The position numbers and the translations under genes are program-made. A stretch of 64,000 nt of DNA from Curtobacterium flaccumfaciens UCD-AKU (GTDB lineage: Bacteria > Actinomycetota > Actinomycetes > Actinomycetales > Microbacteriaceae): the NCBI RefSeq assembly GCF_000349565.1, contig NZ_KB714607.1, forward strand, positions 87,977 through 151,976, given 5' to 3'. The notes under the pieces were generated by a model. That model saw only the letters and a list, made by a program, of their open reading frames with translations, was not told the DNA's origin and did not search any database. Shown in pieces: positions 1 through 64,000 of the stretch; within the stretch, counting starts at the first letter, position 1; each line of letters opens with the position of its first letter.

Positions 1-34
1 CCGGCGTCTTCTGCTCACTCGGTGAGCGCGCCCG

Positions 35-331
35 TCAGTGGAACTGCGGAACGATGAGGTAGATGCCGTAGAGCACGACGGCGCCGCACACGACGAAGCA
101 CGCGACGGCAGCGGCACGGAGTGCACGTGTAGCCGTCGAGGCGCCGGCCGGGTTCGGGAAGCCCGCGGTGGCCGGACCGATCGTGCCGTCGTCCTTCACG
201 GTGAACTTGCCGGCGCGGGTGTCGGCGGCGCTCCAGAGACGGAGGCCGACCGAGTACACGGCGACGACGAAGCACGACGAGACCACGGCGACGAGCGCCA
301 CGGTGAGGAACGCGAACCAGTCGATGCCCAT
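35..331 (-). CDS. Small two-helix membrane protein downstream of the phosphate transporter
   Basis: This 98-residue protein starts at an ATG that overlaps the stop codon of the phosphate transporter by one base (TGATG), so the two are almost certainly co-translated. Residues about 5-30 and 68-93 are hydrophobic and look like two membrane helices. A polar stretch of about 35 residues lies between them and contains a Lys-Asp-Asp-Gly turn. I do not recognise a named family. The tight coupling suggests a role linked to phosphate uptake, but that is inference only. Confidence 0.75.
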   Translation of the reverse strand: MGIDWFAFLTVALVAVVSSCFVVAVYSVGLRLWSAADTRAGKFTVKDDGTIGPATAGFPNPAGASTATRALRAAAVACFVVCGAVVLYGIYLIVPQFH

Positions 332-1587
332 CAGCGACGGCCTCCCTTGCGGGCCGCCATGCGACGGAGCGTCCGCTCGCGGCTCAGTTCGGCGCGACGC
401 TCGGCGACCGCGTCGGCGCGCTTCTTGCGCTGCATGTCGCGCAGCTCCTTGCGGGTCAGGACCGCGTTCGCGGCGACGTCGACCTCGATGGCCGAGGCCT
501 GCTCGTGCGGCTTGCGGAGCGACCAGAGGTACAGGCCGAGGATGACGGCGGCACCGACCACGGCGTCGATCACGAGCCCGATGACGCCGAGACGGGCGAT
601 CCCGGAGGCGACGGCACCGACCGCAGCAGCGGCAGGCAGTGTGATGAACCAGGCGATGACGATCTTGCCGGCGGTCGACCACTGGATCTTCGAGCCCCGG
701 CGGCCGAGACCGGCACCGATGATGGAACCCGAGGACACCTGCGTGGTGGACAGCGCGAAGCCGAGGTGGCTGGAGGCGAGGATCGTCGCCGCGGTCGAGG
801 CCTCGGCCGCGAAGCCCTGGGTCGCCCGGATCTCGGTGATGCCCGAGCCGAGCGTGCGGATGATCCGCCAGCCACCCGTGTAGGTACCGAGCGCGATGGC
901 GAGGGCACAGGCCACGACGACCCAGAACTGCACGCCCTGGTTGGACGACTGCGCGCCCGAGGCGATGAGGGTCAGCGTGATGACGCCCATCGTCTTCTGC
1001 GCGTCGTTGGTGCCGTGTGCCAGGGACACCATCGAGCTGGTGAAGACCTGCCCGATCCGGAACCCGCCGCGCTCGTTCGGGAACACCGGCCGCTTGGTGA
1101 TCCGGTACGCGATGCGCGTCGACAGGAACGACACGAGCGCCGCGATCACGGGCGAGGCGAACGCCGGGATGATCACGACCGTCAGCAGCGCGACGTAGTT
1201 GACCGACTGGAACCCGGCACCGACGATCGCGGCACCGATGAGCCCGCCGAACAACGCGTGCGACGACGACGACGGCAGCCCGCGGAGCCACGTGATCATG
1301 TTCCAGACGACTGCCCCGATCAGGCCCGCGAAGATCATCTCGGGGCTGATCGCGACGCCACCGGGGCCCTCGTTGATCAGCCCGTGCGAGATCGACGTCG
1401 CCACGGCGGTGCTGAGGAACGCACCGACCAGGTTGAGCACCGCAGCGACGGTGACCGCCACCTTGGGCTTCATGGCGCCGGTCGCGATCGGGGTCGCCAT
1501 CGCGTTGGCGGTGTCGTGAAAACCGTTTGTGAAGTCGAAGAAGAGGGCCAACGCGATGACCAGGACGACTATGAGTGTGATGTCCAC
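331..1587 (-). CDS. pit: Inorganic phosphate transporter, PiT family
   Basis: This low-affinity, cation-coupled phosphate permease belongs to the PiT family (PF01384). Both family signatures are visible: GFHDTANA at residues 22-29 and HGTNDAQ near residue 191. Many hydrophobic helices surround a charged loop in the middle. The C-terminal 55 residues are rich in Arg, Lys and Glu and are probably cytoplasmic. I chose the GTG at 1587 because a GACACT hexamer lies 8 bases upstream. A TTG at 1596 would add three residues. No Shine-Dalgarno sequence is obvious for either. The gene is divergent from the antiporter at 1703, so both promoters share about 115 bp. Confidence 0.93.
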   Translation of the reverse strand: MDITLIVVLVIALALFFDFTNGFHDTANAMATPIATGAMKPKVAVTVAAVLNLVGAFLSTAVATSISHGLINEGPGGVAISPEMIFAGLIGAVVWNMITWLRGLPSSSSHALFGGLIGAAIVGAGFQSVNYVALLTVVIIPAFASPVIAALVSFLSTRIAYRITKRPVFPNERGGFRIGQVFTSSMVSLAHGTNDAQKTMGVITLTLIASGAQSSNQGVQFWVVVACALAIALGTYTGGWRIIRTLGSGITEIRATQGFAAEASTAATILASSHLGFALSTTQVSSGSIIGAGLGRRGSKIQWSTAGKIVIAWFITLPAAAAVGAVASGIARLGVIGLVIDAVVGAAVILGLYLWSLRKPHEQASAIEVDVAANAVLTRKELRDMQRKKRADAVAERRAELSRERTLRRMAARKGGRR

Positions 1588-1702
1588 CGCGGGCAAGTGT
1601 CCCAGGCGTCGGCCCTTCGAGCAAACCTGATCGGCAACCTGTTGTTCACCGTCGCTTCACACTCGTTCAGGTTCGGAACCATGCCGATGGAAGAATGGGT
1701 CC

Positions 1703-3391
1703 ATGGACACCGCTGAGCTCCTCATCCTGTTGATCGGATCGCTCGCGGTGACCGGGTTCGCTCGAGCCAAGGGGCTCCCCGCTCCCCTGCTCGTCACAGC
1801 GGTCGCCCTGGCGGCGTCGTTCCTGCCCGGGCTGCCCCCGATGGAGATCGACTCCGAGGTCATCCTCACGGTGATCCTGCCGCCGCTGCTCTACTCCGCC
1901 GCGCTCGACGTGTCGTGGCAGAGCTTCCGCGGCTCGATCAAGCAGATCCGACGACTCGGCATCTTCCTGGTGATCGTGACGGCCCTGGTCGTCGGCGGGG
2001 TGGCGTACCTGCTCATCCCGGACATGACGCTGCCTGCGGCGATCCTGCTCGGCGCGATCGTCGCCCCGCCGGACGCGGTGTCCGCCGCCGCGATCGGCCG
2101 GAAGCTCGGACTCCCCCGGCGTGTCATGACCGTGCTGTCCGGCGAGAGCCTCATCAACGACGCGGCCTCGCTGACCCTGGTGCGCGTGTTCACGCTCATC
2201 ATCGCCGGCACGTCGCTGACGGTCTGGCAGGACCTCGGCATCTTCGGGCTCGCGATCGGCGTCGGCCTGGTCGTCGGCATCGTGCTCGGCGTCGTCGTGC
2301 ACTGGATCCGGATGCGCATCAACGACCCCGTGGTCGAGACGATCATGAGCATCCTGCTGCCGTTCGTCGCGTACATCCTCGCCGAGGACCTGTCCGGCTC
2401 CGGCGTGATCGCGGTCGTCACGGCCGGCCTGTACATCGGCTACAACTCACCGAAGGAGGGCTACGCCACCCGCCTGCAGGAGCGACCGCTCTGGACGAGC
2501 ATCGACGTCATCCTCGAGGGCTTCGTGTTCGCGCTCATCGGCCTGCAGCTCAACACCGTCGTGCAGGACCTGGTGGAGAGCGAGCGCAGCCTCGGGCAGA
2601 CGCTCACCGCGGCGGCTGTCGTGCTCGCGGTGGTGATCCTGGTGCGGCCGCTGTTCGTGTTCGAGTCGTACGTGCGCAACCGGTTCAACGGGAAGTGGCT
2701 CCGGCCGCTGCGGATCAAGCTGTCCCGCGGGCACCCCTCACTGCGGTGGATGCGCGGTTCCGCGGAGCCGAAGCTCAACTGGCGGGAGCTCACCGTCATC
2801 TCGTGGACGGGCATGCGTGGCGTGGTGACCCTGGCGGCAGCGGTCTCCGTCGTCGCGAGCCCGACGCAGATCCCGGCGCAGGACACGATCTTCATCATCG
2901 CCTTCTTCGTCACCGTCGGCACCCTGCTGTTGCAGGGACTCACATTGCCCTTCGTCATCCGCGCGCTCAAGGTGCAGGACCCGGCCGAGGGCGAAGAGGA
3001 CGTGCGCAGCGAGATGCGACTCAACCAGCGCACCACCGAGGCCGCGATCGAGCTGCTCGAGAAGCGCCGTCCGGCGTGGGCGAAGCAGTACGGCTCGGAC
3101 GCTGTCGACTCGGTGGTGAACCGGCTGAAGGCACGACTGGAGCGTCAGGCCGAGACCTTCCGCCAGGACGCCGAGGAAGAAGAGGACGAGGAGCGGAACG
3201 TCGCACTGCGCCTGCGCGGCTCGCAGATCCAGGACATCCGGCGCGAGCTGCTCGACCGCCGCCGCGAGATCGTGCTCGAGGAGCGGGAGAAGGGGAACCT
3301 CGACGAGGAGGTCATGCGCCGCGTGCTCGTGACCCTCGACGCCGAGGAGCTCGCGATGGACTCGGCGCAGGCATCGCGCAGTCGCTCCTGA
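1703..3391 (+). CDS. Monovalent cation:proton antiporter, CPA1 family
   Basis: This 562-residue Na+/H+ antiporter has about twelve membrane helices in residues 5-425. The antiporter core is visible as APPDAVS at residues 121-127 and GESLIND at 147-153, which carries the conserved Asp pair of the ion-binding site. A hydrophilic C-terminal tail of about 130 residues is rich in Arg and Glu and probably forms a cytoplasmic coiled-coil regulatory domain. The family exchanges Na+ or K+ for protons in pH and salt homeostasis. The ATG lies 6 bases after an AAGAAT hexamer, which suggests leaderless transcription. Substrate ion specificity cannot be read from the sequence. Confidence 0.93.
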   Translation: MDTAELLILLIGSLAVTGFARAKGLPAPLLVTAVALAASFLPGLPPMEIDSEVILTVILPPLLYSAALDVSWQSFRGSIKQIRRLGIFLVIVTALVVGGVAYLLIPDMTLPAAILLGAIVAPPDAVSAAAIGRKLGLPRRVMTVLSGESLINDAASLTLVRVFTLIIAGTSLTVWQDLGIFGLAIGVGLVVGIVLGVVVHWIRMRINDPVVETIMSILLPFVAYILAEDLSGSGVIAVVTAGLYIGYNSPKEGYATRLQERPLWTSIDVILEGFVFALIGLQLNTVVQDLVESERSLGQTLTAAAVVLAVVILVRPLFVFESYVRNRFNGKWLRPLRIKLSRGHPSLRWMRGSAEPKLNWRELTVISWTGMRGVVTLAAAVSVVASPTQIPAQDTIFIIAFFVTVGTLLLQGLTLPFVIRALKVQDPAEGEEDVRSEMRLNQRTTEAAIELLEKRRPAWAKQYGSDAVDSVVNRLKARLERQAETFRQDAEEEEDEERNVALRLRGSQIQDIRRELLDRRREIVLEEREKGNLDEEVMRRVLVTLDAEELAMDSAQASRSRS

Positions 3392-3443
3392 GCACCTCGG
3401 GCGTATCCTGGCGCTCCGATCGAGAGCAGGAGCAGAGCGCCGA

Positions 3444-4925
3444 GTGAGCACGCCGCGGAACGACGTCCCCAGGAACGACGACGGACCGGAGCGCCCCGGC
3501 GGTTCGCGTCCGACGCCCCCGAAGTCGCGCGGGAGCCGGCCGTCCGCCCAGGGGACGAAGCCGCGTCGCGGTGCCAAGGTCGCGGGACACGCCAGCCGGT
3601 CAGCACCCCGGCGGCAGGCCCCCGTCCCCGCCCCGCAGCAGTACAGCGCGTACCGCCGCTGGTACTCGACACTGCACCCGTCGCTCCAGCTCATCGGCCT
3701 GCAGCTGTGGATGCCGCTGTTCTTCATCGTCGGGTTCTGCCTGTGCTACGTGTTCGCGTTCCACGCCCCGCACCCGCACGACGTGCCGATCGCCCTGATC
3801 GGCAGCGACCCGTCCTTCGTGCAGGCCGTGCAGCGGGCGTTGCCGGGCGAGTTCGTGTTCCACTCCTACGACTCGCTCGCCCAGGCGAAGCGCGACGTGG
3901 TCGACGGCTCGATGGCGGTCGCGTACGACCCGGCCGCGAACGAGTTCTTCAAGGCGAGCGCGCACCAGTTCCAGGTCGCGAGCCTCGTGCCGGCCACCCT
4001 CAGCGCGGTGCTCACCGGCCTGGGCGTCGCGACCCCGAAGGTGACCGAGCTCGCGCCCCTGCCGGCGTGGGACGAGTACGGCACCGTGGCGATGTACGTG
4101 ATGCTCGCGTGGTGCATCGGCGGCTACATGGTCGCGATGTTCATCGGCATCATGGGCGGCCCGCTCCGGCACCGCACCCGCATGACGGTCATCGCGGTCG
4201 GCGGCCTGGTCATCTCGCTCATCACGAACACGCTCGCCGGCCCGGTGCTCGGTGCCATCCACGGCCACTGGATCCAGCTGGTGCTCATCGCCTGGGGCTG
4301 GATCGTGGCGATCGGCCTGGCGGTGAACGGTCTGAGCTACTTCGTCGGCCGCTTCATCGCCGCCCCGGCGATGATCTGCTTCGTCTTCCTGTCCATGCCG
4401 TCGTCCGGCGGCGCCTACCCGAAGTGGTTCATGCCCGAGCCGTTCGCGTGGCTCAACAACGTCGTGGTCGGCTCGAGCATGGTCGACATGATCAAGCACC
4501 AGGTCTACGGCGTCGGCCCCGGTCCGGCCCGAGGCCTGATCACGATGGCGTGCTACGCGGCGGCCGGCCTCGTGCTCATGTACTTCGGCAAGCAGTGGTG
4601 GGAGCGCAAACGGATCCGCGCGATCGTCACCGGCCGCACGACGATGTTCCAGGACGCGAACACGGCCAACCGCGAGTTCCTCGGCGGGCAGCGCGACGCC
4701 GAGCTGGAGCGCCACGGGCTGACCTCCACCGAGACCGGCACCCTGAGCGTGCTGCGGGACGACGACTGGGAGGACGAACGCACCGGTGGCGACGTCTTCA
4801 CCGGCGCGCGCGACGGCCTCGAACCGGGCGCGACCCCGACCGGTCGCATCGCCGTGCAGCGCCCCGCGAACCGGAAGGAGCCGCGACTGGCGGCGGCTCC
4901 GCACGGCAAGCACGCCGACCGCTGA
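3444..4925 (+). CDS. Multi-pass membrane protein, resembling ABC-2/Pip-type exporters
   Basis: The GTG start follows an AGGAG motif. The first 75 residues are basic, Pro-rich and probably disordered. One helix follows at about 82-106, then an extracytoplasmic domain at about 107-210. Five or six further helices lie between about 213 and 382, and a charged cytoplasmic tail of about 110 residues ends the protein. One helix, a periplasm-side domain and then a helix bundle is the plan of YhgE/Pip and ABC-2-type permeases. No ATPase gene lies beside it, so if it is an exporter it works alone or with a distant partner. The function is unassigned. Confidence 0.85.
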   Translation: MSTPRNDVPRNDDGPERPGGSRPTPPKSRGSRPSAQGTKPRRGAKVAGHASRSAPRRQAPVPAPQQYSAYRRWYSTLHPSLQLIGLQLWMPLFFIVGFCLCYVFAFHAPHPHDVPIALIGSDPSFVQAVQRALPGEFVFHSYDSLAQAKRDVVDGSMAVAYDPAANEFFKASAHQFQVASLVPATLSAVLTGLGVATPKVTELAPLPAWDEYGTVAMYVMLAWCIGGYMVAMFIGIMGGPLRHRTRMTVIAVGGLVISLITNTLAGPVLGAIHGHWIQLVLIAWGWIVAIGLAVNGLSYFVGRFIAAPAMICFVFLSMPSSGGAYPKWFMPEPFAWLNNVVVGSSMVDMIKHQVYGVGPGPARGLITMACYAAAGLVLMYFGKQWWERKRIRAIVTGRTTMFQDANTANREFLGGQRDAELERHGLTSTETGTLSVLRDDDWEDERTGGDVFTGARDGLEPGATPTGRIAVQRPANRKEPRLAAAPHGKHADR

Positions 4926-4929
4926 CGCG

Positions 4930-4942
4930 TATCCTGAGGGGC
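4930..4942 (+). promoter_or_regulatory. Probable -10 element giving a leaderless transcript
   Basis: TATCCT at 4930-4935 is followed after 7 bases by the ATG at 4943, so transcription should begin at or next to the start codon. No good -35 is visible. Confidence 0.5.
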
Positions 4943-5230
4943 ATGAACCCCCGAATCACCTGGCACCGCGTCCTCGTCAGCGTCGTCGTCGTGTTCCTCG
5001 TGCTGACGCTGGGCTTCTACGCCGCGAGCGTCCTGCTCGCCCCAGCCGACGGGCGCGGCACCGCCGGGCTGTTCGTCGGGTGGGCGATGTTCTCGATGAT
5101 CGGTGCGATCGTCGTCGGTGTCATCGACTTCTTCGTGCGACCCCTGGGCGGCCGGAGCGGCGACGCCGACGTCATGGCCGCCGCCGAAGAGGCCCGGACC
5201 GGCAGCACCCGCACGCAGCAGACGCGCTAG
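4943..5230 (+). CDS. Small membrane protein
   Basis: This 95-residue protein has two hydrophobic segments at about residues 9-32 and 42-66. A short Ala/Glu/Arg/Thr-rich tail follows. It has the layout of the many small actinobacterial membrane proteins of unknown function. It begins 17 bp after the preceding membrane protein ends but appears to have its own leaderless promoter. I recognise no family and assign no function. Confidence 0.75.
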   Translation: MNPRITWHRVLVSVVVVFLVLTLGFYAASVLLAPADGRGTAGLFVGWAMFSMIGAIVVGVIDFFVRPLGGRSGDADVMAAAEEARTGSTRTQQTR

Positions 5231-5282
5231 CGGCACGCGCACCCAGCAGACGCCCTGAGCGAGACCCGCCCCAGCGGAAGAA

Positions 5283-5792
5283 CTAGGCCACACCCGTCCC
5301 GGTGAACCCGGACACCGTCGCGTCGTCCTCGGCGAACGTGAACCGCGCCCGGACGTTGCCGCCAGCGAGCACCCCCGGCAACCAGTACCGGGCGTCGTCC
5401 CACATCGCGTCGTAGGGCACGGCGTCGACCGGGATCCACCGCGGCTCCAGTTCGTCCGAGCCCGACGGGTCTCCCTGCCAGCGGCGGCAGACGAAGACGT
5501 CCGAGACCTGGGACCAGGACGGTCGGTACGGGAACCGGTAGTCCAACGTGCCACGGGCCTCCAGGTCGACCGCGTCGAGCCGCAGGCCGACCTCTTCACG
5601 CACCTCGCGCACGGCGGTCTCGACCGCCGTCTCGCCGGACTCGCGCTTGCCGCCGGGGCCGACCAGACGGCCGGTGCCGAGGCCGCGGCGCTTTTCCCCC
5701 AGCAGCACCTCGGGCCCTGCCTCGCCGTCGCGCAGCAGGTACACGACCACCACCCGGGGATGCTGGGACTTGCTCTCGTCGCGAAGGCTCAC
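5283..5792 (-). CDS. Nudix hydrolase
   Basis: This 169-residue hydrolase would cleave nucleoside diphosphates linked to another moiety. The Nudix box lies at residues 48-70 and reads G-x5-E-x7-REVREEVGL, with all metal-binding glutamates present. The sequence before it (VVVVYLLRDGE, then LLGEKRRGLGTGRLVGPGGK) is like the MutT/MTH1-type group, so nucleotide-pool cleaning is plausible. I chose the GTG at 5792, which lies 6 bases after a CACACT hexamer. Longer versions up to 5858 would run across the divergent promoter. The specific substrate is unknown. Confidence 0.9.
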   Translation of the reverse strand: MSLRDESKSQHPRVVVVYLLRDGEAGPEVLLGEKRRGLGTGRLVGPGGKRESGETAVETAVREVREEVGLRLDAVDLEARGTLDYRFPYRPSWSQVSDVFVCRRWQGDPSGSDELEPRWIPVDAVPYDAMWDDARYWLPGVLAGGNVRARFTFAEDDATVSGFTGTGVA

Positions 5793-5819
5793 GCGTCCAG
5801 TGTGACCGATGGAGTGTCG

Positions 5820-5831
5820 TACGCTCTTCCC
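5820..5831 (+). promoter_or_regulatory. Probable -10 element
   Basis: TACGCT at 5820-5825 lies 6 bases before the ATG at 5832. It would start a leaderless mRNA whose first codon opens a 10-codon reading frame, not the main gene at 5857. Confidence 0.45.
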
Positions 5832-5864
5832 ATGGCAGGCGTGCTGCGGGGGCACCATGGCTGA
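5832..5864 (+). CDS. Possible leaderless 10-codon upstream ORF
   Basis: The frame ATG-GCA-GGC-GTG-CTG-CGG-GGG-CAC-CAT-GGC-TGA encodes MAGVLRGHHG. It begins where leaderless transcription is predicted and ends inside the next gene, whose ATG at 5857 lies within it in another frame. It may couple translation of the 116-residue protein by termination and reinitiation. It could also be a chance frame. Confidence 0.35.
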   Translation: MAGVLRGHHG

Positions 5865-6207
5865 GCCCCGCAGGACCGGGCGCAGCCTCGAAGTGCTGCG
5901 CGCCGAGGCCGCTGAGGAGATCTCGATGCTCGTCGAGCACCGGAGCCGTCAGGGCGAGGACCCGTGGGAGTTCATGCCGACGCTCCCCACCGTCGACGAG
6001 CAGGTCGTGCTGATCCTGCGCGCGGACGCCGTCGACCTGGACGAGGCGATCGGCAAGCGGCACGCACAGTGGTCGAGCCATCCGGCGTCCGGGCAGGGCA
6101 CCCGGCTGGGTGAGGAGTACCACCGGCTGCGCCGGATCGCGCTGCAGCACCCCGAGCTGACGCCCGCCGTGTGGAAGCTGCTCGGCGCCCTGCCCGAAGC
6201 GGGCTGA
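5857..6207 (+). CDS. Hypothetical protein, 116 residues
   Basis: This soluble, acidic protein has no signal peptide or membrane segment. It is predicted to be mainly helical: an N-terminal helix rich in Glu/Ala, a Pro-containing turn (DPWEFMPTLP) at about 42-51, then two more amphipathic helices. The ATG at 5857 has a GGGGG run a few bases upstream. The in-frame ATG at 5809 would extend the protein through the predicted promoter and is less likely. I do not recognise a family. It lies 19 bp before the aminotransferase gene and may be co-transcribed with it. Confidence 0.75.
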   Translation: MAEPRRTGRSLEVLRAEAAEEISMLVEHRSRQGEDPWEFMPTLPTVDEQVVLILRADAVDLDEAIGKRHAQWSSHPASGQGTRLGEEYHRLRRIALQHPELTPAVWKLLGALPEAG

Positions 6208-6226
6208 GCTGCGGTTGGATGGACGC

Positions 6227-7117
6227 ATGACCGAAACCGTGCTCGCCGTCCTCAACCAGCCCTCCCGCGACGCCGCGCCGCACGACCCCGCGGCCGACGC
6301 CTTCACGTGGGCGAAGCCGCTCGAGGAGCACGTCCAGGTGCAGGACCTCGGCGTCACCCGCGGTGACGGCGTGTTCGAGACCATCACGGTGATCGACGGC
6401 CGACCCCAGGCCCTCGAGGCGCACCTCGCCCGCTTCGGTCGCTCCGCCGCGATGCTCGACCTGCCCGCCCCCGACCCCGAGGCGTGGCGCCAGGCCATCG
6501 AGGCCGTCTGCGCGCGCCTCGACCCGGTACGGGAGGCCTTCGCCAAGACCGTCCTGACCCGCGGCGTCGAGGGCACCGACCGTCCGACCGGCTGGGTCTA
6601 CGCCGCGCCGTCTGGCGACTCCACGGCCGCCCGCACCGAGGGGATCTCCGTCGTCGTCCTGGACCGCGGCTACCGGCACGACGTCGAGCGCACCTCGCCG
6701 TGGCTGCTGCAGGGCGCGAAGACGCTGTCGTACGGCGTCAACATGGCTGCCCTGCGCGAGGCGGTCCGCCGCGGCGCCGACGACGCCCTGTTCGTCTCGA
6801 GCGACGGCTACGTGCTCGAGGGCACGCGCGCGAACCTGATCATGAAGGTCGGCGACCGGCTGGTCACGCCCCGCACCGACATCGGGATCCTGGCGGGCAC
6901 GACGCAGGCCGACGTGTTCCGCTTCGCTGAGCAGGAGGGCGTCGAGACCGCCTACGAACTCGTCACCCTCGCCGATCTGGCAGCCGCGGACGCGCTCTGG
7001 CTCGTGTCGAGCGTGCGGCAGGCGGCGCCGATCCGTTCGGTGAACGGCGACGCCCGCGCGATCGACGCGGACCTGACGACGCGCATCAACGACTTCCTGC
7101 TGGCGCGCGAGGTCTGA
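6227..7117 (+). CDS. pabC: Class IV aminotransferase, aminodeoxychorismate lyase-like
   Basis: This 296-residue enzyme has the PLP-dependent class IV fold (PF01063). RGDGVFETI near residue 45 is the family entry motif. The PLP lysine is in LLQGAKTLSYG near residue 165, and EGTRANL near residue 203 and GILAGTTQ near 222 bind the cofactor phosphate. Aminodeoxychorismate lyase releases pyruvate to give p-aminobenzoate for folate. The pabB gene at 28 kb and folC at 47 kb make this role plausible, but branched-chain or D-amino-acid aminotransferase activity cannot be excluded. The ATG at 6215 would add four residues. Confidence 0.82.
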   Translation: MTETVLAVLNQPSRDAAPHDPAADAFTWAKPLEEHVQVQDLGVTRGDGVFETITVIDGRPQALEAHLARFGRSAAMLDLPAPDPEAWRQAIEAVCARLDPVREAFAKTVLTRGVEGTDRPTGWVYAAPSGDSTAARTEGISVVVLDRGYRHDVERTSPWLLQGAKTLSYGVNMAALREAVRRGADDALFVSSDGYVLEGTRANLIMKVGDRLVTPRTDIGILAGTTQADVFRFAEQEGVETAYELVTLADLAAADALWLVSSVRQAAPIRSVNGDARAIDADLTTRINDFLLAREV

Positions 7118-7142
7118 GCACGGTCTGACCGCTCGACCCGGA

Positions 7143-7232
7143 AGACGCCGTCGTGTCCGCGAGACGCCGCGGAATTGGGCGGTGTCTCGCGGGTGTGACG
7201 GCGTCGTGCCGAAACGACGGCGACTCGCGACC
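7143..7232. repeat. Composite palindromic intergenic repeat, copy A
   Basis: This stretch carries AGACGCCGTCGTGTC, GAGACGCCGCGGAATT, GGCGGTGTCTCGC and GGCGTCGTGCCGAAACGACGG in order. The same order of blocks occurs at about 52880 and 53090. The central GAGACGCCG/CGGTGTCTC pair and the GCCGTCGT/ACGACGG blocks can form nested hairpins. No reading frame is supported. Confidence 0.6.
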
Positions 7233-7242
7233 GGACACCTGA

Positions 7243-7286
7243 CGGACGGGAGGCCCGTGGCGGGCTCGCCACGGGCCTCCCGTCCG
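7243..7286. terminator. Perfect 20-bp hairpin between convergent genes
   Basis: The arm at 7243-7262 (CGGACGGGAGGCCCGTGGCG) is perfectly complementary to 7267-7286, with a 4-base loop. It lies between the convergent pabC-like and amidohydrolase genes and can act as a terminator in both directions. No U-run follows, as is common in actinobacteria. The outer arm recurs at 16662 and 52998. Confidence 0.75.
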
Positions 7287-7336
7287 CCTGTGGCTGAGCC
7301 CACCGCGTCACGCGAGACGCCGGCGTCTCGTGGCCG

Positions 7337-8536
7337 CTACCAGCGCGGCGTGGTGACGCCGGCCCCGTCGGCCCACGCGAACACGGTCTCGCCGTCGATC
7401 CAGACGCGCGTCGCGCGGCTGGTCGCGTCGAGCGGGTCGCCGTCCCAGAGCACGAGGTCGGCGTCGTAGCCCTCGGCCAGGCGACCGACACGGTCGCCGA
7501 AGCCCAGGAACTCGGCCGGGTTGACCGTGAGCGCCTCGAGTGCGGTCTGGGCGGGCAGGCCCTCCTTCACGGCGGCGGTCGCCTGGTCGACGAGCATGTT
7601 GATCGGCACGACCGGCGCGTCCGTCGTGATGGCGACCCGGACCCCGGCCGCCGCGATGGTGGCGAGGTTCGGGATGCCGCGGTCGCGGAGTTCGACCTTC
7701 GAACGGCTGGTGAAGAGCGGGCCGTAGATGACCGGGATGTCCTTCGCGGCGAGCACGTCGGCGATCTTGTGCGCCTCGGTGCCGTGGTTCACGACGAGCC
7801 GGTAGCCGAACTCCTCGGACAGGCGGATGGCGGTGGCGATGTCGTCGTGGCGGTGGGTGTGCTGGTCCCAGACGAGTTCGCCGTCGAGCACCCGGACGAG
7901 CGTCTCCTTCGTCAGGTCGCGGGCGAACGGCTCGTCCTTCGCGGCTGCGGCGTCGCGGGCGGCCTTGTAGTTCTGCGCGTCGACGAAGGCGTCACGGATG
8001 ATCTTGGCGACACCGAGCCGGGTGGAGGGGGTCTGGCCCTTGCCGCCGTAGACCCGCTTCGGGTTCTCGCCGAGGGCGCTCTTCACGCTCACCGAGTCGG
8101 AGATGAGCTGCTCGTCGATCGTCCGGCCGCCCCAGGTCTTGATGGCGACGCTCTGGCCGCCGATCGGGTTGCCCGAGCCGGGCTTGACGACGATGCTCGT
8201 GATCCCGCCGGCGAGCGCGTCCCGGAAGCCCTCGTCGTCGATGTCGATCGCGTCGATCGCGCGGACGCCCGCCATGTTCGGGGCGGTCATCTCGTTCGTG
8301 TCGTTGCCGGCCTCGCCGTTGGCTTCTTCGTGGATGCCGACGTGGCCGTGCGCCTCGACGAACCCGGGGACGAGCCACGAACCCGCGGCGTCGATGACCG
8401 TCATGCCGTCGGGCGGGGTGACGTCGGGCCCGACCGCGGTGATCCGGCCGTCCTCGACGATGACCGCGCCGCCGTCGAAGGCGGGGGCGGAGACGGGGAC
8501 GACGTGGGCACCGGTGATCGCGAAGGAGTTGCTCAT
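7337..8536 (-). CDS. Amidohydrolase, imidazolonepropionase-like
   Basis: This 399-residue metal-dependent hydrolase of the amidohydrolase superfamily has a split beta-sandwich: strand-rich residues 1-55 and 355-399 flank a TIM barrel. Metal-binding motifs are EAHGHVG near residue 62, DQHTHRHDD near 221 and VNHGTEAH near 249. ITTDAPVVP near residue 309 supplies the catalytic Asp. The family's usual HxH after strand 1 appears here as HGH. Imidazolonepropionase-like proteins act on cyclic amides. No histidine-use genes are nearby, so the substrate is unknown. The ATG lies 7 bases after a TACCGT hexamer, which supports this start. Confidence 0.88.
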   Translation of the reverse strand: MSNSFAITGAHVVPVSAPAFDGGAVIVEDGRITAVGPDVTPPDGMTVIDAAGSWLVPGFVEAHGHVGIHEEANGEAGNDTNEMTAPNMAGVRAIDAIDIDDEGFRDALAGGITSIVVKPGSGNPIGGQSVAIKTWGGRTIDEQLISDSVSVKSALGENPKRVYGGKGQTPSTRLGVAKIIRDAFVDAQNYKAARDAAAAKDEPFARDLTKETLVRVLDGELVWDQHTHRHDDIATAIRLSEEFGYRLVVNHGTEAHKIADVLAAKDIPVIYGPLFTSRSKVELRDRGIPNLATIAAAGVRVAITTDAPVVPINMLVDQATAAVKEGLPAQTALEALTVNPAEFLGFGDRVGRLAEGYDADLVLWDGDPLDATSRATRVWIDGETVFAWADGAGVTTPRW

Positions 8537-8673
8537 GGCACCAACGGTACGCGGGGGCGTGCGGGCGGGGTCGTGCGGGCGGCGGCGCGCGGGCGGCGGA
8601 CGGGCGGGCGGCGGCGCGCGGGCGAAATACCGATTCCTGGCGCCGGACGTCCCGGCGGCCCTACCGTCGCGGG
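8537..8673. promoter_or_regulatory. Divergent promoter region with two leaderless-type -10 elements
   Basis: On the minus strand TACCGT (8544-8549) lies 7 bases before the amidohydrolase ATG. On the plus strand TACCGT (8662-8667) lies 6 bases before the Fic ATG. Between them is a low-complexity run of GCGCGGGCGGCGG-type sequence. Confidence 0.5.
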
Positions 8674-9873
8674 ATGGCACACCGGAGCGAGACCTGGCCC
8701 ACGCACCACAGGGCCGAACGACCCTGGCGCAGCGCAGTCCGCGGGTGCCGTGACGACCGGCTGGTGACCACCGTGCGGGTGTCGGTGCCCCCGTCCATCG
8801 CCAGGGCTCGGTGGACACCCGACGACGACACCGTCGCACTGCTCGACCGGAGCGCCACGGCCCTGCGCACCCTCGACGTCCACCACGGCTCCCGGCTCGC
8901 ACCGCTCGGGTCCGTGCTCGGCCGGACCGAAGCCGTGGCGTCGTCGCGGATCGAGGACGAGCCCGCCTCGATCGACGACCTGGCGCGCGCGCTCGTCGGC
9001 ATCCGGGCGAACCCGGGTGCCACCGCGGTGGTCCGGGCCGGCGGCGCCGTCGAGCACCTGGTCTCCGCGGCGGACTCGGGCATCGTCACGGAGTCGTCCC
9101 TGCTCGAGGCGCACCGTCTGCTGATGCGCGACGACCCGGTCGACGGACGGTCCGCAGGCCGGTACCGCGACGTGCAGAACTGGATCGGTGGCGGCGCCAC
9201 ACCCCGCGACGCCCGGTACGTCCCACCGCCGCCGGAGCTCGTGGCACCGCTGATGGCCGACCTGCTCGCGTTCGTGCACCGTGTGGACCTGCACCCGATC
9301 GCCCAGGCGGCCATCGCGCACGCGCAGTTCGAGTCGATCCACCCCTTCACCGACGGCAACGGTCGGATCGGGCGGGCGCTGATCGGTGCCGTGCTGCGGC
9401 GCCGCGGGGTCACGACGACGGTGACCGCACCCGTGGCCACCGCACTCGCGGCGGACCGACGGCGGTACTTCCGGCACCTGGAGCGGTACCGCGACGGCCA
9501 GGTCACCGGGTTCGTGGCCGATCTGGCCCTGGCGATCGGGACGGTGTGCGACGAGGCGACGCTCGGCGCCCTGCTGCTCGCCGAGCACGACGCCGACCGG
9601 TCCGCCGGTCCCTGCGCCACGGGCCCGCACGCCGTCGTCGGCCGTGCGCTCGCCGACGAACCCGTCCTGACCGAAGCGCACCTGGGAACCCTGCTCACCG
9701 CCGACCAGGTCGAGCGCGTCACGCTCGACCTGGTGCTGGCGGGCGTGCTCCGTCCGGTCACCCGTCGCCGCCGTGACCGCGCCTGGGTGGCACCCGCCGT
9801 GGTCGCCGAGCTCGAGGCGTTCGAGCAGCGGGTGCACGCCGCTGTGGGCGGCCACGAGCGGACCGCGGCCTGA
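8674..9873 (+). CDS. Fic domain protein (AMP transferase)
   Basis: This 399-residue Fic protein would transfer AMP, or another phosphate-containing group, to a hydroxyl on a target protein. The catalytic motif HPFTDGNGRIGR lies at residues 223-234 with the essential His and the Gly-Asn-Gly loop intact. An N-terminal Fic_N-like domain covers about residues 40-125. SSRIED at residues 90-95 sits where class II Fic proteins carry the inhibitory motif (S/T)xxxE(G/N). Here the last position is Asp, but the key Glu is kept. The C-terminal 100 residues resemble a winged-helix segment. No separate antitoxin gene is adjacent, consistent with self-inhibition in cis. Confidence 0.9.
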   Translation: MAHRSETWPTHHRAERPWRSAVRGCRDDRLVTTVRVSVPPSIARARWTPDDDTVALLDRSATALRTLDVHHGSRLAPLGSVLGRTEAVASSRIEDEPASIDDLARALVGIRANPGATAVVRAGGAVEHLVSAADSGIVTESSLLEAHRLLMRDDPVDGRSAGRYRDVQNWIGGGATPRDARYVPPPPELVAPLMADLLAFVHRVDLHPIAQAAIAHAQFESIHPFTDGNGRIGRALIGAVLRRRGVTTTVTAPVATALAADRRRYFRHLERYRDGQVTGFVADLALAIGTVCDEATLGALLLAEHDADRSAGPCATGPHAVVGRALADEPVLTEAHLGTLLTADQVERVTLDLVLAGVLRPVTRRRRDRAWVAPAVVAELEAFEQRVHAAVGGHERTAA

Positions 9874-9890
9874 CCGGGGGTGCGGGCGAA

Positions 9891-9902
9891 TAGGGTGGGA
9901 CG
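9891..9902 (+). promoter_or_regulatory. Probable -10 element giving a leaderless transcript
   Basis: TAGGGT at 9891-9896 is followed after 6 bases by the GTG at 9903. The region is only 29 bp long after the Fic gene. Confidence 0.4.
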
Positions 9903-12074
9903 GTGAGCAACGAGCACACCGCATCCACCCCGCCCAGCGCCGCCAAGCGGCCCGTGACACGGACCCACCACGGCATCGACTTCGTCGACGACTACGAGTG
10001 GCTGCGGGACAAGGAATCCCCCGACACCCTGGCGTACCTCGAAGCCGAGAACGCCCACACCGACGCCGCGACCGCGCACCTCGCGCCGCTGCGGGACCGC
10101 ATCTTCGCCGAGGTGAAGAGCCGCGTGCAGGAGACCGACCTCTCGGTGCCGGTGCGCATGGGCGACTGGTGGTACTTCACCCGCACCGCCGAGGGCAGCC
10201 AGTACGGCGTGCACTGCCGCGTGCCCGTCGCCGGCCCGGACGACTGGACGCCGCCCGCCGTGGTCGAGGGCGAGTCGACCCTGCCCGGTGAGCAGGTGGT
10301 GCTGGACGGCAACGCCCTGGCCGACGGCCACGAGTTCTTCTCCCTCGGCACCTACGACATCAGCGACGACGGCACCCGCCTGGTGTACGGCATCGACGTC
10401 GAGGGCGACGAGCGGTACACCCTGCACGTGCGCGACCTGGCTTCGGGGACCGACCTCGGCGACGCCATCCCGAACACCGGGGCCGGCGCCACGTTCGACC
10501 CGGCGGGCCGCTACGTCTTCTACCCCACGGTCGACGAGTCCTGGCGTCCGGACAAGATCTGGCGGCACACGGTCGGCACCGCGGCGTCCGAGGACGTCCT
10601 GGTGTTCGAGGAACCCGACGACCGCTACTGGGTCGGCGTCGGCGTCACCCGCTCGTCGCAGTACATCGTCATCGAGCTCGGCTCGAAGATCACGTCCGAG
10701 GCGCACGTCCTCGATGCTGCGGACCCGACCGGTGAGTTCCAGGTCGTCTGGCCCCGCCGCGAGGGCGTCGAGTACGAGATCGAGCACGCCATCGTCGGCG
10801 GCAGCGACCGGTTCCTGGTGCTGCACAACGACGGCGCCGAGAACTTCGAGCTCGTCGACGTCCCCGCCGACGACCCGACGTCCGAGCGTGACCGCCGCGT
10901 CGTCGTGGCACACCACACCGAGCGCCGCATCGAGTCGGTCGACGCCTTCGCCGGGCACCTCGCGCTGGAGTACCGGTCCGAGGCGCTCCCCCGCGTCGCG
11001 ATCATCCCGATCGAGGGCGACGGCTACGGCGACGCGCACGAGGTCCCCTTCGACGAAGCCCTGTTCTCCGCGGGGCTCGGCGGCAACCCGGAGTGGGAGC
11101 AGCCGACACTCCGCATCGGGTACACGTCGTTCGTCACCCCCTCCGAGGTCAGCGACCTCGACCTGGCCACCGGCGATGTCACCGTCCTGAAGCGCCAGCC
11201 CGTGCTCGGTGGCTACGACCCGGCCGACTACGTGCAGGAACGCGACTGGGCCACCGCGGCCGACGGCACCCGCGTGCCGATCTCGCTCGTCTGGCGCCGT
11301 GACGCCGTCGACCAGGACTCGCCGTCGCCGCTGCACCTGTACGGCTACGGCTCGTACGAACACTCGATCGACCCCGGCTTCAGCGTCATGCGCCTGTCGA
11401 TGCTCGACCGCGGTGTCGTCTTCGCGGTGGCTCACGTCCGTGGTGGCGGTGAACTCGGCCGGCACTGGTACGAGAACGGCAAGACCCTGACGAAGAAGAA
11501 CACCTTCACCGACTTCGTCGCGGTCGCCGAGCACCTGATCGAGTCCGGCCGGACGAGCGCCGACCGGCTCGTGGCCGAGGGCGGCAGTGCGGGTGGGCTC
11601 CTGATGGGCGCCGTCGCGAACCTCGCACCCGAACGGTTCGCCGGCATTTTGGCGGCCGTGCCGTTCGTCGACGCGCTGACGAGCATCCTCGACCCGGACC
11701 TGCCCCTCACCGTCATCGAGTGGGACGAGTGGGGCGACCCGCTGCACGACGCCGAGGTCTACCGCTACATGAGCGAGTACACGCCGTACGAGAACGTCCG
11801 CGACGACGTCCAGTACCCGCAGATCCTCGCCGTGACCTCGATCAACGACACCCGCGTGCTCTACGTCGAGCCCGCGAAGTGGACCGCGAAGCTCCGCGAG
11901 GTCGGCGCGCCGGTGCTGCTGAAGACCGAGATGTCCGCCGGCCACGGTGGTGTCAGCGGTCGGTACGCGTCGTGGAAGGAGCGGGCGTTCGAACTCGCCT
12001 GGCTGCTCGACGTGCTCGGGCTCGCCGACGAGACGCCCGCCGCGGCGACCGCCACCCCGATCGCCGCGGGCTGA
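9903..12074 (+). CDS. ptrB: Oligopeptidase B, S9A serine peptidase
   Basis: This 723-residue cytoplasmic peptidase cleaves short peptides after basic residues. Residues about 60-400 form the seven-bladed propeller and the remainder the alpha/beta-hydrolase domain. The nucleophile is in GGSAGG near residue 562. The catalytic His is in AGHGG near residue 681, and the Asp is probably in the INDTR segment near 649. The stretch HVRGGGELG followed by KKNTFTDF is typical of oligopeptidase B, as distinct from prolyl oligopeptidase. The GTG start agrees with a -10 hexamer 6 bases upstream. A strong hairpin follows the gene. Confidence 0.92.
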   Translation: MSNEHTASTPPSAAKRPVTRTHHGIDFVDDYEWLRDKESPDTLAYLEAENAHTDAATAHLAPLRDRIFAEVKSRVQETDLSVPVRMGDWWYFTRTAEGSQYGVHCRVPVAGPDDWTPPAVVEGESTLPGEQVVLDGNALADGHEFFSLGTYDISDDGTRLVYGIDVEGDERYTLHVRDLASGTDLGDAIPNTGAGATFDPAGRYVFYPTVDESWRPDKIWRHTVGTAASEDVLVFEEPDDRYWVGVGVTRSSQYIVIELGSKITSEAHVLDAADPTGEFQVVWPRREGVEYEIEHAIVGGSDRFLVLHNDGAENFELVDVPADDPTSERDRRVVVAHHTERRIESVDAFAGHLALEYRSEALPRVAIIPIEGDGYGDAHEVPFDEALFSAGLGGNPEWEQPTLRIGYTSFVTPSEVSDLDLATGDVTVLKRQPVLGGYDPADYVQERDWATAADGTRVPISLVWRRDAVDQDSPSPLHLYGYGSYEHSIDPGFSVMRLSMLDRGVVFAVAHVRGGGELGRHWYENGKTLTKKNTFTDFVAVAEHLIESGRTSADRLVAEGGSAGGLLMGAVANLAPERFAGILAAVPFVDALTSILDPDLPLTVIEWDEWGDPLHDAEVYRYMSEYTPYENVRDDVQYPQILAVTSINDTRVLYVEPAKWTAKLREVGAPVLLKTEMSAGHGGVSGRYASWKERAFELAWLLDVLGLADETPAAATATPIAAG

Positions 12075-12091
12075 GCAGCGCCGCGCACTTC

Positions 12092-12142
12092 GTGAGCAGA
12101 AGAGGTCGGGTCCGAACGCGGGACCCGACCTCTTCTGCTCAC
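12092..12142. terminator. Perfect 22-bp bidirectional terminator hairpin
   Basis: The arm 12092-12113 pairs perfectly with 12121-12142 across a 7-base loop. It separates the convergent ptrB and CYTH/CHAD genes. Its outer 12 bases (TCTTCTGCTCAC) also occur at 7-18 of this window. Confidence 0.85.
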
Positions 12143-12179
12143 CAAGCGAACAGCGGCGCACGCAACGCGCGCACTCCGC

Positions 12180-13709
12180 TCACACGCGGTTGAGCGCGTG
12201 CACCGCCTCGTCGTAGGACTCCTCGGCCAGGCGCACCCGGTCCCCCGCGAGCACCCCGTACCCGAACGTGCCCTCACCGCCACGCTCCGCGATCGCCGCG
12301 TTCGCCCGCAGGATGTCGAGGGCGTGCAGCGACCGCACCCGCTCCGTCAGCACGTCGGCGGCGGTACCGATCCGCTTCCACAGCGCGTGCGGGAACGCGT
12401 CGTCGCCGAGCACGTCCATCGCCATCCGGGCCCGCATCGTCTCCTGCCACGCGGCCTCGGTGGTGCTCCGGTCGGCGGCCTCCCGCTCGGCGGCGGTGTC
12501 CGAGGTGTCGTCGGCGACGGCGGCCCGGACGAGCTCGCGCACGCGCGGCTTCACGTCGGCGCCGACGTCCTGGGCGACCTGCTTCGGCGAGCGGAGCGAC
12601 CACGCGGTCGGCAGGGGACGCTCGGCTGCGTCGTCGAGGGCGTCGAGCAGCTCGAGGAACGGCTCGCCGTGCAGGAACGCGACGACGTCCCGCACCGCCT
12701 GGTCGCGACGCTCACGGGTCGAGGCCAGGATCCGCTCACGGGTCAACGCGTCGACCAGGTCGTCCTGCGCCGGCGACGACGCCCGCGGCAGCCGGTCGAT
12801 CAGGTACTCGGCCAGCGCCGCACGCGCGGTGACGCCCGCCAGGCCGTCCGCCGCCTCGGCGGCGCGGTCGACGGCCTCGCCGTCGGGGAACGCCGGGCGG
12901 TAGGCGCCCAGGATCGCGGCGATCTCGAGGGTGGTGTCGGCCGCTTGCCGGAGGTCGGCCGTGTCGCCGGAGCGGAGCCGGGCCTCCTGGCCGAGCAGCG
13001 CGATGCGCAGCTTGCGCACCCGCTTCGCCAGGATGCGTGCGGTCGTGCCCTTGGCCGGCTTCTCCTCGGTCTGGAGGCGCGGTGCCGGTGCTCCTGCCAG
13101 CCCGCGTGCCAGCTTGGACGCGACTGCGGCGGGGCCGGCGCCGACGGCCGCGAAGCGTCCGTCGAGGGCCGCGAACAGCTCGTGGGCGATCTGCGGGTCG
13201 ACGCCGTCGACGGTCTCGACCTCGACCTCACGCCAGGTGCGCGGGGTCTCCGGGGCGTCGTCGTCGAGGCGCTGGGCGGTGACCTGGTCGTCGGCGAGCT
13301 CGGCGATCTGGTCGCCGTCCTCGTCGAGCAGTCGAGTGACGGTCCGGGTGGTGGTGATCCGGACGACCGGACGCAGCCCGCGGCCGCGACGCTCGGTGAA
13401 GAGTGCGGCGAGGACCTCGTCGGGCACCGTGTCGGCGTCGTCGGTCAGGGGGAACTGCTGCTCGTGGCGGACCGTGTCCGACTCGGAGCGCTTGATGTGC
13501 CAACCGGCGTCGGGGCCACCGGTGCGACGGCGGACCGTCACCCGCGCGGCCACCAGGTCGTACCGCTCGGTGTCCCAGTAGGTCGCGTCCAGTTCGAACG
13601 GCTCCTGGTGCTCGGTGCGGAGGATGCCGCCCGCGCCGACGAGGTCGGGGAGGGCACCGCCCTCGGGCAGGTCGTAGGTGCGCTCGATCTCGAGGTGCGT
13701 GTGGCTCAC
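12180..13709 (-). CDS. CYTH and CHAD domain protein
   Basis: This 509-residue protein joins an N-terminal CYTH domain (about residues 1-195), with the EIER motif at residues 5-8, to a C-terminal helical CHAD domain (about 215-505) rich in conserved His and Arg. CYTH domains hydrolyse triphosphates or bind polyphosphate and CHAD domains bind polyphosphate, so a role in inorganic polyphosphate or triphosphate metabolism is likely. No polyphosphate kinase is adjacent. I chose the GTG at 13709 because EIER then follows immediately. The longer frame to 13748 would overlap the divergent promoter of the glutaredoxin gene. Confidence 0.88.
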   Translation of the reverse strand: MSHTHLEIERTYDLPEGGALPDLVGAGGILRTEHQEPFELDATYWDTERYDLVAARVTVRRRTGGPDAGWHIKRSESDTVRHEQQFPLTDDADTVPDEVLAALFTERRGRGLRPVVRITTTRTVTRLLDEDGDQIAELADDQVTAQRLDDDAPETPRTWREVEVETVDGVDPQIAHELFAALDGRFAAVGAGPAAVASKLARGLAGAPAPRLQTEEKPAKGTTARILAKRVRKLRIALLGQEARLRSGDTADLRQAADTTLEIAAILGAYRPAFPDGEAVDRAAEAADGLAGVTARAALAEYLIDRLPRASSPAQDDLVDALTRERILASTRERRDQAVRDVVAFLHGEPFLELLDALDDAAERPLPTAWSLRSPKQVAQDVGADVKPRVRELVRAAVADDTSDTAAEREAADRSTTEAAWQETMRARMAMDVLGDDAFPHALWKRIGTAADVLTERVRSLHALDILRANAAIAERGGEGTFGYGVLAGDRVRLAEESYDEAVHALNRV

Positions 13710-13755
13710 ACGGTCTTGTCTACCAGGCACTGCGCGGATTCCCCGCACCCGGGGT

Positions 13756-13767
13756 TAGCCTGCAGGG
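13756..13767 (+). promoter_or_regulatory. Probable -10 element giving a leaderless transcript
   Basis: TAGCCT at 13756-13761 lies 6 bases before the ATG at 13768 of the glutaredoxin gene. Confidence 0.45.
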
Positions 13768-14040
13768 ATGAGCGACACGATCACCCGCGAGCAGTTCACG
13801 CCCGAAGCCGGCGGCGTCACGATGTTCACCACCACGTGGTGCGGCTACTGCGCCCGGCTGAAGAACCAGATGTCCAAGGCCGGGGTCCCCTTCATCGAGG
13901 TCGACATCGAGCAGACCCCCGGTACCGCGGAACTCGTCGCCGAGGTCAACGGCGGCAACCAGACGGTGCCGACGCTGGTGTTCCCCGACGGGACGACGGC
14001 GACGAACCCGTCCCTGGCCGAGGTGCAGTCCCGCATCTGA
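13768..14040 (+). CDS. Glutaredoxin-like protein, probable mycoredoxin
   Basis: This 90-residue thioredoxin-fold protein has the redox motif CGYC at residues 28-31 after FTTTWC, and a cis-Pro in QTVPTLVFPDG near residue 70. This is the pattern of actinobacterial mycoredoxins, which use mycothiol to reduce mixed disulfides on proteins. It is a single-domain cytoplasmic protein without a signal peptide. The mycothiol link is family knowledge, not visible here. Confidence 0.88.
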   Translation: MSDTITREQFTPEAGGVTMFTTTWCGYCARLKNQMSKAGVPFIEVDIEQTPGTAELVAEVNGGNQTVPTLVFPDGTTATNPSLAEVQSRI

Positions 14041-14054
14041 GCAGGTCGCCCTCG

Positions 14055-14122
14055 CAAGACACCGGTGTTCACGCTCCGAACACGCGCATGACGCGGTTCA
14101 GAGTCCGAACACCGGTGTTTTG
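14055..14122. terminator. Inverted repeat between convergent glutaredoxin and helicase genes
   Basis: CAAGACACCGGTGTTC at 14055-14070 pairs with GAACACCGGTGTTTTG at 14107-14122, with one G-T mismatch. The stem is 16 bp with a 36-base loop. The inner ACACCGGTGT is itself palindromic. It probably terminates both genes. Confidence 0.65.
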
Positions 14123-14141
14123 CTGTCCGGACGCGCCTGCG

Positions 14142-16268
14142 CTAGCCGCCGAGCGCCTCGGTCAGCAGCGCGGCCATCGCGTCGAGCTGGATGTCGCCGG
14201 AGTCGACGACCGCTTCGTCCGAACCGTCGAGCGCACGGGCGGCCAGGGACGCCTTCGAGTCGATGAGCTCGGCGATCTTGGTGTCGATCGTCTGCGCGGC
14301 GATGATGCGCCACGCGGTGACGGGCTCTTCCTGTCCGATGCGGTGCACGCGGTCGATCGCCTGGGTCTGCTCGGCGCTCGTCCACGACAGCTCGGCGAGC
14401 ACGACGTTCGACGACACCTGCAGGTTCAGGCCGACGCCGGCCGCGGTCAGCGAGCAGACGATGACGGCGACGTCGGGGTCGTTCACGAACGAGTCGATCT
14501 CGGCCGTGCGCTGCGTGGGGGTCTGGTCGCCGCGGATCGTGGCGGTGCGCAGCCCACGACGGGCGAACACCTCTTCCGCCTGGTCCATCACGTCGAGGTG
14601 CTTCGCGAAGAACACGACCTTGCCGACGTTCGAGGCGAGCTGCGCGGCGTAGTCGGCCGCGAGCTGGGCCTTGGCCCGGCCGATGCGGCGGACCATCGAG
14701 AACACGTTCTCGCCGGTCGACGAGGCGTCCTGGTCCTCGAGCTCCCAGCGCGCGACCTGGCGGACCAGCTTGTGGTCGATGCCGACGACCGGGTCCTTCC
14801 CGGTGCGGGCGTCGAGGGCCTGGTGGTACCGGCGGACCAGCTTCGCGGTGAGCTCGCGCTCGGCGTCGCGGATGGAGCGGCCCTCGTCGCCGTCGAGCTC
14901 GACGGGGATGTCGGCGATCCGGCGTGCGGGGATGTCCGCGGCGACGTCGACCTTGCGGCGTCGGACGATGCCCTGGTCGATGACGGCGCGGCGGGCCTCG
15001 ACGAAGAACCCGGGGTCGGCCGGGGTCAGGCCGATCTCCTCGAGCTCGTTCATGAGCTTGGCGCGCGGCTTCTTGTCGTCGATCCAGCCGAGGTACTCCC
15101 AGATGGTGCGGAAGTCCTCGACCGAGTTGATGAGCGGGGTACCGGTCAGCGCCATGAGCAGCGGGGTGGCGGTGCGCTGCCGGATGCGCTCGGCGATCTG
15201 CAGCACGAACCGGGCGCGCTGCGAGTCCTTGTTCTTGATGAAGTGCGCCTCGTCGACGACCATCCCCTTGAACCCGAAGTTGCCGAGCCACCCGGCGTGC
15301 CGGTCGAGGATCTCGTAGTTCACGATGACGATGTCGGCGAACCCGTCGAGGTCGTTGCCGTCCCCGTGGATCACCGTGGCGCGGCGGTTCGGCACCCAGC
15401 GCTCGGCCTCACGTGCCCAGTTCGTCTTGACGACGTTCGGCACGACGACGAGCAGCGGGAACGCGTTCGCGGCGTCGGCGGCGAGCAGCGACTGCGCGGT
15501 CTTGCCGAGGCCGGGCTCGTCGGCGAGCAGGAAGGTACGGTGCCCCTGCGCTGCGGCGGTGATGAGCTCCGCCTGGTGCTTCATGAGCGTGGTGCCCGAG
15601 CGCGAGTGCAGCGTCGGGGGCTCCGGCAGCGGCATCGTCGCCGCTCCCCCGCCCGCGCCGTACTCGAACGACTTGAACAGCGGTCCGAACAGTTCCCAGT
15701 TCGCCAGGCGGCGCGGGTGCGCGACGGGCTGGTCGGCGAGGGCGAAGTCCGGAGGCATGAACGGGTTCGCGAGCTGGCGCTGGACGACGGACTGCGGCAC
15801 GACGGCACGCACCGGGGTCTCGACCACCGCGGCGGGCTCGGACGCGATGACGAGGTCCTCCGGCTGCAGCTCGACGCCACCGGCGATCATCATGTCGCGC
15901 TTGACCGCACGCGTCGCCTCGGGCACCTGCACCTCTTCGGCGAGGAGCTGGATGACGCTGGTGTCCCGCGCCGCCGTCTTCGCCAGGATCGTGGCCACGC
16001 CGTCGAGCCGCTTGAGCTGTTCGGCGCGCTGCGCGTCGGTGAGCTCCGTGTCGGCCTTCACCCGCGCGCGCTCTTCGCGCATCAGCAGGGCGACCGCCTG
16101 GAACTTCGTCCGGTTCGACGCCTTGAGTGGTCCGCGCTGCGCCGCGGCCTCGACCTCGCGCACAGCGCGGGCGAGGACGGGGATGACGCCGTCGTTGTCC
16201 AGCGGCCTGGTGCGACGTGACGCGGTCCGCGTCCCGCCGGCAGCACGCCGGGTGCCTGATCGAGCCAA
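14142..16268 (-). CDS. SNF2-family DEAD/DEAH-box ATPase
   Basis: This 708-residue protein has a SNF2/RapA-like double ATPase core. Motif I reads GLGKT near residue 254. Motif II is VDEAH near 338, followed by ALTGTPL. The C-terminal half has the QAIDRVHRIGQ arginine-finger motif near residue 640. The first 220 residues are Lys/Arg/Glu-rich and not recognised. Proteins of this kind move along duplex DNA or remodel DNA-protein complexes. I chose a TTG start at 16268 because an AGGAGGAG Shine-Dalgarno lies directly upstream. An ATG at 16439 in the same frame would add 57 Arg/Pro/Gly-rich residues with no supporting motif. Confidence 0.88.
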   Translation of the reverse strand: MARSGTRRAAGGTRTASRRTRPLDNDGVIPVLARAVREVEAAAQRGPLKASNRTKFQAVALLMREERARVKADTELTDAQRAEQLKRLDGVATILAKTAARDTSVIQLLAEEVQVPEATRAVKRDMMIAGGVELQPEDLVIASEPAAVVETPVRAVVPQSVVQRQLANPFMPPDFALADQPVAHPRRLANWELFGPLFKSFEYGAGGGAATMPLPEPPTLHSRSGTTLMKHQAELITAAAQGHRTFLLADEPGLGKTAQSLLAADAANAFPLLVVVPNVVKTNWAREAERWVPNRRATVIHGDGNDLDGFADIVIVNYEILDRHAGWLGNFGFKGMVVDEAHFIKNKDSQRARFVLQIAERIRQRTATPLLMALTGTPLINSVEDFRTIWEYLGWIDDKKPRAKLMNELEEIGLTPADPGFFVEARRAVIDQGIVRRRKVDVAADIPARRIADIPVELDGDEGRSIRDAERELTAKLVRRYHQALDARTGKDPVVGIDHKLVRQVARWELEDQDASSTGENVFSMVRRIGRAKAQLAADYAAQLASNVGKVVFFAKHLDVMDQAEEVFARRGLRTATIRGDQTPTQRTAEIDSFVNDPDVAVIVCSLTAAGVGLNLQVSSNVVLAELSWTSAEQTQAIDRVHRIGQEEPVTAWRIIAAQTIDTKIAELIDSKASLAARALDGSDEAVVDSGDIQLDAMAALLTEALGG

Positions 16269-16661
16269 CGCTCCTCCTGTTCCGCCCACACGTCGGGGCG
16301 ATCCGCCCGTGGGGCGGGAAGTCCTGCACCGGGGCCTGGCGCGGCTCCGGTTCGGCCGCGGGCCACCGTGGCCCACCGCATCGCCGGTCCCCGCATCGGG
16401 ACGTCCGGTGGACTCCCGCGAGCCGTTCCACACGAGCACCTGCCGGGAGCAGGTTCGGACGGTCCGCGCCGGGATCCGGCGTCGTCACACGCACGTGGTG
16501 CCCCCTCGGGGCGCTCACGGCCCGGTCCCCGCGTCGATCAAGTGATCGACGGCTGCGTCCGGAATCGACGCGGCACGCGGGAACACGGTGCGTGCGCGCT
16601 CAGTTTACTCCCGGACCACCGACGGAGGCGACCGCCGCGTTGCCCGCGCGCGTCGCGACGG

Positions 16662-16705
16662 CGGACGGGAGGCCCGTTGCGGGCCCGACCCGCGCCTCCC
16701 GTCCG
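16662..16705. repeat. Hairpin sharing the CGGACGGGAGGC arm
   Basis: CGGACGGGAGGC at 16662-16673 pairs perfectly with 16694-16705. An inner GCGGG/CCCGC pair extends the structure. The same 12-base arm forms hairpins at 7243 and 52998. Confidence 0.6.
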
Positions 16706-16735
16706 ATCCCGGGCCCCCACGCCGACCACCCCGCG

Positions 16736-16779
16736 AAAGCGACAGTTCCCGCCAACCTTCCACGCAGATCTGTCGCTTT
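16736..16779 (-). terminator. Probable terminator of the phosphotransferase gene
   Basis: AAAGCGACAG at 16736-16745 pairs with CTGTCGCTTT at 16770-16779 (10 bp, 24-base loop). It lies 21 bp past the stop codon of the minus-strand phosphotransferase gene. Confidence 0.45.
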
Positions 16780-16799
16780 GGCGACGGGGCCGCGAGCCG

Positions 16800-18089
16800 T
16801 CAGGCCTGCGGTGCGGACCGCGGGCGGGTCGACGCGCCGGTCGGGAGGCTCGGGGCCGCGTCCGCCAGGGCGGCCTGCGTCGCTGCGAGGAGCTGCTGGG
16901 CAGTCTGGATCCCGTTGGCGGAACCGGTGGTCGCCTGGCCGCCGGCGTGGGCGAGCAGCTGCGCGCCGATGGCGGGCCCGATGCGGTCGGTCTCGCGCGG
17001 GTTGCGCGCGACCCAGTCGCGGGCGATCGCGTCGGCGAGGCGCTCGGCGGCGGCGCCGCGCTCCGCGTCGCCTCGGGACCGGTGCCACAGCCCGGTCACC
17101 ACGAGGTGGGCGACGACGGCTCCGACGTCACGGACCGGGAACCCCCAGCCCGCGGTGTCGATGTCGAGCAGGCCCGAGATGCGCCACGGCTCGTCCTCGT
17201 CGACGAACACCTGCTCCAGGTGCAGGTCGCCGTGCACGACCTGCTTGGTCGAGCTCGACCAACCGATGGAACGGCGGCCGATGGCGTCGTACAGGCGGTC
17301 GATCTCCTCGGCGTCGCGCGGCAGGGCGGCGATGAGCGTGCGACGGTGCCAGTCGGCGTGGTCCATCGCGTCGGCACGGGCCTGCTGGGTCATCGGCACG
17401 GTGGCGACGCGGCCGCTCAACGCCGCGAGCGACGCCACGAAGCGCGGGTCGTCGGCGATGTCGAGGATGCGGCTGCCGGCCGGCACGCCGCGGATGCGCT
17501 CGAGCACGAGCAGGCCGTCACCACGACTGGACAGCACGCGCGGCACCGGCAGGCCGGCCGCGACGAACTGCTCGTGCGACTGCACGATCGGCGCGACCCG
17601 GTGCGGACGGACGATCTTCAGGAACAGGGTGCGCTCGGGGGCGTCGACGCGCACCACCGCACGTTTGCCGGGCCGGTACGCGGCGACGGTGAGCACCGGG
17701 TCGGTGACGGGCATGCCGAGGGTGGTCAGCAGCTCGGCGACGGCGTCGCGGTAGGTGACCTGCGGCAGCACCGGCAGGCCTGGGTCGTTCGGGTACGCCC
17801 AGACCGACACCGGTTCGCCCGTCGCCGGGTCCGTGACGATGGCGCTGTTCTGGTCGTGGGTGCCGCCGGTGTCGACGTAGGTCAGGACCGTGGCGCGTTG
17901 GCCGTTGCGGTCCAGTGTGTCGACCTCGTAGCCGTACAGGTAGCCGTTGCCCGACGGTTCGACGGAGTGCGCCCGCGCGGCCACCACGGAGGTCCCGGAG
18001 CCGGCGAAGGCCTGCGGGATGACGCGCTCATGGTTGGGCCACACGACATCAGTCAACCGCGTCGCACGGGTTTCGTCGCGTTCGTGCAC
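16800..18089 (-). CDS. Aminoglycoside phosphotransferase-family (APH) kinase
   Basis: This 429-residue protein has the APH/choline kinase fold. The catalytic loop VVHGDLHLEQ lies near residue 281, and the metal-binding Asp is in LLDIDTAGWG about 25 residues later. The segment before it (FLKIVRPH, then HEQFVAAGLPVPRV) resembles the N-lobe lysine region. Such proteins phosphorylate small molecules such as sugars, choline-like alcohols or antibiotics. Nothing in the context points to resistance. The GTG at 18089 leaves only 35 bp to the divergent gene. A TTG at 18056 is an alternative that leaves promoter space. Confidence 0.8.
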   Translation of the reverse strand: MHERDETRATRLTDVVWPNHERVIPQAFAGSGTSVVAARAHSVEPSGNGYLYGYEVDTLDRNGQRATVLTYVDTGGTHDQNSAIVTDPATGEPVSVWAYPNDPGLPVLPQVTYRDAVAELLTTLGMPVTDPVLTVAAYRPGKRAVVRVDAPERTLFLKIVRPHRVAPIVQSHEQFVAAGLPVPRVLSSRGDGLLVLERIRGVPAGSRILDIADDPRFVASLAALSGRVATVPMTQQARADAMDHADWHRRTLIAALPRDAEEIDRLYDAIGRRSIGWSSSTKQVVHGDLHLEQVFVDEDEPWRISGLLDIDTAGWGFPVRDVGAVVAHLVVTGLWHRSRGDAERGAAAERLADAIARDWVARNPRETDRIGPAIGAQLLAHAGGQATTGSANGIQTAQQLLAATQAALADAAPSLPTGASTRPRSAPQA

Positions 18090-18111
18090 GGCTCGGCGCG
18101 CGGCCGGTGGC

Positions 18112-18124
18112 TACCGTGGTCGGT
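18112..18124 (+). promoter_or_regulatory. Probable -10 element giving a leaderless transcript
   Basis: TACCGT at 18112-18117 precedes the GTG at 18125 by 7 bases. This is why I prefer that start over the upstream in-frame GTG at 18107. Confidence 0.45.
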
Positions 18125-19219
18125 GTGAACCCGGTCGCGCGTCTCCGCAGCTCCAGTCGCACGCCGTTCCTGCAGGTCGTGAAGACCGCCGTCGCGGTGG
18201 TGGCCGCCGTGCTCCTCTGCCGTCTGGTGATCCAGGGGCCGTTCCCCACCTTCGCGGCCATCGCGGCCCTGCTCGTGGTGCAGCCGAGCATCAACCAGTC
18301 GTTCGTGAAGGGGCTCGAGCGGAGCGCGGGCGTCGTCATCGGCGTCGTGCTGGCCACCGGGTTCCACCTGCTGCTCGGCGACGGCGTGTTCGTGGTGCTG
18401 CTCGTCATCGTGCTCGCGATCCTGATCGCGTGGGCGCTCCGGCTCACCCCGACGTCGGCCACCCAGGTGGGGATCAGCGGGATGCTCGTGCTCACCGCCG
18501 GGGTCGTGACGCCGAACTACTCCGCCGACCGGATCCTCGAGACCGTGATCGGTGCGATCGTCGCCCTGGTCGTGAACGCGCTCATCGTGCCGCCCGTCCT
18601 GCTCGAGCCGGCGCACCTCGCCGTCGCCCGGCTCGCCCGCGACACCGCGGTGGCGTTCGAGCGGATCGCGATCGGCCTGACCGAGGGGTGGGACCGCGCA
18701 CGCTGGGACGAGGCCCTCGTCGCGGCCCGGGCCCTCCGGCAGCAGCATGCCAAGGCCGAGGCGTCCCTGGGGGCGGCCCGCGAGTCCCTGACGATGAACC
18801 CGCGCAGCGGCCGGCACCGGACGATCCTCGACCGCGACGTGGTGGTCACCGACCACCTGCGCATCCTGGTGACCCGGGTCACCGGCATGACCCGGGCGAT
18901 CCGCGACAACACCGCCCCGGACGTGCGGGACGATCCGGTGGTGCACGGCATCGCGACCGAGGTGGCGCGGATCGGGGCGGACGTGCGGGCGCTCAGTGCG
19001 CGGGTCGAGTCGACGCGGCTCGACCCGGCACCCGGGGCCGGTGGGGCGGACGCTGCTGCGCTCGGACCGGACGCCGAGCCGTGGGCGGAGGCCTCGGAGC
19101 CGGCACTCACCGCGCCGCTCGAGGTGGTGCGTCCGAACTCCCGGCACTGGGTGCTCATCGGGGCGCTGCTCGAGGACATCCGACGGGTGCGCGGGGAACT
19201 GCTCGGCGAGGACGACTAG
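18125..19219 (+). CDS. FUSC-family membrane protein, probable aromatic acid exporter
   Basis: This 364-residue protein has about six closely spaced hydrophobic segments in its first 170 residues. The motif QGPFPTFAAIAALLVVQPS near residues 37-55 is typical of FUSC/aromatic-acid-exporter proteins. The C-terminal 190 residues are soluble and helical. Members export aromatic acids or other small organic acids, often as oligomers. The soluble half may form the cytoplasmic part of the assembly. The substrate is unknown, and no neighbour helps define it. Confidence 0.85.
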   Translation: MNPVARLRSSSRTPFLQVVKTAVAVVAAVLLCRLVIQGPFPTFAAIAALLVVQPSINQSFVKGLERSAGVVIGVVLATGFHLLLGDGVFVVLLVIVLAILIAWALRLTPTSATQVGISGMLVLTAGVVTPNYSADRILETVIGAIVALVVNALIVPPVLLEPAHLAVARLARDTAVAFERIAIGLTEGWDRARWDEALVAARALRQQHAKAEASLGAARESLTMNPRSGRHRTILDRDVVVTDHLRILVTRVTGMTRAIRDNTAPDVRDDPVVHGIATEVARIGADVRALSARVESTRLDPAPGAGGADAAALGPDAEPWAEASEPALTAPLEVVRPNSRHWVLIGALLEDIRRVRGELLGEDD

Positions 19220-19238
19220 GCGCGTCGCGTTTGCGCGG

Positions 19239-19301
19239 TGCCGGGTCTACTCAGCGTGCCGCGCAGACGTTGTGCCGGGTCCACCTCAGCGTGCCGCGCA
19301 G
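19239..19301. repeat. Short direct duplication at a gene end
   Basis: Two copies of GTGCCGGGTCTAC-CTCAGCGTGCCGCGCAG-like sequence lie at 19239-19266 and 19272-19301. The second includes the stop codon and last codons of the minus-strand gene that ends at 19286. It looks like a local slippage duplication. Confidence 0.55.
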
Positions 19302-19594
19302 GCCGCCTCCGACGCCGTCCGCACCACGTCGGACCAGATCACCTCGGTCGGCACGACGTCGGTCGCACCGGGGACCCCGGTGTCGGCGTACCGGTTGATC
19401 TCGGCGACGACGGCCTCGATGCCGACCTCGCGTGCGGCACGGCTCGCCACGTCCGGCACCGCCGTCCGCAGCTCTGCGACCACGCGGTCGCGCGGTACGT
19501 CCTCCAGCTGTGCGAGCGTGCCGATCCCCTTCCACGCGGCGTCCAGTTCGGCGCGCAGGCGCACGATTGCCGGGTGGTCGATCGAGTCGTTCAT
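19286..19594 (-). CDS. Hypothetical protein, 102 residues
   Basis: This small, soluble, mainly helical protein has a Trp-containing N-terminal helix (AELDAAWKGIG) and a C-terminal Ala-rich helix. I chose the ATG at 19594 because a GGGGGA motif sits just upstream. The frame extends to an ATG at 19651, which would add 19 Arg/Pro/Gly-rich residues. I recognise no family. It converges on the FUSC gene and shows no operon partner. Confidence 0.65.
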   Translation of the reverse strand: MNDSIDHPAIVRLRAELDAAWKGIGTLAQLEDVPRDRVVAELRTAVPDVASRAAREVGIEAVVAEINRYADTGVPGATDVVPTEVIWSDVVRTASEAACAAR

Positions 19595-19788
19595 GATCCC
19601 CCAGTGCGGGCGGCGCATCGGGTCGCGCTGTCCGCTGCCGGAGCCTAGCAACGAAGCAAGCGACGCTCACGTCCCTAGAACGTGGGACAGACCGTTCCGC
19701 CCTGTCCTGTGACGAGATTCAGCGAGTTCGGCCTGAGAACGGCCCTCGGCGACGGTTCGATGCCACGATGGGTCCGAGGAGGTCCACT

Positions 19789-20466
19789 ATGCGGCTGTTG
19801 GTGGTCGAGGACGACGACGAGATGCGGGCCCTGATGGAGCGCGGACTCGCGGCCGAGGGGTACCGCGTGACGGCGGTCGAGAACGGTGTCGAGGCGCTCA
19901 TCGCGCTCGGCGAGCAGGCGTTCGACCTTGCGGTCGTGGACGTGATGATGCCCGGCATGTCCGGCTTCGAGCTCGCCCGGCGGATCCGTGAGCGCGAGGA
20001 CCCCGTGCGGATCCTGCTCGTGACGGCGCGCGACGCCGTGGACGACCGTGTGTTCGGGCTCGACGCCGGTGCGGACGACTACCTCACCAAGCCCTTCGCC
20101 TTCGCCGAGCTCACCGCTCGGCTGCGTGCGCTCGGCCGTCGTGAGTCCGCCGGGGCTCCCCGCACGATCGAGGTCGGCGACGTCTCCATCGACTCCGAGG
20201 CACGCCGCATCTCGATCAAGGGCCAGCGCGTCGCCGTGAGCCCCACGGAGTTCGCCCTGCTCCGCCTGCTCGCCCGGTCCGCCGGCAGTGTCGTCGACCG
20301 CCCGAAGATCCTCGAAGAGGTCTGGGACGGTTCGCAGCACGTCGACCCGAACGTGGTCGAGCAGTACATCTCGTACCTCCGCAAGAAGCTCACCGCGCAC
20401 GAGGCCACCGTCGCCATCGCCACGGTCCGCGGTCGCGGGTACCGCCTGGATCTGCTCGGGGCGTGA
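19789..20466 (+). CDS. OmpR/PhoB-type response regulator
   Basis: This 225-residue two-component regulator has an N-terminal receiver domain. The acidic pocket is EDDD at residues 7-10, the phosphoacceptor is Asp51 in VVDVMMPG, and the conserved Lys101 is in YLTKPF. A winged-helix DNA-binding domain covers about residues 128-222. The ATG at 19789 has a GAGGAGG Shine-Dalgarno 7 bases upstream. The stop overlaps the start of the sensor kinase by four bases (GTGA), so the two are co-translated. The signal and target genes cannot be inferred from context. Confidence 0.93.
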   Translation: MRLLVVEDDDEMRALMERGLAAEGYRVTAVENGVEALIALGEQAFDLAVVDVMMPGMSGFELARRIREREDPVRILLVTARDAVDDRVFGLDAGADDYLTKPFAFAELTARLRALGRRESAGAPRTIEVGDVSIDSEARRISIKGQRVAVSPTEFALLRLLARSAGSVVDRPKILEEVWDGSQHVDPNVVEQYISYLRKKLTAHEATVAIATVRGRGYRLDLLGA

Positions 20467-21974
20467 GCGGGGCCGACGACGCCCCACGATCGGACCACCG
20501 ACGCGGTGGTCCGATCCGGCCGCTGCGTCTGCTGTCGCTGCGTGCCCGGATCACGATCGGTTCGACGGCGATCGCGGCGATCGTGATCCTGCTGCTCGTC
20601 CTGGTGATGCGGTTCCAGGTGGTGAGCGTCGTCGCGAGTGCGACCCGCACGCTGCTCGACGCCGATGCCGACCCCTACGTCGCCACGCTCGAGGTCGACA
20701 GCGACCCCGACCTGTCGTCACCGGGCAACGCGCAGCTCGTCGCCGTCGTGTCCCCGTCCGGCGAGATCGTGCTCTCGACGATGCCGGACCGCGTCGAGCA
20801 GGCGCTCGGCAGTCTGCGGTCCACCCCTGCCGGCACCTCGATCATCACGGCATCCGGCTCGGAGTACCGCGTCGTCGTGGAGCACCCCGTCAACGAGGCC
20901 GGCCGGTGGACGGTCGTCGCCGCCCGTAACTCGCAGGCCGAGGCCATCGTCGTCGACGACCTCACGACGACCCTGTCGTTGACCGGCCTGGCGATCCTGC
21001 TCGCCTTCGGCGTGGCGTCCTGGGTGCTCGCGACCACCGCGTTGCGTCCGGTGAACCGGATGCGCCGCGAGGCCGAACGGCTCTCCGTCGCCCCGGAGCG
21101 CGCCGAACTGCCGGTGGGCCCCGCCCGGGACGAGCTGGCATCCCTGGCGACGACGCTCAACGCCTTCCTGGCCCGGACCCGGCAGGCGACCGAGCGTGAA
21201 CGCCAGATGGTGTCGGACGCCAGCCACGAGCTCCGGACGCCCCTGGCCATCCTGACGACCCAGCTCGACCTCGCCTCGCTCGACGGCAACGACGCCGCCG
21301 CCCTCGCCGCCCACATCGAACGCGCCAAGCACAGCGTCGCGCGGTTGTCCCGGCTCGCCAACGACCTGCTCGCACTGTCGCGGATCGAGGAGTCTGAGCA
21401 ACGTGAACAGGACGGCGACCGACGGCCGGAGACCGCCTGGTCGGACCTCGGCGACGAGGTGATGGCAGCGGTCGACCGCGTCCGGCTCATCGCGTCGGCG
21501 AAGGACGTCACCGTCGACTTCGACCTGGAGCCGCCGGTCGCCGTCGGCGGGTCCGGCCCGGGCATCGGCGGCGGCACCGTGGAACCGCGCTACCGGATCG
21601 ACACGGGTGGGATGGCCCAGCTCGTCACGAACATCGCGGGCAACGCCGTGGCCGCACTCCCCCGCGGTGGCGGCATCTTCGTGTCCTGGCGGAGCACCGG
21701 CGGCCAGGGCGTGCTGCAGATCACCGACGACGGCCCCGGTGTACCCGAGTCGTTCATCCCCGTGGCCTTCGACCGGTTCACGCGTCCGGACGAGGCACGG
21801 ACGTCCCGCCCGAACCCCGACCCCTCCACGGGCGCCGGCGCCCTGCCGGGCGGCTCCGGTCTGGGACTCGCGATCGTCCGCGCGGTGGCGGAACGCGCCG
21901 GGGGCACGGCGTCGCTCCGCAACGTGCCCGCCGGTGGGCTCGAGGTCACGATCACCCTGCCCGAGGTGCGCTGA
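20463..21974 (+). CDS. Sensor histidine kinase
   Basis: This 503-residue membrane kinase pairs with the preceding regulator. Helices at about residues 29-50 and 169-190 flank an extracytoplasmic sensor domain of about 115 residues. A HAMP domain follows to about residue 243. The phospho-accepting His255 is in SDASHELRTP, and the ATP-binding domain has GPGVPE and GGSGLGLAIV motifs towards the C-terminus. A Gly-rich insert (GGSGPGIGGGT) interrupts the region before the N-box and is probably a disordered linker. The ligand is unknown. Confidence 0.93.
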   Translation: MSGADDAPRSDHRRGGPIRPLRLLSLRARITIGSTAIAAIVILLLVLVMRFQVVSVVASATRTLLDADADPYVATLEVDSDPDLSSPGNAQLVAVVSPSGEIVLSTMPDRVEQALGSLRSTPAGTSIITASGSEYRVVVEHPVNEAGRWTVVAARNSQAEAIVVDDLTTTLSLTGLAILLAFGVASWVLATTALRPVNRMRREAERLSVAPERAELPVGPARDELASLATTLNAFLARTRQATERERQMVSDASHELRTPLAILTTQLDLASLDGNDAAALAAHIERAKHSVARLSRLANDLLALSRIEESEQREQDGDRRPETAWSDLGDEVMAAVDRVRLIASAKDVTVDFDLEPPVAVGGSGPGIGGGTVEPRYRIDTGGMAQLVTNIAGNAVAALPRGGGIFVSWRSTGGQGVLQITDDGPGVPESFIPVAFDRFTRPDEARTSRPNPDPSTGAGALPGGSGLGLAIVRAVAERAGGTASLRNVPAGGLEVTITLPEVR

Positions 21975-21978
21975 GCTC

Positions 21979-22060
21979 GACCGCTCACCCAGCAGTACCG
22001 CTCACCCGAGCAGGACCGCTCACCCGAGCACGACCGATCACCGGCGCAGGACCGCTCACT
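21979..22060. repeat. Degenerate 18-bp tandem repeat between convergent genes
   Basis: Four to five copies of GACCGCTCACCCGAGCAG lie head to tail at 21979-22060. Copies differ at a few positions and the first is longer by one base. The array fills the gap between the kinase stop and the dnaE2 stop. The last copy overlaps the final dnaE2 codons. Confidence 0.75.
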
Positions 22061-25000
22061 GGAAGTCGCGCGACCGGGTGCGGACGGACAGCGACAGGTG
22101 CTCGATGCGGTCCGCCACCAGGTTGACCACGCCGTCGGGTGACCGCTCGAGGATGCCCCGGACGATCACCGCCGGGGACTCCCGCGCCACCCGGCGGTAG
22201 CGCCCCCACACCCCGACGCTGCAGATGACGTTGACCAGCCCGGTCTCGTCCTCGACGTTCAGGAACGTGATGCCGGACGCGGTCGCCGGACGCTGCCGGT
22301 GCGTCACGATCCCGCCGACCTCGACCCGTCGTCCGGTCTCGGCGGTCGCGGTGTCCTGCACGCTGAGCACCCGGCGGGCTGCGAGCCGGTCGCGCACGTG
22401 CCGGACGGGGTGGTCGTCGGTCGTCATGCCCGTCGACCACATGTCCGCGATGAGCACGTCCCCGCTCGTCATCTGACCGAACAACGGCGGCTGCACGAAC
22501 ACCTGCGTGTCCGGCAGCTGGTCCGGACGCTCGGCCGCGGCCTGCGCAGCCGACCACATCGCACCGCGGCGGTCGATGTCGAACGGGGCGAAGGCGTCGG
22601 CGGCAGCGAGGGCCTCGAGCTGCGGCGTCGTGAGTCCGACCCGGCGGGCCAGGTCCGACATGTCGCGGAAGGGGCCGTTGGCGTCCCGCTCGGCGACGAT
22701 CTTCTCGGCGCTCTTCCGGCTGAGCGACGCGACCTCGGCGAGCCCGAGCCGCACGGCGAAGGCACCGTCGCGACGGTGGCTCGCGGTGTCGTCGGGGAGC
22801 GCCTTGTCGAAGGGCAGCACCGGGGGCTGCTCGGCGGCCAGGCAGGCGTCGGCACCGACCGGGGCGTCCCCGTCCGGCAGCGGTTCGAGCGTGGCGTCCA
22901 CCCCGGACCGCAGGATGTCCGGTCGCAGCACGCGGACACCGTGCCGCCGGGCGTCGGCGACCAGGGTCTGCGGTGAGTAGAACCCCATCGGCTGCGCCCG
23001 GAGCAGCGCTGCCAGGAACGCCCCCGGGTAGTGCAGCCGCATCCACGCGCTCGCGTAGACGATGAGGGCGAAGCTGATCGAGTGGCTCTCCGCGAAGCCG
23101 AAGTTCGCGAAGGCCTGGATCTTCGCGTAGATCGCGTCGGCGTCGGCGCCGTGGATGCCGTTGTCCGCCATCCCCGCGTAGAGCTTGTCCCGCAGCCGGT
23201 CGATCTTCTCGTGTCCGCGCTTCGACCCCATCGCCCGCCGCAGCAGGTCGGCGTCGTCCCCGGAGCAGTTGCCGACCGCGATCGCCATCTGCATGAGTTG
23301 TTCCTGGAACAGCGGGACCCCGAGGGTGCGTTCGAGCACGGGTTCGAGCGCCGGGTGCATGTAGGTGATCGGTTCCTCGCCGGTGCGCCGTCGGATGTAC
23401 GGGTGCACTGCGCCGCCCTGGATCGGCCCGGGGCGGACGAGTGCGACCTCGATCACCAGGTCGTAGAACCGCCGTGGGAGCAGTCGGGGCAGGGTGCCCA
23501 TCTGCGCGCGGGACTCCACCTGGAACACCCCGATCGTGTCCGCGCGGCAGAGCTGGTCGTAGACGCCCTGTTCCTCCTTCGGGATGGAGTGCATCTCCCA
23601 GCGCTCACCGCAGTGCTCTGCCGCCAGGTCGAACGAGTACTGCAACGCGGCGAGCATGCCGAGCCCGAGCATGTCGAACTTCACGAGCCCCATGTAGGCG
23701 CAGTCGTCCTTGTCCCACTGGAGCACGGTGCGGCCGTCCATCCGGGCGTGTTCGATCGGCACGACCTCGCCCACCGGGCGGTCGGTCAGCACCATGCCGC
23801 CGGAGTGGATGCCGAGGTGCCGCGGGAACCCGAGGACGTCGCTCGCGAGTCCGACGACCGCCGGTGGGATGTCGTGGTCCTGGCTCTCGGTCACCGAACC
23901 CCACCGTTCGACCTGCTTCGACCATGCGTCCTGCTGTCCGGGGCTGTGGCCGAGCGCCTTCGCCATGTCGCGCACCGCGCCCTTGGGCCGGTAGGTGATC
24001 ACGTTCGCGACCTGGGCGGCGTTGTGCCGGCCGTACTTGGCGTAGACGTACTGGATCACCTCTTCGCGGCGGTCCGAGTCGAAGTCGACGTCGATGTCGG
24101 GCTCCTCGTCGCGCATCGCCGACAGGAACCGCTCGAACGGCAGCCCGTAGCGGATCGAGTCCACCGCGGTGATCTCGAGCAGGTAGCAGACCGCCGAGTT
24201 CGCCGCCGAACCCCGCCCCTGACAGAGGATGCCCCGGCCGCGGGCGTACTGCACCATGTCGCGCACGATCAGGAAGTACCCGGGGAAGTTCTTCTCCTCG
24301 ATCACGGACAGCTCGCGTTCGATGCGCTCCCGCTTGCGGGGCTCGACGCCGTCGGCGCTGCCCGGGTAGAACCGCCGGGCACCGGTCCAGGTGAGTTCGC
24401 GCAGCCACGACATCGCGGTGTGTCCATCCGGGACGTCGAGGTCGGGCAGCCCGGGCTTGACCGTCTTCAGCCGGAACCCGAGTTCGTCGGCGAGCTCCAC
24501 GGTCCGTTCGACCGCGCCGGGGTAGCGCCCGAACCGTCTGGCCATCTCGGCGCCGGAGCGCAGGTGGGCGGTGTCGGCTGCGGGCAGCCAGCCGTCGATC
24601 TCGTCGAGGCTGCGGCGAGCACGGACCGCCGCGAGCGCGGTGGCCACCGGGAACCGGTCCGGGGTGGCGTAGTGCACGTTGCCGGTGGCGACCAGGGGCA
24701 GTGCGTGCTTCGTGGCCAGGGCGGCCAGGGCGTCGTTGCGGGCGCTGTCGAGCGGGTCGCCGTGGTCGAGCAGCTCCACCACGACGTTGCGGCTGCCGAA
24801 CCGGTCGAGCAGCACCCGGAGCGCGGTGTCGGCGGCGGATTCCCCACCCTGCTCGAGGGCCTGCCGCACGGTGCCCTTCCGGCACCCGGTCAGGACACGC
24901 CAGTGGCCGTCCGCGCGTGCGGCGAGGTCGTCGAGGTCGTACTGCGGGCTGCCCTTCTCGGATCCGGCGGCCAGGTGCGCGCTCGTGACCGCGCCGGCCA

Positions 25001-25466
25001 AGCGGTGGTAGCCGTCCTGCCCGTCGGCGAGCAGGAGCAGGTGCGAGCCCTCGGGGTCGGGCACACCGTTCTGCGGTTCGGTCAGCCCCAGGGACAGCTC
25101 GGTGCCGAAGACGGTGCCCACCTGCGGGTAGGACTCGGCGACCTCGGCCATCCGGGCTGCCCCGTAGAAGCCGTCGTGGTCGGTGAGCGCGAGGGCGTGC
25201 AGCCGGAGCCGGGCGGCTTCTTCGAACAGGTGCTCGGGCTGACTGGCGCCGTCGAGGAAGCTGAAGGCCGAGTGCGCGTGCAATTCGGCGTACGGCACGA
25301 CCGGGCCGCCGTCGGTGTCGATCGGCGACGGGACGTACGGCTCGCGCTTCCGCGACCACGCCGGGCTGTCGCCGCCGTCGCCGTCGTGCGCGGTGCCCGG
25401 GCTCCGTTTGTCGGACAGCGCGCGCTCGAACTGCGACCACGGGACGGGTGGGTTGCTGTAGCCCAT
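22056..25466 (-). CDS. dnaE2: Error-prone DNA polymerase DnaE2
   Basis: This 1136-residue protein is a C-family alpha subunit of the DnaE2 type. The N-terminal PHP domain begins with AELHAHSAFSFLDG near residue 45. The catalytic aspartates are in DIDVDFD near residue 458. The fingers and thumb follow, then helix-hairpin-helix sequence near residue 935 and a C-terminal OB fold (VGGIVTHRQRP). DnaE2 carries out damage-induced mutagenic lesion bypass with ImuA and ImuB. The ATG at 25466 follows an AGGAG at 9 bases spacing and begins 37 bp after imuB ends. Control is through the LexA boxes upstream of imuA. Confidence 0.95.
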   Translation of the reverse strand: MGYSNPPVPWSQFERALSDKRSPGTAHDGDGGDSPAWSRKREPYVPSPIDTDGGPVVPYAELHAHSAFSFLDGASQPEHLFEEAARLRLHALALTDHDGFYGAARMAEVAESYPQVGTVFGTELSLGLTEPQNGVPDPEGSHLLLLADGQDGYHRLAGAVTSAHLAAGSEKGSPQYDLDDLAARADGHWRVLTGCRKGTVRQALEQGGESAADTALRVLLDRFGSRNVVVELLDHGDPLDSARNDALAALATKHALPLVATGNVHYATPDRFPVATALAAVRARRSLDEIDGWLPAADTAHLRSGAEMARRFGRYPGAVERTVELADELGFRLKTVKPGLPDLDVPDGHTAMSWLRELTWTGARRFYPGSADGVEPRKRERIERELSVIEEKNFPGYFLIVRDMVQYARGRGILCQGRGSAANSAVCYLLEITAVDSIRYGLPFERFLSAMRDEEPDIDVDFDSDRREEVIQYVYAKYGRHNAAQVANVITYRPKGAVRDMAKALGHSPGQQDAWSKQVERWGSVTESQDHDIPPAVVGLASDVLGFPRHLGIHSGGMVLTDRPVGEVVPIEHARMDGRTVLQWDKDDCAYMGLVKFDMLGLGMLAALQYSFDLAAEHCGERWEMHSIPKEEQGVYDQLCRADTIGVFQVESRAQMGTLPRLLPRRFYDLVIEVALVRPGPIQGGAVHPYIRRRTGEEPITYMHPALEPVLERTLGVPLFQEQLMQMAIAVGNCSGDDADLLRRAMGSKRGHEKIDRLRDKLYAGMADNGIHGADADAIYAKIQAFANFGFAESHSISFALIVYASAWMRLHYPGAFLAALLRAQPMGFYSPQTLVADARRHGVRVLRPDILRSGVDATLEPLPDGDAPVGADACLAAEQPPVLPFDKALPDDTASHRRDGAFAVRLGLAEVASLSRKSAEKIVAERDANGPFRDMSDLARRVGLTTPQLEALAAADAFAPFDIDRRGAMWSAAQAAAERPDQLPDTQVFVQPPLFGQMTSGDVLIADMWSTGMTTDDHPVRHVRDRLAARRVLSVQDTATAETGRRVEVGGIVTHRQRPATASGITFLNVEDETGLVNVICSVGVWGRYRRVARESPAVIVRGILERSPDGVVNLVADRIEHLSLSVRTRSRDFQ

Positions 25467-25503
25467 CAGGACACGCTCCTGTTGGTGGTGGTGGGGGTCG
25501 GGG

Positions 25504-27132
25504 TCACGTCGCGATCGCCTCCGCCCACCAGCGGTGGTCCGCGAGCACCAGGTACCAGGCACGCCCCTCGGCGTCGACGAGCTGCAGCCGGTGCAGGTGT
25601 CGGCCGCCGGACTCCCACCACCGGACGACGAGTGGCCACGGACCCGCCCAGGCCGTCACGGCAGAGAAGCCGCCGCCCCGGTCGCCCTCGGCACGGAACC
25701 GTTCGGGAGCGCCGGACAGCACGCCGCGCTCGTCGACGTCGACGCTCGCACCACCGGCAGCGACCACGTCGACCGGTCGGGGGCGCTCGAGCACGGTGGC
25801 GGGCGGCGGACCGGGGAGCTTGCCGGGCCACGGACGGTCGCGGACGGTCGCCAGGGCGCGCTCACCACCCGCGGGTGCGTCGCCCCACGGCACGAGCACC
25901 ACGCGCTCGGACAGGGTGCGGCCACCGCCGACGCGCGGACTCACCACACCGTCGTGGCCGACCATGCCCTGGATCCGGGCGAGGCCGTGGTGCACGCGCT
26001 CGTCCGGGCCGGAGCCCCACAGCCCGCGCTCGTGGTTCGCCATGTCGTCGACGGCGACCGGCTCGAGCACGACCGAGGTGACCGGTGCCTCGAGCCCGCT
26101 GGGGTCCACCCCGCCGGCGAGCTGCCACCGCACCCGGTCGACCACGTCGGCGGCGTCGAACCAGCGCGGGTGTGCCCAGGTCCGTTCGAGCAGGATGTCA
26201 CGCTCGTCGACGATCCCCACCCGGATGGTCGTCGCCACGAGCCCCGCGGCCCGGAGTCGCTCGGCGAAGTCGTCGGCGGAGCGTCGGAACGCGAACGCGA
26301 TCTGGTCGGCACGGTCCAGCGGGGGTTCGAACGACGCCTCGACCCGGAGTTCCGGTGGGATCTCCCGCGCCGCGATCTCGCGCGGGTCTCGGCCCGCGGC
26401 CAACCGGTGCAGGAACGCTCCGGCCACACCGAAGCGGTCGCGGACCTGCTCGTCGCCGAGTGCCGCGAAGTCGCCGAGCGTGGTGATGCCGAGCCGGTCG
26501 AGCACCGTCGCGAGGTCGGGGTCGCCGAGCACGCCGAGCGGCAGGTGCGCGAGGAAGTCCGCCGATCCCCCGACGGGCACGAGCCGCACGCGTTCACCGG
26601 GACGCACCGGGCGCGCCCGGGCTGCCTGGTCCGCCGCGAACGGGGTGTCGGCCACCCCGGCCCGCACCGCGGGGGCGCCGTGGTCGGCCGCGATGCCGGC
26701 CAGGGTCGCCGCCGCCGCTCGCTCACCGCCGTAGTACCGGGCCGGCCCGCGGGCGCGGAGCGCGAGGGTGCCCGGCCGCAGCACCTCCACCCCGGGGACC
26801 GCTGCCTCGACCGCACGGATGACGGGCTCGAACGCGCGGTGGTCGAGGGCGTCGTCGTAGGGCTGCACGAGGAGCTCGGGGCACCGCGCCTGCGCCTCCC
26901 GCACGCGGAGTCCCCGCACGACGCCCTGTTCTCGCGCGGACGCCGAACTCGCGAACACGAGCCCCTTCGCGGTCAGGGCGAGGGGCTGCTCCGGCGGGGT
27001 CCCACCGGCCCGAGCAGCCGCGATGACCGGCCAGTCCGGGCACCAGAGCACGATGGTCCGGGTCGGGGGTGGTTCGGGCAGTGCTGCCCCACGGGTGATC
27101 GCGTCGGTCCGGACGCGCCCCGGGGCGATCAC
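25504..27132 (-). CDS. imuB: ImuB, catalytically inactive Y-family polymerase homologue
   Basis: This 542-residue protein bridges DnaE2, the beta clamp and ImuA in the mutasome. Active Y-family polymerases begin with a VDxDxFFA-type metal site. Here the equivalent stretch near residues 28-37 reads IVLWCPDWPV, so the catalytic acidic residues are not conserved, as expected for ImuB. Palm, finger and little-finger-like regions follow up to about residue 350, and the C-terminal 190 residues are less structured. The GTG start overlaps the imuA stop by four bases, which shows translational coupling. Confidence 0.93.
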   Translation of the reverse strand: MIAPGRVRTDAITRGAALPEPPPTRTIVLWCPDWPVIAAARAGGTPPEQPLALTAKGLVFASSASAREQGVVRGLRVREAQARCPELLVQPYDDALDHRAFEPVIRAVEAAVPGVEVLRPGTLALRARGPARYYGGERAAAATLAGIAADHGAPAVRAGVADTPFAADQAARARPVRPGERVRLVPVGGSADFLAHLPLGVLGDPDLATVLDRLGITTLGDFAALGDEQVRDRFGVAGAFLHRLAAGRDPREIAAREIPPELRVEASFEPPLDRADQIAFAFRRSADDFAERLRAAGLVATTIRVGIVDERDILLERTWAHPRWFDAADVVDRVRWQLAGGVDPSGLEAPVTSVVLEPVAVDDMANHERGLWGSGPDERVHHGLARIQGMVGHDGVVSPRVGGGRTLSERVVLVPWGDAPAGGERALATVRDRPWPGKLPGPPPATVLERPRPVDVVAAGGASVDVDERGVLSGAPERFRAEGDRGGGFSAVTAWAGPWPLVVRWWESGGRHLHRLQLVDAEGRAWYLVLADHRWWAEAIAT

Positions 27133-27947
27133 GACGCCACCGCCACGGGCCGCAGCACACGGGTGTCCCCGGAGCCCACCGTCGGCACGGGCGTCGCGGC
27201 CCGGACCGCGCCGTCGGCCGCGGGCAGGAGGAGCTCTGCGGTCGCCGGACGCACCGCACCGGCACGCCCGGTCGCGGTCACGGTGGCCCGGCGCTCCGTC
27301 AGGTGGCCGTGGCCCTGTCCGATGCCGCTCCACGTCGACGACGTGACCCGCAGCGTGACGTCCGCTCCGGGCCAGGACCCGAGCGCGACGAGCGCCCCAC
27401 CACGCTGTCGCAGTCGGGCCGAGAGCCGTGCCACGTCGCCCGGCACGACCCGGCCGAGCGGTCGGGTGAGGACGATCTGCGCGATGTCGGCCATCGCCGC
27501 CGTCACGGCGAGCCACTGGTCGCCCGGATCGGGGACGAGCACGAGCCGCTCCAGGTCGATCCCCGCGGCTGCGGCGGCTTCGATCCCGAAGGACGGCACC
27601 CCGACGACCGCGCACCACGCGCCGGCCGCCGAGGCCGCCTGCAGCATCGTGATCGCGAGCAGCACCGACTCGGGGACGGCGTAGGTGCCACCGACCCGGA
27701 TCGCGCCGCCGGGCAGCAGGGGTTCGAGCGCCGGGGCGGTGGGGAGCCCGGCGGTGTCGACCCGGGTGGACTCCATGTCGGCCACCCGGGACCGCAGGGA
27801 CGTGATGCGGTCGAGCGCGGCCCGCGCGTCGCCCAGGTGATCGGACCCGCGACGCACACCGCCACCGGCCGCACCGCCGCCGCGTGCAGCACCGCTCCGC
27901 CCGCCCCGGTCCGGGGTGGGCGACCGGAGTGCCGCCGCCGTCTGCAT
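27129..27947 (-). CDS. imuA: ImuA, RecA-like mutasome accessory protein
   Basis: This 272-residue protein is the actinobacterial ImuA type (ImuA'), a RecA/SulA-like fold that helps assemble the DnaE2 mutasome. Residues 1-40 are Gly/Arg-rich and probably flexible. The core starts near residue 60 with LPGGAIRVGGTYAVPESV, where RecA has its Walker A loop. The GKT of a functional P-loop is not seen, consistent with the family. I chose the ATG at 27947 because the predicted SOS promoter would start transcription at that base. The longer frame to 28067 crosses both LexA boxes. Confidence 0.9.
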   Translation of the reverse strand: MQTAAALRSPTPDRGGRSGAARGGGAAGGGVRRGSDHLGDARAALDRITSLRSRVADMESTRVDTAGLPTAPALEPLLPGGAIRVGGTYAVPESVLLAITMLQAASAAGAWCAVVGVPSFGIEAAAAAGIDLERLVLVPDPGDQWLAVTAAMADIAQIVLTRPLGRVVPGDVARLSARLRQRGGALVALGSWPGADVTLRVTSSTWSGIGQGHGHLTERRATVTATGRAGAVRPATAELLLPAADGAVRAATPVPTVGSGDTRVLRPVAVAS

Positions 27948-27953
27948 GCCCTC

Positions 27954-27982
27954 ATATTCGAACATGTGTTCGATGATGTCAA
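27954..27982 (-). promoter_or_regulatory. imuA promoter
   Basis: On the minus strand, TTGACA (27977-27982) and GAATAT (27954-27959) are separated by 17 bases. The -10 lies 6 bases before the imuA ATG. The LexA box at 27958-27973 occupies the spacer, the expected place for repression. Confidence 0.75.
27958..27973. promoter_or_regulatory. LexA (SOS) box, proximal
   Basis: TCGAACATGTGTTCGA is a 16-bp palindrome that matches the actinobacterial LexA consensus TCGAAC-N4-GTTCGA exactly. It overlaps the imuA promoter spacer. Confidence 0.92.
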
Positions 27983-28011
27983 TCGCGTCCGACATCTGTG
28001 GACAGTCCGTG

Positions 28012-28027
28012 TCGAACACGTGTTCGA
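28012..28027. promoter_or_regulatory. LexA (SOS) box, distal
   Basis: TCGAACACGTGTTCGA is a second exact, perfectly palindromic LexA site. Its start lies 54 bp from the start of the proximal box, near five helical turns, so two LexA dimers would sit on the same face. It lies 12 bp past the pabB stop codon. Confidence 0.92.
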
Positions 28028-28038
28028 AACGCGGCAGG

Positions 28039-29556
28039 TCACCAGCCGACGGCCGCCCCCACTGCACCGAGCACCGACCGCGTCTTCGTCTCGACCTCGT
28101 CCGCCTCGTCCGCTGCCACCGAGGACCACGTCACCGCTCCCCCGGCTCCCAGCGTCCGGGAACGCACCGCCCCCGACGCGTCGAGCACGGTCACGAGGCT
28201 ACGGATCGCCACCGACAGATCGACCGCCCCACTGGCCGAGAAGTACCCGATCGCGCCGGAGTACACCCCGCGCGGCGCCCCCTCGAGCCGGTCCGCGATC
28301 GCCGTGGCGCTGCGCTTCGGCGCACCCGTCATCGACCCCGGTGGGAACGCCGCGTGCACCACGTCGGCCCGTGACGCCCCCGGCGGCAGCACCGCCCCGA
28401 TCGTCGACACCAGCTGGTGCACGCTGGCGTACGTCTCGACCTCGCACAACCGCTCGACGTGCACCGACCCGGGCACCGCCGTCCGCAGCAGGTCGTTCCG
28501 CAGCAGGTCGACGATCATCACGTTCTCGGCGCGGTCCTTCGGGCTCGTCGCCAGGTCGTCCCGCGCAGCCGCGTCCGCCGCCGCGTCGGCGAGTCGCCGT
28601 CGGGTGCCCTTGATCGGCTCCGCGAGCACCGCTCCGGCCGCGTCGATCCGCAGGAACCGTTCCGGCGACCGGCTCGCCACGCGCAGCGGGCCGAGCCGCA
28701 GGTACGCGCCGAACGGCACGGGGTCCGACGCCCGCATCCGCAGGTACTCGTCCAGGTGCGGGTCCGTACCGGGGCCGCCACGGGCCTCCTGGCCGACCGC
28801 GAAGGCGGTGGTGAGGCAGACCTGGAACGCGTTCCCCTCGCGGATCTCCGCACGGCACACGTCGACCGCCTGCTCGTAGGCGGCGCGCGACACGCGTCCG
28901 GTCGCCGCGGACACCCCGGCCGGGAGGCCCGTGGCCGCGTCGCCGACATCGGCCGACGGCATGCGGGCGGTCGCGTCCTCGAGCCACGCACGGTTGTGCG
29001 CACTGGCCTCCGGTTCGGCGTCGGCGACGAGCGCCAGCGCCCACGCGTCACCGGTGTGGTCGACGACGAGGGCACGGTCGACGAACCGCAGGTCCGCGTC
29101 GGCGTGCCCGTCGGCGGTGCGGTCCGGGCCGTCGGACTCGCGGCCGAGCTCGTACCCGAGGAACCCGACCCACCCGAGCGCGAACCCGCACCCGTCGACC
29201 GGCTCGGGCAGACGGGGCGTGCGTCGGAGCAGGTCCGCGAGCACCGCGAAGGCCGGACGGCCCTCGGAACGAACCCGCCCGAACCACCCCTCGGCGGGCG
29301 CGGCGACCGTCAGGTGCGCACGGCGGCCCTGGTGTCGGAACCGAGCGGCGAACGGCCCGTCCGTCCAGGCCAGCACGGACCAGCGCGCCCGGGGCCGGGC
29401 CGTGGCGGGGGCACCGTCCGGCAGCCCGGAGTCGAGCCACACCAGGTCCCCCGAGACCCGCGCCGCCAGGGCCGCCAGGTCGGGGACGGGGTCGAGTCGG
29501 CGGACCTCGACGCGGACGCCGGGGTCGGGGTCGGTCAGACCGCGGCGATCGTCCAT
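28039..29556 (-). CDS. pabB: Aminodeoxychorismate synthase component I
   Basis: This 505-residue chorismate-binding enzyme aminates chorismate to 4-amino-4-deoxychorismate, the first step to p-aminobenzoate. The core starts near residue 220 (SRAAYEQAV, then REGNAFQVCLT). PIKGT near residue 312 is diagnostic: PabB uses this Lys where anthranilate synthase TrpE has Ala. PKDRAEN, GSMTGAPK and GVYSGAIGY complete the active site. No pabA amidotransferase gene lies nearby. The ATG at 29556 overlaps the end of the epimerase gene by 22 bases. Confidence 0.92.
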   Translation of the reverse strand: MDDRRGLTDPDPGVRVEVRRLDPVPDLAALAARVSGDLVWLDSGLPDGAPATARPRARWSVLAWTDGPFAARFRHQGRRAHLTVAAPAEGWFGRVRSEGRPAFAVLADLLRRTPRLPEPVDGCGFALGWVGFLGYELGRESDGPDRTADGHADADLRFVDRALVVDHTGDAWALALVADAEPEASAHNRAWLEDATARMPSADVGDAATGLPAGVSAATGRVSRAAYEQAVDVCRAEIREGNAFQVCLTTAFAVGQEARGGPGTDPHLDEYLRMRASDPVPFGAYLRLGPLRVASRSPERFLRIDAAGAVLAEPIKGTRRRLADAAADAAARDDLATSPKDRAENVMIVDLLRNDLLRTAVPGSVHVERLCEVETYASVHQLVSTIGAVLPPGASRADVVHAAFPPGSMTGAPKRSATAIADRLEGAPRGVYSGAIGYFSASGAVDLSVAIRSLVTVLDASGAVRSRTLGAGGAVTWSSVAADEADEVETKTRSVLGAVGAAVGW

Positions 29557-30458
29557 GCGGCGGTGTGCGAGGCACCGGGGGCGAGCACCACGAGGCCGCG
29601 GTCCTCGCCGTCGTTGAAGGCGTCGGGCGCGCAGGTCATCGGCTCGACGGCGAGACCCGCGCGGTGGTACTCGGGCACGACGTGGTCGGCGGTGTGCACC
29701 TGGGCCCATCCGCACTCCGGCCCGAAGGTCGCACGGACCCCGTGACCGTCCGCCGCCGTGACGGCGATCGTGGCGAGTCCGCCGGCGTCGCGGTCGAACC
29801 CGGTGAAGGCGTGGTCGATGAACCGGTCGCCGATCAGCGTGGGCGTGCGCAGGTCGAACTCGTCGTGGACGGGGACCAGGTCGGTCGGGATGAGCCGGTC
29901 CGGCGTCACCTCGAGCACCTGGGCGGCGGGGAGCGTCAGGGTCCAGTCGTCGACGGTGCCGGCACCCGCCACGAGGTACGGGTGCGGGCCGGTGCCCCAC
30001 GGCGCGGCCTGGGCCCCGGTGTTCGTCCCGGTGATCGTCGTGTGCAGCCCCTCGGCGTCGAGCCGGTACTCCACGGTGACCTCGACGCGGTACGGGTAGC
30101 CTTCCTGCGCCTGCACGGTCGTGGCGAGCACGACCCGGTCGTCCGCCTGCTCCTGCACCCGGAAGTCGGTCCACGCGACGAGTCCGTGCAGGGCGTGGTG
30201 CCGTGCCGGCTCGGTGAGGGCCAGCTCGTGGTCGACGCCGCCGAAGGAGTACTCGCCGTCGACGATCCGGTTCGGCCACGGAGCCAGGACGGCGCCGCGG
30301 AAGACCGGACGGACCTGGTCGGCGTCGAACGGCACGACCAGGTCACGACCCTCGTGCCGCAGGGTCCGCAGCGTCGCTCCGACCGTGGCGATGTCGGCCG
30401 TGTAGCCGGCGGAGGCGATCCTCAGTGGGGACCCGGACAGCGGCGCGTCGTTGCTCAT
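29535..30458 (-). CDS. Aldose 1-epimerase family protein
   Basis: This 307-residue beta-sandwich protein belongs to the galactose mutarotase family (PF01263). Family features visible are VLAPWPNRIVDGEY near residue 60, ARHHALHGLV near residue 85 with the conserved histidines, and GTGPHPYLV near residue 165 with the catalytic His. A Glu in VVPEYHRAGLAVEPMT near residue 268 would be the base. It interconverts alpha and beta anomers of sugars. The start at 30458 lies 6 bases after a TACGCT hexamer. The coupling to pabB is probably positional only. Confidence 0.88.
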   Translation of the reverse strand: MSNDAPLSGSPLRIASAGYTADIATVGATLRTLRHEGRDLVVPFDADQVRPVFRGAVLAPWPNRIVDGEYSFGGVDHELALTEPARHHALHGLVAWTDFRVQEQADDRVVLATTVQAQEGYPYRVEVTVEYRLDAEGLHTTITGTNTGAQAAPWGTGPHPYLVAGAGTVDDWTLTLPAAQVLEVTPDRLIPTDLVPVHDEFDLRTPTLIGDRFIDHAFTGFDRDAGGLATIAVTAADGHGVRATFGPECGWAQVHTADHVVPEYHRAGLAVEPMTCAPDAFNDGEDRGLVVLAPGASHTAAWTIAAV

Positions 30459-30464
30459 GCGCTC

Positions 30465-30470
30465 AGCGTA
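30465..30470 (-). promoter_or_regulatory. Probable -10 element of the epimerase gene
   Basis: TACGCT on the minus strand lies 6 bases before the ATG at 30458, a leaderless arrangement. Confidence 0.45.
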
Positions 30471-30502
30471 TCGGGCCACCGGGTGGCGATCGGCGCACGA
30501 GA

Positions 30503-30536
30503 AAACCCCCGCCGTTCCGAGGAACGACGGGGGTTT
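30503..30536 (-). terminator. Terminator of the tRNA-Ala gene
   Basis: AAACCCCCGCCGTTCC at 30503-30518 pairs with 30521-30536 with one mismatch. In the direction of tRNA transcription the hairpin ends in TTTTC, so it is a conventional intrinsic terminator. Confidence 0.85.
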
Positions 30537-30540
30537 CGGG

Positions 30541-30613
30541 TGGATCTGAGGGGACTCGAACCCCTGACCCCCTGCATGCCATGCAGGTGCGCTACCAGCT
30601 GCGCCACAGACCC
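30541..30613 (-). tRNA. tRNA-Ala (anticodon GGC)
   Basis: The 73-base gene folds as a full cloverleaf. The acceptor stem GGGTCTG pairs with CAGATCC, with one G-T pair. The anticodon loop is ATGGCAT on a CCTGC/GCAGG stem, giving GGC. The T arm has GTTCGAGTC. The discriminator base is A, and CCA is not encoded. A terminator follows directly. Confidence 0.95.
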
Positions 30614-30721
30614 AGATCGTGTTGCTTCTGCACCAACCGGTTCCCCGGAGGCACCATAGAAGCGTACACCATGCGAACGCCGGGCAACGAAATCGAAGCC
30701 GCCACCCGGGCGCGTCGCTGA

Positions 30722-31096
30722 TCAGGCGGTGTGGTCCACCGGGAGCTCGAGCGGGATGGTCGGGCAGTCGGCCCAGAGACGCTCGAGCGAGTAGTACTGG
30801 CGGTCTTCGTCGTGGAAGACGTGCACGATGACGTCGCCGAAGTCGATGAGGACCCAGCGGCCCTCGGCACGCCCTTCGCGGCGGAGCGTCTTGGCACCGA
30901 GCTCGAGGAGGCGTTCCTCGACGGCATCGGCGATGGACTGCACGTTGCGCTCGTTCCGACCGGTTGCGAGCAGGAACACGTCCGTGAGCTGCAACGGCCC
31001 GGTCACGTCGAGAGCGACGAGGTCCTCGGCCTGCTTGGCGTCAGCCGCGAGTGCTGCGGCCTGCGCGAGTTCCAGTGCGCGAGTGGAGGCGGTCAC
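30722..31096 (-). CDS. rsfS: Ribosome silencing factor RsfS
   Basis: This 124-residue RsfS/Iojap/YbeB protein binds ribosomal protein L14 and blocks subunit joining when nutrients are scarce. Family motifs visible are KQAEDLVALDVTG near residue 21, FLLATGRNERNVQSIAD near residue 42, and GRWVLIDFGDVIVHVFH near residue 83. The GTG at 31096 has a GGAAGGA motif upstream. The frame to 31162 would extend past that site. It lies downstream of nadD and the disordered membrane protein, a common actinobacterial order. Confidence 0.93.
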   Translation of the reverse strand: MTASTRALELAQAAALAADAKQAEDLVALDVTGPLQLTDVFLLATGRNERNVQSIADAVEERLLELGAKTLRREGRAEGRWVLIDFGDVIVHVFHDEDRQYYSLERLWADCPTIPLELPVDHTA

Positions 31097-31158
31097 GGAT
31101 TCCTTCCGGTCGTCGAACCGACGGACAGCCGGTTCGCTTGATGGGTCACGATCATAAG

Positions 31159-31199
31159 CCACCCCGCCGACAGCGGCCAGGCCGGGGTCGGCGGGGTGG
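31159..31199 (-). terminator. Hairpin after the disordered membrane protein gene
   Basis: CCACCCCGCCGAC at 31159-31171 pairs perfectly with 31187-31199 across a 15-base loop. It lies between the membrane protein gene and rsfS, so rsfS may need its own promoter or read-through. Confidence 0.7.
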
Positions 31200-31228
31200 T
31201 GGAGAACGGTCGTCGGGGACGGCAGCGG

Positions 31229-32746
31229 TCAGCCGCCGAACGCATGGGTGGTGACGAGGGCGACGACGATGACCGCCGCTGCGGCGATGCCGACCGAGCC
31301 GAGCGCGACACCGAGGATGAGCGGCGTTCGCGACTCCTTCGGCTTGGCGGCGGCGAGCACGACCTGACGGGTCGAGGTGTGACTGGACACCGCACGGCTC
31401 GCACGCACCGGACTGGCGTCGGTCTCGGGCTGCTCGTCCTGCTGCTCGAGCAGGCGGTCGACCTCGGCCCCGTCGATCGGACGGTGCGACCCGGTCGACG
31501 ACAGCGACGCCGGCAGGTCGATCGATCCGGTGAGGATCACCTCGCCCGTCGCGTTGAGGGCACCCGTCGGGTCGGCCAGGGCCGAGTTCGGCAGGATGAT
31601 CGCGTTGGTGTTCGTCACGGCGACGCGGCGGGTGCCGGTCTCGGCGTCGTGCACCTCGGAGTCGTTCGAGTCGTGCGCCTGCTGCGACCAGTGGCCGGCG
31701 GGCGGCGCGAAGGCCGTGGTCACCGGCTTCGGCTCGGTGGGCCGCTGGAACGCGGCGGGGGCCTTCGGGGCCTCGGTCACGGCGCCGGGCAGCGGGACCT
31801 CGTTCGTGTCGTCGTCCTCGGCGTCGAGCGAGAGCGGGAACACCGCGGGGGTCCCTGCTGCGGCGTTCGTCGGGATCGGGACGGGCGTGACGGCGGGCCG
31901 CGACCCGGGCGCGGTGTCGGCCGACCCGGCCGGAGCGTCGGCGGGCGTCTCGTCGGCCTGGGCATCGTCGGTCGCGTCGTCCGCCGGGGCGTCGAGGACC
32001 GACGCCTCGGGTGCGGTGGCGTCCGGGTCGGTGGCGTCCGAGTCGGTGGCGTCCGATTCGGTGCGGTCCGAGTGGGTGCCGTCCGAGTCGGAGTCGGCGG
32101 GCGGCGACCATGTCGAGCGGTGGCGGCGGGGCTCCTCGGCATGCGCAGCGGCCTCGTCGAGGGCCTCGATCGCGTCCGGGGACCCGTCGGCCTCGGTGGC
32201 TTGCGCGACCGCGGCCTGGTCGAGGACCGTCGGCGCAACGGACTGCTCGTCGCGCTCGGCCTCGGCATCCGGAGTGCTCTGCTGCGCCGCGGCGGGGTCG
32301 ATCGTGTCGACCGAGCCGATGACGTCCTCGACGGTGCGGTCGGAGGACTGCGGCGTGGGGTTCTGCAGCGGAACCGGCAGGACCGCCTGGCGCTCGGCGG
32401 CGCGGAGCTGCCGGATCTGCCGACGGGTGAGTCCACCGCTGCCGGGGACGATCTCGGTCGCGGACGCCGGCGGGAACGGCGGCACACCGGCCGCGGGCGC
32501 CGACACCGGGACGGACGGCGCGGAGCCCGGAGCATCCTGCGCCGAACCCGGCGTGGACGACTGGGCAGGGCCGCCTGGTGCGGGGGCGACGTGCGACCCG
32601 GGGCGACGACGGGACTCGGGGGTCTCGGCCGCGGGCGTGGCGACGGTCGGGGGCGGCGTCGCGGGCTGCGAACCGGCCGCGGCGGCACGCTCCCGCTCGC
32701 GCGCCTGGCGCCGCGACAGGGGCGGCTGCGCGTCGGACGAACTCAT
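31229..32746 (-). CDS. Long disordered protein with a C-terminal membrane anchor
   Basis: This 505-residue protein is mostly Pro, Ala, Ser, Thr and acidic residues and is predicted to be disordered. A single hydrophobic segment at about residues 476-497 is followed by seven residues, which would make it tail-anchored with the bulk in the cytoplasm. A basic motif appears twice, SRRQARERE near residue 11 and [13 protein letters not shown] near residue 107. The start overlaps the nadD stop by four bases (ATGA). I recognise no family. Its place between nadD and rsfS appears shared with relatives, from memory, but its function is unknown. Confidence 0.8.
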
Positions 32747-33342
32747 GCAACGCTCCGATACAGATGGTGCTTGGAGATGTACTGGACGACACCGTCGGGA
32801 ACCAAGTACCAGACGGGGGAACCCCGTCGAACCCGGTCACGGCAATCCGTCGACGATATGGCCAGTGCAGGGACTTCGAGCAAGCTTACGTCCCGCTCGG
32901 GCAATCCGGTGATGCTCAAGGCGTGTCCCGGACGCGTCACGGCGACGAAGTGTGCCAGGTCCCAGAGTCCATCATGGTCTTTCCAGTCGACGATCTGCTG
33001 AACGGCGTCTGCGCCCGAGATGAAGACGAGCTGGGCATCCGGTCGTTGTTCGTGCAGGTCCTGCAGCGTGTCGACGGTGTACGTCGGCCCCGGACGGTCG
33101 ATGTCCGCGCGGCTGACGGTGAACATCGGGTTCGACGCGGTGGCGATGACGGTCATCAGGTACCGGTGCTCGGCGTCGGTGACGTCGGACTTCATGTACG
33201 GCTGCCCGGTGGGGACGAAGACGACCTCGTCGAGGTCGAACGCCCGCGCCACCTCGGACGCCGCGACCAGGTGCCCGTGGTGGATGGGGTCGAACGTGCC
33301 ACCCATCACGCCGATGCGTGGCCGTCCGGTGGTCTCGAGCAT
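32743..33342 (-). CDS. nadD: Nicotinate-nucleotide adenylyltransferase
   Basis: This 199-residue nucleotidyltransferase joins nicotinate mononucleotide and ATP to form deamido-NAD. The nucleotide-binding motif [11 protein letters not shown] lies at residues 14-24, and the second family motif [13 protein letters not shown] near residue 171. The usual length is about 190-215 residues. It is followed in overlapping frame by the disordered membrane protein gene and preceded by a 66-residue membrane protein gene. Confidence 0.95.
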
Positions 33343-33353
33343 CGAGTGGTCGG

Positions 33354-33554
33354 TCAGATCTTGGTGTGACCGAACTCGTCGACACCCGACTCGTTGTGGC
33401 GGGTGGCCTCGAACTTCTGGGAGTGACGGTACGCCACGTCGCGGAAGCTCCAGGTGACGAAGCCGAGGAAGATGAAGAAGAGGGCGCCGACCATGGGGAA
33501 CACGAACGCGGGCGCCCCGGAGGCGTGCTCAGCAGCTTCTGCGAGGAGGGTCAT
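33354..33554 (-). CDS. Small single-pass membrane protein
   Basis: This 66-residue protein has one hydrophobic helix at about residues 17-36 and a polar C-terminal tail ending FGHTKI. A GAGG motif precedes the ATG. It lies between proA and nadD, 11 bp from the latter. I do not recognise a family. The tail is rich in His and charged residues. The function is unknown. Confidence 0.75.
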
Positions 33555-33594
33555 CGTTCGTGCTCCGTTCGGTCGGGGAAAGACGCCGTTCAGT

Positions 33595-34860
33595 CTAGCC
33601 GCGGATCTGCCCGGAGCCGCGCACGATCCACTTCGTGCTCGTGAGCTCCGGCAGCCCCATCGGACCGCGCGCGTGCAGCTTCTGCGTCGAGATGCCGACC
33701 TCGGCCCCGAAGCCGAACGCACCGCCGTCGGTGAACCGAGTGGAGGCGTTCACCATCACCACCGCCGAGTCGACGCTCGCCAGGAACCGCTCGGCGGTGT
33801 CGACGTCGTTCGTGACGATCGACTCCGTGTGGTGCGTGGACCACCGGGCGATGTGCGCCATCGCCGCGTCGACGTCGGGCACGACGCGGATCGACAGGTC
33901 GAGGTCCATCGACTCGGTCGCCCAGTCGGCGTCGGTGGCTCGGAGCACCCCGGGCACGATCGCCCGGGTGGCGTCGTCGCCGCGCAGCGTGACGCCGGAT
34001 GCCCGCAGCCGGTCCGCCAGCACCGGCAGGAGTCGCTCGGCCGCCGCCTCGTGCACCAGCAGGGTCTCGAGGGCGTTGCACACGCTCGGTCGCTGCACCT
34101 TGCTGTTCAGCACGATGTCGACCGCACGCTGCTCCGGCGCGGACGCGTCGAGGAACACGTGCACGACGCCTGCCCCGGTCTCGATGACGGGCACCTGCGA
34201 CTCGGTGACGACGGTCTGGATGAGCGCGGCGCTCCCCCGTGGGATCAGCACGTCGACCAGCCCGCGGGCACGCATGAGCTCGGTGGCGCCGGCGCGGCCG
34301 AACTCGTCGATGGTCTGCACCAGGTCGCGGGGCAGTCCGACCGACTCGACCGCGTCCTGGATCCGGGCGACGAGCACGGCGTTCGTGTGCTGGGCCGCCG
34401 ATCCACCGCGGAGCACGACGGCGTTGCCCGACTTGAGTGCGAGCGAAGCGATGTCGACGGTGACGTTCGGGCGTGCCTCGTAGATGGCCCCGACGACACC
34501 GAACGGCACACGCACCTGGGTGAGCTGGAGCCCGTTCGGCAGCTGCGACCCGCGCACGTGCTCCCCCACGGGGTCGGTGAGCCCGGCGACGTGCTCGACC
34601 GCGGCAGCCAGGGCCTCGATCCGGACCGGGTCGAGCCGCAGCCGGTCGAGCAGTCCCGACGACAGGCCGCCGTCCTCACCCGCGACGAGGTCGTCGTGGT
34701 TGGCGCGGACGATCTCGTCCGTCGCTGCACGCACCGCCGAGGCGATCGCCGCGAGGGCCGCGTCCTTGACCGCGGTCGTGGCGGTCGCGAGCGCCGACGA
34801 GGCGGCGCGTGCCGCCACGAGCTTGTCGGTCAGGGTCGGGGCGGGCGCGATCGACGACAT
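33595..34860 (-). CDS. proA: Gamma-glutamyl phosphate reductase
   Basis: This 421-residue enzyme reduces glutamyl-5-phosphate to the semialdehyde, the second step of proline synthesis. It has the aldehyde-dehydrogenase-like fold. The catalytic Cys is in RPSVCNALETLL near residue 258, and PFGVVGAIYEARPNV near residue 120 is a family signature. Length matches the family. It lies on the same strand as proB, but almost 800 bp of repeat-filled sequence separates them, which is unusual for a proBA pair. Confidence 0.95.
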   Translation of the reverse strand: MSSIAPAPTLTDKLVAARAASSALATATTAVKDAALAAIASAVRAATDEIVRANHDDLVAGEDGGLSSGLLDRLRLDPVRIEALAAAVEHVAGLTDPVGEHVRGSQLPNGLQLTQVRVPFGVVGAIYEARPNVTVDIASLALKSGNAVVLRGGSAAQHTNAVLVARIQDAVESVGLPRDLVQTIDEFGRAGATELMRARGLVDVLIPRGSAALIQTVVTESQVPVIETGAGVVHVFLDASAPEQRAVDIVLNSKVQRPSVCNALETLLVHEAAAERLLPVLADRLRASGVTLRGDDATRAIVPGVLRATDADWATESMDLDLSIRVVPDVDAAMAHIARWSTHHTESIVTNDVDTAERFLASVDSAVVMVNASTRFTDGGAFGFGAEVGISTQKLHARGPMGLPELTSTKWIVRGSGQIRG

Positions 34861-35657
34861 GGACCGATTGTAGGTCCGCCACCGGGGTCGTGACGGGCCT
34901 GCCGGACGCTCACCGCGCCTCCAGGCCCGGTCCGCCGTTCCGGTCGGTCACGACACGTCGTCCCCCGTTCGCCGAGCGGTCGCAGACCGTCGCCCAGCGG
35001 CGACCGCAACGACGGTTCCCGACCACACGCCGGTGACCCGACGGGGAGTCGTGACCGCCCGGAGGCCCGCCACCGGTCCCGACACCCGCACCGGCCCTCC
35101 AGGCGGTCGCGTCCACCCCGTCGACTGCCTGGACCCGCCGGTCACGACACGTCGTCCCCCGCCCGCCGAGCGGTCGCAGACCGTCGCTCCGCGACGCCCG
35201 CGCCGACGGTCCCCGACCAGTCGGCGCCGTCCCGACGGGGAGCCGTGACCGCCTGGAGGACCGCCACCGGTCCCGACACCCGCACCGGCCCTCCAGGCGG
35301 TCGCGTCCACCCCGCCGACCGGTCACGACACGTCGTCCCCCGCCCTCCGAGTGGTCACAGACCGTCGCCCAGCGGTGACCGCAACGACGGCTCCCGACCA
35401 CGCGCCGGTGACCCGACGGGGAGTCGTGACCGCCCGGAGGACCGCCACCGGTCCCGACACCCGCACCGGCCCTCCAGGCGGTCGCGTCCACCCCGTCGAC
35501 TGCCTGGACCCGCCGGTCACAACACGTCGCGTCACGCCCGCCGAGCGGTCGCAGACCGTCGCTCCGCGACGCCCGCGCCGACGGTCCCCGACCAGTCGGC
35601 GCCGTCACAACGGGGAGCCGTGACCAGTCGCTGCCAGTCGCCCGGCCCGGCCCGCCC
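34861..35657. other. Long proB-proA intergenic region
   Basis: This 797-bp region lies between the proB stop and the proA start on the minus strand. Most of it is the four-unit structured array listed next. Open frames of up to 232 codons exist on both strands, but they repeat with the array and resemble no protein I know. I treat the region as non-coding. Confidence 0.7.
34945..35625. repeat. Structured tandem array between proB and proA
   Basis: Four units each begin CGGTCACRACACGTCG: 34945-35138 (194 bp), 35139-35319 (181 bp), 35320-35513 (194 bp) and a partial unit 35514-35625. Units 1 and 3 share one internal version and units 2 and 4 another, so the array is a duplicated dimer of about 375 bp. 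In unit 1, CGGTCACGAC (34945-34954) is complementary to GTCGTGACCG (35048-35057). Further pairs are GCGGTCGC/GCGACCGC and CCAGGC/GCCTGG. Units 2 and 4 instead pair GACCGTCG with CGACGGTC. The units therefore look built to fold. Confidence 0.88.
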
Positions 35658-36476
35658 TCAGCGGCGCGGCGCGGCGTGGAACCAGGTGCCGACGTGTTCG
35701 CCCGCCAGGGCGCGGTATACCAGCGCCGTGTCGGTCACGAGCACCGCGGTGCCCGCCTCGGCCGCGAGCCGCGCAGCGGCGACCTTGGTCCCCGCTCCCC
35801 CGGTACCGACGCCGGCCGTGCCGATCGACCCGAAGGTGACCCCGGCCAGCTCGTCGCCGAACGGCACCTCGTCGATGCGGGTCGCACCGGGCTGCTCCGG
35901 GGGTGCCGTGTAGAGCGCCTCGACGTCGGAGAGCAGCACCAGGGCATCGGCACCGAGCAGCCGAGCCACCAGGGCCGCGAGCCGGTCGTTGTCGCCGAAG
36001 CGGATCTCGTGGGTGGCGACGGTGTCGTTCTCGTTCACGATCGGCAGCACTCGCAGCGCGAGCAACCGGTCGATGGCGCGCTGGGCGTTCACCCGGTGCG
36101 TGGGGTTCTGCAGGTCGCCCGCCGTGAGCAGGATCTGCGCCGCGACGACACCGTGCCGGTCGAGTTCCTTCTGGTACCGGAACATCAGGACGTTCTGCCC
36201 GGTGGCCGCCGCCGCCTGCTGCGTGGCCAGGTCGTCCGGCCGCCCCTGGAGCCCGAGGAACGGGAACCCGGTCGCGATCGCGCCGGACGACACGAGCACC
36301 ACCTCGGTGCCCCGCCCGTAGGCCGCCGCCAGGGCGTCCACCAGCGGGCCGATCTGCCCGGCGGCGTCACCGCTGACCGACGACGAGCCGACCTTGACCA
36401 CGATCCGCCGCGCACGCGGGATGTCCTCGCGCCGGGTGACGGGTCCGAGGTCGGTGCGGGCGGTCGTGTCGGTCAT
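35658..36476 (-). CDS. proB: Glutamate 5-kinase, short form without PUA domain
   Basis: This 272-residue kinase phosphorylates glutamate to start proline synthesis. It has the amino-acid kinase fold: VVKVGSSSV near residue 27, LVSSGAIATG near residue 61, LPIVNENDTV near residue 147 and FGDNDRLAALVA near residue 162 form the ATP and glutamate sites. E. coli ProB has about 367 residues and a C-terminal PUA domain. This protein ends at the kinase domain, as in several actinobacteria. It starts 7 bp after obgE ends. The end of the gene is followed by the repeat array. Confidence 0.93.
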   Translation of the reverse strand: MTDTTARTDLGPVTRREDIPRARRIVVKVGSSSVSGDAAGQIGPLVDALAAAYGRGTEVVLVSSGAIATGFPFLGLQGRPDDLATQQAAAATGQNVLMFRYQKELDRHGVVAAQILLTAGDLQNPTHRVNAQRAIDRLLALRVLPIVNENDTVATHEIRFGDNDRLAALVARLLGADALVLLSDVEALYTAPPEQPGATRIDEVPFGDELAGVTFGSIGTAGVGTGGAGTKVAAARLAAEAGTAVLVTDTALVYRALAGEHVGTWFHAAPRR

Positions 36477-36483
36477 GCCGCGG

Positions 36484-38061
36484 TCAGTCCTTCTGGTCGC
36501 TGGTCTCGACCTGGTCGCCGTCGAACTGGTCGCCGGTGCCGAGCTGGTCACTGGTCACGACGTCGTCGTCCACCCAGAGCCCGGAGACGCGCTCCTGCTC
36601 GAGCTCGGCACGGGCGGCGGCCTTGGCGTCCATCCGCTCGAAGTACTCCTCGCGCCGCTCGTTGCGGGTCGGACGCGAGGTCGCACCGATGCGGGCGTCG
36701 GTGCCACGGGCACTCGTGATGAGCTCCGCGGTCGACGTGAGCGTGGGCTCCCAGTCGAACACCATGCCGCCGTCGCCACCGATGACGACCGTCGACCCGG
36801 CGACGGCTCCGGCCTTGAACAGACCGTCCTCGACGCCGAGCTTCGCGAGCCGGTCGGCCAGGTAGCCGATCGCCTCTTCGTTGGTGAAGTCGGTCTGCTG
36901 GACCCAGCGCTCCGGCTTGGCGCCGCGGACGCGGTAGAAGCGGTGCTCCTCGCCGCCCTCGGCGCGCACGGTGAAGGGCTTCTCGTTGACCGAGCGGGGG
37001 CGCAGGACGATGCGCTCCGGCACCGGCTCGGCCGCACGGGCGGCGCGGGCCTGCTCGACCACGTCCGCCAGGGCGAACGTCAGCTCGCGGAGGCCCTTGC
37101 GGGACGCCGTGGAGATCGGGAAGACGCGGTAGCCGCGGCCCTCGAGCTCGGCGGTGACGAACTCTGCGAGTTCCTGCGCCTCGGGCACGTCGATCTTGTT
37201 CAGGGCGATGAGCTGCGGGCGCTCGAGCAGCGGCACCTGGCCCTCGGGGACCGGGTAGCGCTCGAGTTCGCCGAGGATGACGTCGAGGTCGCTGATCGGG
37301 TCGCGGCCCGGGTCGAGCGTGGCGCAGTCGATGACGTGGAGCAGCGCCTCGCACCGCTCGACGTGCCGCAGGAACTCCAGGCCGAGGCCCTTGCCCTCGG
37401 ACGCGCCCTCGATCAGACCGGGGACGTCGGCGACGGTGAAGCGGGTGTCGCCGGATTCGACGACGCCCAGGTTCGGGGTGAGGGTGGTGAACGGGTAGTC
37501 CGCGATCTTCGGCTTGGCGGCCGAGACCGCCGCGATCAGCGAGGACTTGCCGGCGCTCGGGAACCCGACGAGGGCGACGTCGGCGATGGTCTTCAGCTCG
37601 AGGCTGATGTCCCCCGCCCAGCCCTCGGTGCCGAGCAGCGCGAAGCCGGGGGCCTTGCGCTTGGTGGTGGAGAGCGCCGCGTTGCCGAGGCCACCCTGCC
37701 CACCGGGGGCCACGACGACGCGCATGCCGGGCTCGGTGAGGTCGGCGATCACTTCGCCGGATTCGTCGTACACCACGGTGCCGACGGGCATCGGGAGCTC
37801 GAGGACCTCGCCGCTGACACCGCTGCGGTGGTCGCCCATGCCGGGCTGGCCGTTCTTCGACGAGCGGTGCGGGGAACGGTGGTAGCCGAGCAGCGTCGTC
37901 ACCTGCGGGTCGGCCACGAGCACGATGTCGCCGCCGTCACCGCCGTTGCCGCCGTCGGGCCCGGCCAGGGGCTTGAACTTCTCACGGCGGACCGACACGC
38001 AGCCGTTGCCGCCGTGCCCCGCGCTGAGGTGCAGGGTCACGCGGTCGACGAAGGTCGCCAT
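36484..38061 (-). CDS. obgE: Obg GTPase
   Basis: This 525-residue ribosome-associated GTPase acts in 50S assembly and stress control. Residues 1-160 form the Gly-rich Obg fold (GGNGGDGGD). The G domain has [10 protein letters not shown] near residue 170 (G1), DVPGLIEGA (G3) near 215, and NKID (G4) near 290. The OCT domain follows at about 345-430. A divergent tail of about 90 residues ends in degenerate SDQ/GDQ repeats rich in Asp, which is longer than in most family members. It follows rpmA by 104 bp, which contain a hairpin. Confidence 0.95.
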
Positions 38062-38116
38062 GGGTCCACTCCAGGTGTTTCGTTGTGCCGACGGGATCGT
38101 CGGCGGGAAAAGCGAA

Positions 38117-38145
38117 GGAGGGGCGGGCACTCGGCCCGCCCCTCC
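38117..38145 (-). terminator. Terminator after rpmA
   Basis: GGAGGGGCGGGC at 38117-38128 pairs perfectly with 38134-38145 over a 5-base loop. The minus strand continues CTTCGCTTTTCCC, so it is a plausible intrinsic terminator that lowers obgE expression relative to rplU-rpmA. Confidence 0.8.
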
Positions 38146-38165
38146 AGCTGCAGTCGTTCGAACGA

Positions 38166-38417
38166 CTACGCGTTGACGATGTTGATGACCTTGCGGCCAC
38201 CCTTGGTGCCGAACTCGACCGAACCGGACGAGAGGGCGAACAGCGTGTCGTCGCCACCACGGCCGACGTTGGCGCCGGGGTGGAAGTGGGTGCCGCGCTG
38301 GCGGACGATGATCTCGCCGGCGTTGACGACCTCGCCACCGAAGCGCTTCACGCCGAGGCGCTGTGCGTTCGAGTCACGACCGTTGCGAGTGGAACTCGCA
38401 CCCTTCTTGTGTGCCAT
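38166..38417 (-). CDS. rpmA: 50S ribosomal protein L27
   Basis: This 83-residue ribosomal protein has the L27 signature [15 protein letters not shown] preceded by [11 protein letters not shown]. It begins [16 protein letters not shown], so the N-terminus is the processed-free type, without the cleaved extension of Firmicutes. L27 reaches into the peptidyl transferase centre. It starts 12 bp after rplU ends. Confidence 0.98.
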
Positions 38418-38429
38418 GAGTTGACTCCC

Positions 38430-38738
38430 TTACGCGATCTTGGTGATCTTGACGCGGGTCAGCTCAGCGCGGAAACCCTGGCGCTTCTTGTACCCGGTCT
38501 TGTTCTTGAACTTCTGGATGATGACCTTGGGACCACGGAGGTCGTCGAGCACCTCGGCGGTGACGGTCACGTTCGCGAGCTCGGAAGCCGCCGACGTGAT
38601 CTTGTCACCGTCCACGAGGAGCACGGGGGCGAGGTCGATGTTGCCCTTGTCGTCCGCCTTGGCACGGTCGATGGTCAGGATGGTGCCGACCTCGACCTTC
38701 TCCTGACGGCCGCCGGCGCGCACTACTGCGTAAACCAC
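38430..38738 (-). CDS. rplU: 50S ribosomal protein L21
   Basis: This 102-residue L21 protein begins with [17 protein letters not shown], the conserved family start, so the GTG at 38738 is chosen over the longer frame to 38786. The C-terminal signature reads [24 protein letters not shown]21 binds 23S rRNA in the large subunit. It heads the rplU-rpmA pair. Confidence 0.98.
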
Positions 38739-38862
38739 GTGGAAATCCTTACGTAACTCTGCTTGAGGGAAGTCTCGGGTGCCCACTTCTGCACGAGCGG
38801 CTCCCGGAAGGCCGGGCCCGATCGGCGACGCAGGCAGAACGGCCCGCTGACACCAGGGACCG

Positions 38863-38892
38863 AGAATACTCGATCACCCTGGGTCCGGTCAA
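38863..38892 (-). promoter_or_regulatory. rplU-rpmA promoter
   Basis: On the minus strand TTGACC (38887-38892) and TATTCT (38863-38868) are spaced 18 bp. This is the best sigma-A type promoter in the window. It would give a 5' leader of about 118 bases before rplU. Confidence 0.75.
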
Positions 38893-38905
38893 ACGGCGAC
38901 ACCCG

Positions 38906-38911
38906 TACGAT
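38906..38911 (+). promoter_or_regulatory. Probable -10 element of the DUF4031 gene
   Basis: TACGAT is followed after 6 bases by the GTG at 38918, a leaderless arrangement. The region overlaps the divergent rplU promoter. Confidence 0.5.
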
Positions 38912-38917
38912 TGCACG

Positions 38918-39190
38918 GTGACCGTGTTGATCGACCCACCGACGTGGCCCGCCCACGACACACTGTGGTCGCACCTCGTCAGTGATGAATCCTACGCGGA
39001 ACTCCACGCGTTCGCTGCGCGGGCCGGCGTGCCGCCCCGCGCGTTCGACCACGACCACTACGACGTCCCGCTCTCGCGGTACGACGAACTGGTGGCCGCC
39101 GGCGCCTCGGCCGTCACCGGTCGCGAGCTCGTGCTGCGGTTGATCCGCAGTGGGCTGCGCGTGGCGCAGCGGGACAAGCGCGGCCTCTGA
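38918..39190 (+). CDS. DUF4031 domain protein
   Basis: This 90-residue protein matches the DUF4031 pattern: it opens with VLIDPPTWPAHDTLWSHLVSD, then has AFDHDHYDVPLSRYDELVAAGA and ends in a basic tail. Invariant His, Asp and Trp residues suggest a small enzyme or metal-binding protein, but no function is established. It is divergent from rplU. A weak hairpin follows in the gap before the next gene. Confidence 0.85.
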   Translation: MTVLIDPPTWPAHDTLWSHLVSDESYAELHAFAARAGVPPRAFDHDHYDVPLSRYDELVAAGASAVTGRELVLRLIRSGLRVAQRDKRGL

Positions 39191-39275
39191 GCGCCCGCCA
39201 GGAGGCGCGGTGCGGGTCTGCCCGGCCCCGCACCTCGCACGGTGCGCAGCCGGCTCACAGGGCCCGCGAGCGGGC

Positions 39276-40187
39276 TCAGCGGGGCGCTGGGCCGCCCCAG
39301 GGGTTCGCCGGGGGCTGCTGCTGGTCGGAGCGCGGTCCGGCGCCGTACTGCCCGCCGTACTGGCCGTGCGGGTCGGGCTGGACGCGTCCCTGCCCGTAGG
39401 GTGCGGGCGGCTGCTGCTGTGGCTGCTGCTGGATCGTCGACGGTGGGACCGCGTCGGCGGGTCGGACGGTGCCCGGCCTGCCCGGGGTCGTCGACGAGCC
39501 AGGGCCGCGGCGCGGGCGACCGAGCCAGAGCCAGGCGGCCGTGGCGGTCGCCAGGAGCATCACGGTGAACGGCAGCCCGTTCTGCAGCGGACGCGTGAGC
39601 ACGTCGATGACGAGCTTGGAGCCGCCGGCGGTCGCCGCGCCGAAGGACCCGGTGAAGACGCCGACCAGCATCAGGGCCACCGTGCCCGCGGCGCCGGCGA
39701 GCACGACGCGGAGCAGGAGCCTCGGCAGCGGGCTGCGGCGGTCGATCGGCGTCAGGAAGGCCAGGGCCAGGAACGCCCCGGCGTAGTACGGGAACGGCGC
39801 CACGAACACACTGGTCGTGAAGCTGCCGAGCAGGCTCGTCCCCGCGCCGTAGTGCTGGAACGGGCTGACCACGAGCGAGGTGCCGAGCAGACCGAAGAGC
39901 CCGGACACGAACTCGACGAGCACCAGGGCGACGACCGCGATGAGCGCCCCGGCCGTGTTCGTCACCGAGGCACCGGGCGCGAAGGCCCGCCGCGGGTCGG
40001 CAGGGGCACGGGGCGGTCGCGGCGGGGCGTACGGCGCACCGGCACCGGGCTGGCGACCGTACTGCGGCACCGGACCACGCGGCTGCTGCCCACCCGGCTG
40101 CTGACCACCCGGGCCGGGCGGTGCGGGCTGGGACCAGCCCGCACCGTAGTACCCACGCTGCTGCTGCGGGTCGCCCGGGTTCGTCAC
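39276..40187 (-). CDS. Pro/Gln-rich membrane protein
   Basis: This 303-residue protein has an N-terminal low-complexity region (about residues 1-75) rich in Pro, Gln, Gly and Tyr. Four or five membrane helices lie between about 78 and 225. A second Pro/Gln-rich tail follows from about residue 230. The two tails are similar in composition. The GTG start has a GGGGAG motif upstream and is only 2 bp from the end of the RNase E gene, so the genes are probably co-transcribed. I recognise no family. Confidence 0.8.
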   Translation of the reverse strand: MTNPGDPQQQRGYYGAGWSQPAPPGPGGQQPGGQQPRGPVPQYGRQPGAGAPYAPPRPPRAPADPRRAFAPGASVTNTAGALIAVVALVLVEFVSGLFGLLGTSLVVSPFQHYGAGTSLLGSFTTSVFVAPFPYYAGAFLALAFLTPIDRRSPLPRLLLRVVLAGAAGTVALMLVGVFTGSFGAATAGGSKLVIDVLTRPLQNGLPFTVMLLATATAAWLWLGRPRRGPGSSTTPGRPGTVRPADAVPPSTIQQQPQQQPPAPYGQGRVQPDPHGQYGGQYGAGPRSDQQQPPANPWGGPAPR

Positions 40188-40188
40188 G

Positions 40189-43110
40189 TCAGCTCCCCAG
40201 GATCACAGCGCCGTCGGAGCCGTCGGCGTCGTCGGCCGGCTCCTCCGTCGGCGTGGCCGGAGCGCTGATGCTCGGCGACGAGACCCGGCGGGAACGCGAG
40301 CGCCCCTGTCCGGGCTGCTTCGGCTCAGGGAGCGCCTGGAGCACCGAGTCGAGCAGGGACTCGGCGTCCGGGGCGACCGCGCGGGGCTCGCGCTTGGGCG
40401 CTGCGGCGATCGGGATGTCCAGGATCGCCACCGAGTTGTCGGTCGGGGTCACCGTGGCACTCGAGCTCACGCGACGACGGGCCGGGGCCTTCGCCTTCGG
40501 TGCGCTCGCGACCTCGGGCTCGGTGACGTTCGACGCGGCGGCCTTCGGGGCGCTGCCCTTCGTCGCACTGGCCTTCGGCGCGCGCGCCTCGGGTTCGACG
40601 ACGGGCTCGGCGGCGGGTGCCTCCGGTGCCTCGGGGGCCTCCGGGGCCTCCGGGGCCTCCGGGGCGGCAGCGGTCTGCTGGTCTCCCCCGCGCCCACCAC
40701 GGCCCCGACGACGGCGCTTCGAACCGGTGGGCTGCTCGCCGCCCGCACTGTCCGTGCTGGTCGATGCGTCCGCCGAGGACGGCGCCTCGGCTTCGGTCGC
40801 GGCAGCCGCGGCCTCCTGCTCGTCGTGCGACAGGGTCGAGGCGGCGATCCGGGACAACGCGTTCTTCACGTCGTCGGTGATCTGGTGCGCCTGGCTCGAC
40901 CCACCGTTCGACGAGGACCCCGACGAACCGGAGTTCCCGGTGCCGTTGCCGCCGTTGCCGGAGCGGCCGTTCTCGTTGCCGTTCCCGCCACGACCCTTGC
41001 GACGGCCCTTGCTCGGACCCGGGTCGGCGTTGTTGTCGTTGATCTTGGCGTTGACCTCGTCGAGCGACTCGCGCAGACCGACACCGATCTTCTTGCGGGT
41101 CATCTGTACCAGGCCGAGCGAGGTGATCTCGGCGACCTGGTGCTTCGTGCGGTCGCGGCTCAGGCACTCGACCAGACGGCGGAGCACGAGGTCGCGGTTC
41201 TCCTCGAGCACCATGTCGATGAAGTCGACGACGATGATGCCGCCGATGTCACGCAGGCGCAGCTGCCGGACGATCTCCTCGGCGGCCTCGAGGTTGTTCT
41301 TCGTGACCGTCTCTTCGAGGTTGCCGCCGGAGCCGACGAACTTGCCGGTGTTGACGTCGACGACCGTCATGGCCTCGGTGCGGTCGATGACGAGCGAACC
41401 ACCGGAGGGCAGCCAGACCTTGCGGTCGAGCGCCTTGTCGATCTGCTCGTTGAGGCGGAACTCCTCGAAGGAGTCGGGGCCGTCGTAGCGGACGACGCGG
41501 TCCTTCAGGTCCGGGGCGACGGCCGTCAGGTACTCGTCGATGGTGCCACCGGCGGCCTCGCCGTCGATGATCAGCTTCGTGAAGTCCTCGTTGAAGACGT
41601 CGCGGACGATCTTGATGAGCAGGTCGGGCTCCGAGTGCAGCATCACCGGGGCCTGGCCACCGGCGACCTTCTTCTGGATGGCCTCCCACTGGCTGGTCAG
41701 GCGCTGCACGTCGCGGGTGAGCTGCTCCTCGGTCGCTCCCTCGGCAGCGGTGCGCACGATGACGCCCGCGTGCTCCGGCAGGACCTCCTTCAGGATCTTC
41801 TTCAGGCGGGCACGTTCGGTGTCCGGCAGCTTGCGCGAGATCCCGTTCATCGAGCCGTTCGGCACGTAGACCAGGTAGCGACCGGGCAGCGAGACCTGGC
41901 TGGTCAGACGGGCGCCCTTGTGGCCGACCGGGTCCTTCGTGACCTGCACCAGGACCTTGTCGCCCGGCTTGAGGGCTGCCTCGATGCGGCGACCGTGGCT
42001 GGTGTCGACCGAGTTCCAGTCGACCTCGCCGGCGTAGAGCACGGCGTTCCGGCCGCGGCCGATGTCGACGAACGCGGCCTCCATCGAGGGCAGGACGTTC
42101 TGCACCTTGCCGAGGTAGACGTTGCCGATGAGCGACACGTTCTCGGACTTGGTGATGTAGTGCTCGGCGAGGATGCCGTCCTCGAGCACGCCGATCTCGA
42201 TCGTCGACGAGCTGGAGCGGACGATCATCTGGCGGTCGACGCTCTCGCGGCGGGCGAGGAACTCGTCCTCGCTGACCACCTGGCGGCGGCGTCCGGCGTC
42301 GCGACCGTCGCGACGACGCTGCTTCTTCGCCTCGAGACGGGTCGAACCCTTGATGCGCTGCGGCTCGGTGATGAGCTCCGGCTCACGACGGCGCGGCTCC
42401 TGGTGGTCGCGCGGCTCGCGGGCCTCGCGGTCGGCGCTCGAGCCACGGCGACGCGAGCGACGGCGGGAACCGCCCTGGTCGTCGCGGTCGTCACGGTCGC
42501 GATCGCGGTCGAAGCGGTCTTCGCGGTCGTAGCGGTCGTCCTCGTCGCGGTCGCGGTCACGATCGCGGTCGCGCTCGAACCGGGGCGCGCGCTGCGGCAG
42601 GTCCGGCAGCACCGGGGCGTGGAAGATCAGGCTGAGCGTGCTCGTGGCCTTCGGCACGACCGGCTCGTCGGCTGGTGCCGCGTCGTCGCTCGCCTCGGCC
42701 GTGGGCGCGGCCTCGGTCGGACGGGAGGCGCGGTCCGCGTCCGCCCCGTCGGTCACGGTGCCCGACTGGTCGCCCGTCACGACCGGCAGGTCACCGGTCA
42801 GCGTGCTCACGTCGTGCGGCTCGGCACCGCTGTCGGCGACGGCCTCGACCGCGACGGAGACCGCCCCGGTGTCGGTCGGCTCCGACGGCGAATCGGGAGA
42901 GTCCGGCGAACCGGGCGACGCGACGCTGGCCGCGGGACGGGCGTCAGCGCCGCCCGTCAGCGCGAGGGTCTCGTCGGCGTGGGGTGCCTGCTCGGCGCTC
43001 CCACGGGCCTCCTGGCCGGACGACCGGGCGCGGCGACCGCCGAACAGGCGGCTCCGGCGCTTCGGCGCGTTCTCGTCGTTGGTCGTGTTGTCGTTGTTCT
43101 GCTCCACCAT
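40189..43110 (-). CDS. rne: Ribonuclease E/G
   Basis: This 973-residue endoribonuclease carries the catalytic core in its middle: an S1-like domain near residue 325 (NVSLIGNVYLGKV), the RNase H-like and DNase I-like regions, and VVDFIDM near residue 630 with the metal-binding Asp. Long disordered arms flank the core, as in actinobacteria. The N-arm has a run of Asp/Arg dipeptides near residues 190-225 and the C-arm repeats EAP several times near residue 820. Such arms bind RNA or degradosome partners. The ATG at 43110 has a GAGGAG about 11 bases upstream. Confidence 0.95.
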   Translation of the reverse strand: MVEQNNDNTTNDENAPKRRSRLFGGRRARSSGQEARGSAEQAPHADETLALTGGADARPAASVASPGSPDSPDSPSEPTDTGAVSVAVEAVADSGAEPHDVSTLTGDLPVVTGDQSGTVTDGADADRASRPTEAAPTAEASDDAAPADEPVVPKATSTLSLIFHAPVLPDLPQRAPRFERDRDRDRDRDEDDRYDREDRFDRDRDRDDRDDQGGSRRRSRRRGSSADREAREPRDHQEPRRREPELITEPQRIKGSTRLEAKKQRRRDGRDAGRRRQVVSEDEFLARRESVDRQMIVRSSSSTIEIGVLEDGILAEHYITKSENVSLIGNVYLGKVQNVLPSMEAAFVDIGRGRNAVLYAGEVDWNSVDTSHGRRIEAALKPGDKVLVQVTKDPVGHKGARLTSQVSLPGRYLVYVPNGSMNGISRKLPDTERARLKKILKEVLPEHAGVIVRTAAEGATEEQLTRDVQRLTSQWEAIQKKVAGGQAPVMLHSEPDLLIKIVRDVFNEDFTKLIIDGEAAGGTIDEYLTAVAPDLKDRVVRYDGPDSFEEFRLNEQIDKALDRKVWLPSGGSLVIDRTEAMTVVDVNTGKFVGSGGNLEETVTKNNLEAAEEIVRQLRLRDIGGIIVVDFIDMVLEENRDLVLRRLVECLSRDRTKHQVAEITSLGLVQMTRKKIGVGLRESLDEVNAKINDNNADPGPSKGRRKGRGGNGNENGRSGNGGNGTGNSGSSGSSSNGGSSQAHQITDDVKNALSRIAASTLSHDEQEAAAAATEAEAPSSADASTSTDSAGGEQPTGSKRRRRGRGGRGGDQQTAAAPEAPEAPEAPEAPEAPAAEPVVEPEARAPKASATKGSAPKAAASNVTEPEVASAPKAKAPARRRVSSSATVTPTDNSVAILDIPIAAAPKREPRAVAPDAESLLDSVLQALPEPKQPGQGRSRSRRVSSPSISAPATPTEEPADDADGSDGAVILGS

Positions 43111-43457
43111 GGACTGGTGCACTCCTCGGCCCCACTCGCACCCTTTCGGGTGGCGGGAATTCTGTGTCGTGGCGGGCGGCGTCGACGCCCCCGCGCTCGC
43201 TGTCTCGTGACCGGTCCGCGTCAACTTCTCGTTGCGTCCGCGCCCGTTCCGGTCCGGGCACCCGGCCCGGGTCGGCTCGTCGTCGGAGTGACGCTGCCCG
43301 ACCACAGTGCGCTCTCACCGCACCTGATCGTCCGAGGTCTGCCCGGTGGGGCGTCGCTCGGAAAGCTCTCTTCGGTGTGCGGTTGGCCGCACGACCTCCA
43401 GGCATTATCGCATGCCACACCCGGAAAGCACCGGAACCCGCGTGCGATGATGACCGC
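43111..43457. other. Intergenic region with the rne leader and divergent promoters
   Basis: A minus-strand extended -10, TGCGATAAT (hexamer at 43404-43409), would give rne a leader of about 290 bases. Long leaders of RNase E genes are often targets of self-regulation, but no such element is identified here. The plus-strand -10 for the VKOR gene lies at 43446. Confidence 0.5.
43446..43451 (+). promoter_or_regulatory. Probable -10 element of the VKOR gene
   Basis: GATGAT precedes the GTG at 43458 by 6 bases, a leaderless arrangement. Confidence 0.4.
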
Positions 43458-44060
43458 GTGACCGCGTCTGCACCTGCCCCCCGTCGTCCGATCGCGATGG
43501 CGGTCTTCCTGCTCGTCACCGGGCTCGTCGGCCTGTACGCAGCGTTCCAGCTCGTCCTCGACGAGTTCGCGAAGTACGAGAACCCCAAGGCCGTCCTGAG
43601 CTGTGACGTCAATCCGTTCATCAACTGCTCCGACGTGATGGCCAGCTGGCAGGGCCACCTGTTCGGGTTCCCGAACCCGCTGCTCGGCGTCATGGGGTTC
43701 GTCGCCCCGATCGCCGTCGCGGTGCTGATGCTGGCCGGGTTCCGGAACGGCTCGCGCTGGTTCTGGATCGCGTTCAACGCCGGCGTGTTCCTGGCGTGGG
43801 TGTTCGTGACCTGGCTGTTCACGCAGACCGTCTTCGTCATCGGCGCCCTGTGCCCGTGGTGCATGCTCGTCTGGTCGATGACGATCCCGATGTTCTGGGT
43901 CTTCACGATCTGGAACATGGCGCAGGGACGCTTCGGCGCCGGGGCACAGCGCGTCGGGCGCACGCTCCTGCCCTTCTGCTGGACGTTCCCGCTGGCCAAC
44001 TACCTGGTCATCATCGTCACGATCATCATCATGTTCCCGGCGGTCCTGACCGTCTTCTGA
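43458..44060 (+). CDS. Vitamin K epoxide reductase-family (VKOR) protein
   Basis: This 200-residue, five-helix membrane protein reoxidises a DsbA-like partner and passes electrons to quinone. The active-site pair is CPWC at residues 132-135. The shuttle cysteines are Cys49 and Cys57 in SCDVNPFINC. This is the bacterial VKOR arrangement that replaces DsbB. The GTG is the only in-frame start after the previous stop. A DsbA-like gene follows 31 bp later, which strongly suggests a working pair. Confidence 0.93.
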   Translation: MTASAPAPRRPIAMAVFLLVTGLVGLYAAFQLVLDEFAKYENPKAVLSCDVNPFINCSDVMASWQGHLFGFPNPLLGVMGFVAPIAVAVLMLAGFRNGSRWFWIAFNAGVFLAWVFVTWLFTQTVFVIGALCPWCMLVWSMTIPMFWVFTIWNMAQGRFGAGAQRVGRTLLPFCWTFPLANYLVIIVTIIIMFPAVLTVF

Positions 44061-44077
44061 GCCGTCCGGACTGCCCC

Positions 44078-44083
44078 TACGCT
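44078..44083 (+). promoter_or_regulatory. Probable -10 element of the DsbA-like gene
   Basis: TACGCT lies 8 bases before the ATG at 44092, so the second gene may also have its own leaderless transcript. Confidence 0.35.
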
Positions 44084-44091
44084 CGGGATCG

Positions 44092-44955
44092 ATGAGCGAG
44101 CAGGAGACCAGCAGGGCGCGTCGGGACGCCGTACGGGAACGCGCGCGGGCGACACGGGCGAAGGAGCAGTCGCGCCGCCGTCGCCTCCGAACGCTGGGCA
44201 TCAGCGGAGCCGTCATCGGTGGGCTCGCGGTCGTCGCGGTGGTCGTCGTCCTGGTGGCGCGATCGGTGCAGCCCGCGGGTCCCGGCCCACGCAACGCGGC
44301 GAGCGACGGTGTCCTGCTGACCGGTGTGCACGGCAGGATCGTGCCCGTCGAGACGCGCGCGGTCCCCGCCGGCGGGACGCCGACACCGACCGACCAGGAC
44401 GGCTCGAAGACCGCCATCGTGGTCTACGCGGACTACATGTGCCCGTACTGCAACCAGTTCGAGACGGCCCAGATGCCCCAGATCCGGCAGTGGGTCGAGG
44501 ACGGGACCGCCACCCTCGAGCTGCACCCGCTCGGGCTGCTCGACCGGCTGTCGCTCGGCTCGCGGTACTCCACCCGCTCTGCGGCGGCTGCTGCCTGCGT
44601 CGCCGACCACGACCCGGACGCGTTCCTGGCCTACAACGCGTCGCTCTCCGGGCACCAGCCGTCCGAGAACACCCGCGGGCTGACCAACGACGAGTTGGCG
44701 TCCCTCGCCCGCGGAGCCGGGGCGAGGGCCCCCGAGGTCGCCTCGTGCATCACCGGGCAGCGCTTCGCCGGGTGGGTCGCCGACGCCACGAACCGGGCGG
44801 TGCAGGACCCGGTGCCGAACTCGACGCTCGACGGGATCACGAGCACGCCCACGATCCTCGTCGACGGCGAGCAGTACGACCCGGACGGCTCGACGTCCCT
44901 CGCTGACCCCGAGGCGTTCGCGTCGTTCGTCCGGCGGCACGACCGCGCGTCCTAG
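44092..44955 (+). CDS. Membrane-anchored DsbA-like thiol oxidoreductase (1)
   Basis: This 287-residue protein has a basic N-terminal stretch rich in Arg, one membrane helix at about residues 37-57, and an extracytoplasmic thioredoxin-fold domain. The redox motif is CPYC at residues 117-120, after VVYADYM. A cis-Pro region, STPTILVDG, lies near residue 248. It would introduce disulfides into exported proteins and be reoxidised by the adjacent VKOR protein. A strong terminator separates it from the second DsbA-like gene, which faces it. Confidence 0.92.
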   Translation: MSEQETSRARRDAVRERARATRAKEQSRRRRLRTLGISGAVIGGLAVVAVVVVLVARSVQPAGPGPRNAASDGVLLTGVHGRIVPVETRAVPAGGTPTPTDQDGSKTAIVVYADYMCPYCNQFETAQMPQIRQWVEDGTATLELHPLGLLDRLSLGSRYSTRSAAAAACVADHDPDAFLAYNASLSGHQPSENTRGLTNDELASLARGAGARAPEVASCITGQRFAGWVADATNRAVQDPVPNSTLDGITSTPTILVDGEQYDPDGSTSLADPEAFASFVRRHDRAS

Positions 44956-44972
44956 CCCGAGGAGCAACGTGG

Positions 44973-45008
44973 AACGGCCCCCGCTTCCCATCGGGAGCGG
45001 GGGCCGTT
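44973..45008. terminator. Bidirectional terminator between the two DsbA-like genes
   Basis: AACGGCCCCCGCTTCCC at 44973-44989 pairs with 44993-45008, with one bulged base and a 3-base loop. It serves both convergent genes. Confidence 0.85.
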
Positions 45009-45023
45009 CGTCGTGCCGAGGTG

Positions 45024-45872
45024 TTACTTCGCCGCGGCGTCGATCGCGGTGATGACCGTGCTCAGGTCGTCGAGGCGCTTGCCGTCGACCACGACCGTCG
45101 GCGTGCCGAACCCCTGCGGACCCGCGAGTGCCTCGTTCGAGGTGACGGCCTGCGTCGACTTCGTCACCCAGCCCTTGAACCGCTCGGTCGACAGGCACTG
45201 GGACAGGTCCGAACCCGTCGCGCCGCCCGCCTTGACGAGCTTCGCGATCTCGGAGTTGGTCAGGCCCTTGGTGCCCTCGGCCGGCTGGTTGTCGAAGAAC
45301 TGCGTCTGCACGTCGAGGAACTTGTCCGGGTCGTAGTTCGCCACGCACATGGCGGCGTTCGCAGCACGGCTGGCGTACCGGGAGCCCGGGTAGCTGCGGT
45401 CGAGGATCGACACCGGCTGGATCGCCAGCGTCGCGTCGCCCGACTTCACCTTGTCGAGGATCTGGTCGGCGTAGGCGCCCTCGAACTGCTTGCAGACGGG
45501 GCAGGCCCAGTCGACGTACTCGGTGACCGCGACGGCACCGTCACTGTTCGCCGTGGGGGCCGGCGACGCCGAACCCGTCGCGGCCACGGCCGGCGTGGTC
45601 ACGGGGGTGACCTTGCCGTCCTTGCCGGTGAACTGGATCGCGCCGGTGGCCATGTTCTTCGGCCCGGCGGCGGACAGCACCGGTGCGTTGTTCACGTTCA
45701 CCACGACGATGGTGATGATCGCGGCGATCGCCACGATTCCCAGGCCGATGCCGCCCTGCAGGAACCACTTGTTGCGGCGCTTGCGGCGCTTCTCGGCGTC
45801 GGCACGCTGGCGTGCGACCTCGCGCGCGTGCTGACGCCGCTCGTTCTTGGTGGGTCGGTCGTTGTTCGTCAT
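45024..45872 (-). CDS. Membrane-anchored DsbA-like thiol oxidoreductase (2)
   Basis: This 282-residue protein has the same layout as the one facing it: a basic N-terminus, a membrane helix at about residues 38-60, a Pro/Thr-rich linker, then a thioredoxin-fold domain. The motif here is CPVC at residues 124-127, and GTPTVVVDG near residue 259 gives the cis-Pro. It lies 14 bp after ndk and is probably the last gene of the ileS-folC-ndk run. CPVC and CPYC differ in the residue that tunes redox potential, so the two proteins may play different roles. Confidence 0.9.
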   Translation of the reverse strand: MTNNDRPTKNERRQHAREVARQRADAEKRRKRRNKWFLQGGIGLGIVAIAAIITIVVVNVNNAPVLSAAGPKNMATGAIQFTGKDGKVTPVTTPAVAATGSASPAPTANSDGAVAVTEYVDWACPVCKQFEGAYADQILDKVKSGDATLAIQPVSILDRSYPGSRYASRAANAAMCVANYDPDKFLDVQTQFFDNQPAEGTKGLTNSEIAKLVKAGGATGSDLSQCLSTERFKGWVTKSTQAVTSNEALAGPQGFGTPTVVVDGKRLDDLSTVITAIDAAAK

Positions 45873-45886
45873 GTCGTCCCCGCCGC

Positions 45887-46306
45887 TCAGGCGAACCAGA
45901 GCGCGAGCTCGCGCGCGGCCGACTCGGGGCTGTCCGAACCGTGGACCAGGTTCTGCTGCACCTTGAGGCCCCAGTCACGGCCCAGGTCACCACGGATGGT
46001 GCCGGGCGCAGCCGACGTGGGGTCGGTGGTGCCGGCGAGCGAGCGGAAGCCCGCGATCGCACCGTTGCCGGCGACGCGCACGGCGACGACCGGACCAGAC
46101 TGCATGAACTCGACGAGCGGCTCGAAGAACGGCTTGCCCTGGTGCTCCTCGTAGTGTGCGTCGAGCAGGTCGCGCGGCGCCGTGAGCATCTTCAGGTCGA
46201 CGAGCTCGTAGCCCTTCGCCTCGATCCGGCGGAGGATCTCACCGGTGAGCTGGCGGGCCACACCGTCGGGCTTGACGAGGACGAGGGTCTCTTCGAAGTC
46301 GGACAC
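45887..46306 (-). CDS. ndk: Nucleoside diphosphate kinase
   Basis: This 139-residue enzyme transfers phosphate between nucleoside di- and triphosphates. The phosphohistidine is in QNLVHGSDSPESA near residue 118. The start of the protein, TLVLVKPDGVARQL, and GLKVQQNLVHG match the family, and the length is normal. The GTG at 46306 has GGGAG upstream at 8 bases spacing. The longer frame to 46510 overlaps the previous gene and is rejected. Confidence 0.97.
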   Translation of the reverse strand: MSDFEETLVLVKPDGVARQLTGEILRRIEAKGYELVDLKMLTAPRDLLDAHYEEHQGKPFFEPLVEFMQSGPVVAVRVAGNGAIAGFRSLAGTTDPTSAAPGTIRGDLGRDWGLKVQQNLVHGSDSPESAARELALWFA

Positions 46307-46341
46307 GCAGTACTCCCTGTGTTCGGGGTCGAATGTGGTGG

Positions 46342-46758
46342 TCAGTCCTCGCCCATGGCCGCTCGGCGCGCGGCGTTCTGACGGTCCAGCTGACCGCCCT
46401 TGACGAAGCAGAAGACCCACAGCGCCAGGAACACCACGGCGACCGCGAACATGAACGGTTCGATGAACCCGGTGGCGAGGATGGCCGCCTGCAGCAGCCA
46501 CCCGAACCATACACCGGCCCGCTTGCCCGTCAGACGTGAGGCAGCTGCGAGGACGATGATCGCGCCGACGCCGCCGCCGAAGGCCGCTGCGGGCGGCAGC
46601 GTGCCCTTGCCGAACACGACGAGCATGGGGAAGAAGAACATGATCGCCTCGAGCACGAGCGTGATCGAGAGCAGGCTCTCCTGCGCTCCGCGTTCGCGGC
46701 GCGGCTTCCGGGTGCGCGGTGCGCGGCCCGGCCGGGAGGCCCCTGGTGCGTCCGTCAC
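46342..46758 (-). CDS. DUF4233 membrane protein
   Basis: This 138-residue protein has an Arg-rich N-terminus, then four hydrophobic segments between about residues 30 and 120, consistent with the DUF4233 family. The family commonly sits directly after folC in actinobacteria, as here, with a four-base overlap. Its function is unknown. The conserved link to folC suggests a role in one-carbon or folate transport or turnover, but that is a guess. Confidence 0.85.
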   Translation of the reverse strand: MTDAPGASRPGRAPRTRKPRRERGAQESLLSITLVLEAIMFFFPMLVVFGKGTLPPAAAFGGGVGAIIVLAAASRLTGKRAGVWFGWLLQAAILATGFIEPFMFAVAVVFLALWVFCFVKGGQLDRQNAARRAAMGED

Positions 46759-48308
46759 TTCGTCTCGCCTTCGCGGTGCACGAGGTCCATGACCGCGCCC
46801 ACCATCACGATGGAGCCCGCGACGAGCACGAGGGCGTCCTCGGCGTCCGCCTCGTCGGCCAGGTCGCGTGCCTGCTGCAGGGCGGACGCCAGGGACGGCT
46901 CGACGACGACGCGGTCCGCGCCGATCTCGTCCACGACCACCTTGGCGAAGGCATCGGCGTCGAGCGCACGCTCCCCCGGCGGCTGCGTGACCACGAAGGT
47001 GGCGACGGTGTCCTTGAGCGCGCGGACGAACCCGCGGGCGTCCTTGTCGCCGAGGATCCCGACGACGCCGACGACGTGCTCCGACGGGAACGCGACCGGC
47101 AGTGCCTCGGCCAGGGCCTTCGCACCGTGCGGGTTGTGCGCGGCGTCGACGACGACGGTCGGGTCCGTGGCGATCGGCTGCAGTCGACCGGGGCTGGTCG
47201 TGCCGGCGATGCCCTCGGACAGGACGTCCTCGTCGAGGGCCTGGGCCCCACGGCCGAGGAACGACTCGACCGCCGCGATCGCCACGGCGGCGTTCTCGGC
47301 CTGGTGCCGGCCGAACAGCGGCAGGAACAGGTCGTCGTAGCGACCGGCGATGCCCTGCACGGTGATGAGCTGTCCGCCCACGGCCGGGGTGACGTCGACG
47401 ACGCGGAACCCTCCCTGCAAGCTCGGACTGCCCGCCGCTCCGCGACGGTCAGTGACCGGCTCGAAGGGGCCCGTGCCCTCGACGGCCAGGGTGGACTCGG
47501 TGAGCTCGGCGGCGCGCTCGAGTTCGGCGAGGGCCTCGGGGACCTGCCGGCTCGACACCACGGCGGACGACGGCTTGACGATGCCCGACTTGGTGCGGGC
47601 GATCTCGGCGACGGTGGCGCCGAGCTGCTTCGCGTGGTCGATGGCGATCGGCGTGAACACCGACACCTGGCTCTGCACGACGTTGGTGGAGTCCCACTCG
47701 CCGCCCATGCCGACCTCGATCACGGCGACGTCCACCGGCGCCTCGGCGAAGCACGCCAGGGCGAGCACGGTGAGCGCCTCGAAGAAGGTCAGCGGGAGTT
47801 CGCCCTTGTCGGCGAGCTCCCGGTCGGTGATCTCGAGCACCGGGGCGATGTCGTCCCAGTTCGAGGTGAACCGGTCCGCTGCGATCGGCTGGCCGTCGAT
47901 CACGATGCGCTCCCGGATGGACACCAGGTGCGGGCTCGTCATCAGGCCGGTGCGCAGACCGTGGGCACGGACGATGCTCTCGATGGTGCGGCTGGTGGAC
48001 GTCTTGCCGTTCGTCCCGGTCACGTGGATCACCGGGTACGCCAGGTGCGGGTCGCCGAGCAGCTCGACGGCACGGCGCGTTGCGGTCAGCCGTCGCTCGG
48101 GGGCCTGTTCACCGATCCGGGCGTACAGGGCGGCCTCGACACGGCGGACCTCGTCGTCGTCACCCCCGTAGGGCACGGCGTCGGCAGGGCCGTCACCGGC
48201 CGGGCCGACCGGGATCCGGATGCCGTCTTCGTCGCGGCCGTCGAACTCGTCGTGTCCGACGAACTCCTCGTTCGCCTCGTGGTCGTCGTACTGGTCGTCG
48301 TCGCTCAT
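46755..48308 (-). CDS. folC: Folylpolyglutamate synthase / dihydrofolate synthase
   Basis: This 517-residue Mur-ligase-type enzyme adds glutamates to dihydrofolate or tetrahydrofolate. The ATP loop reads [12 protein letters not shown] near residue 100, preceded by [19 protein letters not shown] near residue 205 is the family metal site. It has an acidic N-terminal extension of about 55 residues not present in most homologues. The start overlaps the ileS stop by four bases, and the end overlaps the DUF4233 gene by four. A single mRNA with ileS is therefore likely. Confidence 0.94.
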
Positions 48309-51300
48309 GCGCGTGCCACCTCCACGGAAACCTTCGCACCGTCACCGACGTCGGTGGTGGTGTCACTCGCCCCGAGGGGCACGATCTCGACGCTCGTCGC
48401 CAGGGTCTCACCGGCGATGAGGTCCTGGTGTGCACGGACCGCGCCGTCGGCGGTGTCGTCCACCCGCAGGGTCAGGGCGATGCGGTCGCTGACGTCGAGG
48501 TCGGCGTCGCGGCGGGCCTGCTGGACGGCGCGGACGACGTCGCGGGCGAGCCCCTCGGCCTCGAGCTCGGGCGTGGTCACGGTGTCGAGCACCACGAAGC
48601 CACCCTCGTCGAGGAACGCCACGGCCACCGAGGTGTCGGCGACGGTGAGGTCGAGCGAGTACTCGCCCTCGATCAGGTCGATGCCGCCGACGGTCACGCC
48701 GGAGTCGGTGGCGGTCCAGTCGCCCTTCTTGGCGGCCGGGATGACCTGCTGCACCTGCTTGCCGATGCGGGGGCCGGCGACGCGGGCGTTCACGGTGAGC
48801 TTCCGCTCGATGCCGTACTGCGCCAGGGACTCCTCGGCCTGCGCCTCGAGCACCACGCGCTTGACGTTGAGCTCGTCACGCAGGATGTCGGCGAACGGTT
48901 CGACCGCAGCCGGGTCCGGCACCACCAGGGTCAGCGTGGCGAGGGGCAGGCGGACGCGCTTGCCCGTGGCCTTGCGGAGCGCCAGGCCCTTCGAGGCGAC
49001 GTCGCGCACGCGGTCCATCGCATCGACCAGGGCGTCGTCGGCGGGGAACTCGTCGGGGTCCGGGAAGTCCGTCAGGTGGACGCTGCGCCCGCCGGTCAGG
49101 CCCTTCCAGATCTCCTCGGTGACGAGCGGCGCGAGCGGGGCGGCGACCCGGGTCAGGGTCTCGAGCACGGTGTACAGCGTGTCGAACGCCGCGCGGGTCT
49201 CGGCGCCGGCGGCCGCGTCGGCCCCGGTCCAGAACTTGTCGCGCGAGCGACGGACGTACCAGTTCGTGAGCACGTCGGCGAAGTCACGGACGGCCTGGGC
49301 CGCCAGCGGGGTGTCGAGCGCGTCGAGGTGCGCGGTGACGTCGGTGACGAGCACCCGGGTCTTCGCGAGCAGGTACCGGTCGAGCACGTCGGTGCTCGCG
49401 GTGCTCCGGGTGGCCTGGTAGCCCGACTCCCCGGAGGCGTTCGCGTACAGGGTGAAGAAGTAGTACGTCGACCACAGCGGCAGCATGAACTCGCGGACGC
49501 CCTGCCGGATCCCCTCTTCGGTGACGACGAGGTTGCCGCCGCGGATCACCGACGAGGACATCAGGAACCAGCGCATGGCGTCGGCGCCGTCGCGGTCGAA
49601 GACCTCGGAGACGTCCGGGTAGTTCCGGAGCGACTTCGACATCTTCTGGCCGTCCGAGCCGAGGACGATGCCGTGGCTGATGACGTTCTGGAAGGCGGGT
49701 CGGTCGAACAGCGCAGTGGAGAGCACGTGCATGACGTAGAACCAGCCGCGCGTCTGCCCGATGTACTCGACGATGAAGTCGGCCGGGTTGTGCGACTCGA
49801 ACCACTCACGGTTCTCGAACGGGTAGTGCACCTGGGCGTACGGCATCGACCCGGAGTCGAACCACACGTCGAACACGTCGGTGATCCGGCGCATCGTCGA
49901 GGTGCCCGTGGGGTCGTCGGGGTTCGGCCGTGTCAGGTCGTCGATGAACGGGCGGTGCAGGTCGACTTCGCCCTCGGCGTTCACCGGCAGGCGACCGAAG
50001 TCGCGCTCGATGTCGGCGAGTGAGCCGTACACGTCGGTGCGCGGGTACTCGGGGTCGTCGGACTGCCACACCGGGATCGGCGTGCCGAAGTAGCGGTTGC
50101 GCGAGACCGACCAGTCGATGGCGTTGCCGACCCACTTGCCGAACTGGCCGTCCTTGACGTTGTCCGGCACCCAGTTGATGTCCTGGTTGAGCTGGCCCAT
50201 GCGGTCACGGAGCTCGGTGACCCGGACGAACCACGACGAGACGGCCTTGTAGATGAGCGGCTTCCGGCAGCGCCAGCAGTGCGGGTAGCTGTGCTCGTAG
50301 GACGCCTGGCGGAGCAGCCGCCCGGCGTCGCGGACGGCCTTGGTCAGCGGCTTGTTCGCGTCCGACCAGAGCATGCCGGCGACCTCGCCGAACTGCGACG
50401 TGAAGACGCCGCCCTCGTCGAGGGACAGCACCACGGGGATACCGGCGGCGGCGCAGACCTCCTGGTCGTCGGCACCGTAGGCCGGGGCCTGGTGCACGAT
50501 GCCGGTGCCCTCACCGGTCTCGACGTACTCGGCGACGAGCACGCGCCACGCGTTCTCGTAGCCTTCCTGGTCGGCCAGGAAGTCGAACAGACGCTCGTAC
50601 TCGACGCCGTCGAGCTCGGCGCCCGTCAGGGTGCGCGCGACGGCGGCGAGCGCCTCGTCACCCGAGCCGTAGCCGAGTTCCTTCGCGTGCGCGGCCACCG
50701 TGTCGGACGCGAGGAGGTACGAGGCGGAACCCGCTTCGGCACCGTCAGCCGCGCCTCCAGGCCCTGCCGGGACGACCGCGTACGCGATCTCCGGACCGAC
50801 CGCCAGGGCGGCGTTCGTCGGCAGGGTCCAGGGGGTCGTCGTCCAGGCGAGCGCCCGCACACCGGTCAGGTCGAGCGCGGAAGCGCGGTCGCCGTGCAGC
50901 GGGAACGAGACGGTGACGGACTGGTCCTGGCGCATCTTGTAGACGTCGTCGTCCATGCGCAGCTCGTGGTTGGACAGCGGCGTCTGGTCGTTCCAGCAGT
51001 ACGGCAGGACCCGGAAGCCCTCGTACGCCAGCCCCTTGTCCCAGAGCTGCTTCCACGCCCAGAGCACGCTCTCCATGAAGGTGACGTCGAGGGTCTTGTA
51101 GTCGTCCTCGAAGTCGACCCAGCGCGCCTGGCGGGTGACGTACTCCTGCCACTCGTCGGTGTACTGCAGCACCGACTTCTTGGCGGCGGCGTTGAAGACG
51201 TCGATGCCCATGGCGTCGATCTCGTGCTTCTCGGTGATGCCGAGCTGGCGCATCGCCTCGAGCTCGGCGGGCAGGCCGTGGGTGTCCCAGCCGAAGCGGC

Positions 51301-51562
51301 GGTGCACCTGCTTGCCGCGCATGGTCTGGTAGCGCGGGAAGACGTCCTTGGCGTACCCGGTCAGTAGGTGCCCGTAGTGCGGCAGGCCGTTGGCGAAGGG
51401 CGGGCCGTCGTAGAAGGTCCACTCCGGGCAGCCCTGGCGCGCGTCGATGGACGCCTGGAACGTGTCGTCGCGCTTCCAGAAGGCGAGGATGCCCCGCTCG
51501 ACGGCGGGGAAGCTCGGCGAGGGGACGACGCCATCGGCATCGGCGTTCAACGGGTACGGCAC
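48305..51562 (-). CDS. ileS: Isoleucyl-tRNA synthetase
   Basis: This 1085-residue class I synthetase charges tRNA-Ile. The HIGH-equivalent reads HYGH near residue 62, and the KMSKS loop is present as KMSKSLRN near residue 640. The CP1 editing domain lies between them. Its length and layout match the bacterial/eukaryotic-type IleRS found in some actinobacteria. The GTG at 51562 is preceded by a T-box leader, and AAGGAG lies 8 bases upstream. folC, the DUF4233 gene, ndk and a dsbA-like gene follow. Confidence 0.97.
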
Positions 51563-51770
51563 CGGGACTCCTTGTGGGTTCGCTCGATCTCCACGAGGAC
51601 GGAGCCAGGCTCCGCGGTACCACCTCGTTTGCCGCCCAACGTCCGCTGTGCGACCACTCTGTGTCGGGGATGGTGACGGTCCCGAACCCGCCCGGTTCTA
51701 CTGACGGAGGCGCTGGTGCGCCCCGTGTTCTTCCGGAAGCTCCCCGGTGATGGCCGGATCGATGCTCGTG
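51563..51770 (-). ncRNA. T-box riboswitch of ileS (translational type)
   Basis: The conserved T-box block AGGTGGTACCGCG lies at 51613-51625 and its TGGT would pair with the tRNA acceptor end. The hairpin CGGAGCCTGGCTCCG follows, and the ACGAGG/CCTCGT pair encloses it. Near the 5' end the short stem CCGG-CCATCA-CCGG (51744-51757) presents an ATC isoleucine codon at 51749-51751, which I take as the specifier in an ultrashort stem I. AAGGAG next to the GTG would be the sequestered ribosome site. This is the layout reported for actinobacterial ileS T-boxes, which act on translation. Confidence 0.88.
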
Positions 51771-51777
51771 GAACACG

Positions 51778-51783
51778 ACTTTA
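51778..51783 (-). promoter_or_regulatory. Probable -10 element of the ileS T-box transcript
   Basis: TAAAGT on the minus strand would start transcription near 51770, just before the T-box stem I. It overlaps the start region of the divergent CDF gene. Confidence 0.5.
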
Positions 51784-51794
51784 CCGGACGGGAG

Positions 51795-51800
51795 CATGCT
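51795..51800 (+). promoter_or_regulatory. Possible -10 element of the CDF gene
   Basis: CATGCT lies 6 bases before the ATG at 51807. It overlaps the opposite ileS promoter region. Confidence 0.3.
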
Positions 51801-51806
51801 TGAGCG

Positions 51807-52829
51807 ATGCCCGCAGAAGATCGCCCCGAGTCACTCGTCACCGTCCTGATCGCGTTCGGGGCGAACCTGCTCGTCGCGATCGCGAAGACGATCGCCTCGC
51901 TCGTGTCGGGTTCGGCGTCGATGGTGGCCGAGGCGGCGCACTCGTGGGCGGACACCGGCAACGAGGTGTTCCTGCTCGTCGCCGAACGCCGGGGCGGCAA
52001 GAAGCGGGACGCCGCGCACCCGCTCGGGTACGGACGCGAGACGTACATCTGGTCGATGTTCGCCGCGTTCGGCCTGTTCACGGCCGGTGCGATCGTCTCG
52101 ATCTACCACGGCATCTCGGAGTTCGGGGAGACCGGGCCGGCCGAGGACGTCGTGCTCAACTACGTCGTACTCGGGCTCGCGTTCGTGCTCGAGGGCACGA
52201 GCTTCCTGCAGGCGTACCGACAGGCGCACGGTGCCGCGACGAAGCGGAAGGTCCCGGTGCTGCGGCACGTGCTGCAGTCGTCGAACCCGACACTCCGTGC
52301 GGTGTTCGCCGAGGACGCGGCGGCGCTGATCGGCCTGGTCGTGGCGTTCCTCGGGGTGTTCCTGCACCAGGTCACCGGGCTGGCGGTCTTCGACGCACTC
52401 GGCTCCATCGCGATCGGTGTGCTGCTCGGTGTCGTGGCGATCGTCCTGATCGACCGCAACCGCCGGTTCCTGCTCGGCGAGAGCACGTCGCCGGAGCTCG
52501 AGAACGCGGTGCTCGTCGAGCTGCTGGGCCGGTCGCAGGTCGAGCGCGTCACCTACCTGCACCTGGAGTTCGTGGGGCCGTCGCGGGTGTACCTCGTCGC
52601 GGCCGTCGACCTGACGGGCAACGAGACCGAGGAGCACGTCGCGGTGCGGTTGCGCGACGTCGAGCAGTCACTCGAGGACAGCCAGTACATCGAGGAGGCC
52701 GTCCTCACCCTGAGCTACCCGGGCGACGAGTCCCTGGTGCCGACCGACGGCGCTGTCCCCGAGGTCGTGCGGGACGGCACCGCGTCGGACGTGGCGGCCG
52801 GTGGCGCGGGGACCCTGCGCACGGAGTGA
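51807..52829 (+). CDS. Cation diffusion facilitator (metal exporter)
   Basis: This 340-residue protein exports divalent metals such as Zn, Fe or Mn in exchange for protons. Six helices lie in residues 12-220. The metal-site pairs are HSWAD near residue 46 in helix 2 and AEDAA near residue 170 in helix 5. HPLGYGRE near residue 70 is a conserved loop. The cytoplasmic C-terminal domain starts near residue 225 and has the HLEF strand. A disordered tail of about 30 residues ends the protein. The ion cannot be told from the motif, although HxxxD and a distal ExxxD-like site is compatible with zinc or iron. Confidence 0.9.
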   Translation: MPAEDRPESLVTVLIAFGANLLVAIAKTIASLVSGSASMVAEAAHSWADTGNEVFLLVAERRGGKKRDAAHPLGYGRETYIWSMFAAFGLFTAGAIVSIYHGISEFGETGPAEDVVLNYVVLGLAFVLEGTSFLQAYRQAHGAATKRKVPVLRHVLQSSNPTLRAVFAEDAAALIGLVVAFLGVFLHQVTGLAVFDALGSIAIGVLLGVVAIVLIDRNRRFLLGESTSPELENAVLVELLGRSQVERVTYLHLEFVGPSRVYLVAAVDLTGNETEEHVAVRLRDVEQSLEDSQYIEEAVLTLSYPGDESLVPTDGAVPEVVRDGTASDVAAGGAGTLRTE

Positions 52830-52877
52830 GCGCGGGCCGGGTCGCGGGGCGGCGTGGCGGCAGGGCTCGGGTCGCGC

Positions 52878-52973
52878 GACGCCGGTGTGTCGGCAAGACG
52901 CCGCCATGTGCTCGAGACGCCGCCGGATTCGGCGGCGTCTCGCCGGTGAGGCGGCGTCGTAGAAAGACGACGG
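52878..52973. repeat. Composite palindromic intergenic repeat, copy B
   Basis: Blocks in order are GACGCCGGTGTGTC, AAGACGCCGCCATGTGCTC, GAGACGCCGCCGGATTCGGC, GGCGTCTC and GAGGCGGCGTCG, then GACGACGGCGTGT. GACGCCGCCG-GATT-CGGCGGCGTC is a perfect 10-bp hairpin. It is almost identical to copy C. Confidence 0.75.
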
Positions 52974-52997
52974 CGTGTTCCGTGAGCGACCGCTCGG

Positions 52998-53041
52998 CGG
53001 ACGGGAGGCGCGGTGCCGGGCCGCCACGGGCCTCCCGTCCG
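52998..53041. repeat. Hairpin sharing the CGGACGGGAGGC arm
   Basis: CGGACGGGAGGC at 52998-53009 pairs perfectly with 53030-53041. This is the third intergenic copy of this arm, after 7243 and 16662. It may serve as the terminator of the CDF gene. Confidence 0.65.
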
Positions 53042-53087
53042 TCTTCCCGTCGCGTCCACCGCCCCACACGCGGGAGGAAGACGCCGG

Positions 53088-53190
53088 TGTGTCAGTAAGA
53101 CGCCGCCATGTGCTCGAGACGCCGCCGGAATCGGCGGCGTCTCCGCGACGAGGCGGCGTCGCACGAAGACGACGGCGTGTCCGGGGGCGG
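53088..53190. repeat. Composite palindromic intergenic repeat, copy C
   Basis: The block order matches copy B: AGACGCCGGTGTGTC, AAGACGCCGCCATGTGCTC, GAGACGCCGCCGGAATCGGC, GGCGTCTC, GAGGCGGCGTCG and GACGACGGCGTGTC. An extra AGACGCCGGCGTGTC follows at about 53190-53205. It ends at the TetR gene's stop codon. Confidence 0.75.
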
Positions 53191-53204
53191 AAGACGCCGG
53201 CGTG

Positions 53205-53804
53205 TCAGCGAGCGTCGAGGCCCGCGACCACCGGTGTGAGCGCCGCCGCGACGTACTCGACGAGCGCTCGGCGCCCGACCCCGTCGGTGACCCACACCCC
53301 GAACGCGGCAGCGGCGGCCCCGAGCATCGCACCGGACACCGTCTGCGGCCAGAGCGCTCGCGGCTGCTCCCCCGTGCGGCCCGCGACGAAGGCGGCGACG
53401 GCCTCGTGCTGCGCCGTCACCCGGACCGCGACGCCGGCCACCAGCTCGGGCCCGATGCCCATGACCTCGGCCTGCGCGACCGCCCACGGCACCCGCTCGG
53501 GGTCGTGGGCGCGAGCGGCGTCGAGGAGCGCCTGTTCGACGGCCCGTACGGCACTCGACTCGGTGGACGCTGCGAGGTACCCGGGCAGCCCGGCGACGGC
53601 GGCGTCGAGTTCGAGCCACATCACGTCGGCCTTCGCCGGGAAGTAGTTGAAGAACGTCGCGCGGCTGACCCCGGCGCGGGCGGCGATCTGGTCGACCGTG
53701 GTGCGCCCGTACCCCTGCTCGAGGAACAGCTCGGCAGCGGCGTCCGCGAGGACCTCGGCGCTCGAGCGTCGGGGGCGGCCACCGCGGCGGATCGGTTCGT
53801 CCAT
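53205..53804 (-). CDS. TetR-family regulator
   Basis: This 199-residue repressor has the N-terminal helix-turn-helix of the family at about residues 14-55, ending in TTVDQIAARAGVSRATFFNYFPAK. The C-terminal domain, about residues 75-195, binds an unknown ligand. It is divergent from the ABC importer genes, with only 32 bp between the two start codons, so it very probably controls that operon and itself. The GGRPRRSS N-terminus is typical. Confidence 0.92.
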   Translation of the reverse strand: MDEPIRRGGRPRRSSAEVLADAAAELFLEQGYGRTTVDQIAARAGVSRATFFNYFPAKADVMWLELDAAVAGLPGYLAASTESSAVRAVEQALLDAARAHDPERVPWAVAQAEVMGIGPELVAGVAVRVTAQHEAVAAFVAGRTGEQPRALWPQTVSGAMLGAAAAAFGVWVTDGVGRRALVEYVAAALTPVVAGLDAR

Positions 53805-53836
53805 GGGCCCCAGTAAACCGTTAGACTCGGTCAGCC
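53805..53836. promoter_or_regulatory. Shared 32-bp divergent control region of tetR and the ABC operon
   Basis: On the plus strand TAGACT (53822-53827) lies 9 bases before the ATG at 53837. On the minus strand TTTACT lies just before the TetR ATG. The overlapping promoters include the near-palindrome TAAACCGTTA, a possible TetR operator. Both messages would be almost leaderless. Confidence 0.5.
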
Positions 53837-55456
53837 ATGATCTTGGACTCAGTACAGAAAACCCTCACCGCAGTCGCGGGCGCCTCGGCGGTCCTGCTCG
53901 TCCTGGCTGCCTGCAGCGGACCGGGCACGAGCACCGGGAGCAGCACCCCGGTCGCGGGCGGCACGCTCACCTACGCCTCCGGTGACGCCGAACCGACCTG
54001 CCTCGACCCGCACGTCGGCGGCAACTACCCGCAGGCGCTCCTGGCGACGCAGTACATCGAGGAGCTCGTCGGGCTCGAGGACGGCAAGCCGACGCCGGAA
54101 CTCGCGACGAAGTGGACCACGGTTGACGACGGGAAGACCCTGACGCTCACCCTGCGCGACGACGTCACCTTCACCGACGGCACCCCGTTCGACGCCGCCG
54201 CCGTCGTGGCGAACATCGAGCACGTGCAGGACCCGGCCACCGCCTCGAGCACCGGGTACCTGGCGCTGCAGTCCATCACGAAGGCGACCGCCACCGACGA
54301 CCACACCGTGACGCTCTCGCTGAGCCGGCCGGACAGTGCGCTGCTCGAGTCCCTCTCGCAGCCCTGGGTCGGTATGGAGTCCCCGCATGCGCTCGAACGG
54401 AAGCAGGCGACGAACTGTGAGTCCCCCGTCGGCACCGGCCCGTTCCGGGTCACCGGCTGGAAGCACGGCGACCGCGTCACCCTGACGAAGAACACCGACT
54501 ACTGGGGCAAGACGAAGCCGCGCCTGTCGGGCATCACGTGGCGGTTCCTGCCGGACTCGACCTCGCGCTACGCCGCGCTGCAGTCCGGCCAGGTCGACGT
54601 GATCGACAACGCCCAGCCCGACCAGCTCAAGGCCGCGTCGGCGAAGGGCGCGATCCGCGACCTCGACGCCCCCCGCCCCGGCGCCTCGAACCGGCTCGAA
54701 CTGAACTCCGGGCACGGCGTGTTCCGCGACCAGGCAGTCCGCCAGGCCTTCATCGCCGGCGCCGAGATCGACCCGGGCCTGCAGTCGCTGTTCCTCGGCA
54801 CCGCGAAGCGCTCGTACTCGGTGCTCTCGAGCGCTGAGCCGCTCGCGTACTCCGACAAGAGCCGCTTCGACTACTCGCCGTCGAAGGCGAAGCAGCTGCT
54901 CGACGACGCCGGGTGGAAGGTCGGCTCGGACGGCATCCGCGAGAAGGACGGCCAGCAGCTCACCGTGACGTTCCCCGTCTCGACGAACCAGTCGGTGCCG
55001 GCCGAGCGCAGCCTGTTCCAGCAGATCCAGGCGTCCGAGAAGGCCGTCGGGTTCAAGGTCGTGCTCGACGAGCTCGACCTGTCCAGCTGGTACGCCGCCC
55101 TGGCCGCGAACGAGTACGACGTCGTGAGCGCCCCGTACACGAAGGTCGGCCCCGACGTCCTGCGGATCCTGTACGACAGCGCGAGCATCGAACCGGCACC
55201 GTCCGGCTACTTCGCGAACCTGGCCCAGCTCGACGACCCCGCGCTCGACCGGCTGCTCGAGCAGGCCGCCCGTACCTCGGACGCCGACGAGCGCGCCGAC
55301 CTGTACGAGCAGGCGCAGAAGGCGATCCTGGCGAGCGACACCGTGCTCCCCCTGTACGACCAGCAGAACCACTTCCTGGTGCGCTCGGCCGTGCACGGCA
55401 TCCGGACCACCCCGGTCTCGACGCCCTGGTTCGGCACCGCCTGGATCGACCGCTGA
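53837..55456 (+). CDS. ABC importer substrate-binding lipoprotein, family 5
   Basis: This 539-residue lipoprotein has a signal peptide ending in the lipobox LVLAAC, with Cys26 as the lipid-modified residue. Mature protein matches the peptide/nickel/opine binding family (SBP_bac_5): GGTLTYAS near residue 40, then a three-domain fold. It captures the substrate outside the cell and delivers it to the permeases that follow. It heads a four-gene operon. The ligand is unknown. The TetR neighbour suggests an inducible peptide, opine or metal-chelate uptake. Confidence 0.93.
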   Translation: MILDSVQKTLTAVAGASAVLLVLAACSGPGTSTGSSTPVAGGTLTYASGDAEPTCLDPHVGGNYPQALLATQYIEELVGLEDGKPTPELATKWTTVDDGKTLTLTLRDDVTFTDGTPFDAAAVVANIEHVQDPATASSTGYLALQSITKATATDDHTVTLSLSRPDSALLESLSQPWVGMESPHALERKQATNCESPVGTGPFRVTGWKHGDRVTLTKNTDYWGKTKPRLSGITWRFLPDSTSRYAALQSGQVDVIDNAQPDQLKAASAKGAIRDLDAPRPGASNRLELNSGHGVFRDQAVRQAFIAGAEIDPGLQSLFLGTAKRSYSVLSSAEPLAYSDKSRFDYSPSKAKQLLDDAGWKVGSDGIREKDGQQLTVTFPVSTNQSVPAERSLFQQIQASEKAVGFKVVLDELDLSSWYAALAANEYDVVSAPYTKVGPDVLRILYDSASIEPAPSGYFANLAQLDDPALDRLLEQAARTSDADERADLYEQAQKAILASDTVLPLYDQQNHFLVRSAVHGIRTTPVSTPWFGTAWIDR

Positions 55457-55461
55457 CACGG

Positions 55462-56457
55462 ATGCGGTGGGTCTGGTGGGCCGTCCGGCGGCTCGCCGGG
55501 GGCATCGGCGTGCTCTGGGCCGTCGCGACGATCGTCTTCGTCGCGATCCGGCTCATCCCCGGTGACCCGGCGCTCGCGATCCTCGGTGGCCCGGGGTCGC
55601 AGGCCTCGGCCGAGGCCGTCACCCAGGTCCGCCACGAGTACGGCCTCGACCAGCCGGTCCTGGTGCAGTACGCGGTGTTCCTCGGCCGCCTGGCGACCGG
55701 GCAGCTCGGTGACTCCTACGCGTTCCGCACCCCGGTCGCGACGCTCCTCGGCCAGCAGCTGCCCGTCACGCTGACGCTCGCGGTCGCCGGGCTCGTCGTC
55801 GCCTGGGTGCTGGCGATCGTCGCCGCGTGGGCCTCGACGCAGCGCGGCCGCATCGCCGCCGGGCTCACCAGCGCCCTCAGCGTCACCGCGAGCGTGATGC
55901 CGCACTTCTGGCTCGGCAGCGTGCTCATCGTGGTGTTCGCCTCGTCCCTTGGGTGGGTGCCGGCGGTCAGTGACGGCACCGCACGCGGCTGGGTGCTGCC
56001 GGTGCTGACCGTGGCCGTGCCGGTCGCCGGGTACCTGGCCGAGACCGTGCGCGACGGCGTGGTGGACGCGCAGCGCTCGGCCTTCGCGCTCGCCGCCCGG
56101 GGCCGGGGCGAGACCCGCCTCGGACTGTTCGGACGGCATCTGCTCCGGCACGCCGCCCTGCCCGGGATCGCACTGTCCGCGTGGGCCTTCGGATCGCTCG
56201 TCTCCGGGGCCGTGGTCGTCGAGTCCGTGTTCGCCCTGCCCGGCATCGGCCGCGCGCTGGTCACCGCCGTCACCCAGCGGGACATGCCCCTCGTCGCCGG
56301 CATCGCGATGGTCTCGGCGGCCGCGTACGTGGTCGTGCTGGCCGTCGCCGATCTGGTCGAGCGTGTGGTCGACCCGCGCAGCACCGCACGGAACGCGACC
56401 GCGCGCCCCGGCACCGCGCGACGCCGTGGGCCCGGCCGTCCGGCGGGCGCGCGGTGA
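55462..56457 (+). CDS. ABC importer permease, DppB/OppB type
   Basis: This 331-residue permease has the first helix followed by a large external loop, then five helices. The EAA loop appears near residues 212-235 (AARGRGETRLGLFGRHLLRHAALP), where it contacts the ATPase. The sequence RLIPGDPA near residue 33 is the DppB-type N-terminal signature. It starts 5 bp after the binding protein stops. The C-terminus is a basic tail of about 30 residues. Confidence 0.93.
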   Translation: MRWVWWAVRRLAGGIGVLWAVATIVFVAIRLIPGDPALAILGGPGSQASAEAVTQVRHEYGLDQPVLVQYAVFLGRLATGQLGDSYAFRTPVATLLGQQLPVTLTLAVAGLVVAWVLAIVAAWASTQRGRIAAGLTSALSVTASVMPHFWLGSVLIVVFASSLGWVPAVSDGTARGWVLPVLTVAVPVAGYLAETVRDGVVDAQRSAFALAARGRGETRLGLFGRHLLRHAALPGIALSAWAFGSLVSGAVVVESVFALPGIGRALVTAVTQRDMPLVAGIAMVSAAAYVVVLAVADLVERVVDPRSTARNATARPGTARRRGPGRPAGAR

Positions 56458-57353
56458 GCGGGATCGCCGACCCGGGCCTCCAGACCGGTGCGTCCGCCCA
56501 CCAGACCGCCGTCGGCACCGAGCGCGTCCGTGGGGGGACGCTCGGCGTCGGCGGCACCGCCGCGGCGGTGGTCGTCCTGGTCGCCGTCGTCGCGGCGGCC
56601 TGGCCAGCGCTGCTGGGCGGCGGCGATCCGCTCGCGGTGCACCCGACCCAGGCACTGACCGCCCCGAGCGGCGCACACCCGTTCGGCACCGATGAGTCCG
56701 GCCGCGACGTCCTGGCACGGGTGGTCGCGGGGACCCGCGCCTCGCTCGTCGTCGGCGTCGCCGCCACCCTGATCGGCGGCGGAGCGGGCGTCCTGCTCGG
56801 TGTCGTCGCCGGGCTCGGCGCCGGGGCCGGACGGCTCGGCCGTCTGCTCGACGCCGTCATCGGCCGTGTCACCGAGGTCGCGTTCGCCCTGCCGCTGCTG
56901 CTCGTCGCGCTGGTCGTCATCGCCGTGACCGGTCCGGGTCCGGTGCCGGCGGTGCTCGCCGTCGGGTTCGCGACCGCTCCCGGTTACGCCCGGATCGTGC
57001 GGGGCCTGGTCCGGACGGCCCGCGGTTCGCAGGTGGTGGAGACCGCCGTGCTGCTCGGCCGCTCCCCAGCCCGCACCGTCGTCCGGCACGTGCTGCCGAC
57101 GGCGCTCTGGCCCGTCGTCGCCGTCGCCACGCTCGGGGTCGGGCAGGCGGTCGTGTGGGCATCGGCGCTGAGCTACCTCGGGGTCGGCACGCCCCCACCC
57201 GCGCCGGAGTGGGGCGCGATGCTCGCCGACGGCCGGACCTACCTGCAGACCGCGCCGTGGATGAGCACCTTCCCCGGACTCGCGATCGTCGTGCTCGCGA
57301 CGGCCGTCACCGTGCTCGGCCGGGCGATCCGACGGAGCGGGGCCGCGCGGTGA
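56454..57353 (+). CDS. ABC importer permease, DppC/OppC type
   Basis: This 299-residue permease partners the previous one; the GTG start overlaps its stop by four bases. An extended N-terminus precedes the first helix at about residue 30. HPFGTDESGRDVLARVV near residue 76 is the DppC signature, and the EAA loop is LLGRSPARTVVRHVLP near residue 200. It ends in a four-base overlap with the ATPase gene. Confidence 0.93.
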   Translation: MSGIADPGLQTGASAHQTAVGTERVRGGTLGVGGTAAAVVVLVAVVAAAWPALLGGGDPLAVHPTQALTAPSGAHPFGTDESGRDVLARVVAGTRASLVVGVAATLIGGGAGVLLGVVAGLGAGAGRLGRLLDAVIGRVTEVAFALPLLLVALVVIAVTGPGPVPAVLAVGFATAPGYARIVRGLVRTARGSQVVETAVLLGRSPARTVVRHVLPTALWPVVAVATLGVGQAVVWASALSYLGVGTPPPAPEWGAMLADGRTYLQTAPWMSTFPGLAIVVLATAVTVLGRAIRRSGAAR

Positions 57354-59107
57354 GCGCCGTCCTCGACGTCCGCGGACTCACCGTCGCCATCGGCGGGACC
57401 CCGATCGTGCACGGTGTCGACCTGCGCGTCGACGCCGGCGAGTGCGTCGCCCTGGTCGGCGCCTCTGGCTCGGGCAAGACCGTCACCGCACGCGCCGTGC
57501 TCGGCCTGTCCGCGCCCGGCGCCGCCGTGCACGCCGAAACGTTCACGGTCGACGGTGTCGACGTCGGCGGGTACACGGACCGGCGGTGGCGCCGGCTGCG
57601 GGGATCGCGCATCGGCTACGTCGGCCAGGAGGCGCTGGGCGCGTTGGACCCGCTGCGTCCCGTCGGGCGCGAGGTCGCCGACAGCCTCCGCCTGCACACC
57701 GAGATGCGTGCGGCCGAGCGCGTGGACGCCGTGCGTGCTGCCCTGGCCGCGGTGGGCCTCGACCCGGACACCGCGACCGACGGCCGGCTCGCCGGGACAC
57801 TGTCCGGTGGGATGCGACAGCGTGCCCTCATCGCCGCGGCCACCGTCGGGTCCCCCGCGCTGCTGGTCGCCGACGAACCGACGACGGCGCTCGACGCCGG
57901 GGTCGCCGTCACCGTGATGGAGCAGTTGCGGGCAGCGCAGAGGCGGGGCGCCGGACTGCTCGTCATCACGCACGACCTGGGGCTCGTCGCGGGGTGGGCC
58001 GACCGGGTCGCCGTCGTGCACGAGGGCCGGATCGTCGAGCAGGGTGCGGTCACCGGGGTCTTCACGGCGCCGCAGCACCCCTCGACACGGGCGCTGGTGC
58101 GCGCTGCCGGTGCTGCCGGTGCTGCCGCGGCGGAGCCGGCGCCACCGCACGGTGCCGATCTTGCCGGGCGGTGCGAGGTCGATGGCTCCGTGCAGTCCTC
58201 TGACGATGCACCGAGCGGCCGACCTCGCACCGGCCGCACGACTCCGTACCGTGCGCCGATCGGCAACCGCGACACCGAGCGCGCATCCTCGCACGGTGCG
58301 AGGGACGTGCTCGCGGCGCAGGGGCTCTCGCGGGAGTACGGCGGGCTGCTCGCGGTGGATGACGTGTCGTTCGGGCTCGAGCGGGGCCGGGTGCTCGGGG
58401 TGATCGGCGCCTCGGGCTCGGGCAAGACGACGCTGGCGCGGATGCTCCTCGGCCTCGAGACGCCCGACGCCGGCACGGTCACGCTCGACGGCGAACCCTG
58501 GGTCCCGCTGCCCGAGCGCGAGCGACGCCCCCGACGGCACCGGCTCGCAGCCGTCGTGCAGGACCCCGGCGTGACGTTCGACGAACGGTGGAACGTCGAA
58601 CGGGTCCTCGCGGACGCGTTCTCACGCGGTGACGAACGGCGGGCGCGCGGAGTGCTCGGCGAACGGGTCGACGCGGCACTGCGACGGGTCGACCTCGACC
58701 CCGTGCTGCGGTCCCGCTCCCCCCGCACCCTGTCCGGCGGGCAACGGCAGCGGCTCGCGATCGCCCGCACGCTGGCGACCGAGCCCGAGGTGATCGTGCT
58801 CGACGAGCCGGTGACCGCCCTCGACGCCACGGTGCAGCACGCCGTGCTCCGGTTGCTCGAACGGCTCCGCGACGAGACCGGGGTGGCGATGGTGTTCGTG
58901 TCGCACGACCTGCGGGCGGTCCGGCGGATGGCGGACGACGTGCTCGTGGTGCACGCCGGCGCGGTCGTCGAGCACGGCCCCGCCGCCGAGGTCTTCGCGC
59001 GCCCCGCCCACCCGGTGACCGCGCGGCTGCTGCACGCCGCGGAGCGGCTGGCAGCGGGTCCCGCCGCGGATCCAGCCACGGGGACCGCGGCCGACTCCAC
59101 GGGCTGA
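57350..59107 (+). CDS. Fused double ABC ATPase, DppD-DppF type
   Basis: This 585-residue protein joins two complete nucleotide-binding domains in one chain. Domain 1 has Walker A GASGSGKT at residues 37-44 and LSGGMRQR. Domain 2 has Walker A GASGSGKT near residue 355 and LSGGQRQR. The two differ at the ABC signature: SGGM in the first and SGGQ in the second. A linker of about 55 residues rich in Ser, Arg and Pro separates them. It would pair with the two permeases to drive import with one fused ATPase. The Walker A sequences are identical. Confidence 0.93.
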   Translation: MSAVLDVRGLTVAIGGTPIVHGVDLRVDAGECVALVGASGSGKTVTARAVLGLSAPGAAVHAETFTVDGVDVGGYTDRRWRRLRGSRIGYVGQEALGALDPLRPVGREVADSLRLHTEMRAAERVDAVRAALAAVGLDPDTATDGRLAGTLSGGMRQRALIAAATVGSPALLVADEPTTALDAGVAVTVMEQLRAAQRRGAGLLVITHDLGLVAGWADRVAVVHEGRIVEQGAVTGVFTAPQHPSTRALVRAAGAAGAAAAEPAPPHGADLAGRCEVDGSVQSSDDAPSGRPRTGRTTPYRAPIGNRDTERASSHGARDVLAAQGLSREYGGLLAVDDVSFGLERGRVLGVIGASGSGKTTLARMLLGLETPDAGTVTLDGEPWVPLPERERRPRRHRLAAVVQDPGVTFDERWNVERVLADAFSRGDERRARGVLGERVDAALRRVDLDPVLRSRSPRTLSGGQRQRLAIARTLATEPEVIVLDEPVTALDATVQHAVLRLLERLRDETGVAMVFVSHDLRAVRRMADDVLVVHAGAVVEHGPAAEVFARPAHPVTARLLHAAERLAAGPAADPATGTAADSTG

Positions 59108-59175
59108 GCGACGGTCCACACGGTGCCGCGCCCGCGGACTGTCACTGCGCGCGTGACGTCGCCAACGGCTCGGAA

Positions 59176-59232
59176 CGGCCAGGAGGCCCGGCGCGCGTTC
59201 CGAGACGGAACGTGCGCCGGGCCTCCTGGCCG
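59176..59232. terminator. 26-bp hairpin between convergent genes
   Basis: CGGCCAGGAGGCCCGGCGCG at 59176 begins a 26-base arm that pairs with 59207-59232 with one mismatch over a 5-base loop. It ends the ABC operon and the minus-strand MFS gene. Confidence 0.88.
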
Positions 59233-59256
59233 GGTTGCCGCGGGGCGGCTGGGTCC

Positions 59257-60822
59257 TCAGGAGCCGGAGGGCTCCTTCGATGCGGCCTCGGCCGAGATGA
59301 TCGGGATCTCGCTCGTCGAGAACTCCTTCGCCCAGTCGGACTGCGCGAGCTCCGACGTCGGGTCGTTGTAGTCCTCGATCACGCCGGCGACCTCGTCCTC
59401 GGACCCGACCGTCGGACCGGAGCCCATCAGCGGGCTCGCGGCGGTCTCCTTGGTGAAGTACACCGCGACCAGGCCGATGACGGCGGCGAGCATCAGGTAG
59501 AACGCGGGGATGTCCTCGGCCCAGCCGTACCCGGCGTCCTTCGCGGCGTTGATGAGCGCGGCGGTGGCGAGCGGGGTGGTCCCACCGAAGAGCGACACCG
59601 ACACGTTGAACGCGATCGCCAGGGCGCCGTAGCGGATGATCGTCGGGAACAGCGCGGGCAGCGTCGACGGCATGGTCGAGGTGAACGTGACGAGCACGAC
59701 GCCGAGGATCAGCAGGCCGGCGAACACGCCGACGCCGGTGCCGGTCTGGACGAGTTTCAGGGCCGGCCAGGACAGCAGGATGAAGCCGATGCAGCCGGCG
59801 GCGAGCACCGGACGGCGCCCGAACTTGTCGGACAGGCGACCGCCGAAGGTGATGACGACCATCATGAGCAGCATGACGATGACGATGAGGATCAGGCCGA
59901 ACGTGGCGTTCTGGCCGAGGTTCTGCTCGAGGTAGGTCGGCATGTACGAGAGCAGCATGTAGTCGGTCACGTTGAAGACCAGGACCAGGCCGATGCAGAT
60001 GATGAGCGAGCGCCAGTTCTCGGCGAAGAGCTTGAGGAACGGGGTCTTCTGCCCCTCGCGCTCAGCGGCCTGCTCCTGCTGCTTCTGGAACGCCGGGGTC
60101 TCTTCCAGCTTGAGGCGCAGGTAGAGACCGATCAGGCCGAGCGGGCCCGCGACGATGAACGGGATGCGCCAGCCCCAGCTGAGCAGGGCGTCCTCGGACA
60201 GGCCGAACTGCAGGCCGGTGACGATCGAGGCGCCGAGCACGTAGCCGGCGAGCGTGCCGAACTCGAGCCACGAGCCCATGAACCCGCGGCGCTTGTCGGG
60301 CGAGTACTCGGCGATGAAGGTCGCGGCGCCGCCGTACTCACCACCGGTCGAGAAGCCCTGCACGAAGCGGGCGACGAGCAGCAGGACGGGAGCCCAGAAG
60401 CCGATCGTGTCGTACGACGGGATCAGGCCGATCATGAGCGTGCCGGCGGCCATCAGGATCATCGTCAGCGCGAGGACCTTCTGTCGGCCGATCTTGTCGC
60501 CGATCGGGCCGAACACGGCACCGCCGATCGGGCGCACGATGAACGCGGCGGCGAAGAAGCCGAACGTGGCGACGATGTTCGCGGCCGGGTCGCCCTGCGG
60601 CAGGAACACCTGCGAGATGGTGACCGTCAGGTACGCGAAGATGCCGAAGTCGAACCACTCCATGGCGTTGCCGAGCGCGGCAGCCGCGACGGCACGCTTG
60701 AGCAGCGACTCCTCGACGACGGTGACGTCGTCCTTCGTGAGATCGCGACGAGCGCGCTTCACGGCGCCCTTCGTGCGCAACGGCCGATCGCCGTGCGGTT
60801 GGGGTGCGTTGTTCGGTGCCAA
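59257..60822 (-). CDS. MFS transporter, metabolite:H+ symporter (MHS) family
   Basis: This 521-residue symporter has twelve helices. The family signature GNAMEWFDFGIFAYL lies near residue 44, RPIGGAVFGPIGDKIGRQK near residue 86, and GFSTGGEYGGAATFIAEY near residue 141. This is the ProP/ShiA/KgtP group that imports osmolytes or organic acids with protons. A soluble acidic tail of about 65 residues ends the protein. I chose a TTG at 60822 because a GGAGGA motif lies 5 bases upstream. The longer frame up to 61089 has no such site. The substrate is unknown. Confidence 0.92.
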   Translation of the reverse strand: MAPNNAPQPHGDRPLRTKGAVKRARRDLTKDDVTVVEESLLKRAVAAAALGNAMEWFDFGIFAYLTVTISQVFLPQGDPAANIVATFGFFAAAFIVRPIGGAVFGPIGDKIGRQKVLALTMILMAAGTLMIGLIPSYDTIGFWAPVLLLVARFVQGFSTGGEYGGAATFIAEYSPDKRRGFMGSWLEFGTLAGYVLGASIVTGLQFGLSEDALLSWGWRIPFIVAGPLGLIGLYLRLKLEETPAFQKQQEQAAEREGQKTPFLKLFAENWRSLIICIGLVLVFNVTDYMLLSYMPTYLEQNLGQNATFGLILIVIVMLLMMVVITFGGRLSDKFGRRPVLAAGCIGFILLSWPALKLVQTGTGVGVFAGLLILGVVLVTFTSTMPSTLPALFPTIIRYGALAIAFNVSVSLFGGTTPLATAALINAAKDAGYGWAEDIPAFYLMLAAVIGLVAVYFTKETAASPLMGSGPTVGSEDEVAGVIEDYNDPTSELAQSDWAKEFSTSEIPIISAEAASKEPSGS

Positions 60823-61109
60823 GTCGTTCCTCCGGGGTGCGGTGCTTCCTTCGGGCGTCCGGCGGACGGCGACGTTGCAGCTCCTGCGAACCCTGCGTTC
60901 GCCGGACAAACTCCGACAGACTAGCAGGCTCTTGGCGTGTCCGACAGGTCGGTGTGGTAGGTACCGGTCGGCAGCGGGCCGCGGACGCCCCGCTGCTCGG
61001 CTCAGGACGCGTGCGCGGCCGCTACGATTGGGGCACCGCGCGTCAGGCGCGCAACACTCAGGCACCTCATCACGGACTCGGTGCCGCACACACGGACGGA
61101 AGGCGCACC
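60823..61109. other. Divergent intergenic region of the MFS and valS genes
   Basis: A TACGAT hexamer at 61023-61028 could be the valS -10, giving a leader of about 75 bases. The leader does not carry the T-box block or a specifier hairpin that I can find. No other gene is supported. Confidence 0.5.
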
Positions 61110-63704
61110 ATGACCAAACCCATGCCCGAGAAGCCCAGCGTCGACGGACTGGAGCAGGTCTGGGGGCCCGTCTGGGAGCAGGACGGCACGTACCGCTTCG
61201 ACCGCGACGCCGCCGGTCACCGCGACGCCGTCTGGTCGATCGACACCCCGCCGCCGACCGCCTCCGGTTCGCTGCACATCGGGCACGTGTTCTCGTACAC
61301 GCACACCGACCTCAAGGCCCGGTTCGAGCGGATGCGCGGCAAGCACGTCTTCTACCCGATGGGCTGGGACGACAACGGCCTGCCGACCGAGCGTCGCGTG
61401 CAGAACTACTACGGCGTCCGCTGCGACCCGACCCTGCCGTACGACCCCGACTTCACGCCGCCGTTCGAGGGCGGTGACGGCAAGTCCTCGAAGGCCGCCG
61501 ACCAGCTGCCCGTGTCGCGCCGCAACTTCATCGAGCTGTGCGAGCGCCTGACCGTGCAGGACGAGCAGCAGTTCGAGGAGCTCTTCCGCACGCTCGGCCT
61601 GTCGGTCGACTGGACCCAGTCGTACCGCACCATCGACGACACCTCGCGGGCGAGCGCCCAGCGCGCCTTCCTGCGCAACCTCGAGCGCGGCGAGGCCTAC
61701 CAGGCCGACGCCCCGACCCTGTGGGACGTCACGTTCCGCACCGCGGTCGCGCAGGCCGAGCTCGAGGACAAGGAGATGCCCGGCGCGTACCACGGCATCG
61801 CCTTCCACCGCACCGACGGTGGGGACGACGTCGTCATCCAGACCACCCGCCCGGAGCTCCTGCCGGCCTGCGTCGCCCTGGTGGCACACCCGGACGACGA
61901 GCGGTTCCAGGACCTCTTCGGCACCACGGTCCGCTCCCCCCTGTTCGACGTCGAGGTCCCGGTGCTCGCACACCACCTGGCGCAGAAGGACAAGGGCGCC
62001 GGCATCGCGATGGTCTGCACCTTCGGTGACACCACCGACGTCGTGTGGTGGCGCGAGCTGCAGCTGCCGAACCGCGCGATCATCGGCTTCGACGGCCGCG
62101 TGCGCTCCGACGAGCCCGCATGGATCGAGTCCGCGGAGGGCCAGGAGCTCTACGCCGAGATGGCCGGCAAGACCGTGTTCTCGGCCAAGAAGGTCGTCGT
62201 CGACGCGCTCACCGAGTCGGGCGAGCTGATCGGTGACGTCAAGACCATCCAGCACCCGGTGAAGTTCTTCGAGAAGGGCGACAAGCCCCTCGAGATCGTG
62301 TCGACCCGCCAGTGGTACATCGTCAACGGTGCGCGCGACGAGCAGCTGAAGAGCACGCTCCGCCAGCGCGGCGAGGAGATCGCGTTCCACCCGGACTTCA
62401 TGCGCGTCCGCTACGACAACTGGGTCGGTGGCCTGTCCGGTGACTGGCTCATCTCGCGCCAGCGTTTCTTCGGTGTGCCGCTGCCGGTCTGGTACCCGCT
62501 CGACGCCGACGGCAACCCGGTGTTCGACCAGCCGATCGTGCCGACCGAGGCGCAGCTGCCCGTCGACCCGGCCTCCGAGCCCGCCCCCGGCTTCACCGAG
62601 GACCAGCGCGGCGTCGCCGGCGGGTTCCAGGGTGAGCTCGACGTCATGGACACCTGGGCGACCTCGTCGCTGACCCCGCAGCTCGCGGGCAAGTGGGAGA
62701 CCGACCCGGCGCTCTACGACCTGGTGTACCCGTACGACGTCCGCCCGCAGGCGCAGGACATCATCCGCACGTGGCTGTTCACGACCGTGCTCCGCAGCCA
62801 GCTCGAGGCCGACGTGGTGCCGTGGAAGCACGCCAGCATCTCCGGCTTCATCGTCGACCCCGACCGCAAGAAGATGTCGAAGTCGAAGGGCAACGTCGTC
62901 ACGCCGCTGTCCATCCTCGAGCAGCACGGTGCCGACGCGGTCCGCTACTGGGCGGCCTCGTCCAAGCTCGGCACCGACGCGGCGTTCGACCCGCAGAACC
63001 CGAAGCAGATCAAGGTCGGTCGTCGTCTGGCGATCAAGGTGCTCAACGCGGCGAAGTTCGTCTACGGCTTCCCGCTGCCCGAGGGCGCCACGAGCGTCAC
63101 CGAGGCCCTCGACGTCGACATGCTCGCCGAGCTCGGCGCGGTCGTCGAGCAGGCCACCGCCGCGTTCGACGGGTTCGACCACGCCCGTGCCCTCGAGATC
63201 ACCGAGCGCTTCTTCTGGACGTTCTGCGACGACTACCTCGAGCTCGTGAAGGAGCGCGCCTACGGCACCGCGTCCGACGCGACGCACGAGACGCAGGCGA
63301 GCGCGGTGCTGGCGCTGCGCGGCGCGATCGACGTGCTGCTCCGACTGCTGGCACCGTTCCTGCCGTACGCGACGGAAGAGGTGTGGGCCTGGACCCACGA
63401 CACCAGCGTGCACCGGGCCTCCTGGCCGACCGCTGCCGACCTGCCCACCGACGCGGCCCCCACCGGGCTGCTCGCGGCCGTCGGACAGGCGCTCATCGGG
63501 ATCCGCGGTGCGAAGACGGCGGCGAAGGCGTCCCAGAAGACGCCCGTGACGCGTGCGGTCGTCGCGGCGCCCGCCGAGACGCGGGTGCTCATCGAGCGCG
63601 CAGCGGTCGACCTGGCGGCCGTCGGCCGCATCGAGAACCTGTCGTTCGTCGACGGCGACGAGCTCGCCGTCACTGAGATCGAGCTCGCGGAGCAGCAGGC
63701 GTAA
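61110..63704 (+). CDS. valS: Valyl-tRNA synthetase
   Basis: This 864-residue class I synthetase charges tRNA-Val. The HIGH motif is SLHIGH near residue 54, and KMSKSKGN lies near residue 587. WGPVWEQDGTYRFD near the N-terminus is typical. The CP1 editing domain lies between. The C-terminal coiled-coil arm is short: the protein ends about 60 residues after the anticodon-binding region, as in other actinobacteria. Start ATG follows GGAAGGCGC. It is not controlled by a T-box, in contrast to ileS. Confidence 0.97.
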   Translation: MTKPMPEKPSVDGLEQVWGPVWEQDGTYRFDRDAAGHRDAVWSIDTPPPTASGSLHIGHVFSYTHTDLKARFERMRGKHVFYPMGWDDNGLPTERRVQNYYGVRCDPTLPYDPDFTPPFEGGDGKSSKAADQLPVSRRNFIELCERLTVQDEQQFEELFRTLGLSVDWTQSYRTIDDTSRASAQRAFLRNLERGEAYQADAPTLWDVTFRTAVAQAELEDKEMPGAYHGIAFHRTDGGDDVVIQTTRPELLPACVALVAHPDDERFQDLFGTTVRSPLFDVEVPVLAHHLAQKDKGAGIAMVCTFGDTTDVVWWRELQLPNRAIIGFDGRVRSDEPAWIESAEGQELYAEMAGKTVFSAKKVVVDALTESGELIGDVKTIQHPVKFFEKGDKPLEIVSTRQWYIVNGARDEQLKSTLRQRGEEIAFHPDFMRVRYDNWVGGLSGDWLISRQRFFGVPLPVWYPLDADGNPVFDQPIVPTEAQLPVDPASEPAPGFTEDQRGVAGGFQGELDVMDTWATSSLTPQLAGKWETDPALYDLVYPYDVRPQAQDIIRTWLFTTVLRSQLEADVVPWKHASISGFIVDPDRKKMSKSKGNVVTPLSILEQHGADAVRYWAASSKLGTDAAFDPQNPKQIKVGRRLAIKVLNAAKFVYGFPLPEGATSVTEALDVDMLAELGAVVEQATAAFDGFDHARALEITERFFWTFCDDYLELVKERAYGTASDATHETQASAVLALRGAIDVLLRLLAPFLPYATEEVWAWTHDTSVHRASWPTAADLPTDAAPTGLLAAVGQALIGIRGAKTAAKASQKTPVTRAVVAAPAETRVLIERAAVDLAAVGRIENLSFVDGDELAVTEIELAEQQA

Positions 63705-63720
63705 CGTCGGTCATCCGGGT

Positions 63721-63740
63721 CGGGTCGCCTCGGCGACCCG
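63721..63740 (+). terminator. Possible valS terminator
   Basis: CGGGTCGC and GCGACCCG form a compact 8-bp hairpin 17 bases after the valS stop. There is no U-run, so it is a weak candidate. Confidence 0.4.
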
Positions 63741-63769
63741 GCCCGTCCACCACCGGACAGGAGGCACGG

Positions 63770-64000
63770 ATGCAGTTGGGCACACGCTGGAACGTGGGTG
63801 GGGAGCCGCCTGCGCGACTGCCCGAGGCGATGGTCGTCGCCGTGCGGGGCGTCGAGGACGAGCTGGCGGCGGAGTCCGTCGACACGGCGACGTGGGGGTG
63901 GACCCTGACGTTCCTGGAGGGCAACCCGATCGTCGAGCTCGACGACGGCACCTCGATCCACCTCGACGACGCCGGGCACGCCCAGGTCACGAACCCCGAC
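63770..64000 (+). CDS. Hypothetical protein, truncated by the window edge
   Basis: The first 77 residues are present and the frame runs off the end. The ATG is preceded by AGGAGGCACGG, an ideal ribosome site. The visible part opens QLGTRWNVGGEPPARLPEAM and looks like a small soluble protein with acidic strands (IVELDDGTSIHLDD). I do not recognise a family. Its position after valS suggests a conserved partner of unknown role. Confidence 0.75.
   Translation, partial: MQLGTRWNVGGEPPARLPEAMVVAVRGVEDELAAESVDTATWGWTLTFLEGNPIVELDDGTSIHLDDAGHAQVTNPD

What the first reader, a model, noticed from the sequence alone, without database searches (positions are those of the whole stretch)
52878..53190. A composite palindromic element recurs with the same block order
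Copies B and C (about 52878 and 53088) are nearly identical over about 95 bp, with AGACGCCGGTGTGTC, AAGACGCCGCCATGTGCTC, a perfect GACGCCGCCG hairpin and a GACGACGGCGTGT block. A more diverged copy A lies at about 7143. They sit in intergenic space next to different gene pairs. The order and palindromes suggest a non-coding repeat unit that spreads, comparable in kind to REP or ERIC elements but with different sequence.
Basis: seen in the sequence. Interest (0 to 1): 0.65.

Follow-up and report, generated by a model that had tools for sequence, protein, structure and literature searches.

The report
Phased palindromic repeats at gene ends
In the bacterium Curtobacterium, dozens of gene ends carry the same 100-letter mirror-image DNA signal, built like a ruler from short units 19 letters apart around a hairpin; it looks like a punctuation mark for genes that selection keeps, and what reads it is not known.

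Summary
In detail: two 101-bp copies (52878-52978, 53080-53180; 90% identical) and a diverged copy (about 7143-7225), all between the 3' ends of convergent genes. The genome is a Curtobacterium with 34 places matching the hairpin (up to 2 mismatches); 46 of 66 genomes of the genus have 1-40. The element (E1), typically 82-101 bp, is a 13-bp hairpin with a 4-nt loop, flanked on each side by one or two inward-pointing GACGCC units at a 19-bp pitch, the outermost a 'cap'. At least 19 of 33 own copies have a second hairpin (E2) nearby.

Of 186 distinct copies 120 are in convergent gaps, 56 tandem, 5 divergent. Orthologous copies keep the hairpin and inner units while spacers diverge; there is little sign of recent dispersal, no clear target-site duplication, and 0 of 66 genomes has the Y1 transposase of REP elements. 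So 'REP/ERIC-like repeat that spreads' is only partly right: like one by place and shape, but not RAYT-REP. Arm-arm coevolution within genomes and a G-U preference are seen only in the central hairpin. I read E1 as a bidirectional 3'-end RNA hairpin set in a phased, sequence-read DNA array. The reader protein and the effect on transcription are inferred, not shown.

The parts
7143..7225 (.). E1 copy A: left cap (AGACGCCGTCGTGTC, 7143-7157), hairpin arms 7161-7172 / 7177-7188, inner unit' 7196-7205, cap' 7214-7225; no inner unit on the left
7244..7285. E2 hairpin beside copy A (perfect 20-nt arms 7243-7262 / 7267-7286)
7315..7328 (.). stand-alone cap-like palindrome AGACGCCGGCGTCT
52878..52978 (.). 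E1 copy B: cap 52878-52890, inner unit 52897-52906, hairpin 52913-52942 (loop 52926-52929), inner unit' 52949-52958, cap' 52967-52978
52999..53040 (.). E2 hairpin between copies B and C
53079..53180 (.). E1 copy C: cap 53080-53092, inner unit 53099-53108, hairpin 53115-53144, inner unit' 53151-53160, cap' 53169-53180
53191..53206 (.). extra cap-like unit overlapping the TetR stop codon; off the 19-bp phase
16663..16704 (.). lone E2 hairpin without E1, in a tandem gap (16164-16799)
6227..7117 (+). upstream gene of copy A, Pfam Aminotran_4
7337..8536 (-). convergent partner of copy A, Pfam Amidohydro_3/_1
51807..52829 (+). gene ending before copy B, Pfam Cation_efflux
53205..53804 (-). convergent partner after copy C, Pfam TetR_N / TetR_C_14

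Best explanation
E1 is a strand-symmetric 3'-end element found, as far as searched, in Curtobacterium. Shown: it sits shortly downstream of stop codons, mostly between convergent genes; its centre is a hairpin that keeps pairing; on each side lie GACGCC units at a 19-bp pitch, with a cap-type unit on nearly every arm of the three genomes examined; hairpin and inner units are conserved at orthologous places while spacers drift; within genomes the outer units show no arm-arm coevolution. Inferred: on either strand the central hairpin (helped in at least 19 of 33 own copies by an E2 hairpin within 125 bp) ends or protects the transcript, and the phased outer units are double-stranded DNA sites read by an unidentified sequence-specific protein that makes the gene end a two-way barrier (roadblock to read-through, or a boundary for supercoils between converging polymerases). 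Copies persist largely by vertical descent and change in number by local tandem duplication and by replacement of whole gaps; no transposase was linked to them.
For: Place: own genome 20 convergent, 13 tandem, 0 divergent of 33, against 22/49/40 in gaps of 60 bp or more without E1 in the same stretches (Fisher for divergent 4.5e-6); relatives 100/43/5 plus 4 at edges and 1 called inside a gene, of 153. Median distance from stop codon to the unit position at 38 bp: 22 bp, n=176, 28 of them negative. Pitch (exact hexamer, 186 copies): left at 19 bp 133, at 18 and 20 one each; at 38 bp 73, at 37 one, at 39 three; right 125 at 19 and 0 at 18 and 20, 93 at 38, 0 at 37, 1 at 39. 32 own copies, cut at equal distances from the centre, align without a gap. 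Footprint, 57 ortholog pairs with coding identity >=90%: flanks 0.44, spacers 0.25-0.375, loop 0.35, caps 0.23-0.25, inner units 0.135, hairpin 0.03-0.05 substitutions per site. Arm-arm pairing, observed against within-genome shuffles: cap 0.601/0.619, inner 0.718/0.728, spacers 0.387/0.408 and 0.359/0.363, hairpin 0.946/0.940, z 3.6 (149 copies of 14 genomes; one search agrees for 33 own copies). Wobble in 56 tandem copies read on the transcribed strand: hairpin GU:AC 12:3 (p 0.035), cap 39:35, inner 29:34. Cap-type unit at 19 or 38 bp in 66 of 66 own arms, 67 of 70 in G003, 38 of 38 in strain Ac1393. Outer-unit type differs by lineage.
Against: No reader protein identified; no expression or binding data. 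The whole element folds very well as RNA (z -3.5 to -7.0), so a long RNA hairpin is not excluded. Caps are only weakly conserved by column (0.23-0.25 against 0.25-0.375 in spacers at >=90% coding identity; 0.38 against 0.48-0.54 in 27 pairs at 80-90%), in part because a cap may sit at 19 or 38 bp. In ortholog pairs, outer and spacer positions that changed on both sides stayed Watson-Crick paired more often than the roughly 0.37 random level (first spacer 30 of 48, second spacer 19 of 28, inner unit 11 of 19, cap 25 of 54); these pairs are not independent. The hairpin coevolution comes from the own genome and distant lineages and is absent in G003 and Ac1393 alone; in the 32-copy count over all stems the percentage paired did not exceed shuffles. 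The hairpin's low substitution rate is favoured by the search, which used the hairpin. Neither hairpin is followed by a T run. Some genomes have no room for either hairpin in the same gap (31 bp in G015, 27 bp in G016) and 20 of 66 have no place within 2 mismatches, so E1 is dispensable. The GU:AC result rests on 15 mismatches.
Confidence: 0.45

Rival explanations
1. E1 is one long RNA hairpin (whole 82-101 nt) that works as a terminator or as a 3'-end stabiliser of mRNA; the units are just its stems.
For: Strong folding; 3' location; both-sided pair-keeping changes in some ortholog pairs.
Against: Outside the central hairpin, left arms pair no better with their own right arm than with that of another copy. 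No GU preference in outer units. The 19-bp pitch is also kept in one-sided tandem caps without partner (L020, L024 by eye; arms of type iCCCCC). A hairpin does not need a fixed pitch.
Confidence: 0.25
2. A REP/BIME-type repeat: selfish palindromes spread by a transposase, tolerated at gene ends.
For: Extragenic 3' bias, palindromes, E1-E2-E1 and longer tandem arrays, 0-40 places per genome; one non-local own pair (L020/L026) has 0.75 spacer identity, above the mean of shuffled maxima.
Against: No PF01797 match in any of 66 genomes, spacers otherwise within shuffled range, no clear target-site duplication, hairpin and inner units constrained at orthologous loci, no match in the plasmid and phage collections or in viral contigs at the sensitivities used.
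Confidence: 0.12
3. A MITE: the caps are terminal inverted repeats of a non-autonomous transposon moved by an unknown DDE enzyme that binds 19-bp end repeats, as recalled for Tn5090/Tn402 TniA.
For: Cap-type units on nearly every arm; array of direct units at each end.
Against: Mu-type C-terminal domain PF09299 is in 2 of 7 E1-rich and 3 of 7 E1-free genomes tested, and absent from own, G003, G032, G054 and G045 (its control rang in 0 of 14 genomes); no clear target-site duplication; length varies by whole units; old copies. Other transposase families were not searched.
Confidence: 0.08
4. A pure architectural site (for example for gyrase or a nucleoid protein) at places of converging transcription; the hairpin is incidental.
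For: Convergent bias and exact pitch; no arm-arm coevolution of outer units; BIME-gyrase precedent (recalled; BIME literature seen only in the listing).
Against: The hairpin is the part with pair coevolution and GU preference. 19 bp is not a whole number of helical turns.
Confidence: 0.1

Closest known systems
REP elements and BIMEs (GTAG/CGTC-tagged REPs, PMC3733652; RepRanger, PMC12306157)
   Same: Extragenic, palindromic, dispersed, mostly between tandem and convergent genes and downstream of coding regions (abstract of PMC3733652); grouped and tandemly amplified.
   Different: Typically 82-101-bp dyad with 19-bp phased units instead of a 14-40-nt stem-loop; no one-sided unpaired GTAG/CGTC tag; no PF01797 in the genus. 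'Actinobacteria', 'Clavibacter' and 'Arthrobacter' had 0 occurrences in PMC3733652; in PMC12306157 'Curtobacterium' had 0, though its tables list three Actinomycetota genomes.
Bidirectional intrinsic terminators between convergent genes
   Same: GC-rich hairpins shortly after stop codons, symmetric on both strands.
   Different: No T run after the stem on either strand; conserved outer units of fixed pitch have no place in the intrinsic-terminator model (recalled).
ERIC and other 100-130-bp imperfect palindromes (recalled)
   Same: Similar length, imperfect palindrome, intergenic.
Iterons and transposon-end repeat arrays bound by a protein (recalled: plasmid iterons, Tn5090/Tn402 19-bp repeats)
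   Same: Direct units of about 19 bp at fixed pitch.
   Different: Dyad about a hairpin, dozens of chromosomal copies at gene ends; PF09299 not correlated.

Membership tests
REP (RAYT-type) | RAYT / Y1 tyrosine transposase (PF01797) in the genome or relatives | tested here: not met
   0 of 66 genus genomes; the same search rings in 5 of 14 control genomes
REP (RAYT-type) | short single stem-loop, 14-40 nt (passage of PMC12306157) | tested here: not met
   E1 is typically 82-101 bp with several units; its central hairpin alone (30 nt) would fit and E2 (42 nt) nearly
REP (RAYT-type) | unpaired GTAG or CGTC tag at one end | tested here: not met
   GACG and CGTC lie inside the arms on both sides; definition from PMC3733652
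REP (RAYT-type) | extragenic, downstream of genes | tested here: met
   176 of 186 copies in convergent or tandem gaps, 5 divergent, 4 at edges, 1 called inside a gene
BIME | alternating palindromes with linkers, tandem amplification | tested here: inconclusive
   E1-E2-E1 in own, G007 and G003 and E1-E2-E1-E2-E1 in G054; units are not REPs
intrinsic terminator | GC-rich hairpin shortly after the stop codon | tested here: met
   median 22 bp from stop to the 38-bp unit position; hairpin pairing kept
intrinsic terminator | U tract after the stem | tested here: not met
   copies B, C and their E2: the only T-run site in 50-56 kb is at 51709; copy A by eye
intrinsic terminator | stops transcription | not testable with these tools
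   no RNA data
MITE | terminal inverted repeats | tested here: met
   cap-type units on 66/66, 67/70 and 38/38 arms
MITE | target-site duplication | tested here: not met
   82 copies, lengths 2-9 and offsets 0-8 (72 tests): the largest excesses are one 6-mer and seven 3-mers against 3.2 expected
MITE | clean empty sites and a matching transposase | tested here: inconclusive
   the two gaps read differ by replacement, not clean insertion; PF01797 absent, PF09299 uncorrelated; other transposases not searched
ERIC | ERIC consensus sequence | not tested
   no ERIC sequence compared

The most novel reading that the evidence does not exclude
Curtobacterium has a dedicated, sequence-specific DNA-binding protein that assembles on phased units (up to three pointing each way, 19-bp pitch) around a hairpin at dozens of gene ends, giving a protein-assisted two-way transcription stop or chromosome boundary whose recognition sequence drifts between lineages as dialects.
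Probability: 0.3. Interest if true: 0.75.

Novelty: new variant of a known kind. Interest (0 to 1): 0.52.

Why it matters
Palindromic repeats at bacterial gene ends are common and poorly explained, and are often read as selfish REP DNA or plain hairpins. Here substitutions, pitch and pairing can be looked at apart: a hairpin that keeps pairing, and phased outer units without arm-arm coevolution, in a genus where no REP transposase was found. If a protein reads the array, it would be a new way to close gene ends in a high-GC genus whose gene-end hairpins lack a U tract in the copies read here, and the question is directly testable with a pull-down.

Tried and rejected
Replichore bias: positions in G001 and G005 looked clustered on one half of the contig; of five more genomes, G008, G012, G022 and G044 were listed in full (G050 only 6 of 16) and did not repeat it. 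Dropped.

DNA-uptake-type word: AGACGCCG is mildly over-represented in the window (18 against 10.6 expected; 2 of 100 shuffles reach 18), and 12 of the 18 are in or beside E1. Dropped.

Known RNA family: only a tRNA in the window at gathering thresholds.

Mobile carrier: no match in plasmids or phages (blastn, E<=1e-5) or in viral contigs (exact patterns).

Tn402/Mu-type ends: PF09299 does not follow E1.

Helical phasing of E1 to E2: 103 of 123 centre distances are 75-111 bp, with peaks near 78, 91, 98-99 and 110; Rayleigh for 10.5 bp p about 2e-4 (n=109 within 70-125 bp), but orthologs are not independent and neighbouring periods do nearly as well. Kept only as a lead.

Fixed order gene-E1-E2: not constant in tandem gaps.

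Literature: (search listings); PMC3733652 (outline with abstract, passages, section 6); PMC12306157 and PMC8269248 (passages). No paper describing such repeats in Curtobacterium was seen in these listings (20 listed of up to 1,431 per search; 8); the library lacks most subscription journals.

Scripts that went wrong: one search printed nothing (its file was renamed); searches printed many loci on the wrong strand and are replaced.

Rows dropped before counts: copies with N (in most scripts), duplicate stretches, loci L001-L008, L049, L153 and L183 (repeats of other own stretches) and the five non-Curtobacterium hits L107, L109, L126, L129 and L132. Ortholog pairs: flank matches of 600 bp or more at 80% or more, offset up to 120 bp, one per locus. 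One search used chosen loci of 14 genomes, not all loci held.

Full report
What was reported and what is there. One search finds the pair as 52878-52978 and 53080-53180, 101 nt, 90% identical. Copy A has the same blocks but one inner unit fewer. The window is G000:C2:87977-151976 of a 3.7-Mb draft.

Anatomy. Thirty-two own copies, cut at equal distances from the centre, align over 112 columns with no gap. The centre is CGAGACGCCGCCG-NATN-CGGCGGCGTCTCG. At 19 and 38 bp outside the central GACGCC lie further GACGCC units pointing inwards, and mirror images lie on the other side. In 186 copies from the genus the exact left hexamer is at 19 bp 133 times and once each at 18 and 20; at 38 bp 73 times, against 1 at 37 and 3 at 39; the right side gives 125 at 19 with 0 at 18 and 20, and 93 at 38 with 0 at 37 and 1 at 39. 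Some arms carry further units at 57 and 76 bp. A cap-type unit, GACGCCG[T/G]CGT[G/C], is at 19 or 38 bp on 66 of 66 own arms, 67 of 70 in G003 and 38 of 38 in strain Ac1393 (up to 2 mismatches in 12, so some inner units also score as caps). E2 is a separate 42-bp hairpin, GGACGGGAGGC...GCCTCCCGTCC; 103 of 123 E1-E2 pairs within 250 bp lie 75-111 bp apart, centre to centre, and 19 of 33 own copies have an E2 within 125 bp.

Place. With a codon-usage gene caller written for this purpose (compared only with ORFs of the window), 33 own copies fall 20 in convergent, 13 in tandem and 0 in divergent gaps, while gaps of 60 bp or more without E1 in the same stretches are 22, 49 and 40; the 153 relatives' copies are 100, 43 and 5, with 4 at edges and 1 called inside a gene. 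Orthologous copies among the relatives are not independent. E2 in the own stretches, which were chosen around matches to the composite, behaves alike (20 convergent, 11 tandem, 1 divergent, 2 edge of 34). From the stop codon to the 38-bp unit position is a median 22 bp (28 of 176 negative).

Distribution and turnover. 46 of 66 genus genomes have 1-40 places within 2 mismatches. E2 with exact outer arms has 63, 26 and 30 places in three of the four genus genomes sampled (0 in the fourth, G002) and 0 in the 195 genomes of other genera of the family. At the cation efflux / TetR gap, own, G007 and G003 have E1-E2-E1, G008 and G055 E1-E2, G054 three E1 and two E2 in alternation, while G015 has a 31-bp gap, and G047 and G041 have neither; 30 of 66 genomes were fetched, several of them with another gene downstream. 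At the aminotransferase gap 28 of 30 fetched genomes have an E2-type hairpin whose inner stem differs with compensating changes (G030 is cut by its contig end, in G025 no anchor was found), and four of the 30 (own, G003, G054, and G010 in another dialect) show E1 by eye. 26 of 33 own copies have an E1 at the same place in G003 and 9 in G007; G007 is the closer genome at these two genes, so loss or replacement is frequent. Within the own genome spacers of copies at different loci are hardly more alike than column-shuffled ones (largest 0.75, pair L020/L026; shuffled maxima mean 0.656, largest 0.78), so there is little sign of recent dispersal.

What is conserved. In 57 ortholog pairs with flanking coding identity of 90% or more, flanks differ at 0.44 of sites, spacers 0.25-0.375, loop 0.35, caps 0.23-0.25, inner units 0.135 and hairpin arms 0.03-0.05; the last figure is favoured by the search, which used the hairpin. 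Caps are thus only a little slower than spacers by column. That the pitch hardly moves comes; the pairs were compared at fixed distance from the centre.

Paired or read as sequence? For 149 copies of 14 genomes I asked whether a left arm pairs better with its own right arm than with that of another copy of the same genome. Only the central hairpin does (0.946 against 0.940, z 3.6, reached by 1 of 2000 shuffles); caps (0.601 against 0.619), inner units (0.718 against 0.728) and spacers do not (for 33 own copies alone). The hairpin signal comes from the own genome and the distant lineages, not from G003 or Ac1393. In 56 tandem-gap copies read on the transcribed strand, hairpin mismatches are G-U rather than A-C 12 to 3, caps 39 to 35, inner units 29 to 34. 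So the centre behaves as an RNA hairpin and the outer units more like a DNA sequence signal. Against this stand the good fold of the whole and a tendency of doubly changed spacer and outer pairs to stay paired across species, on data that are not independent. Outer-unit types differ by lineage (mostly GTCG/GGCG after GACGCC in caps of the own clade, CCCG in inner units of G005, GCCG or CCCG in others), as expected if a trans factor and its sites change together, but shared descent would also give this.

Mechanism. I commit to a two-way 3'-end element: a hairpin that ends or protects transcripts, set in a phased array that a protein reads. The hairpin, position and pitch are shown, and the lack of arm-arm coevolution in the outer units; the protein and the effect on transcription are inferred. 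No T run follows the stems.

Comparison. It resembles REP/BIME elements in place and palindromy but fails three tested RAYT-REP features: no PF01797 in 66 genomes, no one-sided tag, wrong size and build. It resembles a MITE in having inverted caps but shows no clear target-site duplication. It resembles iterons or transposon-end arrays (recalled) in its pitch; the one further transposase domain tested does not follow it. I saw no description of it in the listings. Hence a new variant of a known kind, repetitive extragenic palindromes at gene ends, with an unusual build.

Noticed in passing
L099 6655-7160; L112 2671-3086; L068 1501-1881; G054 gap in L160: Local tandem arrays of 3-4 E1 copies at 156-194 bp pitch, some nearly identical: the composite amplifies in place.
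   Followed up: partly
all loci with E1 and E2: E1-to-E2 centre distances peak near 78, 91, 98-99 and 110 bp, perhaps about one helical turn apart; not tested on independent data.
   Followed up: partly
L161 (G041) gap after the cation efflux gene; L015 near 3000-3110: Another intergenic palindrome with arms around CGAGTCTCG / CGAGACTCG; the G041 gap has no E1.
   Followed up: no
L017 after 3092; L013 before 3043; L033 after 4497: Further inverted repeats next to lone E2 hairpins (blocks such as GCGCATGTTGCGAC and AGCGACAG), suggesting several palindromic families at gene ends in this genus.
   Followed up: no
L249-L252, L042 (G005) against own: In G005 several E1 units carry GACGCCCCCG instead of GACGCCGCCG, in the hairpin as well as in outer units: a lineage dialect.
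   Followed up: partly
L037 3101, 6710, 12822, 13946: Four E1 copies within 11 kb, the densest cluster read in the own genome.
   Followed up: no
L021 9640-9681, L024 3005-3046, L038 3092-3133 and others: Short runs of N fall in the inner part of E2 hairpins in the own draft genome, perhaps where strong hairpins stopped sequencing.
   Followed up: no
E1 hairpin arms: The arms carry GAGACG/CGTCTC, which is the BsmBI/Esp3I recognition word (recalled); probably coincidence.
   Followed up: no
L109 3412 and L129 2294: The same hairpin word occurs in mutually similar DNA, perhaps coding, of an Arthrobacter and a Microbacterium; no 19-bp units there.
   Followed up: no
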